Assembly (NCBI GenBank): GCA_016210985.1
Contig: JACQTD010000045.1
Coordinates: 1 to 34,726 of the forward strand
DNA: 34,726 nt
Origin: Acidobacteriota bacterium
GTDB lineage: Bacteria > Acidobacteriota > Blastocatellia > HR10 > JACQTD01
Reading direction: 5' to 3'
The notes beneath the pieces are model-generated. The model saw only the letters and a list, made by a program, of their open reading frames with translations. It had not been told where the DNA came from and did no database searches. Within the stretch, counting starts at the first letter, position 1; every line of letters begins with the position of its first letter. The translations under genes were made by a program, and so were the position numbers. Shown in pieces: positions 1 through 34,726 of the stretch.

Positions 1-2325
1 ATGCTGGTGATCGGCTTGAGCACGGCGGCGGTTGCCAAGACGAATGTACTGGGTTCGGCGGTCGAGCCGGCAGCAGCTGCGGGTGCAGTGGCCCAAGGCG
101 CCGGGCCGTACAAGGACCCGGATTTCCGACAGTTGGATTCATGGATTGTCATTCATGAAGACAACACGGCGAGCTTTTTCGTCGGCAAGACGGACGGCGG
201 CCAGGGTACCGGCACGGCGTTCCGGCAGATGATGTGCGATGAGCTGGATATGCCGTACAACAGCTCCCGGCTGCTGATGGGCGATTCGTTCCTGTCGGTC
301 GACCAGGGCGGTTCGGGCGGCTCGGACGGCATCGAGGTGGACGGCTGGCCGATGCGACGCACAGCGGCAGAGGCGCGGCGCGTGTTGCTCGATTTGGCGT
401 CGGCAAGGTTTGCGCTGCCCGTCAGTGCGCTGACGGTCGCGAACGCGGTGATCTCGGTCACGGCCGATCCTTCGAAGTCGGTCACCTACGGAGAACTGAT
501 CGGCGGCAAGCGGTTCAATGTCACACTGACCGGGAATAACATCAACGCGACGACTGGAATCGCGAAGGTGAAGTCGGTAAACGACTTCAAGATCGTCGGC
601 CAGTCGATCAACCGGTACGATATTCCGCCGAAGGTCGATGGGTCGTTGACCTGGGCCGTGGATGTGAAGGTGCCGGGCATGGTTCACGCCCGGAACGTAC
701 GTCCTCCGTTCTTCGGCGCGCAGCTTGTGAGTATCGACGAGTCGAGCGTCAACGGACTTCCGGGCTTCCTCAAGGTCCTGAGCAAGGGCAACTATGTCGC
801 GGTCGTCGCTGAGCGGGAAGAGCAGGCGATCAAGGCGGCCGAGCAGCTCAAGGTCACCTGGGCGAAGACTGAGGGACTGGTGATGCCGACTTCGGAGCAA
901 CTCTATGATTTCATCCGCGCGGCCAAGCCGAACTCGAGTACCGCTCCCGCGAACACGGGAGACGTGGATGCGGCGTTTACCACGGCGGCCAAGATCGTCG
1001 AGGCGGAGTACGAGGTTCCGTTCCACGGGCACCAGGCATTGGGGCCGGCGCACGGTATCGCGGATCCTCGCGACGGGCAGATGACAATCTGGTCGAATGA
1101 CATGAAGATTTACGGTCACCGGAACGGCGTCGCCGATTTCCTGGGCATGCCTAGGGACCAGGTTCGCGCCATCTGGCTGGAAGGACCGCAACTTTACGGC
1201 CGCACGGCCGCAGATGATGCGGGTTTCGAGGCGGCTTGGATCGCCAAGGAGCTCAATCGGCCGGTTCGCATGCAGTGGATGAGGCATGAGGAAACCACGT
1301 GGGATACCAAGGGCCCGGCGTACGTGTTCAAGATGAAGGGTTCCTTGGACGAGGCCGGCAACGTGACCGGGTGGCACTATGACGCCCGAGCCTGCGACTA
1401 TAACCACCTGGGTTACAACGTGCCCCAGACCGTGTTGATCAGTCAACTTCAGGGAAACCGGCTTCGCAATTCGGCAGGAGTGGTCACCCCGGCCGGAGGT
1501 GGGTCCGCGTCGCCGGCGGAGATGTATGTCATACCGAACCGGCGAAACACCCGCCACGTGGTCGGTCTGCCGCTCATTTGGGAAACGCCGATCCGTACCG
1601 CTAATCTCCGGGATCCGAATGGTCCACAAGTCACTTTCGCCGGCGAGTCGTTCATTGACGAACTGGCGTTTGCCGCAAAGGCCGATCCGGTTCAGTTCCG
1701 GTTGAAGCTGCTGACCGCCTCGACTGAAGACGACGCCGGATTCAAACGGGCCCGTTCGATCGCCACGGTGAAGGCCACGGCCGAGCTCTACGGCTGGGAC
1801 AGCCGTCCGTCTCCGAATCCCCGGGCGGTCAACGGTGATATCGCCACCGGTCGCGGTATTTCTTACTGCTACCGCGTCCAGACCGTGATTGTCACGATTG
1901 CTGAAGTCGAAGTCAATCTCAACACCGGCCGTGTCTGGGTCAAGAGGTTTACGGTGGGTGCCGACTGCGGCCTGGTGATCAATCCTGAAGGGCTTCGCAA
2001 CACGATCGAAGGCAACACGCTGCATGCAATGAGTCGCGCCATGTTCGAGGAGTTCAAGTGGGATGCGGAGAAGGTGACGAGCGTCGACTGGCTGACGTAC
2101 CTGACCGGCACGCATCTCGACGCGCCGAGGAAGTTCGACATCGTGCTGGTGAATGGCGATCCGAATCCGAACCGGCACGACCTGCCTCATTACGGCGCAG
2201 GCGAACCGCCGCACAAGCCTACGGCGGCTGCCATCGCGAATGCGATCTTCGACGCGACCGGTGTCCGTATCCGGCGGATTCCGTTGACGCCGGAGCGCGT
2301 GCTGGCTGCGCTCCAGACCAAGTAG
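1..2325 (+). CDS. Xanthine dehydrogenase-family molybdopterin-binding subunit (IorB-like), 5' end probably missing
   Basis: The 774 residues read as the large molybdenum-cofactor subunit of an aldehyde/isoquinoline oxidoreductase (xanthine dehydrogenase superfamily). These enzymes hydroxylate aldehydes or N-heterocycles, with a small [2Fe-2S] subunit passing electrons on. Seen: a glycine-rich GGQGTGTAFRQ stretch near residues 66-76 where the family binds the cofactor, and near the C-terminus GAGEPP, which carries the likely catalytic Glu, followed by the typical AAAIANAIFDATGVRIRRIP tail. Family members start with a Tat signal (RRxFLK) followed by a hydrophobic stretch like LVIGLS. Here the hydrophobic stretch is at the very first residues, so the ATG at position 1 is probably internal and the true start lies upstream. 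No iron-sulfur subunit is visible in the window. The substrate cannot be told. Confidence 0.88.
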   Translation: MLVIGLSTAAVAKTNVLGSAVEPAAAAGAVAQGAGPYKDPDFRQLDSWIVIHEDNTASFFVGKTDGGQGTGTAFRQMMCDELDMPYNSSRLLMGDSFLSVDQGGSGGSDGIEVDGWPMRRTAAEARRVLLDLASARFALPVSALTVANAVISVTADPSKSVTYGELIGGKRFNVTLTGNNINATTGIAKVKSVNDFKIVGQSINRYDIPPKVDGSLTWAVDVKVPGMVHARNVRPPFFGAQLVSIDESSVNGLPGFLKVLSKGNYVAVVAEREEQAIKAAEQLKVTWAKTEGLVMPTSEQLYDFIRAAKPNSSTAPANTGDVDAAFTTAAKIVEAEYEVPFHGHQALGPAHGIADPRDGQMTIWSNDMKIYGHRNGVADFLGMPRDQVRAIWLEGPQLYGRTAADDAGFEAAWIAKELNRPVRMQWMRHEETTWDTKGPAYVFKMKGSLDEAGNVTGWHYDARACDYNHLGYNVPQTVLISQLQGNRLRNSAGVVTPAGGGSASPAEMYVIPNRRNTRHVVGLPLIWETPIRTANLRDPNGPQVTFAGESFIDELAFAAKADPVQFRLKLLTASTEDDAGFKRARSIATVKATAELYGWDSRPSPNPRAVNGDIATGRGISYCYRVQTVIVTIAEVEVNLNTGRVWVKRFTVGADCGLVINPEGLRNTIEGNTLHAMSRAMFEEFKWDAEKVTSVDWLTYLTGTHLDAPRKFDIVLVNGDPNPNRHDLPHYGAGEPPHKPTAAAIANAIFDATGVRIRRIPLTPERVLAALQTK

Positions 2326-2413
2326 TTATTCAGCTGGCCGGTCGGCCTTATCCCCGTCAGGGAGTGAAGCTGGCCGGTCCGCTGATCGACCGATCTACAC
2401 TCCGTTTCTTGGT

Positions 2414-2450
2414 GCCCGCCGTGCCGTTTGTCTGGTAGGGCGGGCTTTCT
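2414..2450 (+). terminator. Intrinsic terminator after the molybdopterin subunit gene
   Basis: A 7-bp GC-rich stem (GCCCGCC at 2414-2420 with GGCGGGC at 2439-2445) is followed directly by TTTCT. It sits in the gap between two converging genes. Only the + side has a T-run, so it mainly ends the rightward transcript. Confidence 0.6.
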
Positions 2451-2459
2451 GATTCCGGC

Positions 2460-3866
2460 TCACGGTGCGGGCGTCTGTCCTGCGGTGAATTGCAACGTCG
2501 CCTCGGCGATCTTGTACCGATACGACGCCTGCGCATACTGCGCTTCGGCGCTGCTGGACGCCGCCTCGGCCGCGCTGAGCTCGACGAATGATCCGATGTT
2601 CACGCGGTAGCGAACCTGAGCGAGACGCAAAGCCTGTCTCGCCTGCACGATCAACTGCTCGTTGGCACGGATCGCTTCGATCGCGCTCGTCAGTTCGTTG
2701 TGCGCGCGCTGTACCTGAAAGCGAATGTCCTGAGCGAGCGTGTCGCGTCCCGCCCGGGTTCGCCCGAGATTCGCTTCCGCTTCCTGGATTTCAGCCTCGA
2801 TTCGCCCTCCGGTGAAAATCGGCAGGTCAATTCCGAAAGCGCCCAACAGCAAATTGCCCGGGGAGAGTTCACTGAAGCGCACCCAGCCGCTGCTGAACAG
2901 CGCCATTAGTCTTGGCCAGCGACTGCTCCGGGCACGACCTACGAATTCGGCATCGGCCCTGATCTGCATGTCCAGGGCCAGGAGGTCAGGCCGTTGTTGC
3001 TGGCTCCCGGCCAGAAGTGTCTCTATCGGCGCGGGGGGCTCGACCGCAATCCTGGGTTCTTCCAAAGTGTAGTCCGGCGCCCCGTCAGCACCCATTGCCC
3101 GATGGAGTTCGGCAGATGCCGTTCGGAGTCGGTCACGCGCCACCACCAACTCCAGGTTCGCGTCTGAGACGCCGGCCTCGGCGAGCGAAAGGTCCACCTT
3201 TGATCGTATCTGAGCGGTGTAGAATGCGGCGGCCTGGCGCGCGATGAGCTGGCGGTCGGTCAATATCTTTTCAGCGACTTTGACGAGACGTTGTTGTTGC
3301 AGTACCGAATAGTACGCTTGCTGGACGTCGAGAACCACGAAAGCCCGCACGGCCTCGAGCGCATGATTCAATGAAGCCACCGCCCACCGGCTGGCCTTCA
3401 CCTGATGCGCCGTGCGGCCGAAATCGTAGAGGTTCTGAAATACGGCAGAAGAAGCGCCGATGTCACGGAACAACGGTGAGGTAACCAACCCGCGTAAACC
3501 AAGAGCGCCGGAGGCGCCTGATAGCCCTTGCTTGGCGAAGCCAGACACGCTCACCTGCGGGTAGTAAGCCGATTTCGCCTGTTTGGTCCGGGCTTCCGCC
3601 GCCGCGATCGATTGGCGTGCTTGGCGCAGAATGGGGTGCTGGGCCAGGGCGCTCTGGATCGCATCCTCAAGCGTGAGCCTTGGTGCCCCGGGTGTTTCCT
3701 GGGCTGGCGGCGTCTGAACGGATTGCCCCGGCGGCGTTTCCTGCGTTTGCGACAGGGGGGCCGGTGATCCGCTCCGCGCCATCGTGGTCGCGCTGGAGCC
3801 GGAGGCGAATAGCAGTGCCAGCAGAAGGACCGGTCTCTGTGTCATCCTGGTGAACCTCGGCCTCAA
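2460..3866 (-). CDS. TolC-like outer-membrane efflux channel
   Basis: This 468-residue protein fits the TolC/OEP family, the outer-membrane exit duct of tripartite pumps. Seen: an N-terminal signal peptide (hydrophobic residues about 10-25, then a Pro/Gln-rich linker), LTLEDAIQSALAQHP at the start of the mature domain (the classic opening of OEP repeats), long alternating helices rich in Ala, Gln and Arg, and the second-repeat motif with LPIFTGGRIEAEIQEAEANL. The length is normal. It is the last gene of the operon, 55 bases after the adaptor gene, so it most likely serves the RND pump encoded just upstream. The pumped compounds are unknown. Confidence 0.92.
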   Translation of the reverse strand: MRPRFTRMTQRPVLLLALLFASGSSATTMARSGSPAPLSQTQETPPGQSVQTPPAQETPGAPRLTLEDAIQSALAQHPILRQARQSIAAAEARTKQAKSAYYPQVSVSGFAKQGLSGASGALGLRGLVTSPLFRDIGASSAVFQNLYDFGRTAHQVKASRWAVASLNHALEAVRAFVVLDVQQAYYSVLQQQRLVKVAEKILTDRQLIARQAAAFYTAQIRSKVDLSLAEAGVSDANLELVVARDRLRTASAELHRAMGADGAPDYTLEEPRIAVEPPAPIETLLAGSQQQRPDLLALDMQIRADAEFVGRARSSRWPRLMALFSSGWVRFSELSPGNLLLGAFGIDLPIFTGGRIEAEIQEAEANLGRTRAGRDTLAQDIRFQVQRAHNELTSAIEAIRANEQLIVQARQALRLAQVRYRVNIGSFVELSAAEAASSSAEAQYAQASYRYKIAEATLQFTAGQTPAP

Positions 3867-3921
3867 GATGGCGGATCGTGAGCGTCCGGAACCGCCTCTT
3901 CCGGCTCGGTACTGTTGACGA

Positions 3922-5175
3922 TTACTTTTGGCTTACCTTCACCGCCAAACCGTCTCTAATCCCGCTGGTTCCTGAAACGATGAGTTGCTCCTCGCCGCGC
4001 AACCCCTCGGTGATCTCGACCCGGATGCCGTCATCGAAGCCGGTCTTCACTTCAGTTCGGCTGGCTTTTCCGTCGGCCGCGAGGTAGACGTAGCTCCTGC
4101 CCCCTTCAGCCTTGAGAGCGGTGGCGGGTACGGTGAGGGCATTTGCTCTCCGTTCGAGCGCCAGCTTGACGAGGCCGAACATACCGGGACGCAATTCGCC
4201 GTCATGATTCAGAATGTCAATCTCCGTCCTCATGGTCCGCGTCTTCGGATCCAGCGCCGTCGTGAAGCGCGTGCAGGTTCCCTCGAACACTCTGCCGGGC
4301 AGGGCATCGACGACAACCGTGACGGTATTGCCTTTCTTGATGAACGGCACCTCCGGCTCATTCACATCTATAAAGACGCGCAGCATATCCACGCGCGCAA
4401 CGGTGACGACCGGCGACACATTCGATTGGGACTGTTGAATCAACGCGCCCGGGTCGACATGGCGCTTGATGACCACTCCGTCGAATGGCGCGCGAATCGT
4501 GGTGTACTCCCTAAGGCTCGAGAATCGCGCTTTCGATGCTTCCGCCTTGGACAGCTCGCTCTGAGCCACTCTGATTCTGCTCTCTCCGACCTTGAGCACT
4601 GCGCCGGCTACGTCATATTCCGCCTTGGCCTCATCGACCTGCTGCTGAGGCATGACATCCGGCTCCTGATCCCGGATGCTCTTGAGCCGCTCATAAGTGA
4701 TCTTCTTCAGCTCCAGCTCAGCCTTCGCTCGCTGGAGGTCCGCCTTCGTGTTGCCAATATTGGCCTGGGCTCGTTCGACTTCGGCCTCAGATCCCGCATA
4801 CTCCGCCGCCAGTTCCGGTACATCGATCTCGGCAAGGATTTGGCCCTTCCGTACCCGATCGCCGATATCGACCTTGATCCACTTCAAGTACCCCGAGACC
4901 TTGGCATAGAGCGTGGTTTGCTCAAACGCTTCCAGGCTCGCGGGCAGGGAGACCTGCCGGAAGATCTCATTCCGCTCGGGCGAAGCAACCTGAACATGCA
5001 CGATGTCGCTTGCCGTGTCTCTGGCCGGCGCGCTGCCCGCGGCTCCGATCCTCGCTGAGTTTCGCCAGTACCCCCACAGACCTGCACAGGCCAAGAGGAC
5101 GACGAATCCGGCTATCACCCAGCTGGCTCTTGGCGACAGGCGTTTCGGGAACACAGAACCGTGTTTTTCCTCCAT
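3922..5175 (-). CDS. RND efflux periplasmic adaptor (membrane fusion protein, HlyD/AcrA family)
   Basis: The 417-residue protein has a single N-terminal membrane anchor (about residues 19-36) and then the standard adaptor layout: a first half-lipoyl strand set (VSGYLKWIKVDIGDRVRKGQ), a long coiled-coil hairpin (about 125-215), the second half-lipoyl motif (TTIRAPFDGVVIKRHVDPGA), a beta-barrel domain and a C-terminal membrane-proximal domain ending near the stop. It links the inner-membrane permease to the TolC channel. The gene lies 106 bases after the permease gene and 55 before the channel gene, all on one strand, so the three form one pump. No conserved lipobox cysteine was seen in the anchor. 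Confidence 0.93.
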   Translation of the reverse strand: MEEKHGSVFPKRLSPRASWVIAGFVVLLACAGLWGYWRNSARIGAAGSAPARDTASDIVHVQVASPERNEIFRQVSLPASLEAFEQTTLYAKVSGYLKWIKVDIGDRVRKGQILAEIDVPELAAEYAGSEAEVERAQANIGNTKADLQRAKAELELKKITYERLKSIRDQEPDVMPQQQVDEAKAEYDVAGAVLKVGESRIRVAQSELSKAEASKARFSSLREYTTIRAPFDGVVIKRHVDPGALIQQSQSNVSPVVTVARVDMLRVFIDVNEPEVPFIKKGNTVTVVVDALPGRVFEGTCTRFTTALDPKTRTMRTEIDILNHDGELRPGMFGLVKLALERRANALTVPATALKAEGGRSYVYLAADGKASRTEVKTGFDDGIRVEITEGLRGEEQLIVSGTSGIRDGLAVKVSQK

Positions 5176-5281
5176 TCATTCTTCTCCGGTTTGTCGCACG
5201 GCCGGGCGTGCCTCCACTGTCGATGGATTTAAGAATGCCGTATGGTCGAATAAGGTCAAATTTTGGTCCATGCTTTGATCT

Positions 5282-8200
5282 CTATGTCCGCGGCAGGTCG
5301 CGTTCCTCAGCGACGGCGGTTTTCTTGCCCTCTTTTTTGAGGAGCGTAAACATAACCGGCACTACAATGAGCGTGAGTATCGTCGAGACCGTGAGTCCTC
5401 CAATGACGGCGAGCGCCAGGGGTACATTGGCTTCGGCGCCTCGACCTGGCAGGAACGCCATTGGAAAAAGTCCGAGCACGGCCGCGAGCGAGGTCATGAG
5501 AATGGGTCGCAATCGTATGCCGCTCGCGCGGACTACCGCTACTCGCATCGGCAAGCCATCCCGCATTAGTCGATTGGCGAATTCCACGAGGAGAATGCTG
5601 TTCGACACGGCTATGCCGACCATGAAAATCGTGCCCATGAAGGACTGAATGTTGACCGTGGTGCCGGTCAGCAGGAGTATCCAGATCACTCCGATCAGCC
5701 CGAGCGGCACGGCGAACATGATAATGAATGGATCAAGAAAGGACCGGAACTGCGCCACCATCACCAGGTAAACGAGCATCGCGGCAAGGATCAAACCAAA
5801 AGCGAGGCTCTCAAACGACTCTTTCATGCTCGACACTTCCCCGCGCATGTGGACGCGGTAGCCGGACGGAACATCGAGGCGATCAATACTCCTTTCAATC
5901 TCGCCGGCCACGGATCCGATATCGCGACCCTGTGTGTTCGCATAAACATCTATGACTCGAACGATGTTGACATGATTGGTCTCGAGGGCGGCGGTCGAGC
6001 GCTTGAACTCAGCGATGTTGCGTAGCAGGACGGGCGTCTTCTGATGCTGCCCGGTAACGGGAATGTTCTCAAGCGTCTCCTTCGACTCGATCCGGTCTTC
6101 CGGATACTGGACGCCGAGGAAGTAGTGATTGCCGTTCTTGTGGTCGATCCAAAACGCAGGGTCGAAACTGATGCTGGAATTGAGGGCGCTTGTGGCATTC
6201 TTGACTACGTCTTCTTGCGTGAGACCGACATAGGCGGCCTTCACCCGGTCTACGGTCACGTCAATCTGCGGATAATCGAGTCGCTGTTGAATACGAACAT
6301 CCGCCGTTCCGGGGACGGCCTCGACCAATGACTTGATCCTTACCGCGATCTCGTGGGAGGTTCGAAGATCGTTTCCCTCGACTTGGATGTTAATCGGGGA
6401 CGGCAAGCCGAAGTTGAGCGCGGCCGTGAGCAGGCCCCCCGTGTCGTAAGCGAATTCGATTCCGGGAAATCGCTCGGGAAGTCCAGCGCGCAGTTTCTCC
6501 ACGTATTGTTGCGCGGTGGCCCTCCGGTCAGGCGACAGCTGTACGTTGATGAACGCGTCCTGGACACCCGAGTTCGGCGTGTAGGCGGCGGGCCAGTCAT
6601 TAAGTACCCCGATGTTGGAGATGATCGTCTTGCGATCCCGGTCAGGGATCGATTCTCGAAGCGCCGCTTCGATGGCATGGACGGCCTTCTCCATCTCCTC
6701 GATTCGTGTGCCGGATGGGCCGCGCGCGCGAATCATGAACTGACCGGCATCAACCGGAGGGAAAAGCTCGTTGCCGAGCAGGGGATAGAGCGCGAGCGTG
6801 CCCGCAAATGCCATGATGGCCGCGGTAACAACCTTTGGCCGGTTCAGGAGAGACCAGGCAAGGATTCGCTCGTAGCTGCGCCGGACCCGCTCAAACCCTA
6901 GCTCGAAGTATGAAAGAAAACCTCGCCGTTTCCTCCCCTCGCCCATCGAAACCTTTACGCTCAGCTGTTCTTCGCCGCCCGGTTCGCGTCCAGCCGCCGT
7001 TACCTCGCCCTGCAGGACCTTCCCTTTTCTCCACCGGTATAGAAACGCCATAGCCACGGGCACGACAGTCATCGAAACCACATACGATGCCGCCATGGCG
7101 AACGCGACCGACAGCGCGAGTGGCGTGAAGAGGTACTTGCCCACGCCATAGAGAAAGATGACCGGGAAGAAGACCACGATCGTAGTGATGGTCGAGACCA
7201 ACACCGGCATGGCGACCTCTTCGGCCGCGTCACGCGCCGCCTTGAGCGCTCCCTTGCCAAGTTGAAGATGGCGATGCGTGTTTTCCAGAACGACGATCGA
7301 ATCGTCCACGAGCCGGCCGACCGCCAGCGCCAGTCCTCCGAGGGTCATGGCATTGATCGTGTCATTCGTGAAGTAAAGGCCGATAAAGGCGGCAAGTACC
7401 GAGAGCGGAATGGACATGAAGATAATCATCATCGAGCGGAAACTCCCGATGAAGAAGAGGATCATGATCGAGGCCAGAAGCGCGCCGAGCACGCCTTCCA
7501 TCTCGAGGCTCGTGATGGCTTCCCGCACGAAGTGTGATTGGTCAAGAATTACATCGAGCTTGACGCCCTGAGGTACCCGGGTGAGGATCCGCCCAGTGGC
7601 CTCCCTGACGCCCTCGACCGCCTGGATGGTATTGGCGCCTGGCTGACGGTAGATCGGTATGTATACCTGTCGTTTGCCGTCAACGTGTACGACGTTGGTT
7701 TGGATGGCGAAGGCGTCCTTGACCGTTCCCACATCCCTCACGAAGACGGGCGCGCCATTCTCGACCTTGATCGGGAAGTGGTTGATCTCTTCAACGGTGG
7801 CCGGCATGCCGTTCGCGGTGATCTGGTAGTCCAGCTCTCCGATCTTCGCCTGCCCGGTGGGGATGAATACGTTGGAGTCGCGCAGCGCCTTGGATACGTC
7901 GGTAGGAGCCAGCCCGTGTCCTCTCAGCTTGTCGGGGTCGAGATAGACGAGAATTCTTCGCAGCTTTCCGCCATACACGGCGGGCGCGATAACACCCGAG
8001 ATGCCGCTCAGTTGATTTCTGATCGAAAAATACGCGATGTCGTAGAGCTCCTTTTCGTCCAGCGTGTCGCTGGATACGCTCAGCAGCGCAAGCGGTATCG
8101 TCGCCGTCGGATCGAAGGGCATCACCATGGGAGGAATCGTTCCCGGGGGGAGGTAGTAGAGATCCGAAATGGCAAGCGAGGAGACCTGTGACATCGCCGT

Positions 8201-8500
8201 ATTCGGATCGATGTCGGGCCGGAAGTAATCCTTGACGATCGAAACGCCGATCATTGACTTGGATTCCTGGCGCGCAATGCCGTTGGCCTGGGAAGTCCAT
8301 CGTTCCAGCCGGTTGGTAATGTCGCGTTCGACGGTTTCCGTAGGCATCCCTGGGTAAAACGTCAGGATCTGAACCGCCGGGGTCTTGAAGATCGGCAGAA
8401 TGTCCGTGGGGAGTCGGCCGATCACCGTCACGCCCATGATCAGGATGGCGAGGACCATGACGATGACCCCGTATGGATTGTCGAGTGCCCGTCGTACCAT
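5282..8500 (-). CDS. RND-family efflux permease (AcrB/MdtB-like, HAE-type)
   Basis: At 1072 residues this is a full-length RND transporter, an inner-membrane proton antiporter that takes substrates from the periplasm or membrane. Seen: TM1 at about 10-30, a large periplasmic porter region, the TM4 proton-relay pair D399-D400 in GGLALAVGRLVDDSIVVLEN, a cytoplasmic loop near 500-540, a second half repeating the layout, and a final TM cluster with GIAVSNSILLVEFANRL. The DD pair and the lack of the metal-pump DFG(M/I)xxD signature favour a drug/organic-solute (HAE) pump over a CzcA metal pump, though this is inference. The start ATG has a good Shine-Dalgarno (AGGAAACAG). The stop of the anti-sigma gene lies only 9 bases upstream, so the two are very likely co-transcribed. 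Confidence 0.95.
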   Translation of the reverse strand: MVRRALDNPYGVIVMVLAILIMGVTVIGRLPTDILPIFKTPAVQILTFYPGMPTETVERDITNRLERWTSQANGIARQESKSMIGVSIVKDYFRPDIDPNTAMSQVSSLAISDLYYLPPGTIPPMVMPFDPTATIPLALLSVSSDTLDEKELYDIAYFSIRNQLSGISGVIAPAVYGGKLRRILVYLDPDKLRGHGLAPTDVSKALRDSNVFIPTGQAKIGELDYQITANGMPATVEEINHFPIKVENGAPVFVRDVGTVKDAFAIQTNVVHVDGKRQVYIPIYRQPGANTIQAVEGVREATGRILTRVPQGVKLDVILDQSHFVREAITSLEMEGVLGALLASIMILFFIGSFRSMMIIFMSIPLSVLAAFIGLYFTNDTINAMTLGGLALAVGRLVDDSIVVLENTHRHLQLGKGALKAARDAAEEVAMPVLVSTITTIVVFFPVIFLYGVGKYLFTPLALSVAFAMAASYVVSMTVVPVAMAFLYRWRKGKVLQGEVTAAGREPGGEEQLSVKVSMGEGRKRRGFLSYFELGFERVRRSYERILAWSLLNRPKVVTAAIMAFAGTLALYPLLGNELFPPVDAGQFMIRARGPSGTRIEEMEKAVHAIEAALRESIPDRDRKTIISNIGVLNDWPAAYTPNSGVQDAFINVQLSPDRRATAQQYVEKLRAGLPERFPGIEFAYDTGGLLTAALNFGLPSPINIQVEGNDLRTSHEIAVRIKSLVEAVPGTADVRIQQRLDYPQIDVTVDRVKAAYVGLTQEDVVKNATSALNSSISFDPAFWIDHKNGNHYFLGVQYPEDRIESKETLENIPVTGQHQKTPVLLRNIAEFKRSTAALETNHVNIVRVIDVYANTQGRDIGSVAGEIERSIDRLDVPSGYRVHMRGEVSSMKESFESLAFGLILAAMLVYLVMVAQFRSFLDPFIIMFAVPLGLIGVIWILLLTGTTVNIQSFMGTIFMVGIAVSNSILLVEFANRLMRDGLPMRVAVVRASGIRLRPILMTSLAAVLGLFPMAFLPGRGAEANVPLALAVIGGLTVSTILTLIVVPVMFTLLKKEGKKTAVAEERDLPRT

Positions 8501-8509
8501 ATCTGTTTC

Positions 8510-9301
8510 CTATTCAAACCCTGCCGCGAGCTGAAAGAGGTCGGTGTTCGGTCCATCCGATACCAGGCCGTAGAGCAACCCGCGCTCCTTCCATAACACC
8601 ACGTTGTGACCTCTCTCCGCTTTCAGCCAACACTCCTTTCCATCCAAGGGAACAAGAGAATCCCCGGGAAGTTCAACCTGCTGACCGTTGAGGACGAAGA
8701 CTGATACTCTGCACTCCGGCTTTTGATAGACGACCAGTGCGGCGCGCTGGCCCCTCAAGTAACAGAGTCGTCCTCCCGTCAAGCGTGCGTCTGATGTCCG
8801 GGGCAGACGGAAGGAAAAATCAACCCGCTCGCGGAACCACTTCCGCACGGATTCGGAGTCCGAGGAGGTGATCTGCATTCCCTGGGAAAGGTTATCGATG
8901 TGATCGGCCACCATGATCGAGGCAAAGTCATCAGGCGTAATCGCGGCGGGTTGGCGGTGCAGCATCAGCAGCGCACTGATACTAATAATGATAATTAGGA
9001 GCGAGATTCCAATCGCGAGTAGCGGAGGGGACAGATTCGCCCGCCGAATCCAGCGAGATTCGATAGTTGCTCGGCCTTGTTCCTCCGCGACTCGGGCCAG
9101 AAGCCGCTCGCGGAACGACGCCGGCGCCCTCGATGCCGATGCGGATTGCTTAACCAGCCGGACCAGGCGTTCTTCTGTCGCAAAAAACAACCGGCACCGG
9201 GGGCAGTCCGAGGCGTGGCGTTTCGCTTCCTCTCGCTCCTCCGTCACGCTCCGGAAAACATTCCCGCCATACAGGTAACGTCTGGCTTCACCGCAGTTCA
9301 T
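8510..9301 (-). CDS. Anti-sigma factor with N-terminal zinc-finger (ZAS/zf-HC2) and one membrane helix
   Basis: The 263-residue protein starts with the zinc-binding anti-sigma signature: C3, then H29-x3-C33-x2-C36. One membrane helix follows at about residues 94-116 (a run of Ile and Leu), and then a 130-residue domain that would lie outside the membrane. In this family the N-terminal domain holds an ECF sigma factor inactive and the outer domain senses envelope stress. The gene begins 3 bases after the stop of the sigma gene and ends 9 bases before the pump permease, so it most likely controls that sigma factor. The sensor domain's ligand is unknown; the paired Cys residues in it may be redox-active, but this is not shown. 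Confidence 0.88.
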   Translation of the reverse strand: MNCGEARRYLYGGNVFRSVTEEREEAKRHASDCPRCRLFFATEERLVRLVKQSASASRAPASFRERLLARVAEEQGRATIESRWIRRANLSPPLLAIGISLLIIIISISALLMLHRQPAAITPDDFASIMVADHIDNLSQGMQITSSDSESVRKWFRERVDFSFRLPRTSDARLTGGRLCYLRGQRAALVVYQKPECRVSVFVLNGQQVELPGDSLVPLDGKECWLKAERGHNVVLWKERGLLYGLVSDGPNTDLFQLAAGFE

Positions 9302-9304
9302 ACG

Positions 9305-9919
9305 TTATTCCCTGATGAGCCCACGGCGCTGGGCATATTCCTGGAGGCGCTCCCGAAGCAGGCTGTGTCCGCGATAGAGTCTCGAGGCCACTGTTCCCAA
9401 GGGACAATTCACCACTTCGGCAATCTCCCGGTAGCTTAGGCCCTCGACATCCGAGAGCCACACCACCAGGCGAAACTCGAAAGGGAGCCGGTCCAGCGCC
9501 GCCTGCAGCTCCACGTCGAGCAACTGGTCGAACAGGTCCTCCTCTGGCGTCCGGACCTGCTCATGGAATCCTGGCTCTAAAAGCGCCTCGCTAAGATCAA
9601 CATCCACAACGTTCGATCGGCGGAACGCTCGGCTGAACTCGTTCAGGTGAGTGTTGACGAGGACCTGGAAAAGCCATTGCTTGAAACGCTCCGGATCGCG
9701 CAGTTCGCGATAGTGTCTGCAGGCCTTCAGGCAAGTCTCCTGCACCAGGTCTTCGGCGCGCGCCTTGTGCCCCGAGACCAGACGGAGGGCGAAGGCATAG
9801 AGTCGGTCAAGATGAATCAATAGCGCTTCTTCAAAGTCGGGCCATGCCTCTGTAACCGGGTCGTCGATCCTTCGAGTGGCAGCCCTCCCGCCGGGTATAA
9901 CCTGGAACCGCTTAGGCAT
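9305..9919 (-). CDS. ECF sigma factor (RpoE-like) heading the RND pump operon
   Basis: The protein shows both ECF sigma regions: region 2 with the core-binding and -10 recognition helices (DRLYAFALRLVSGHKARAEDLVQETCLKA), and region 4 with a C-terminal helix-turn-helix (LSYREIAEVVNCPLGTVASRLYRG). I chose the ATG at 9919, giving 204 residues. The frame stays open to a TTG at 9991, but that start would add 24 residues with no sigma homology and would overlap the likely promoter. A GAGG lies just upstream of the ATG, somewhat close. The anti-sigma gene follows after 3 bases, and the three pump genes follow that, so this sigma factor probably activates the whole operon, including itself. Confidence 0.92.
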   Translation of the reverse strand: MPKRFQVIPGGRAATRRIDDPVTEAWPDFEEALLIHLDRLYAFALRLVSGHKARAEDLVQETCLKACRHYRELRDPERFKQWLFQVLVNTHLNEFSRAFRRSNVVDVDLSEALLEPGFHEQVRTPEEDLFDQLLDVELQAALDRLPFEFRLVVWLSDVEGLSYREIAEVVNCPLGTVASRLYRGHSLLRERLQEYAQRRGLIRE

Positions 9920-9973
9920 CTTCCTCAACTCACTATGACAATAATCCTCTCCTATTTCTTCCCATGTTGATAA

Positions 9974-9979
9974 GGTTCC
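9974..9979 (-). promoter_or_regulatory. Possible ECF-type -35 element (GGAACC) for autoregulation
   Basis: On the minus strand GGAACCTT occurs 55 bases before the chosen sigma start codon, close to the GGAAC core seen upstream of many ECF-controlled genes. It lies between the thiL hairpin and the sigma gene, where a promoter is expected. I could not assign a convincing -10, so this is only a candidate. Confidence 0.3.
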
Positions 9980-10002
9980 CACAATGGCCAATCCCGCGAA
10001 CC

Positions 10003-10026
10003 GGGGGAGGCTGAGCCGCCTCCCCC
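10003..10026 (-). terminator. Hairpin after thiL
   Basis: A perfect 9-bp stem (GGGGGAGGC / GCCTCCCCC, 6-base loop) lies 10 bases beyond the thiL stop. No T-run follows, so it may act as a pause, mRNA-end protector or weak terminator. It separates thiL from the sigma-led pump operon. Confidence 0.4.
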
Positions 10027-10036
10027 AGCAGAACGA

Positions 10037-11017
10037 TTACTTGAAATGATCGAATCCGAGGGGAAGGAGGGGACGGCGTTCCCCATTATCCTCGAGAAGA
10101 ATCATTCCGGGCCGATCGGTGATCTCCCCGATTCGCGTGATGGGGAAGCCCGAGACCAGCGATTTGAGCGCTTCGACGTGATCGGGAGCCACGGTAAAGA
10201 GAAGTTCATAATCTTCCCCGCCGTGCAGCGCCATATCCATCGTAGGGAATCCCGACCGCGGATCGAGTCCGGCGATTGGAAGAGACGAGAGCTCCAGTAC
10301 CGCGCCCACTCCACTTTCTTCACAGATGTGCGTCAAATCGGTCGAGAGCCCGTCACTGATGTCAATCATCGCGCTAGCCAGGCGGTGTTCGGCTAAGACG
10401 CGCCCGAGGGCTACCCGGGGCGTGGGATCCAATTGGGTAAGAATCAACCCGCGAACTTCCTCGGATGAAGCCGTATCCAGCCGCTCCCCATGACGCAACA
10501 ACTCGAGGCCCGCCTTGGCGCCCCCAAGCGCTCCGCTCACCCAAACCTGATCTCCCGCCTTCGCGCCGTCGCGGCGAATGGCCGCGCCGAAGTCGCATTT
10601 TCCGAGCGCCGTGATGTTAATCACCCAGCGATCCGGAGTCGCCGAGAGGTCTCCCCCGATGAGGACCACGCCGAATTCCCGGGAGCGCTCTTCAATGCCC
10701 CTGAGAACTTCGTCGGTCACCTCCCGGTCCGAATTCCGGGGGACGGCAAGCGAGAGCAGCGCGAACTCAGGCTCCGCGCCCATCGCGGCCAGGTCGCTCA
10801 GATTGACCGCCATCGATTTTCTTCCTAGACATCGTGGATCGGTGTACTCCATTGAGAAATGCACGTCCTCGACGAGCTGATCGGTCGTGATTGCCCAGAC
10901 CCTCCCGGCGACATTCCTGATGAGCGCTGCGTCATCCCCGATCCCCAGCAACAGATCGGGATGAGTGCGGAGCGACCGCGCGCGGATCTGTTCAATCAGC
11001 TCCTGTTCGGTCTTCAT
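10037..11017 (-). CDS. thiL: Thiamine-monophosphate kinase
   Basis: The 326-residue protein phosphorylates thiamine monophosphate to thiamine diphosphate using ATP, the last step of cofactor synthesis. It has the AIR-synthase-like fold signatures of ThiL: GIGDDAAL near the N-terminus (metal/substrate), TTDQLVEDVHF, then GRKSMAVNLSDLAAMGAEP, GGDLSA, and DISDGLSTDL in the second domain, with GGEDYELLF close to the end. Length and motif order match the family. It stands alone on the minus strand, with no other thiamine genes and no TPP riboswitch seen in front of it. Confidence 0.96.
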   Translation of the reverse strand: MKTEQELIEQIRARSLRTHPDLLLGIGDDAALIRNVAGRVWAITTDQLVEDVHFSMEYTDPRCLGRKSMAVNLSDLAAMGAEPEFALLSLAVPRNSDREVTDEVLRGIEERSREFGVVLIGGDLSATPDRWVINITALGKCDFGAAIRRDGAKAGDQVWVSGALGGAKAGLELLRHGERLDTASSEEVRGLILTQLDPTPRVALGRVLAEHRLASAMIDISDGLSTDLTHICEESGVGAVLELSSLPIAGLDPRSGFPTMDMALHGGEDYELLFTVAPDHVEALKSLVSGFPITRIGEITDRPGMILLEDNGERRPLLPLGFDHFK

Positions 11018-11185
11018 CGCACGACTCTAAGCCAAGCGTCGCCACGCTGCAATCAACCTTGGGAGGAAGTGAGGATCGCCCTCCGCTCCTGACTCGCAGG
11101 CGAGTGGCGGCCGGCATCGGGGACTCCACGATCGATGAACGGAGTTGCGGCGGTGGGTGACTTTAGCGCCTAGCTCAGGCAGGAA

Positions 11186-11209
11186 GGCGAGCCCTTCTAA
11201 AGGCTCGCC
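11186..11209 (-). terminator. Terminator-like hairpin downstream of the tRNA pair
   Basis: A perfect 8-bp stem (GGCGAGCC / GGCTCGCC, 8-base loop) starts 14 bases after the CCA end of tRNA-Asp. On the minus strand the stem is followed by TTCCT, a weak T-run. Its position just past the tRNA unit fits a terminator. Confidence 0.55.
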
Positions 11210-11223
11210 ATTCCCCGAGTTAC

Positions 11224-11300
<77 letters not shown>

Positions 11301-11307
11301 GCATTCC

Positions 11308-11383
11308 TGGTGGGCGGTACCGGACTTGAACCGATGACCCCCGGTTTGTAAGACCGATGCTCTACCAGCTGAGCTAACCGCCC
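11308..11383 (-). tRNA. tRNA-Val (anticodon TAC)
   Basis: The minus strand gives a 76-nt cloverleaf: acceptor GGGCGGT pairs with ACCGCCC, the anticodon loop is CTTACAA (TAC, valine), the T-arm has GGTTCAAGTCC, the discriminator is A, and CCA is encoded. It is the first gene of the tRNA unit, 7 bases before tRNA-Asp. Confidence 0.96.
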
Positions 11384-11401
11384 TCCAAAAAGGAAACGCG
11401 C

Positions 11402-11430
11402 ATACTAGTGGCCCAAGGTGCCGCTGTCAA
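11402..11430 (-). promoter_or_regulatory. Sigma-70 promoter of the tRNA-Val/tRNA-Asp unit
   Basis: On the minus strand a perfect -35 TTGACA (11425-11430) is followed after exactly 17 bases by TAGTAT (11402-11407). It ends 18 bases before the tRNA-Val 5' end, as expected for a tRNA promoter, and lies just past the stop of the OmpA-family gene, so the tRNAs need not depend on read-through. Confidence 0.75.
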
Positions 11431-11446
11431 TCGACGCCTTCGGCCA

Positions 11447-13654
11447 TTACTGCGGCCGATCGGCTCCCTCGGGCACGATGTAGAGCTCAACCCGCCGGTT
11501 ACGGGCGCGATTTCCACCCGGATCCGGCCGGGAACTGCCAAAGCTCCGAACCTCGATCCGCGCCGGGTCGATTCGCTTATCCCGAACCAGGTACTTCTTC
11601 ACGTTCTCGGCGCGACTCTTGGCGAGCGATTCCGGCTCGCCCTTATCGCAATGGCCGTCGATCAGCAGAACGGACTTCGGTTCCTGCTGCAACCGCAACG
11701 CCACGTCGTCGAGCAGCGCCTTATGCATGTTGTTGACCCGGGCATTGTTCCTGGGGAAGATCAGTTCCTCGCCAAGCCGCGTGGCCTCGGGTTTCCTGAC
11801 GGAATGAACCGTCAGCGTGCGCGAATCGGTATCAGAACCGCCCCGGCCGTCGCTCACCGTCAGCCGTACGGTCACGTTCACCGGCGGGGCGCCCGGTCCG
11901 CCCGTCAAGCCGGTGGTATCCATTCTGACCTCGGTTCCCCTTCCGGTGATCTGTCCGGGACTCACCGACCACTGATAGGTCAGAGGATCATTATCGGGAT
12001 CATGTGCGATCGCCCAGATCCGCACCGTCTCGCCGTCGGTGATCTGCTGTTCCACCTGAGGCGTGCCGACGACGGCGTAGTTGATGGCATCGATCTCGGG
12101 CGGTCGGTTGGCCGGCGGCGGAGGTGGCGCCTGCGGCGCCGGAGCGACGACGCGCAAGCTCCGGGTGGCGCTCGCGGTGCCTCCTTTTCCGTCGTCCACC
12201 GTGACGCTGGTGATGAGATCGACGGGGGCCGAGCCGGTTCGGGGATTAATCCCGGCGGTGTCGAGCGTCACGGTTGGGCCGCTGCCGCTGATCCTTCCCG
12301 CGGTACTGCTCCAGGTGAACCCAAGCACATCGTTGTCGGGATCGCTGGCGCGAGCCGTCAGCCGGATGGGCTCGCCATCCGTGACGCTGTTCTTGTCCGA
12401 ATCGAGCGCCACACTAGGAGGACGATTGTCTGGCTGCACGGCGGCCCGCTTCGGCCTCCGGCCGTAACCCAGGCTGACCACGAAACCATTGACGTCCCCC
12501 TGGTCGATCGTGATGGGGTCGAGAGCCTGGGTCGTGGTATTGAATTGAAAAACGGTTCGCTTGTCCCTGGCATCAAGCAGCGTCCGCCAGCCGCCACCGA
12601 ATTGAAAGCGCCCGTCACAGAGGAAGAAGCGGGCACCGATAACCAGGTCGAGCGGATTCACCGCGTCCTGATTGGGCGTTCCGCCGCCGGCATAAACCGT
12701 ACCATTCAGTTCACCGGTATAGACCATGTAACGGTTGGGCGCCCACTCGAGACCCGTGTTGAGCATCAACTCGTTCCGGCGGTCGAGAATCTTCAGGCCC
12801 TGCGCATGGGGGTCGCCGTTGAAGATGTATCCCACGTTCTGATGAAACCGGAGCCGGTTATCGAAGAACTTCTCGCTCGTGATCAGGACCGGCCCGCCGT
12901 CCAGTTCTCCGGCTCCGCGGCCTTGGGCGAGCCCGTCGAATTCACTGGTCGTGGGGATGCGCAGCAGACCCGCCGCGGCCACGCTGAACCAATGATCGAC
13001 GTCGTTCAGGGCAAGCTTGGCGCCCACGGTGACGTTGCCCAGCCCGTTCCCCGATTGCTTCGGCCCGCCGGCGTCCATGTAAGGGAAAAAGGGCAGGTCA
13101 TTGTAAAAGCTGGGTCGATTGAACGGCTGCAACCCTGACGGCCCCAGGTTCCCGGCGAAGGCGCCGATGACCGGCAGGATGCCTCCACCGAGGGCGAAGG
13201 TATTGGGGAAATAGGCCGTGCCGTCTCTGCCGCCGACCGGGGGCCCAAACGCGAGGAACGGATCGTGACCCGGTCCGCCGTTCGCGAACCGGCCGTCATT
13301 GAAGGCCGAGCCGCTGAGGAAAAACGGCTGCCGGGTAGTAGGTTGCTGGAAGAAATCGACATTGGCGAACAACTCGAGGCGATTGGTGACGCCATAGGTG
13401 AGATTGAAGGGAATACGATTGATATCCAGGTCGCCCGGATCACGATCGAAGTTGTTCCAGAATACGCCAAGCGTGTACTCACCCTTCTTCAGCGTACGGG
13501 CGCTGAACGTCCCGAAGAGCCCCGTGCTGGTCCCTCCCATGGTCGTCGACGTGGTCTGATGGGCGGGATTGACCTCACGCTCCTGCGGCAGCGCCGTACT
13601 CGAGCAGGTGAGGACGATGACGATCGAAATAAGAAACCGTGAGATATTCCTCAT
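11447..13654 (-). CDS. OmpA-family outer-membrane protein with two PKD/Ig-like domains
   Basis: The 735-residue protein starts with a signal peptide (about 1-23). A long N-terminal part (about 30-390) is rich in alternating aromatic and small residues, as in a beta-barrel or porin-like domain. Two similar Ig/PKD-like domains follow, each opening with NRPP and holding SDPDND or HDPDND plus a closing VTVDDGKGG or LTVSDGRGG. The C-terminal OmpA domain (about 630-735) binds peptidoglycan in this family; its DGHCDKGE, SRAENVKKYL, SFGSSRPDPGG and NRRVELYI segments are clear. The role is probably structural, tying the outer membrane to the cell wall. It may also display the PKD-like domains or form a pore, which is inference. 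Confidence 0.87.
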   Translation of the reverse strand: MRNISRFLISIVIVLTCSSTALPQEREVNPAHQTTSTTMGGTSTGLFGTFSARTLKKGEYTLGVFWNNFDRDPGDLDINRIPFNLTYGVTNRLELFANVDFFQQPTTRQPFFLSGSAFNDGRFANGGPGHDPFLAFGPPVGGRDGTAYFPNTFALGGGILPVIGAFAGNLGPSGLQPFNRPSFYNDLPFFPYMDAGGPKQSGNGLGNVTVGAKLALNDVDHWFSVAAAGLLRIPTTSEFDGLAQGRGAGELDGGPVLITSEKFFDNRLRFHQNVGYIFNGDPHAQGLKILDRRNELMLNTGLEWAPNRYMVYTGELNGTVYAGGGTPNQDAVNPLDLVIGARFFLCDGRFQFGGGWRTLLDARDKRTVFQFNTTTQALDPITIDQGDVNGFVVSLGYGRRPKRAAVQPDNRPPSVALDSDKNSVTDGEPIRLTARASDPDNDVLGFTWSSTAGRISGSGPTVTLDTAGINPRTGSAPVDLITSVTVDDGKGGTASATRSLRVVAPAPQAPPPPPANRPPEIDAINYAVVGTPQVEQQITDGETVRIWAIAHDPDNDPLTYQWSVSPGQITGRGTEVRMDTTGLTGGPGAPPVNVTVRLTVSDGRGGSDTDSRTLTVHSVRKPEATRLGEELIFPRNNARVNNMHKALLDDVALRLQQEPKSVLLIDGHCDKGEPESLAKSRAENVKKYLVRDKRIDPARIEVRSFGSSRPDPGGNRARNRRVELYIVPEGADRPQ

Positions 13655-13728
13655 GTCGGGCCTCCATGAGCGGCGAGGCGTAGGTCAGGGAGCCGCTGGT
13701 TATCCGAAGATCAGGAGATGCACAAGTG

Positions 13729-14544
13729 CTATCGCGTCACCTGCTCGAGGTCATTCGCAGGTACAATATGTTCGATCAATCCAAGCTCGCGCGCCAGGCT
13801 GTAGAACAGGTCCAAGCTCCTGAGGTGCTCCGGCGTCAAGTCATAGGTGATGCCATCGGTCAAATAAGCGCGTAGGTAATCGACGTCCAACTCGAGTTCG
13901 CGGGCCCGTTCGGGCAGGATCCGGTCGAGGGCGGCGAGCCCTTCCGCCCGCGCGGAACGAAAGTCGATCGCGTTCAGCCGCTCCAGAGCGGACCGCCGTT
14001 TGGCCCAGAAGGCGAAGGCAAATGGAAACCCCGTATGGTTTTTCCATAGCCTTGCGAGGTCGTAGACGCGAAGTCGACCGGGGTGCGCGGCCTTCCGGAG
14101 TGCAGGGTCCCCGATCAGGAGCACGGCGTCGGCCTCCTCGAGCGTTTGCTCAAGATCAGGCAGCGCGTCCCTGAACTCCACGTCTTGCTGCAGAAACCGG
14201 TGAAACAGGATACGGGTCAGGACTACCGACGTCCTCGACTTCGGATCGAGCGCGACCAGGCGGGCCTCCGCCAGCGGATGGTGCGACAGCAGCACCACAC
14301 TACGAACATCATCCCTGGAAGCCACGGCGATTCCCGGAACCAGCTCCAAGTCCGGAATCCGCTGGTATTCGATCGACGGGATCAGGGCCGCGTCGACTGC
14401 TCCCGATTTGAGCAGCTCGGCGCAACGCGCGGGAGAAATATCTCCGACAAACTCGCATCGATCGCGCTGGGCGCCATAGAGAAAGCTGTAACAGAGTGGG
14501 AAAGAATTCAGGTACGTGGACGCGGCTATGCGCGGAATCGCCAT
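13729..14544 (-). CDS. mqnA: Chorismate dehydratase MqnA (futalosine menaquinone pathway)
   Basis: The 271 residues match MqnA, which dehydrates chorismate to 3-[(1-carboxyvinyl)oxy]benzoate in the futalosine route to menaquinone. It has the periplasmic-binding-like two-lobe fold of the family. Seen: IAASTYLNSFPLCYSF at the N-terminus, ALIPSIEYQRI (the Ser-Ile-Glu stretch that contacts substrate), SRTSVVLTRIL, LLIGDPAL, and the WKNHTGFPFAFAFWA motif. None of the other menaquinone genes is in the window. The gene has its own promoter-like sequence upstream. The presence of this pathway rather than the classic Men route agrees with an acidobacterial origin. Confidence 0.93.
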   Translation of the reverse strand: MAIPRIAASTYLNSFPLCYSFLYGAQRDRCEFVGDISPARCAELLKSGAVDAALIPSIEYQRIPDLELVPGIAVASRDDVRSVVLLSHHPLAEARLVALDPKSRTSVVLTRILFHRFLQQDVEFRDALPDLEQTLEEADAVLLIGDPALRKAAHPGRLRVYDLARLWKNHTGFPFAFAFWAKRRSALERLNAIDFRSARAEGLAALDRILPERARELELDVDYLRAYLTDGITYDLTPEHLRSLDLFYSLARELGLIEHIVPANDLEQVTR

Positions 14545-14584
14545 ACGTATTCGCCCGAGAAACTCAGCTCCACCACGAGATTAG

Positions 14585-14612
14585 TCTATATAAAGGCACA
14601 AAAGGTTGGCAA
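14585..14612 (-). promoter_or_regulatory. Promoter of mqnA
   Basis: Minus strand: TTGCCA (14607-14612), 16-base spacer, TATAGA (14585-14590), about 40 bases before the mqnA ATG. Both boxes are near the sigma-70 consensus. Confidence 0.5.
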
Positions 14613-14676
14613 GCAGCACTGAGATTGGACCCCGAGCGGTGAATCGTCGGCACGATCTCCCGCACAGCACTCAACC

Positions 14677-14979
14677 TCAAGCCCGCGTTCCTTGCGCATG
14701 CAGCAACTCCAGTATGCGGGCCGCTTTCAAGCCGGCGACCGAGACGACCTTCCGGCGGGAGGTTTCGCCTCGGACGATGGCGATGTTCGATTTGGGGGCA
14801 CCCAGCGCGCTTGCGAGCATCTCCACGAGCGCCTTATTGGCACGTCCGTCCACCGGGGCCGCCGTCAGTCGGATCCGGCAGGCGCCCTCGCGGACCCCCG
14901 CGATCTCGTTTCGGGAGGCGCGCGGTTGAACACTGACGTTGAAGAAACAGACTCCGGCATCCTCCCTGATCACGATCAT
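14677..14979 (-). CDS. DUF167/YggU family small protein
   Basis: I take the ATG at 14979, giving 100 residues that fit the DUF167 (YggU) family; the open frame runs further upstream only because it overlaps yggT. Seen: the family core VQPRASRNEIAGV, then IRLTAAPVDGRANKALVEML and the SNIAIVRGETSRRKVVSVAG segment. Its biochemical role is not established. The ATG lies 8 bases past the yggT stop, and in many bacteria this gene follows yggS and yggT, as it does here. Confidence 0.9.
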   Translation of the reverse strand: MIVIREDAGVCFFNVSVQPRASRNEIAGVREGACRIRLTAAPVDGRANKALVEMLASALGAPKSNIAIVRGETSRRKVVSVAGLKAARILELLHAQGTRA

Positions 14980-14987
14980 CGCCGGAA

Positions 14988-15593
14988 TCACCCCAGGATG
15001 GTTACCTGCACCGCCCACCTCAGCATGCTGAGCAGGAAGTAAGCTATGAGCGGAGTGAGATCGAACATCCCCATGGCGGGAATGGTCCTTCGAAGGGGTT
15101 CGAGCACGGGTTCCGTAATCCGGAAGATCCATCGCGATAACCGGTTTCCGTAAAGGCTCAGCCAGGAGAAGAGGACCTGGAGGATAATGCAGATGATGAG
15201 GACCGAAATCGCGGCGAGCAGCAGGTGGCCGACCACGAAACGCAGTCCGCGGGCGGGTTCACCGGCCATAAACGCACTCGCACCGAAGGCGATGCCCTCG
15301 GCTGCGGCCCGAATCTCCGACAGGAGCTGCAAGGTGAAGGCGCCGAGCAAAATACTCAGGAGGATCAGTACCACCGGCGCTATGTCCTGCCTGGCATTCG
15401 CCACCATCGCACTCCGCCGGAGCGGATAGAGCAGCGTTTCCGAGTACCTTCGGATGTTAAAAGCGAACCACCCGAACGGATTGAGCTTGAGCCACCCGAC
15501 CGCCGACCGCAGCAGCACCAGCGCAACCACTCCCCCCATGAAGGTGAGCACGGCAAGGCGGGCAAAACCATACAGGAAATTGACAATCAGCAT
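14988..15593 (-). CDS. YggT family integral membrane protein
   Basis: The 201-residue protein has about four to five hydrophobic membrane segments. They fall into two YggT-type units, one central and one C-terminal; the second shows the pattern LFSWLSLYGNRLSRWIFRITEPVLEPLRRTIP, close to the RxxxxxxEPxLxPxRRxxP hallmark (shown here only as landmark residues around 15060-15140). The family's function is unclear; links to membrane stress and cell division have been suggested. Stop and start are 3 and 8 bases from the neighbouring yggS and DUF167 genes, so all three are one operon. Confidence 0.87.
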   Translation of the reverse strand: MLIVNFLYGFARLAVLTFMGGVVALVLLRSAVGWLKLNPFGWFAFNIRRYSETLLYPLRRSAMVANARQDIAPVVLILLSILLGAFTLQLLSEIRAAAEGIAFGASAFMAGEPARGLRFVVGHLLLAAISVLIICIILQVLFSWLSLYGNRLSRWIFRITEPVLEPLRRTIPAMGMFDLTPLIAYFLLSMLRWAVQVTILG

Positions 15594-15596
15594 CGT

Positions 15597-16316
15597 TCAA
15601 CCCAATCTCGAACGCGGTCCGAAGATCGCGGTTCCCACTCGAACTAGCGTGGCGCCCTCCTCGATCGCGACTTCAAAGTCATGGCTCATCCCCATCGAAA
15701 GATCCGTCAATGGCGAAGAGAACCGCTGCTCCCGGTTGAGCTCCGCCATCAGGTCCCGGGCATGCCGGAAGTAAGGCCGGACCTGCTCCGCGTCCTCGAG
15801 GTAGGGAGGGATGATCATCAGTCCGCAAATCCGGAGGTGGTCCAAGGCGGCCAGCTCCGAAGCCTGCGCTTTCAGCCATGATGCTTCGAATCCCGATTTG
15901 CTCTGCTCCTCACCGAGATTGACTTCCAGGAAGACGGGCAGCCTGGCGGCTCGTTCCTCCGAGAGGCGATTCAACCGCCGGGCCAGTTCGAGGTCATCCA
16001 CGGATTGAACGATATCAAAGATCTCCATGGCCCGCTTGGCTTTGTTTGACTGGAGGTGGCCGATCAAATGCCAGCGCGCGGTACAACCCTTGGACACGAG
16101 CAGGGGAATCTTTGTTGAGGCCTCCTGAACGCGGTTTTCACCGAAATCCATCAGCCCTTCATGCCAGGCCGACAGCACCGAGGTATCGTCGACCGTTTTG
16201 CTGACGGCGACCAGGGTAATCGTTTCCGGATCCCGTCCTGCCCGCTGAGCTGCTTCTGCTATACGACGGCGGACCTCGGCGATTCTCTCCCGGAGATCTT
16301 GACTCAGACTAGGCAT
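15597..16316 (-). CDS. yggS: YggS/PROSC family PLP-binding protein (PLP homeostasis)
   Basis: The 239-residue protein belongs to the YggS/PLPBP family, which binds pyridoxal phosphate in a single TIM-barrel and buffers PLP and amino-acid pools without a known catalytic reaction. The PLP-binding lysine is K40 in TLVAVSKT; other hallmarks are DFGENRVQE, WHLIGHLQSNKAK, SVDDLELARRL, LEVNLGEEQSKSGF and LSMGMSHDFEVAIEEGATLVRVGTAIFG. The size matches the family. It is the first gene of the yggS-yggT-DUF167 operon. Confidence 0.96.
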   Translation of the reverse strand: MPSLSQDLRERIAEVRRRIAEAAQRAGRDPETITLVAVSKTVDDTSVLSAWHEGLMDFGENRVQEASTKIPLLVSKGCTARWHLIGHLQSNKAKRAMEIFDIVQSVDDLELARRLNRLSEERAARLPVFLEVNLGEEQSKSGFEASWLKAQASELAALDHLRICGLMIIPPYLEDAEQVRPYFRHARDLMAELNREQRFSSPLTDLSMGMSHDFEVAIEEGATLVRVGTAIFGPRSRLG

Positions 16317-16445
16317 GGGTGATCCGCTTCATCGCGGCGATCGGCAGGGACCCTGACCTCGACCCGAAGTTGTAATCGGTGGATCCTTCGTGAGCGTGCG
16401 ATTGGGTGCGTGACTACGATGAACGGAGACCGGCGCCGCCCGGAC

Positions 16446-17123
16446 TTACACTCCGGAGAGCAGATGGCCCATCTTTTCTTTTTTTACACGCAGATAATCA
16501 AGATTCTCTCCTGCCGGCGGCATCTCCAAAGGTACCCGCGCATCGACAATCAGCCCGGCCGCTTCGAGCGCCGAGATCTTGGCAGGATTATTTGAGAGGA
16601 CACGCAGTCGTCTGAGACCGAGCGCCTGCAGCACTTCCGCGCAACCCTCGTACGATCGCCCGTCCACCGCCAGACCGAGCTCCAGATTGGCCTCCACGGT
16701 GTCACGGCCCTGATCCTGCAGAGCGTACGCGCGCAACTTGTTCATGATGCCTATGCCGCGGCCTTCCTGCTGTTGGTAGACGATGGCGCCGACTCCCTCA
16801 TCCTCGATCATCTCCATCGCGCGCCGGAGCTGGCGCCCGCAATCACACTTCACCGAGTGGAATACATCGCCGGTAAGGCATTGGGAGTGGATTCGGACCA
16901 GGCAGGAACGATCGGCAGAGAATTCCCCCTTGGCCAATACGACAAACTCCTCATGGCTAGCGCGGTGGCGGAAACCGAGAATCCGGAATTCTCCGACTTC
17001 GGTGGGAAGGCGAGCTTCCGCTACGCATTCGACCGGGCCCTCGTCGGGGAGTCTCCGCGAAGAAGCCCGACGGTCTTCGAGCTTCACGCAGACGCCGCGG
17101 TCACCGTTGCCATCATTACCCAT
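16446..17123 (-). CDS. ribA: GTP cyclohydrolase II
   Basis: The 225-residue enzyme opens GTP to the pyrimidine precursor of riboflavin, releasing formate and pyrophosphate. It has the RibA signatures: RIHSQC with the zinc ligands C82, C93 and C95 (Cys-x10-Cys-x-Cys), [22 protein letters not shown], and [14 protein letters not shown]. It stands alone, not fused to RibB (no DHBP synthase domain), which many bacteria do have. The N-terminal 35 residues are non-conserved, so a later start is possible. It is divergent from atpD and no FMN riboswitch was seen in front of it. Confidence 0.95.
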
Positions 17124-17371
17124 TCCGTCTCACCTCGATTCGGTTACCTCCCGAACGTGTCATACAAACAAACTCCGAAAAGCCCGCAATTCTATATGAC
17201 GCCGGGTGGGTTGGCAAACCGGCCTTCTCCAGGTTGAACTCCTGAAGAAATAGCCGAGGAAACGGGATGGACCGGAAAATGGCCGCTGGCCAGTCTCAGG
17301 TCGGCCGGGAACCTGAGCCGGGCGATCGCGTGGAAAGTCCTGAATTTTGCTCACTTTGTCATCCGGAAGTG

Positions 17372-17380
17372 TGCTATACT
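17372..17380 (+). promoter_or_regulatory. Extended -10 promoter of atpD within the ribA-atpD gap
   Basis: The 328-base divergent gap 17124-17451 holds GTGTGCTATACT, an extended -10 (TG-C-TATACT; box at 17375-17380), about 70 bases before atpD. No good -35 sits at 16-18 bases, which is usual for extended -10 promoters. The atpD start has a strong Shine-Dalgarno (GGGAGG). I see no gene in this gap. Confidence 0.55.
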
Positions 17381-17448
17381 CCGCGACCTTTTGAGTGCAA
17401 GCGATCATCTTAGGTGGACCCGTCCACCATATTCAGGGAGGAAACTGA

Positions 17449-18870
<1,422 letters not shown>

Positions 18871-18889
18871 TCGCGGAACGAGTGGACCT

Positions 18890-19300
18890 ATGGCGGCTCA
18901 ATTGAAACTTGAGGTGGTTACTCCGGATCGCATGGTGGTGAGCGAGATGGTCGATGAGGTCACCGTACCCGGTCTCGATGGCGAGCTGGGCATCCTGCCT
19001 GAGCATACTTACCTGATGAGCATGCTGCAGACCGGTGTACTCTCTTATCGGACGCAGAGCTCGCGGTCACAGCTCGCAGTCTCAGGCGGATACGTCGAGG
19101 TGCAGCCCGACCGTGTGATCGTCCTCGCCGAGGTGGCCGAGCGGCCGGATGAGATTGATATCGAGCGGGCGCGCAAGGCACGGGATGAGGCGCTGCAGGA
19201 AGTGAGCAAGAGCGACTCCGAGTTGAATCTCGCCACCGCCCAGGGCCGCCTCCAGCGCGCGCTGAACCGCCTTCATGTGGCCAGGCGAGGGACCGACTGA
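18890..19300 (+). CDS. atpC: F1 ATP synthase epsilon subunit
   Basis: I use the ATG at 18890 (136 residues, MAAQLKLEVVTPDRMV); the frame is open upstream only through overlap with atpD. It has the epsilon layout: an N-terminal ten-strand beta sandwich (GELGILPEHTYLMSMLQTGVL, GGYVEVQPDRVIVLAEVAE) and two C-terminal helices (about 88-135) that can inhibit F1. The start is 19 bases after the atpD stop. The C-terminal end lies next to a remnant of another gene on the opposite strand. Confidence 0.96.
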   Translation: MAAQLKLEVVTPDRMVVSEMVDEVTVPGLDGELGILPEHTYLMSMLQTGVLSYRTQSSRSQLAVSGGYVEVQPDRVIVLAEVAERPDEIDIERARKARDEALQEVSKSDSELNLATAQGRLQRALNRLHVARRGTD

Positions 19301-19304
19301 ATCC

Positions 19305-19436
19305 TCAGGACTCGAGAATGCAATACACCGTCTCGCCCGCGGTGAAGACGCGCTGAAGAAACCGGTTGCCGTGCCGTTGCCAGACCTCCCGAATGCGAGA
19401 AATCTCCACGACGTCGATCCCCAGTCCGACGATCAT
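19305..19436 (-). pseudogene. acpS: N-terminal fragment of holo-ACP synthase gene
   Basis: The minus strand encodes 43 residues from an ATG at 19436 to a TGA at 19305, and they match the start of AcpS closely: [12 protein letters not shown] with the metal-binding Asp, then [20 protein letters not shown] normal AcpS is about 120 residues and continues with a FAAKEA motif carrying the second metal ligand; here the frame stops after four more residues and runs into the atpC end. So only the first third remains and it cannot be an active phosphopantetheinyl transferase. It lies antisense to the upstream part of the pgeF open frame. This is seen in the sequence; that it is a decayed copy is inference. 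Confidence 0.72.
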
Positions 19437-19454
19437 GGCCGGGCCTTCGGGTGG

Positions 19455-20288
19455 GTGGACTGTGAAGATACGTTGTTCCTGGTCTGCGCACCCATGGACA
19501 CGGCGGGCGCCTGGAATCGATTCAGCACTCGTCTTGATCCGAAGTCGAATGATTCACAGGATGCCCTAAACTCCGCCACCCGGCAAGCCGCCCTTCCCTT
19601 GGAGAGCGATCCGATCAGGACCCGGCTGCTTCGGGCACTTTCCCTACCCGAGGCCACGCTGGTGACGCTGCGGCAAATTCATTCGGATGTGGTGATCAAC
19701 CTGGATGGACGCGGTGACGTGCCGGCGCTACGGTCAGAGGGAGACGCCCTGGTCACGGATCGGCGGGATCACGCGCTCGGCATTCTCACAGCCGATTGCG
19801 TTCCCCTGCTTATCTATGATCCCGTCCACGCGGTCATCGCTGCCGTCCACGCCGGATGGCGGGGAACCGTGCGGCAGATTTCCGCCAAGACGGTGGATGC
19901 GATGGGGAGCTCCTACGCGACGCGTCCGTCGGATCTCCTGGTGGCCATCGGTCCGGCCATCCGCCCATGTTGTTACGAGGTTGGGTCTGCAGTGACAGAG
20001 GCGGTCAAGTCATCATCTCCAAAGGGGGACGCCTGGCTGTCTCCTCATCCGGTTTCCGGCAAGGCGTTCCTCAATCTTGCGGCCGCCAACGCCGATCAGC
20101 TCCGAGCATCGGGAGTGGCGCCGGACCGGATCTTCGATTGCGGTCTCTGCACCGCCTGCCGTCCCGACCTCTTTTACTCGTACCGCCGCGATGGCGATGC
20201 GCCTGAAAAGCCATCGAGGATGATCTCGATAATCGCCTTCAGGCCGAAGAGCTCACGCGCGGGCGCGAAGCCGCGAAGGGATCCGTGA
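19455..20288 (+). CDS. pgeF: Peptidoglycan editing factor PgeF (YfiH/laccase-domain family)
   Basis: The protein carries the conserved metal-site motifs of the YfiH family: His in LRQIHSDVV, Cys in [15 protein letters not shown], His in [10 protein letters not shown], and the later CCYEVG and [16 protein letters not shown] segments. Members have been described as polyphenol or purine-nucleoside acting enzymes and as a factor removing wrongly added residues from peptidoglycan precursors. The frame is open from 19275, but bases 19305-19436 are antisense to an acpS fragment and match nothing in PgeF. Family homology begins around 19500 (FSTRLDP). I therefore prefer GTG 19455, or ATG 19494, over the longer 337-residue reading. 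It follows atpC, probably in the same transcript. Confidence 0.85.
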
Positions 20289-20570
20289 TGGCTTCTGAGC
20301 CCTGACGAGCCCCAGCTTATCGCGGCGTCTCCGCGCCTCCGCGTGAGACGGCATTTAAGAGTCGGCTATGCCGCTTCACACCCCGGCGATTCAGCTTTCA
20401 GTGAAGCGGTCGCGGATGATCTCGCAGATCATCCTCCCGAATTGAGAAACCCTTAGCGTTCAAACCGGTTTAGTGCTTCCCCAGTCCAAATGGATGCCCC
20501 ACGATAAGACCGGTCGCCGTGTATCCCTCGACATCAGGATGGAGTATCATTTCTGGAGTCCATCACCTGC
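20289..20570. other. Intergenic stretch with two small inverted repeats, no gene seen
   Basis: Between pgeF and the small-protein/nucleotidyltransferase pair. It holds CGTCTC/GAGACG arms (20326-20331 and 20345-20350) in a stretch resembling the GCGTCTCCGCG-type dispersed repeats common in many genomes, and a perfect 9-bp stem at 20414-20434. A TATCAT box near 20546 could be the -10 for the downstream pair. No ORF here looked real. Confidence 0.5.
20414..20434. repeat. Perfect 9-bp inverted repeat (GGATGATCT-CGC-AGATCATCC)
   Basis: Perfect palindromic arms with a 3-base centre, 137 bases before the small-protein gene. No T-run follows. It could be an operator or part of a pgeF 3' end; its symmetry is directly visible. 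Confidence 0.5.
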
Positions 20571-20777
20571 ATGATCAAAGACGCCGACCTGCTGAACGAG
20601 TTCGAGAAATCGCAGATCCGCGGCGAGCCGCCGGACTTCCGCCAGAATCTCATCATTTACGAAGCCTTGTTTCGGGAGGCGACCGCGATGGGCATCTTTC
20701 CGCTTAAAGATCCACTGGACGGGATCGACGTTGATATCCGTCTGGCCAGAGTTCTGAATGTTCGGATCCCTACTTGA
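20571..20777 (+). CDS. Small conserved protein paired with a nucleotidyltransferase
   Basis: This 68-residue protein is acidic and helix-rich, with DADLLNEFEKSQIRGEPPDF near the N-terminus and PLKDPLDGIDVDIRLARVLN near the C-terminus. I recall similar small proteins beside AbiEii-like nucleotidyltransferases in other bacteria, but the family has no established function. The stop overlaps the next gene by 20 bases, so translation of the two is probably coupled. By analogy with toxin-antitoxin pairs, it could be the partner or antitoxin of the nucleotidyltransferase; this is inference from arrangement only. Confidence 0.7.
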   Translation: MIKDADLLNEFEKSQIRGEPPDFRQNLIIYEALFREATAMGIFPLKDPLDGIDVDIRLARVLNVRIPT

Positions 20778-21312
20778 GCGAATTGCGGCCGCGTTTGCCA
20801 ACGCTGAGATTCCTTACATGGTGATCGGCGGGCAGGCCGTGCTCCTTTATGGGGAACCTCGGCTCACAAAGGATGTCGACATCACACTGGGAGTGGGCCT
20901 CGATCGATTAGATGAGGTAGTCGGTGTAGCGGCGAGTCTGGCATTCCAACCGCTCGTCGATCCCGAAACCTTCACTCGGCGGACATGTGTGCTACCCTGT
21001 TTGGACGTGCTCTCCGGGATCCGGTGCGATCTGATCTTTTCGTTCTCTTCGTTTGAGCAAGCGGCCATGCTTAGAACGAGGGCGGTCAGGATCGGTGAAA
21101 CCGATGTCCGATTCGTCTCCCTGGAGGATTTGATCATCCACAAGATGGTCGCCGGGCGCCCGCGAGATCTCGAGGATGTAAAGAGCCTAATGTTGAAGAA
21201 TCCGCGGGCGGACAACGGCTACGTTAAACACTGGCTGGACCTCTTCTCCGCCAGCCTGGGGGAGCCGTTTCGGCAGCGCTTCGATGAACTCCTGAAGGAA
21301 TTGACCTGCTGA
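20758..21312 (+). CDS. Nucleotidyltransferase, AbiEii/DUF6036-like
   Basis: The 184-residue protein has the nucleotidyltransferase core: GG at residues 24-25 (VIGGQAVLLYGEPRLTKD), the D39-x-D41 metal-binding pair in KDVDITLG, and a later SLEDLIIHKMVAGRPRDLED segment typical of AbiEii/DUF6036 proteins. Members transfer nucleotides to tRNA or proteins; several act as toxins or phage-abortive systems. It follows the 68-residue gene with a 20-base overlap. It ends 236 bases before the Cas12m-like gene on the other strand, so it sits next to another possible defence gene. Function in this organism is unproven. Confidence 0.8.
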   Translation: MFGSLLERIAAAFANAEIPYMVIGGQAVLLYGEPRLTKDVDITLGVGLDRLDEVVGVAASLAFQPLVDPETFTRRTCVLPCLDVLSGIRCDLIFSFSSFEQAAMLRTRAVRIGETDVRFVSLEDLIIHKMVAGRPRDLEDVKSLMLKNPRADNGYVKHWLDLFSASLGEPFRQRFDELLKELTC

Positions 21313-21373
21313 GAATGGTAATCCTCACTATGGGGGATTGTAGAATAGAGTGACGCCCTTCAACGGGCCTTCG

Positions 21374-21452
21374 TTGTGGGAGTCCTCTCCTCCAGGGCGA
21401 TGGGGTGCTGCTGCTACAGTACCCCTCGGACTGCGGGAGAGCCCTCCCACAA
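21374..21452. repeat. REPIN-like double hairpin downstream of the Cas12m-like gene
   Basis: Outer arms TTGTGGGAG (21374-21382) and CTCCCACAA (21444-21452) pair perfectly, then CTCTCC (21385-21390) with GGAGAG (21436-21441), enclosing an inner stem GGGGTGCTG/CAGTACCCC (21402-21425, one G-T pair). The two outer 17-mers are inverted copies of each other with 15 of 17 matches, the layout of a REPIN (paired REP sequences). A related 13-mer, TGTGGGAGGGCTC, occurs alone at 25369-25381. The element lies about 97 bases beyond the nuclease stop, where a guide-type RNA could also lie, but the second copy favours a dispersed repeat. Confidence 0.65.
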
Positions 21453-21505
21453 GTACGGTCTCTTCCATGGATGTCCCTATAATATGGGGAGGGTGTAAAG
21501 CAAGT

Positions 21506-21527
21506 TTCAATAGGCAATTCTATTGAA
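21506..21527. repeat. 8-bp inverted repeat just past the Cas12m-like stop codon
   Basis: TTCAATAG-GCAATT-CTATTGAA is a perfect 8-bp stem with a 6-base loop, about 20 bases downstream (minus strand) of the nuclease stop. No T-run follows directly. It may be a weak terminator, part of an RNA tied to the nuclease, or the end of an insertion element. Confidence 0.5.
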
Positions 21528-21548
21528 CACACAACTCAAGCCCGGACC

Positions 21549-23294
21549 CTACACGGTTATGACGGCGTCAGATTCCATGGGAATGACCGCTCGCTCGGTC
21601 GTCTGCGGCACGATAATGGATTTCAATATCTCGGGGATTTCAAGTTGCTTCACTGACGCATGCACGCCTCCCTGCCGGAGGTTGCTGGCTGCGGACACTT
21701 GACGGTCAATTCTTGACAGGAACCAGCTTGCGGCGTTCGTGTCTTGATCGAACCGGTGTCCATTCGGGCACTGCAGGATAAGGTCAGGCCCTCCCGGCGT
21801 TCGCCTCCCACAGGTGAAACAGGTGGTTGAGCTGTAGGCCGTCCTCCCGTCTATGAGCAGCATCTTCCGCTTGAGCGCCTGGTGCTTCAGAATCTTTCTA
21901 AACTCGCCGATCGCCGCGATTCGACGGTTGCGGTCGGCAAGGCGGAGGCGCCCTTTCTTCGAGCCATCCTCCGACATCTTCCTGATGCCCAGATCAGCTT
22001 CCCAGGAAATGGTGTCATAATTTGTTGCAAGCCAGGCCGCGAGATTCTGGTAGAGCCAGTGGCGTCGCCGGCCGAATCTCATGCGCGCGCAATGAATCCG
22101 GCGCCGGAGCCTGGCGTCGTTCACTCTCCAGGCTGAAATCAGTTGCCGGATCTCCGGGCCGGCTTCGGCTTCCTGAAGCTCGCGCTGGAATTGAAGGAGC
22201 GCAGCCTGTCCCAACTCTGTAATCGCTGAAAACTTGTTCCGAAGATTTTCGGGCCATTCCGGCCCCGCAGCACGGCGGGCTATCTCTGCTTTAAGGGATT
22301 CAAAGGATTGGTCCGCCCGCGAGGTTGCTTCTCGGATCTCCTCCCAGCTCTCGTATATCCTGTCCGCGTTTGGCCTTCCCGATCGTTCGATCCAGCGGCC
22401 GAAGTCCCGGGTAGGTCGGCTCGACATGTCGAGCGGAAGACGCAGTTCGGCAACCTCGCCGGTATGGCCGACCAGCATGCCGATACGCAGGTAAGAACCG
22501 AATCTCCTCCAGCCAAGATCCAGGCCACAGGTGCGGCCCGTGCTTTCCGGAACCGCGCTGGGAGGTAACTCGCATACGATTGCGATCGACCATTCCCAGC
22601 CGATTTGGCCGCGGTGGTTACCAATCAAGTTGACCGTCTTGATAAAGGCCTCCGCCGGGACGGGCCGGTGTAGCATCGTTCGAAATGTCATTCTCTCGCC
22701 ATCCAGTCCGAAGAACCCTTCGGTGTATCGCAGCCGTTTGGATTTTCGGGAATTGTCGATGTAGGCCTGCTGCGGAACCGGCTTGGTCCAGAATCGCCTG
22801 AGCGACCTCCGGGGCCGGGCTTGGAGCAGATTCGCGGCGGGTATGCCGCCCTGGCTGTACCGGTGCGGAATGACGATATTGGTCAGCCGGGAACGTCTTT
22901 GGGGAGTTCCGACCTGCGCATCCTGTCCCCCGTGGACGGTCGCATGGATCGCCCGCTGGACGGCTGACCTGAATCGGTCGAACAGGAACTCACGGCATTC
23001 CCAATTCAATCCCGAACGATCCGCAGCCTTGCGCAGGGCAGCGTCCATGGCAGGATGAAACACGTCTTTGGGGGTTCGATCAAGCACGGGCCGAGCCGTG
23101 TCGGGATGGGCGGTCTCGGCCTCAAGCAGATCCACGAATTCATTCCATAACGCCTGCATCCGTCTGGACGTCTCCCACACTTTCTCCGGGACACACGTTG
23201 GCTGAATCCAATACTTGTAAACCAACACCTGCCAGTCTTTCCTCAATCGCTGCCGCGCCATGGGTCCGCTCCGACAAGGTCTTCGTTCATTCAC
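21549..23294 (-). CDS. Orphan Cas12m/TnpB-related RuvC nuclease
   Basis: The 581-residue protein has the split RuvC nuclease layout of TnpB and small type V Cas12 proteins. RuvC-I is CGLDLGWRR with D259; RuvC-II is TISWEADLG with E432; a zinc ribbon is C492-x2-C495 and C509-x3-H513; RuvC-III is RFDQDTNAA with D518. All three acidic residues are present. Length, the GWR after the first Asp, and the helical stretch before RuvC-II (ISAWRVNDARLRRR...) are more like Cas12m (type V-M/V-U1) than ordinary TnpB (about 400 residues); the Mycolicibacterium Cas12m I recall has His at the first catalytic position. No CRISPR array, cas1/cas2 or transposase was found nearby. Starts: GTG 23294, or ATG 23261 (MARQRLRKDW), both with a GGAG upstream. 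Confidence 0.8.
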   Translation of the reverse strand: MNERRPCRSGPMARQRLRKDWQVLVYKYWIQPTCVPEKVWETSRRMQALWNEFVDLLEAETAHPDTARPVLDRTPKDVFHPAMDAALRKAADRSGLNWECREFLFDRFRSAVQRAIHATVHGGQDAQVGTPQRRSRLTNIVIPHRYSQGGIPAANLLQARPRRSLRRFWTKPVPQQAYIDNSRKSKRLRYTEGFFGLDGERMTFRTMLHRPVPAEAFIKTVNLIGNHRGQIGWEWSIAIVCELPPSAVPESTGRTCGLDLGWRRFGSYLRIGMLVGHTGEVAELRLPLDMSSRPTRDFGRWIERSGRPNADRIYESWEEIREATSRADQSFESLKAEIARRAAGPEWPENLRNKFSAITELGQAALLQFQRELQEAEAGPEIRQLISAWRVNDARLRRRIHCARMRFGRRRHWLYQNLAAWLATNYDTISWEADLGIRKMSEDGSKKGRLRLADRNRRIAAIGEFRKILKHQALKRKMLLIDGRTAYSSTTCFTCGRRTPGGPDLILQCPNGHRFDQDTNAASWFLSRIDRQVSAASNLRQGGVHASVKQLEIPEILKSIIVPQTTERAVIPMESDAVITV

Positions 23295-23436
23295 AGGGAG
23301 GCTCCCCGATTCTCCAAGGACCTTTCCCCTTCATCTGCGTAGGCGCAAAACCGCAGTAAAAACTGGCACGTCCGAGATAAGGCGTCCGGAATCGGTCGAC
23401 TCCGGCGGACTATCGACAGCCTGTTTGAGGGATGAT

Positions 23437-23452
23437 CGGGTGTGTTATCCTG
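23437..23452 (+). promoter_or_regulatory. Extended -10 promoter core before the ECF sigma gene
   Basis: CGGGTGTGTTATCCTG contains TG-T-TATCCT, an extended -10, about 30 bases before the sigma start. It matches 14 of 16 bases with the sequence in front of the kinase gene at 25394-25409. Upstream, the stretch 23295-23436 shows no gene. Confidence 0.45.
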
Positions 23453-23480
23453 CTTCGGTCTCAAGGTTTTACTATCCAAA

Positions 23481-24062
23481 ATGGAGAGTGAGTCCATCGC
23501 CTCCTCACCGCATCAGGTTACGCATTTGCTCCTGGCCTGGAACCAGGGTGATTCGTCGGCCCTGGAGCAGCTCATTCCGCTGGTTCACGAGGAACTGCAT
23601 CGGCTGGCGAGAAAGTACATGAGGAATGAGCGGCCGGGTCACGTACTGCAAACGACAGCGCTGATTCATGAAGCTTACTTGCGGCTGATCGACGTCGATC
23701 GGATCACCTGGCAGAACCGGGCCCACTTTTTCGCCGTCTCGGCCCGAGTCATGCGCCGCATACTTGTCGATTTCGCCCGCGCACGCCAATCTCGGAAGCG
23801 GGGCGGAGACGCCCTGCAGGTTACACTGGGAGAAAGCCTGGAATTGGACGAACCTCAACAGGATGATCTGGTCGCCCTTGATGATGCGCTGAAGACGCTT
23901 GCAGCCCTGGATCCGAGGAAGGCTCAGGTCGTGGAGCTGCGGTACTTCGGCGGGTTGAGCGTGGAGGAGACCGCAGAAGTACTCGCCGTCTCTCCGGACA
24001 CGGTAATGCGGGATTGGAAGATGGCCAAATTGTGGCTGTTTCAGGAGCTGAGCAAGTCCTAA
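23481..24062 (+). CDS. ECF sigma factor, TIGR02999 (acidobacterial) type
   Basis: I use the ATG at 23481 (193 residues, MESESIASS); the frame is open 13 codons further upstream. It has region 2 (LHRLARKYMRNERPGHVLQTTALIHEAYLRL, with NRAHFFAVSARVMRRILVDFAR) and region 4 with a helix-turn-helix (LSVEETAEVLAVSPDTVMRDWKMAK). This is the TIGR02999 group, abundant in Acidobacteria and Planctomycetes, whose members usually have no anti-sigma next door. Here too none is adjacent, but a Ser/Thr kinase gene follows 1.4 kb downstream with the same promoter core, so control by phosphorylation, as shown for some ECF groups, is a reasonable guess. Confidence 0.93.
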   Translation: MESESIASSPHQVTHLLLAWNQGDSSALEQLIPLVHEELHRLARKYMRNERPGHVLQTTALIHEAYLRLIDVDRITWQNRAHFFAVSARVMRRILVDFARARQSRKRGGDALQVTLGESLELDEPQQDDLVALDDALKTLAALDPRKAQVVELRYFGGLSVEETAEVLAVSPDTVMRDWKMAKLWLFQELSKS

Positions 24063-24116
24063 CCGCGTCAGGCTTGGGGAATTGCGAACCATCGCAATTT
24101 CGCAAGCCTGACGCGG
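24063..24116. repeat. Large two-step hairpin between the ECF sigma gene and the HAF gene
   Basis: A perfect 14-bp stem (CCGCGTCAGGCTTG, 24063-24076, with CAAGCCTGACGCGG, 24103-24116) encloses a perfect 8-bp stem (AATTGCGA/TCGCAATT, 24080-24099) around the 4-base loop ACCA. It begins right after the sigma stop codon. Only GTTT follows on the + side, so a classic terminator is not certain; in the gap between two converging genes it could stop both transcripts. Confidence 0.6.
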
Positions 24117-24160
24117 GTTTGGCTGAAGGGTCGTTTGGGGAAAGGGGGCAGGAGGGTCGA

Positions 24161-25216
24161 TCATTCAAACGTACCCAGGTCCAGCATCTCCACGCGGGTC
24201 AGCAGGAATGCATGCTGGATCGGCTTGCCTGACTTATTAATGCTGGTCGTATCGGAGAATCCGGCCACGTCGCCTCGCTGATTGATACCCACGGCCGCGC
24301 TGGTGGGGCCACCCAGTGTCCCGAGATCCACGAGCGTCCCGTTGTCACAGATGAATGCCCTATCGTCGCCGCGGGAGTCCTTGGCTATGCCGACCACCTG
24401 GCACCGGTTGTTGATACCGAGGGCCCGGCTTGAGGAGCCGCCCAAAGTCCCGAGGTCCATCATCTCTCCCTCTCGATAGACAAACGCGTGAGTCTTGCCC
24501 GTGGCGATCTTCGATTCCCCGGCCACCTGGCCACGGTCGTTGATGGCAAACGCCTGACTGCTCGTTCCCCCCAAGGTTCCGAGATCCTTCATAATCCCAT
24601 CACTGTAGAGAAACGCGTGGAGCTTGCGATCGGCGGTGGTAGCCGCACCCGCGACCTGGCCAAGACTGTTAATTCCATAAGCTTCGCTGAACACGCCGCC
24701 GAGCGTCCCGAGGTCCTTCATCTGACCGTATTCGTACAAGAAGGCGTGCGTCTCTCCATAATCCGTGTCGGCGCCGCCGACGATTTGGCCGGCGTCGTTA
24801 ATTCCAAAGGCTTCACTATTGGGGCCCCCTAGTGTTCCCAGCTCCGACATCTCCCCTTGATTCCACAAGAAGGCGCGAAGCACCGGCTGGCAGAATTCGA
24901 CGGAGACGGTGTCGGCGGTGCCGACCACCTGACCCGAACTGTTGATCGCGGTGGCTCTGCTTTCCCAGCCCTGGAGCGTGCCCAGATCATGCATGCCCTC
25001 CTCGTCAAAGAGGAAGGCGTGGGTGAGTCCACCGGGGGTGGTGGACCAGCCGACCACATCGCCCTGGCTGTTGATGGCGGAAGCTTGGCTGGTCTGCATG
25101 TTGGGAGTCGATGCGGTCGCCTGAAGGGACAGGCTTAACACCGTCAACCCCGTGAGTAGAATCTGCAGTGACTTCCTGGTCTGCGCGACTATCCTGGCTT
25201 TGATCTGTGCGTTCAT
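24161..25216 (-). CDS. Secreted HAF-repeat protein
   Basis: The 351-residue protein has a signal peptide (about 1-36, ending near ATAST) and then about seven HAF-type repeats of roughly 45 residues, each built as HAFLY...LGTLGG...S.A.GIN..GQVVG. These repeats occur in extracellular proteins of Acidobacteria, Planctomycetes and others (TIGR02913); they probably fold as a beta-propeller-like or solenoid structure. No enzyme motif is visible and the role is unknown. The start is well supported: AAAGGAG lies 7 bases before the ATG. It lies convergent to the ECF gene and divergent from the kinase gene. Confidence 0.85.
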   Translation of the reverse strand: MNAQIKARIVAQTRKSLQILLTGLTVLSLSLQATASTPNMQTSQASAINSQGDVVGWSTTPGGLTHAFLFDEEGMHDLGTLQGWESRATAINSSGQVVGTADTVSVEFCQPVLRAFLWNQGEMSELGTLGGPNSEAFGINDAGQIVGGADTDYGETHAFLYEYGQMKDLGTLGGVFSEAYGINSLGQVAGAATTADRKLHAFLYSDGIMKDLGTLGGTSSQAFAINDRGQVAGESKIATGKTHAFVYREGEMMDLGTLGGSSSRALGINNRCQVVGIAKDSRGDDRAFICDNGTLVDLGTLGGPTSAAVGINQRGDVAGFSDTTSINKSGKPIQHAFLLTRVEMLDLGTFE

Positions 25217-25368
25217 GGCTGCTCTCCTTTACGGTTTGGAATTGGGGCTGGCGTGCTTGCGTGCCTTGCGACCCCGAGGCCAGCCTCTCAGGCTGCCCTC
25301 ACCACCTAAGGCGGAAAGCAGTGGCGGAAACTTGCAGCCCCAAAGGGGAAAAGGTCGGAACCGGTGAG

Positions 25369-25381
25369 TGTGGGAGGGCTC
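25369..25381 (+). repeat. Single REP-like 13-mer (TGTGGGAGGGCTC)
   Basis: Identical to the right arm of the double hairpin at 21374-21452 read on the opposite strand. It supports a dispersed repeat family in this genome. Confidence 0.5.
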
Positions 25382-25393
25382 CTACCCATAACG

Positions 25394-25409
25394 GGTGTGG
25401 TATCATGGC
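25394..25409 (+). promoter_or_regulatory. Extended -10 promoter core before the kinase gene
   Basis: CGGGTGTGGTATCATG holds TG-G-TATCAT and matches the core before the ECF sigma gene in 14 of 16 bases. It lies 64 bases before the kinase ATG. Confidence 0.45.
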
Positions 25410-25472
25410 CAGGCTTCAGTATTTAACCGACCGGAAAGAGGGGTGACGCCATGGCGTCCTCGACACTCACTC

Positions 25473-28379
25473 ATGACGCCTGAACGGTGGCGACAAGTTG
25501 AGGAGGTGGTTCAAGAGGCGCTCGTGCGGGATGCGGCCAACCGAGCGGCCTACCTGTCCCAAGCTTGCCAAGGCGATGAATCCTTGCGCCAGGAAGTTGA
25601 AGCCCTGCTCAAGAATGAAGTGAAAGTGGAGCGCTTCATCGAGAATCCCGCCCTGGAAGTAGCGGCGGCGCGGCTAGCAGAGGAGGGCGCCCCGTCGTGG
25701 ATCGGCAAGAGCTTGGGGCCTTACAAGGTTGTGGAACGTCTTGGCGCGGGCGGGATGGGGGAGGTCTATCGCGCGCGGGACAGTCGGCTGGGCCGTGAGG
25801 TCGCGATCAAAGTCGTGACGGCCGGTTTTGCAGCGGAAGGCGAACGGCTGCGGCGATTCGAGCAGGAAGCCCGTGCCGTCGGTCAGTTGAATCATCCCAA
25901 TATTCTCATGGTCCATGACATCGGTACCCATGAAAGCGTGCCTTACATGGTGTCGGAATTGCTCGAAGGGGAGACCTTGCGAGTAAGTTTGGACCGGGGC
26001 GCGCTGCCGGTGGGGAAAGCGCTGGATTATGCCACTCAGATAGCCCGCGGCCTGGCGGCGGCGCATGAGAAGGGCATCGTGCATCGCGACCTGAAGCCGG
26101 AAAACGTGTTCCTCTCCTCAGATGGACGGGTGAAGATTCTCGACTTCGGTTTGGCGAAGCTGAAGGCGCCCCGATCGAGGCAAGAGGTGGTTTCGGAGAT
26201 CCCGGGAAATACGCTGCATACCCATCCGGGCATGGTGATGGGAACTACCGGGTACATGTCGCCGGAACAGGTGCAGGGGCGGGAGGTGGACCATCGATCG
26301 GACATCTTCTCCTTCGGTGTCATGCTCTATGAAATGCTTCTGGGGCAGCGGCCGTTTCGGGGCGAGTCGGCGGTGGAGGTGATGAATGCGATCCTGAAGG
26401 AGGAGCCACCGGAACTCGGGGGGACGGAGGCCTCGGTTCATCCGGCACTGGCGCGCGTGATCGCGCACTGTCTGGAGAAGAGTCCAGACGCGCGATTCCA
26501 GTCAATCACGGATGTAGCCTTCAATCTTGAAGGCATGCCCGGGCTCCTGGGCTCAACGCCGCTCATCTCGACATCCGCATCGAAGCGCGTCGAGAGCCAC
26601 AAGCGGCTTCGTTGGGTTGTGGGTGCGACGATGGGTCTGGCGGCGCTGGTGCTGTCCTCGGTGTCGCTCATTTACTTCCGTAGCGCGCCGGCTGATCTCC
26701 CGACGGTTCGGTCGTTCATTCTGCCTCCGGATAACTGGAGTTTTTGTTCCGTCCGCGGGGGAGGGGATCTCAGCCTCGGACCTGTCGCCGTCTCGCCCGA
26801 TGGCCGCCGTCTGGCTTTTGTCGCCGAGTCGCCCGAGGGCAACCGATTAATCTGGATTCGTTCCCTGGATGCGCTCCCAGCCGAGGTCCTGCCGGGCACG
26901 GAGGGCGCCGGCCTCCCGTTCTGGTCGCCGGATAGCCGCTTTGTGGCATTCTTCGCGGATCGAAAGCTCAAGAAGATCGACGTTTCCGGAGGCCCGCCGG
27001 TCGCGCTGTGCGATGCGCCCGACAATCGGGGAGGAACCTGGAGTCAGAAGGGGGTAATTGTATTTGCCCCGTCAATCCGCGAGCTCTATTGGGTTTCTGA
27101 CACCGGCGGAGTGGCTACCGCGATCACGAATCCCGACGAATCGCGGATGGAGAAGAGTCACCGTTTCCCTTGGTTTCTGCCCGACGGCCATACGTTCCTT
27201 TACCTGGCCATCAGTCCCGCGAACGAGAGGGAGCCTGGAACAATTTATGCTGCCTCGCTCGAGTCGAGCGAACGCAAGCTGATCTTAAAGGCCAATTCGA
27301 ATGTCGTTTATTCCCAGGGCCATCTACTTTTCCTTCGTGAAGACACCCTGATGGCGCAGCGTTTTGATCCGCAACAGTTGGCGACGATAGCGGACGCTTT
27401 TCCAATCGCACAGAACGTGCTGTTCTCATCACTGACGTACCGAGGGGTCTTTTCCGCGTCGGAGAGCGGCATACTGGCTTACGAGAGCGGCGCTGACAAG
27501 ACTGACTCCCAGCTCACCTGGCTGGATCGAACGGGGAAGACCCTCGGCGTGCTTGGCGAGGCGGCACGGCACCGCCAGCTGCGTCTCTCACCGGACGGGA
27601 AGAGGGTGGCGGTCACGATCGCTGAGCCTCGGACCGGGGACATCGATATCTGGGCCTATGACGTGGCGCGCGGTCTGAAGACGCGTTTCACCTTCGACGC
27701 CGCGGAAGAGAGGGCATTGATCTGGTCGCCTGACGGAAATCACATCTTTTATAACTCAGAGGTCAAAGGCTTCTGGGATCTTTACAAAAAAGCTGCCGAT
27801 GGTATCGGAAAGGAGGAACTGCTTCTCGAATCCAAGTTCGATAAGTATCCGAACAGTCTGACGCCGGACGGGCGGTTTCTCATCTATCACACGCGTAATA
27901 CAAAGACCGCTTACGACCTTTGGGTTTTGCCGTTATCCGGAAAAAGGGAACCGTTCCCGTTTCTACAGACGGAATTCAACGAGGCAGGAGGCCAACTATC
28001 CCCCGATGGCCGGTGGCTCGTATATCAATCGAATGTATCGGGCCAGAGTGAAATTTATGTAGCAGCCTTCCCGGGCCCGGGCCTCAAGCGGAGAATCTCC
28101 TCCTCGGGCGGCGCGCGTGTACAGTGGCGGGCTGATGGGAAAGAACTCTTCTTCCAGACACGCGACGACAAGTTCATGGCGGTGGAGATGAGATGGAAGG
28201 GAGGAGATTTGGAGATTGGGGCGCCGCGACAGTTGTTTGAGCTTCGATGGGACAGCAATGAAAGCTACGCTGTAAGTCCGGATGGCCAGCGCTTCCTGGT
28301 TAACAAGGCAGTCCAGGTGAAGGGGCCCGCTCCACTCACGCTGGTCACCAACTGGACGGCAGGTTTGAAGAAAGGATAA
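25473..28379 (+). CDS. Membrane Ser/Thr protein kinase with C-terminal PD40/beta-propeller domain
   Basis: I start at ATG 25473 (MTPERWRQVEE), giving 968 residues; the frame is open 26 codons upstream without homology. Residues 1-75 form a helical lead typical of acidobacterial kinases. The kinase domain (about 82-350) has every key motif: the glycine loop GAGGMGEVYR (91-100), K113 in VAIKV, HRDLKPEN (D206), DFG (224-226) and YMSPEQ (261-266). One membrane helix (about 381-402) puts the rest outside: a beta-propeller-like region with repeated SPDGRRLAF, WSPDSRFVAF and SPDGKRVAV units. It may sense an external signal and phosphorylate cytoplasmic targets, perhaps the nearby ECF sigma factor; this last point is inference. 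Confidence 0.93.
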   Translation: MTPERWRQVEEVVQEALVRDAANRAAYLSQACQGDESLRQEVEALLKNEVKVERFIENPALEVAAARLAEEGAPSWIGKSLGPYKVVERLGAGGMGEVYRARDSRLGREVAIKVVTAGFAAEGERLRRFEQEARAVGQLNHPNILMVHDIGTHESVPYMVSELLEGETLRVSLDRGALPVGKALDYATQIARGLAAAHEKGIVHRDLKPENVFLSSDGRVKILDFGLAKLKAPRSRQEVVSEIPGNTLHTHPGMVMGTTGYMSPEQVQGREVDHRSDIFSFGVMLYEMLLGQRPFRGESAVEVMNAILKEEPPELGGTEASVHPALARVIAHCLEKSPDARFQSITDVAFNLEGMPGLLGSTPLISTSASKRVESHKRLRWVVGATMGLAALVLSSVSLIYFRSAPADLPTVRSFILPPDNWSFCSVRGGGDLSLGPVAVSPDGRRLAFVAESPEGNRLIWIRSLDALPAEVLPGTEGAGLPFWSPDSRFVAFFADRKLKKIDVSGGPPVALCDAPDNRGGTWSQKGVIVFAPSIRELYWVSDTGGVATAITNPDESRMEKSHRFPWFLPDGHTFLYLAISPANEREPGTIYAASLESSERKLILKANSNVVYSQGHLLFLREDTLMAQRFDPQQLATIADAFPIAQNVLFSSLTYRGVFSASESGILAYESGADKTDSQLTWLDRTGKTLGVLGEAARHRQLRLSPDGKRVAVTIAEPRTGDIDIWAYDVARGLKTRFTFDAAEERALIWSPDGNHIFYNSEVKGFWDLYKKAADGIGKEELLLESKFDKYPNSLTPDGRFLIYHTRNTKTAYDLWVLPLSGKREPFPFLQTEFNEAGGQLSPDGRWLVYQSNVSGQSEIYVAAFPGPGLKRRISSSGGARVQWRADGKELFFQTRDDKFMAVEMRWKGGDLEIGAPRQLFELRWDSNESYAVSPDGQRFLVNKAVQVKGPAPLTLVTNWTAGLKKG

Positions 28380-28454
28380 GTCACCGGTGGAGAGCGGGCA
28401 GTCCGCGGTCCATGGTCGACTGCACTTTGCCCGTTGGGAGCCGTGAAAGGTGGC

Positions 28455-28757
28455 ATGATCAGGCAACTTACGAACTTGCCAGGTATTGAGAGCCCTTTAC
28501 GTCCAAGTGACAGGGGACGATGGGCTCCGAAGCACACACTCTTCTCCCTCGTGTTGCTTGCTGGATTGCACTGGGCCGTCGAGATGCCGGGGTTGGCTCA
28601 AACAGCGCAAGTCACGGGCCGCGTTACCGACAGCCGTGGCGCGGTCGTTCCAGATGCCGTGCTGACCCTGATCCACATCAGCACAGGCACGAGTAGGAAG
28701 ACCGTCTCGAACCAGGAGGGGATCTACAACTTTCCATTCCTGGCGCCGGGGCGGTGT
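28455..28757 (+). pseudogene. Truncated N-terminus of an Oar-type TonB-dependent receptor
   Basis: From the ATG at 28455 (AAAGGTGG just upstream) the frame encodes a signal peptide (hydrophobic HTLFSLVLLAGLHW) and then a carboxypeptidase-regulatory-like domain: QVTGRVTDSRGAVVPDA, TGTSRKTVSNQEGIYNFPFLAPG. Full receptors continue for about 1000 residues with a plug and barrel. Homology ends abruptly around 28757, where a set of leftward genes begins, so about 90% of the receptor is missing. It follows the kinase by 75 bases. In intact loci, such receptors often import oligosaccharides or metal chelates. Confidence 0.8.
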
Positions 28758-28772
28758 CTGGTAATGTCGAGA

Positions 28773-29069
28773 CTAACGACGTCTTGCCGTTTTCGATCGT
28801 TTAGTCCTACCACGCTTCTTGCTTGAACTGGGATTCACGATGGATGCATCAACGGACAGAGGATTAGGCTCTCCGAATCTCTGGATACCCAATTCGAGGA
28901 TCGGGACAAGGGCGGTAGGATACGTCTCTTTAAGGGCAGTGGTCACATTCTTCGCTTCGATGCCGAACTTCACGAGTATGGCCCAGTGTCCTTCGTGGAT
29001 GCCCTGCTTCTTCAGCAGCGCTTCGGCAATCTCCTTGAAGGTAAAAGCTATCTGCGATGTCTCAGCCAT
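28773..29069 (-). CDS. Unrecognised 98-residue protein (third gene of XRE operon)
   Basis: I take the ATG at 29069 (MAETSQIAFTF); upstream sequence in the frame overlaps the XRE gene and looks non-coding here. The N-terminal 70 residues are probably a folded helical/strand domain (FKEIAEALLKKQGIHEGHWAILVKFGIEA), and the last 20 are a basic tail rich in Lys, Arg and Ser (KKRGRTKRSKTARRR), which could bind nucleic acid. I do not recognise a family with known function. It begins 26 bases after the XRE stop and is probably translated from the same transcript. Confidence 0.65.
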   Translation of the reverse strand: MAETSQIAFTFKEIAEALLKKQGIHEGHWAILVKFGIEAKNVTTALKETYPTALVPILELGIQRFGEPNPLSVDASIVNPSSSKKRGRTKRSKTARRR

Positions 29070-29094
29070 TTGGACTCCCTGCGACAGCTTGTCT

Positions 29095-29619
29095 TTAGGC
29101 GACGTTGGCAGCCGATGTCGCGTTCTCGGCCATAGTGGGATATTCCCATTCAGCAAACCTGCCGCCTGTGCCACGCCGGAATACGAAAGCCCGGATTTGA
29201 TATCGCTGGTTTCTGGCGCTAAGATTCTCAGCGTTCACGGCGGTTTCGCGATCAGCCCGCTTGCTCTCCAACGCCCAAAAGTCTTGAGGCTTCCCAGCGT
29301 TTTCCCAGCAAATACGGAAAACGTCAGAGATAATCGGACCCTTAGTATTGTCCCGGTCGGCGTCATCATAGGCAACGATGGCAACCTTCAATCCCAGAGC
29401 CCTAGCACATCGAACAATCGTCACCAAGCCTAAATTTCCAGGGTTGTTCAGCAGTTGCGAGACCCGCCCCTTGCTCACTCCTAGCGCCTGTGCGAGCCTC
29501 GACTTACTCAATCTTTTAGACTCCATCTTGGCTTCAATTTGGACCACAAAATCAGACGCAATGCGGTACAGGAAATCCGCCGTACTTTGCTCGCTCCAAT
29601 GGGCAACTTGTTTCCTCAT
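29095..29619 (-). CDS. XRE-type helix-turn-helix regulator
   Basis: The 174-residue protein has an HTH domain at about 33-85: SKSRLAQALGVSKGRVSQLLN, followed by LGLVTIVRCARALGLKVAIVAY, the usual XRE arrangement. The last 85 residues have no recognised domain. Its start overlaps the stop of the 161-residue gene by 4 bases (29616-29619), so the two are translationally coupled. A palindromic candidate operator lies at 30122-30139 in front of the operon, which makes autoregulation likely. It resembles the antitoxin/regulator part of small toxin-antitoxin systems; the alternative is a plain transcription factor of a mobile element. Confidence 0.85.
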   Translation of the reverse strand: MRKQVAHWSEQSTADFLYRIASDFVVQIEAKMESKRLSKSRLAQALGVSKGRVSQLLNNPGNLGLVTIVRCARALGLKVAIVAYDDADRDNTKGPIISDVFRICWENAGKPQDFWALESKRADRETAVNAENLSARNQRYQIRAFVFRRGTGGRFAEWEYPTMAENATSAANVA

Positions 29620-30101
29620 CTCCGCCCTCCGCTGTTGAGTCGGAAAAGACTAGTCACGGCGCGTCTAATCTCGGTGTTGTTCGACATATCAAGAGCCCTT
29701 CTCAACTCGGTCTCGTCGGTCTCACGCTCTCGCTTGCTTGCATAAACACCAAGCACACACGCCTCAAACCTGGGATCGCTGGGGGCAAGATCCGCCCTCG
29801 GATGACACAAGAATCCATACATCCTACGATCTAATTTCCCGTCCGATGCCTTGAACACGAAGCAGTTTGAATAGCGTCCACCGTATTCCGATTTATCCCA
29901 ACCATGAAATCGCTTCCTATTCACCATGCCCTCCGTCCAGTAGTCAAATCCCGTGAGAAAGCCACGCCTTACATTCTCGGACAGACCCTGGTATTCACCA
30001 CTGGCATTCATCCAAGCGAAGCCGTACCATTGGACCAAGATAACCGCCCGCCTCGCAGTGGAGTGCAGAATCTCCGCCGAACACGGTCTTGGCTTCGCCA
30101 T
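29616..30101 (-). CDS. Unrecognised 161-residue protein, first gene of XRE operon (possible toxin/effector)
   Basis: The ATG at 30101 lies 21 bases from a candidate operator. The protein is rich in aromatic and charged residues (LVQWYGFAWMNASGEYQGLS, RRGFLTGFDYWTEGMVNRKRFHGWDKSEYGGRYSNCFVF), has no membrane segment or signal peptide, and is probably a compact cytoplasmic alpha/beta protein. No motif of a known nuclease or transferase stood out. The HTH gene follows with a 4-base overlap, as is common for toxin-antitoxin or effector-regulator pairs. A toxin role is only suggested by the layout; I do not recognise the family. Confidence 0.65.
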   Translation of the reverse strand: MAKPRPCSAEILHSTARRAVILVQWYGFAWMNASGEYQGLSENVRRGFLTGFDYWTEGMVNRKRFHGWDKSEYGGRYSNCFVFKASDGKLDRRMYGFLCHPRADLAPSDPRFEACVLGVYASKRERETDETELRRALDMSNNTEIRRAVTSLFRLNSGGRR

Positions 30102-30121
30102 TCATGGCACCAGACAGACCA

Positions 30122-30139
30122 GTTTAGCTATAACTAAAC
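30122..30139 (-). promoter_or_regulatory. Palindromic operator before the XRE operon
   Basis: GTTTAG-CTATAA-CTAAAC has perfect 6-base arms around an AT-rich centre, 21 bases before the ATG at 30101. The centre gives TTATAG on the minus strand, a possible -10, so a repressor bound here would block the promoter. XRE proteins commonly bind such sites. Confidence 0.6.
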
Positions 30140-30311
30140 CCTGCGTCAAGGCCGCTTTTCCCACCTAGCCTTCGCGGCCCTCTTCGCGATTGCGTATCGT
30201 TGGTAGTGGGGATTACGCCGTGATTGGTTCGCCGCAAGCAGGCCGAATCACCTCAACCTCGATGCCCAACCGTCAGGTGCAGATCGGATTGAGGCTGGTC
30301 TTCTGATATTC

Positions 30312-30525
30312 TTAGTAGAACACTTTCAGGCCGAAGTTGAAGTACCGCTGTAGCGTGCGCTCCCCGGTCGGCAGGTATCCATCGCGCAGTCGGTCCGGAG
30401 GGGCGGCCGCCAATGAATTGCTCGGATCAATACTGAGCGTGGCCGTGAACGGCAATCCGCTGTGCAGGCTCGCGATCCCGGTCCATCTCCAGCAGAACCG
30501 GCCGGGAAATGAACAATGCCTACTC
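30312..30525 (-). pseudogene. C-terminal remnant of a TonB-dependent receptor
   Basis: The minus-strand frame ending at TAA 30312-30314 holds WTGIASLHSGLPFTATLS and ends RYFNFGLKVFY, the usual last barrel strand of Oar-type receptors, with the terminal aromatic. The frame is closed by a stop at about 30527. The part between these two motifs is shorter than in intact receptors, so there is an internal deletion too. It is on the strand opposite to the N-terminal fragment at 28455-28757, so the two are either from different receptors or one was inverted. Confidence 0.7.
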
Positions 30526-30580
30526 GGGAGTCAATCGCTTGACATTATTGAGTATGTAGGACAGCACGTGAAATGAATCG

Positions 30581-30597
30581 ATCTATGATGCATAGAT
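30581..30597. promoter_or_regulatory. Palindrome upstream of vapBC
   Basis: ATCTATG-ATG-CATAGAT is a perfect palindrome with a 3-base centre, about 86-100 bases before the vapB start. Distance and symmetry fit a VapB or VapBC autoregulatory operator, though another DNA-binding protein is possible. Confidence 0.45.
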
Positions 30598-30653
30598 TCT
30601 CTCACGATTCGTCGATGTCCTCATCTTCCCACGGGACACTGTGTGTAGTCACA

Positions 30654-30682
30654 TTGACAAATAGTCTTTAAATGATCATGAT
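30654..30682 (+). promoter_or_regulatory. vapBC promoter
   Basis: TTGACA (30654-30659), 17-base spacer, CATGAT (30677-30682). ATGATCAT (30672-30679), a perfect palindrome, overlaps the -10. A start site about 7 bases past the box falls near ATG 30689, so the mRNA may be leaderless or nearly so. Confidence 0.5.
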
Positions 30683-30988
30683 GTGATTATGAGGAGATCA
30701 ATTCCTGAGGACAAGCCGCCGCGGCAAAGTGAAGTCAGGGTGGCGGAGATGAAGGCCAACTTCAGCGAGTATCTGCGTCGAGCTTCAGCCGGGGAGAGGG
30801 TGACGGTGATGAAGCGAGATCGACCGGTTGCCCAGCTCGTCCCGGTGCCGGATGAGAAGCACCTACTGCGCCTCAGGAAGCCGATAAAGGACCCAACGGG
30901 TCTTCTCCCGCTGCTTGATGTTCCACCCGTCGGCCGTGGAAAGGTCAAGAGCCTTAAATTGCTTCTGGAAGATCGACGGAGGCGGTAG
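30683..30988 (+). CDS. vapB: Phd/YefM-type antitoxin (VapB)
   Basis: The protein (GTG at 30683, or ATG at 30689; 101 or 99 residues) carries a Phd/YefM-like domain: VRVAEMKANFSEYLRRASAGERVTVMKRDRPVAQLVPV, where the last part binds DNA and the C-terminal tail neutralises the toxin in this family. Its C-terminal 40 residues are basic. Its partner, a PIN-domain gene, follows after 9 bases. The palindromes in front fit the usual autoregulation by antitoxin or complex. Confidence 0.88.
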   Translation: MIMRRSIPEDKPPRQSEVRVAEMKANFSEYLRRASAGERVTVMKRDRPVAQLVPVPDEKHLLRLRKPIKDPTGLLPLLDVPPVGRGKVKSLKLLLEDRRRR

Positions 30989-30997
30989 CGATCGGCG

Positions 30998-31414
30998 GTG
31001 ATTGCTTACGTGGACAGTTCAGTGCTGCTTCGAAAGCTCTTGGGAGAGGCCAACCCTTTGGAGGAGCTATTCAAGGCGAGCTACTTTGTGTCATCTGAAC
31101 TTCTCAGGACTGAGTGTTTAAGGACTATGCACCGCCTCCGCATAGCGGGTGTGCTGAACGACGAAGAGATGGCCGGCCGATGCCGGATACTCCACGAGGC
31201 ATTTCAATATTTCGAATTCGTGGAAGTCAATCGGGAGGTCCTGGACCGGGCATCGGAGGCCTTTCCAACAAGTTTAGGCACGCTTGACGCCCTTCACCTT
31301 GCTTCCGCGATCCTGTGGAAGCGAACACAGCAAAGTGAGCTGACGATGCTCACGCACGATCGTTCGCTGGGACGTGCCGCGCGCTCCCTAGGCTTTGCTG
31401 TGTTCGGTGTTTAG
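30998..31414 (+). CDS. vapC: PIN-domain toxin (VapC)
   Basis: The 138-residue protein (GTG start at 30998) is a PIN-domain ribonuclease of the VapC type, which cuts tRNA or rRNA when not bound by the antitoxin. All four acidic residues of the active site are visible: D6 in AYVDSSVL, E39 in LRTECL, D97 in GTLDALHLASA and D121 in THDRSLGRAA. The gene lies 9 bases after the antitoxin gene. Nothing indicates that the pair is broken. Confidence 0.92.
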   Translation: MIAYVDSSVLLRKLLGEANPLEELFKASYFVSSELLRTECLRTMHRLRIAGVLNDEEMAGRCRILHEAFQYFEFVEVNREVLDRASEAFPTSLGTLDALHLASAILWKRTQQSELTMLTHDRSLGRAARSLGFAVFGV

Positions 31415-31551
31415 GCACGACCGTCTTCGTGGCGCGACCCTACGCCGTAGGAGGCTGCTCAATTTCGGACTGACGCGCGACGACTTGGGCGATCCAGGTC
31501 AGCAAATTAGAACGGCCGGAAACGGATGTCTTCGTGGACCGACTCGGGCTC

Positions 31552-32460
31552 CTACTCGAGTTTCGTGATGTATTCATTGTTCCGCCAGAAATTTGCAGTT
31601 GCGCCCATGCCTGAGATAGTCAGGCTGCGGCTCCCGCCATCGGCGGTCGGAACCTGCAACTTGCCTCCCGGAACATCGACTTTGACATTGGCCATCGCCT
31701 GTGGAATCGACGACCGGAGGTCGCTTTGAGTCGCAGCCCAGGCGGACCGCTGGGGGATGAGAAAGCGGAAAGGTTGCGACTGGGGATCGTTTTTGCTCCG
31801 CGTGACGATCGGGCCGGGGCACGTGGCCTCAGCCGAGACATTGAGGCCGATACCGGGGTCCGTCACGGTAAACTTGAAGCTGAGATTCCCTCCGTCTTCC
31901 ACAATCTGCGCGTTGACATTGGCCAAGCGGCTGGCGCCTGGCCCAAACACCGCGTTCTGGTAGTCCACCAATTCTTGGCTGGACCATTCCTGGACCAGAA
32001 AACCCTGTTCCTGGCGATTTGGCATGAGGTTGGTGTTTATGACACCGGTCTGGATCCGCAGTCCCGAGCCTGGTCCGAACGTTTTGCCGTCACTGAGGCT
32101 CGTAGTGCGTTGCTGAAACAAGAAAAGCAGGCCCACCTGGGCCATGTTAGAGCCTGCGGGATTTGGTCTGGCGATGAATCCAGGCGGAAGCACCGCTTGA
32201 ATCTCCGCCAGGGGAACCAAGATTGTGATCTGAACTAGAAACGTTTGCAGTGAGCGAGCCTCGGCGCCCGCCATTAACGGGCTGGTTGGTCCCTGTACGC
32301 CCGGTTCCGCATCATTGTAATCATAACTCGGTGGCGGGGAACCGGATCCTGTCTGAGCCGATCCAACACGAAAAGGAACCGCCATAATCATACCCACGAG
32401 GCCCAGGGCAGCCAGCCCGAGCCTGAAACCTGTGAAAATATCTGACGTTCGATCTTTCAT
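31552..32460 (-). CDS. Secreted protein of unknown function
   Basis: The 302-residue protein has an N-terminal signal peptide or anchor (about 12-38, GFRLGLAALGLVGMIMAVPF). Strands follow, with VQITILVPLAEIQAVLPPGFIA and VGLLFLFQQRT, loosely like the beta-barrel of acetoacetate decarboxylase-type proteins (LPPGF), but no catalytic lysine or metal site is convincing. The stretch GQLQV/GGKLQV and the final SGMGATANFWRNNEYITKLE have no recognised match. The ATG has a strong GGGAGGAGG upstream, so it is a real, well-translated gene. No functional context comes from its neighbours. Confidence 0.75.
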   Translation of the reverse strand: MKDRTSDIFTGFRLGLAALGLVGMIMAVPFRVGSAQTGSGSPPPSYDYNDAEPGVQGPTSPLMAGAEARSLQTFLVQITILVPLAEIQAVLPPGFIARPNPAGSNMAQVGLLFLFQQRTTSLSDGKTFGPGSGLRIQTGVINTNLMPNRQEQGFLVQEWSSQELVDYQNAVFGPGASRLANVNAQIVEDGGNLSFKFTVTDPGIGLNVSAEATCPGPIVTRSKNDPQSQPFRFLIPQRSAWAATQSDLRSSIPQAMANVKVDVPGGKLQVPTADGGSRSLTISGMGATANFWRNNEYITKLE

Positions 32461-32660
32461 ATCCTCCTCCCGCTAATCTGTAATGGGTTAATCAAATCTG
32501 ATCTTGCCATCAACGGCTTCACGGCAGTTCCCATGGACGATTCTCATTTGCTCCCCCGTTCGCTTACTGGTTTCAATTACATGTGATAAACTGCCTCTCC
32601 AAGCTAGTTGAGCCGATCATGTTTCGCGGAGCTCGGGCCGAATTCTTCGCTCGGTGTGGC

Positions 32661-32707
32661 CTAAAAGTCCTTAAGAGAGCCATTGGTTTTTCCTAAGATT
32701 TGCTAAG
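32661..32707 (+). promoter_or_regulatory. Helically phased TAA repeats before the winged-helix regulator
   Basis: The 253-base gap 32461-32713 has no gene. TAA cores in similar contexts lie at 32662, 32672, 32694 and 32704, two pairs of 10-base direct repeats (CTAAAAGTCC/TTAAGAGAGC and TCCTAAGATT/TGCTAAGTCC). OmpR-type winged-helix proteins bind such tandem half-sites, so autoregulation is possible. Confidence 0.35.
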
Positions 32708-32713
32708 TCCGGT

Positions 32714-34636
32714 ATGAAGATGGAATCCGGCGTCGCTTACGCGTTTGATGCGTTTCGTCTCGACACAGCCAGGCGCATCCTGCTTCGGGATGGGGAGCAT
32801 GTGCCATTGCCACCGAAAGTGTTCGATACGCTCCTGGTCCTCGTGATGAAGAGCGGGCAAGTGGTGGAAAAGGAAGAGTTGATGCAGTTGGTCTGGCCCG
32901 ACACTGTGGTCGAAGAAAACAATTTAACGGTAAACATCTCCTTCTTGCGGAAAGCGCTGGACGAACGTCCAGATGAGCATCGCTATGTCGTGACGGTTCC
33001 TGGTAGGGGTTATCGGTTTGTCGCGAAGGTCAGAGAGGGTAGGGATGAAGAGGACGATCCGTCCGCGGGAGAGGGGTCGAAGGACGAGGATCGATGCGCA
33101 ACACCATCTTTTCCAACCTGGTCCTCTTCCCGTTGGAGCATGAGGCGGAGGATCTTGGCCGCGGCGGTGTTGTTGGCCGGGCTGCTCACAGTCGCCGCTC
33201 GCGTTTGGAATTCAAACCACCCTGGCGAAACTGCCGGTGGCATGACCTTCAAGTCACTGGCTGTGCTGCCGTTCAGGCCTCTTGGCCCGGATCGCGGTGA
33301 CGACTACCTGGGGCTCGGAGTGGCCGATTCCCTGATCACCAGATTCAGCAGCATACGGCAGATCGTCGTGCGCCCGATCAGCACCGTTCAAAGATACCTC
33401 GCGCCGGGTCAGGACCCGTTGGCAGCGGGGCGTGAACAGAAGGTGGATGCGGTGCTGGAGGGCAGCATTCAGAGAGCGGGTGAGAAGATCCGCGTGACCG
33501 TGCGGCTGCTCAATGTCCGAGATGGCTCGGCGCTGTGGACCTTCAAATGCGATGAGCAATGCACCGATCTCTTTAGCGTGCAGGATGCCATCTCCGAACG
33601 GGTTGCCTCTGCATTGGCGCCGAGTCTTACGGAGGAACAACGGAGGCACCTGACCAAGCGTCCCACGGAAAACACGGAAGCTTATCAGAACTATCTCAAG
33701 GGCCGCTTTTTCCTGGGCAAGCTAAGCCGGGCAAATTACGAAAAGGCCATCGAGTATTTCCATCGGGCCATCGCACTGGATCCCGATTTCGGACCCGCCT
33801 ATGCCGGCTTGGCGGCGGCATGTATCCACCTTCAGGGGAGTCCTCTGGGATCGATAACGGATCCCGTGTCAGAAGCAAAGGCCGCGGCGCTGAGAGCCGT
33901 GCAGATCGACGATACGCTCCCGGAAGCTCACATCTCGCTGGCGATGGCGAAGAAGAATCACGACTGGGATTGGCTGGGGGCTGAGCAGGAATACAAACGG
34001 GCTATCGAGCTCGACCCGAACTATGCACTGGCCCACACCAGCTACGCTAGTCATCTGGGACAAATGGACCGGCATGAAGAGGCCCTCGTGGAGGCGAAGC
34101 GAGGCCTGGAGCTTGATCCGCTCTCGCTCCATACAAACCAGGTCCTCGGAAACGTCTATCACATGGCTCGACAGTACGATCTCGCCATCGAGCAGACGCG
34201 CAGAACGCTCGAGCTGGATCCCTACTCCATCATGTCTCTTGCCGTTCTGGCCAGCTGTTACACCAAACAGCGGCGATACGAAGAGGCTCTCGTAGTGACC
34301 AACAAGATGTTAGCTTTGGTAGGGCCCGGTTTTGACGCCAGGGGAAAGGCGCAGCTTGTATTCATTTATGCGGGGATGGGCAAGAGGGCCGACGCGAAGA
34401 GGATAGTCAGTGAGATGAGGGAGGAATCGAGGAGACAGCCCCTGGCGCTTGACGTGGCGCGGGTCTACTGCGCCCTGGGTGAAAGAGACAAGGCGTTCGA
34501 ATGGATCGAAAGGGCGTATGTGGAGCGCAGCTGGAATCGTCTTTGGATCTCGCTGAAATCCTCCCCGGATTGGGACAACCTGCGCGGAGACCCTCGGTTT
34601 TCGGCTGTGTTGCGGCGCATGGGCTTTCCGCCGTAG
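32714..34636 (+). CDS. Winged-helix (OmpR/CadC-type) transcription regulator with TolB-like and TPR domains
   Basis: The 640-residue protein is a membrane-anchored one-component regulator common in Acidobacteria. Residues 8-110 form the winged helix ([59 protein letters not shown]). A membrane helix follows at about 145-165 ([20 protein letters not shown]). The outside part holds a FlgO/TolB-like stretch ([28 protein letters not shown]) and, from about 325, six or more TPR units with [26 protein letters not shown]-type signatures. Such proteins probably sense protein-protein or envelope signals; the targets are not known. The start ATG is weakly supported by ribosome-binding sequence, and ATG 32720 is a near alternative. 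Confidence 0.9.
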
Positions 34637-34726
34637 GAGCAGTGACGAGGGACAAGTGACAATAGATGTGCATCGGGGTCACAAAGTTCGGAGTTCAAGC
34701 TTTAGCTTGCGAGTGTGTGGACTTAG
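34637..34726. other. Window end, small palindrome, no gene seen
   Basis: The last 90 bases hold CAAGCT-TT-AGCTTG (34696-34709), a perfect 14-base palindrome resembling dispersed CAAGCTTxAGCTTG repeats. A neighbouring gene may start outside the window. Confidence 0.4.

Follow-up and report, generated by a model that had tools for sequence, protein, structure and literature searches.

A Cas12m-like effector gene without a CRISPR array, followed by a single candidate repeat-guide unit, in an Acidobacteriota genome

Introduction

What RNA could guide a Cas12m-like protein whose gene lies beside no CRISPR array? To our knowledge, the Cas12m systems described so far are all small CRISPR systems that include an array. 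The gene that raises this question lies on contig C332 (minus strand) in an Acidobacteriota MAG (3.85 Mb, 79% complete), and it was encountered in a stretch of 34,726 nucleotides which was analyzed as a whole and is referred to below as the window. The first-pass annotation described the protein as an orphan nuclease with an intact RuvC triad that could be either a Cas12m relative using a different guide source or a domesticated TnpB acting with a non-CRISPR RNA, next to a possible defense pair. Here, we compared the protein with Cas12m, Cas12f, and TnpB proteins, and the DNA behind its gene with that of its paralogs and relatives.

Results

The effector gene and its RuvC triad

The gene and the principal residues of its product are located as follows.

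21549..23294, minus strand: gene of the Cas12m-like effector; read from GTG it has 581 codons, and a likely ATG start at 23261 gives 570 aa
22518..22520, minus strand: codon of RuvC-I Asp259 (GLDLGWRR), from alignments
21999..22001, minus strand: codon of RuvC-II Glu432 (ISWEADL), from alignments
21741..21743, minus strand: codon of RuvC-III Asp518 (FDQDTNAA), from alignments
21768..21821, minus strand: zinc ribbon C492xxC495...C509 (TNB domain), from Pfam PF07282 and alignment

The frame running from 23294 to 21549 is intact. Translation likely starts at the ATG of codon 12, because a relative from another genome (G462) begins with MARKRLREDW and the window protein reads MARQRLRKDW at that point. 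In agreement with the first-pass annotation, D259, E432, and D518 fall in the triad columns of the Cas12m/TnpB alignment (D-E-D), and the zinc ribbon was recovered with Pfam PF07282 over residues 463–522 (E 5e-8), its cysteines being invariant in the alignment. The reported lack of adjoining CRISPR machinery or transposase was also borne out: we found no CRISPR array in the window, the 79%-complete genome yielded no Cas1, and the effector's contig carries no Y1 transposase. A PADLOC profile search, in which the protein matched Cas12u1 best (E 2.4e-32), and three genomic paralogs with dN/dS of about 0.2 confirm that this array-less Cas12m-like effector is real and not a chance observation.

The retained D259 had been set against a loss of the first catalytic Asp in Cas12m. 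This loss holds for the H-D-D and N-D-D forms but not for the D-E-D forms; MsCas12m, a protein without dsDNA cleavage, has the same triad, and the D-E-D Cas12m proteins tested show binding but no cleavage of dsDNA (PMC11013384). Catalytic competence therefore cannot be inferred from the triad of the window effector, which is best read as a putative RNA-guided DNA binder, possibly a nuclease.

Placement on the Cas12m side of the family

Among PDB relatives of the window protein, the significant ones were Cas12m chains only (best 23vw and 23vu), and a profile built from the window family and plasmid relatives gave much better scores to Cas12m structures than to those of Cas12f and TnpB. Foldseek returned Cas12m2 (1.2e-14) and GoCas12m (8.5e-14) as best matches, a result that we treat as supportive only, because the AlphaFold model used as the query was of modest quality (pLDDT 59.5) and its alignment, which included viral Cas12m rows, leaned towards Cas12m; a single-sequence fold (pLDDT 36) was unusable. 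In the tree, the window family and the G462 relative (locus L110) joined the Cas12m-like proteins, and five TnpB proteins split off at 100/99. The window effector sits on a long branch, and within the Cas12m side its placement has a support of 58/72, and a basal position next to TnpB is also compatible with the data (p-AU 0.25). Profile, solved-structure, and tree comparisons thus favor Cas12m over TnpB, with no placement within the TnpB clade, and uphold the earlier suggestion of an array-less Cas12m relative with an intact triad. From these comparisons of sequence, we group the effector with Cas12m (V-U1/V-M) within the family and not with ordinary TnpB.

Sequence kinship to Cas12m extends across the RuvC/TNB lobe. 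As delimited by alignment and not by a solved structure, the REC segment comprises 46 aa between N51 and W98, compared with 86–119 aa in Cas12m, 40–52 aa in TnpB, and 71 aa in L110, and the REC2/Roof coiled-coil insertion of Cas12m was not found in the same alignment. With a REC segment in the TnpB size range, the effector is a mosaic of a Cas12m-type nuclease lobe and a short recognition lobe, the latter of which may be primitive or reduced. Short peptide patterns retrieved no close homologs from genome contigs or viral contigs, and the searched genomes of the same order, class, and phylum yielded no family member besides L110, L060 (on a long branch), and a weak TnpB match.

Copies in the genome

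The gene is not an orphan in the sense of a single copy. The genome encodes four family members: the window gene (W), C11a (intact, 49% identity to W), C11b (one internal TAA), and C339 (a C-terminal fragment fused to another frame); the zinc-ribbon domain of the effector was found only in these four proteins of the genome. Given the nonsense codon in C11b and the fragment C339, the family is partly decaying. Between copies, dN/dS ranges from 0.17 to 0.28, and synonymous divergence is close to saturation (4-fold sites are about 40% identical). For C11a and C339, the match is 81% across the gene and does not extend into the flanks.

A copy of one secreted-protein gene stands before C11a and another before C11b (L005, contig C11); these copies are 89% identical in amino acid sequence although the C11a and C11b effectors are near synonymous saturation. 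The genome contains only these two copies and thus no third copy as a target, and a TldR-style replacement of a host homolog of the secreted protein was rejected.

A repeat-like unit and a candidate guide 3′ of the gene

The gene is not without a candidate guide source: a repeat-like unit follows it, and the different guide source envisaged in the first-pass annotation now has a candidate location.

21504..21528, minus strand: single CRISPR-repeat-like unit GTTCAATAGAATTGCCTATTGAAAC, 25 nt, an 8-bp hairpin followed by AC, 20 nt past the stop codon
21484..21503, minus strand: candidate guide TTGCTTTACACCCTCCCCAT, the first 16–20 nt after AC, positioned by analogy with Cas12m arrays

Three copies retain their 3′ end, and an alignment of these ends revealed one similarity island past the stop codon. 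The unit lies less than 100 nt from the stop codon in W, C11a (GTTCAACAGATATGACTGTTGAAAC), and C11b (GTTCGGCAGAATTTGACTGTCGAAAC), and its degenerate pattern occurs five times in 3.85 Mb, three of the five occurrences being these units (reversed control, 2). The hairpins of W and C11a are 80% identical, against 40% at 4-fold sites, and the window unit folds with a z of −4.35. All eight base pairs form in four sequences, including the L110 repeat, and five of the eight do so with two-sided changes, whereas pairing in slid controls drops to 22–47%. After AC, C11a and C11b are identical at 15 of 16 positions, and similarity then decays to random (0.14–0.33 outside the unit-guide island); the W guide agrees with theirs at only 38–44%. 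This pattern is that of a constant scaffold with a guide of some 16 nt behind it, one guide being common to C11a and C11b and another present in W, and we propose the unit as a guide-RNA scaffold. No other copy of the unit was found in the 79%-complete assembly, the missing part of which could hold an array.

Relation to CRISPR repeats and to other loci

In plasmid- and phage-borne Cas12m relatives, the repeats end in a hairpin followed by AC, with 23–24 nt from stem start to AC. In a covariance model of seven Cas12m repeats, none from the window family, the unit was the best match in each 3′ flank (211–266 nt searched), with E values of 0.034 (W), 2e-4 (C11a), and 0.01 (C11b). Over 51 kb, the same model ranked C11a first and W 15th with 7.3 bits, and under Infernal default filters none of the three units was reported. 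A wider YTC...GARAC rule was framed after the window units were known, and we do not treat it as independent evidence. In sequence, the window unit is thus weakly similar to classical Cas12m repeats, and it is conservation, position, and the L110 array that carry the case.

This array is the strongest link of the unit to CRISPR repeats. The L110 effector, from the same class, has a D-E-D triad and 35% identity to the window protein; its array comprises four repeats (GTTTTAAGTCGAGTAGTGTGCTACTCGAAC) with spacers of 36–37 nt and is now split from the effector gene by an IS630-type element. Its repeat hairpin consists of an 8-bp stem followed by AC, as in the window unit, and a model built from the three window-genome units ranked one L110 repeat first in L110, with an E value of only 0.74.

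The window locus resembles others in having one unit: the Ca. Manganitrophus plasmid effectors L039 and L101 and the viral contig L088 each carry exactly one unit directly after the stop codon, with no array in the stretch read, which indicates that one-unit Cas12m loci occur in more than one lineage; arrays are present at L040, L041, L042, L046, and L094. In the literature on Cas12m and array-less Cas12, of which our coverage was incomplete, we came across no Cas12m locus described as having one unit. The candidate guide source, a single unit 3′ of an array-less Cas12m-like gene, is the new element here; D-E-D Cas12m is already known.

Cas12m-like genes on Caballeronia and Paraburkholderia plasmids are array-less and have in common a different hairpin, ATAATC...GATTAT (L043, 6054–6110; L100), right past the stop codon and upstream of repA. 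Viral Cas12m-like loci (L095, L098, and L091–L093) contain degenerate mini-arrays of about three units, the stems of which differ by compensatory changes.

Discussion

Alternative explanations of the unit

The alternative that survives best, although we regard it as unlikely, is a decaying type V CRISPR locus whose array shrank to one repeat with no present function. It would account for the array of the L110 relative, the damage to C11b and C339, and the lack of adaptation genes, but it fits poorly with intact W and C11a genes, with dN/dS of about 0.2 despite near-saturated synonymous divergence, and with exactly one well-paired unit at each of three loci, two of which carry the same guide.

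A domesticated TnpB working with a non-CRISPR RNA, as suggested in the first-pass annotation, does not agree with the separate TnpB clade (100/99) or with a unit that matches the CRISPR-repeat architecture of the array-bearing relative; ordinary and domesticated TnpB were rejected on account of the tree, the lack of transposase or transposon ends, and the relative's array. It is very unlikely that the hairpin forms the right end of an IS200/IS605-like element, with nothing but flanking DNA in the place of the guide. Such an element could explain a multi-copy, partly decayed family, the gene shared by C11a and C339 without common flanks, and a REC segment of TnpB size; however, no copy is accompanied by TnpA, the eight Y1 (RAYT-type) transposases of the genome are all on other contigs, a matching left-end hairpin was not found in a genome-wide pattern search, and C11a and C11b have a conserved guide in common, whereas their further flanks differ.

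Least probable of all is that the hairpin serves the mRNA in an unrelated way, such as by stabilizing it or as a processing site, and that the protein uses other guides or none, since, common as 3′ hairpins alone are and although no target was found for the guides, the unit lacks a terminator-like T-run, is conserved in sequence as well as structure, has the hairpin of the L110 CRISPR repeat with AC before the spacers, and is followed in C11a and C11b by a further 16 conserved nucleotides.

Proposed mechanism and function

We consider it probable that the window effector is a mono-guide, array-less, non-adaptive member of the Cas12m (V-U1/V-M) group. In the proposed mechanism, the effector mRNA would run through into the single repeat-like hairpin 20–75 nt past the stop codon, and the RNA would be cut or trimmed at the hairpin to give a scaffold (hairpin and AC) with a guide of 16–20 nt. 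The effector would bind this RNA, and the resulting RNP would recognize one fixed PAM-flanked DNA target, which would be occupied, as by known Cas12m, or perhaps cleaved. The sequence itself shows the protein family, the triad, the missing array, the conserved and paired unit, the guide kept in two paralogs, and the relative's array with its matching hairpin; we infer that the RNA is transcribed and processed and that the protein binds it, and likewise the target and the outcome. Each genomic copy would have one fixed guide of its own and could serve as a dedicated RNA-guided regulator or fixed-target silencer; a fixed guide per copy, with neither array nor adaptation module, argues against adaptive immunity.

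Searches for guide targets with up to two mismatches in the 79%-complete genome yielded none that was convincing (hits were coding or chance-level), and exact 20-mer searches of viral contigs yielded none. As no target was found, the function, whether regulator, fixed-target silencer, or remnant, is an inference. As TldRs demonstrate, a gene of this kind with one fixed guide next to it can yield an RNA-guided repressor (PMC13418256). Tentatively, we put forward as quite possible the broader view that a CRISPR-type effector gave up adaptive immunity for a fixed repeat-guide cassette per paralog and may have become a dedicated RNA-guided DNA-binding regulator or silencer, its shortened REC lobe suited to a guide some 16 nt long, and that this recurred in plasmid and viral Cas12m relatives.

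Comparison with known systems

With Cas12m (V-M, ex V-U1; MmCas12m2, GoCas12m, MsCas12m), the window effector shares the GWR RuvC-I motif, the HRP motif, the large helical RuvC insertion, and the zinc ribbon, and its unit resembles a single short crRNA-like hairpin with AC before the guide; the D-E-D triad is that of MsCas12m. It differs in its identity of about 25%, its short REC segment without a full Roof/REC2, an 8-bp stem without an evident pseudoknot, the absence of an adjacent array, and its chromosomal, multi-copy occurrence. L110 shares the triad and hairpin but differs in its array, IS630-type split, and longer REC segment. The locus, as read from sequence alone, resembles TldR in having a single (here putative) guide RNA beside the gene and in being non-adaptive, multi-copy, and possibly a dedicated regulator. 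In contrast, TldR is TnpB-derived, with a dead RuvC and a longer reRNA, whereas the window effector is of Cas12m type with D259, E432, and D518 present. RuvC with a zinc ribbon, a short REC, and a (here putative) RNA encoded 3′ of the gene are also features of TnpB (IS200/IS605, IS607), from which the window effector differs in lacking transposase and ends, in belonging to a separate clade, and in having a short repeat-like unit; TnpB reRNA is long, about 150 nt (PMC11013384).

If an effector was kept together with one fixed guide, the locus would represent a route from CRISPR effector to dedicated regulator, parallel to that of TldR from TnpB; alternatively, the lineage may preserve a step between TnpB and Cas12m. 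The locus also offers an effector of compact size that combines an intact triad with a short REC lobe, and its putative guide scaffold is very short.

Neighborhood of the locus

Beyond the candidate guide lies a further structured element.

21374..21452, strand not given: palindromic element TTGTGGGAG...CTCCCACAA, member of a genome-wide family with 27 matches (loci L011–L036)

It is probably an ordinary REP/MITE-like repeat, and a family member is also located about 190 bp past C11a. As a guide RNA, the palindrome was ruled out by its 27 family matches elsewhere in the genome.

At 20571–21312, a 68-aa frame without a family match overlaps a gene for a DUF6036/AbiEii-like nucleotidyltransferase, possibly as a toxin-antitoxin-like pair. 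The earlier suggestion that this adjoining pair is tied to the effector was not sustained: the nucleotidyltransferase lies on the opposite strand and is absent beside C11a, C11b, and C339, where the genes were read, and there is thus no evidence of linkage. On the other side of the effector gene, at 24063–24116, a strong 25-bp inverted repeat lies between an ECF sigma gene and the next gene, and a similar palindrome is found in L006 at 12936–12988.
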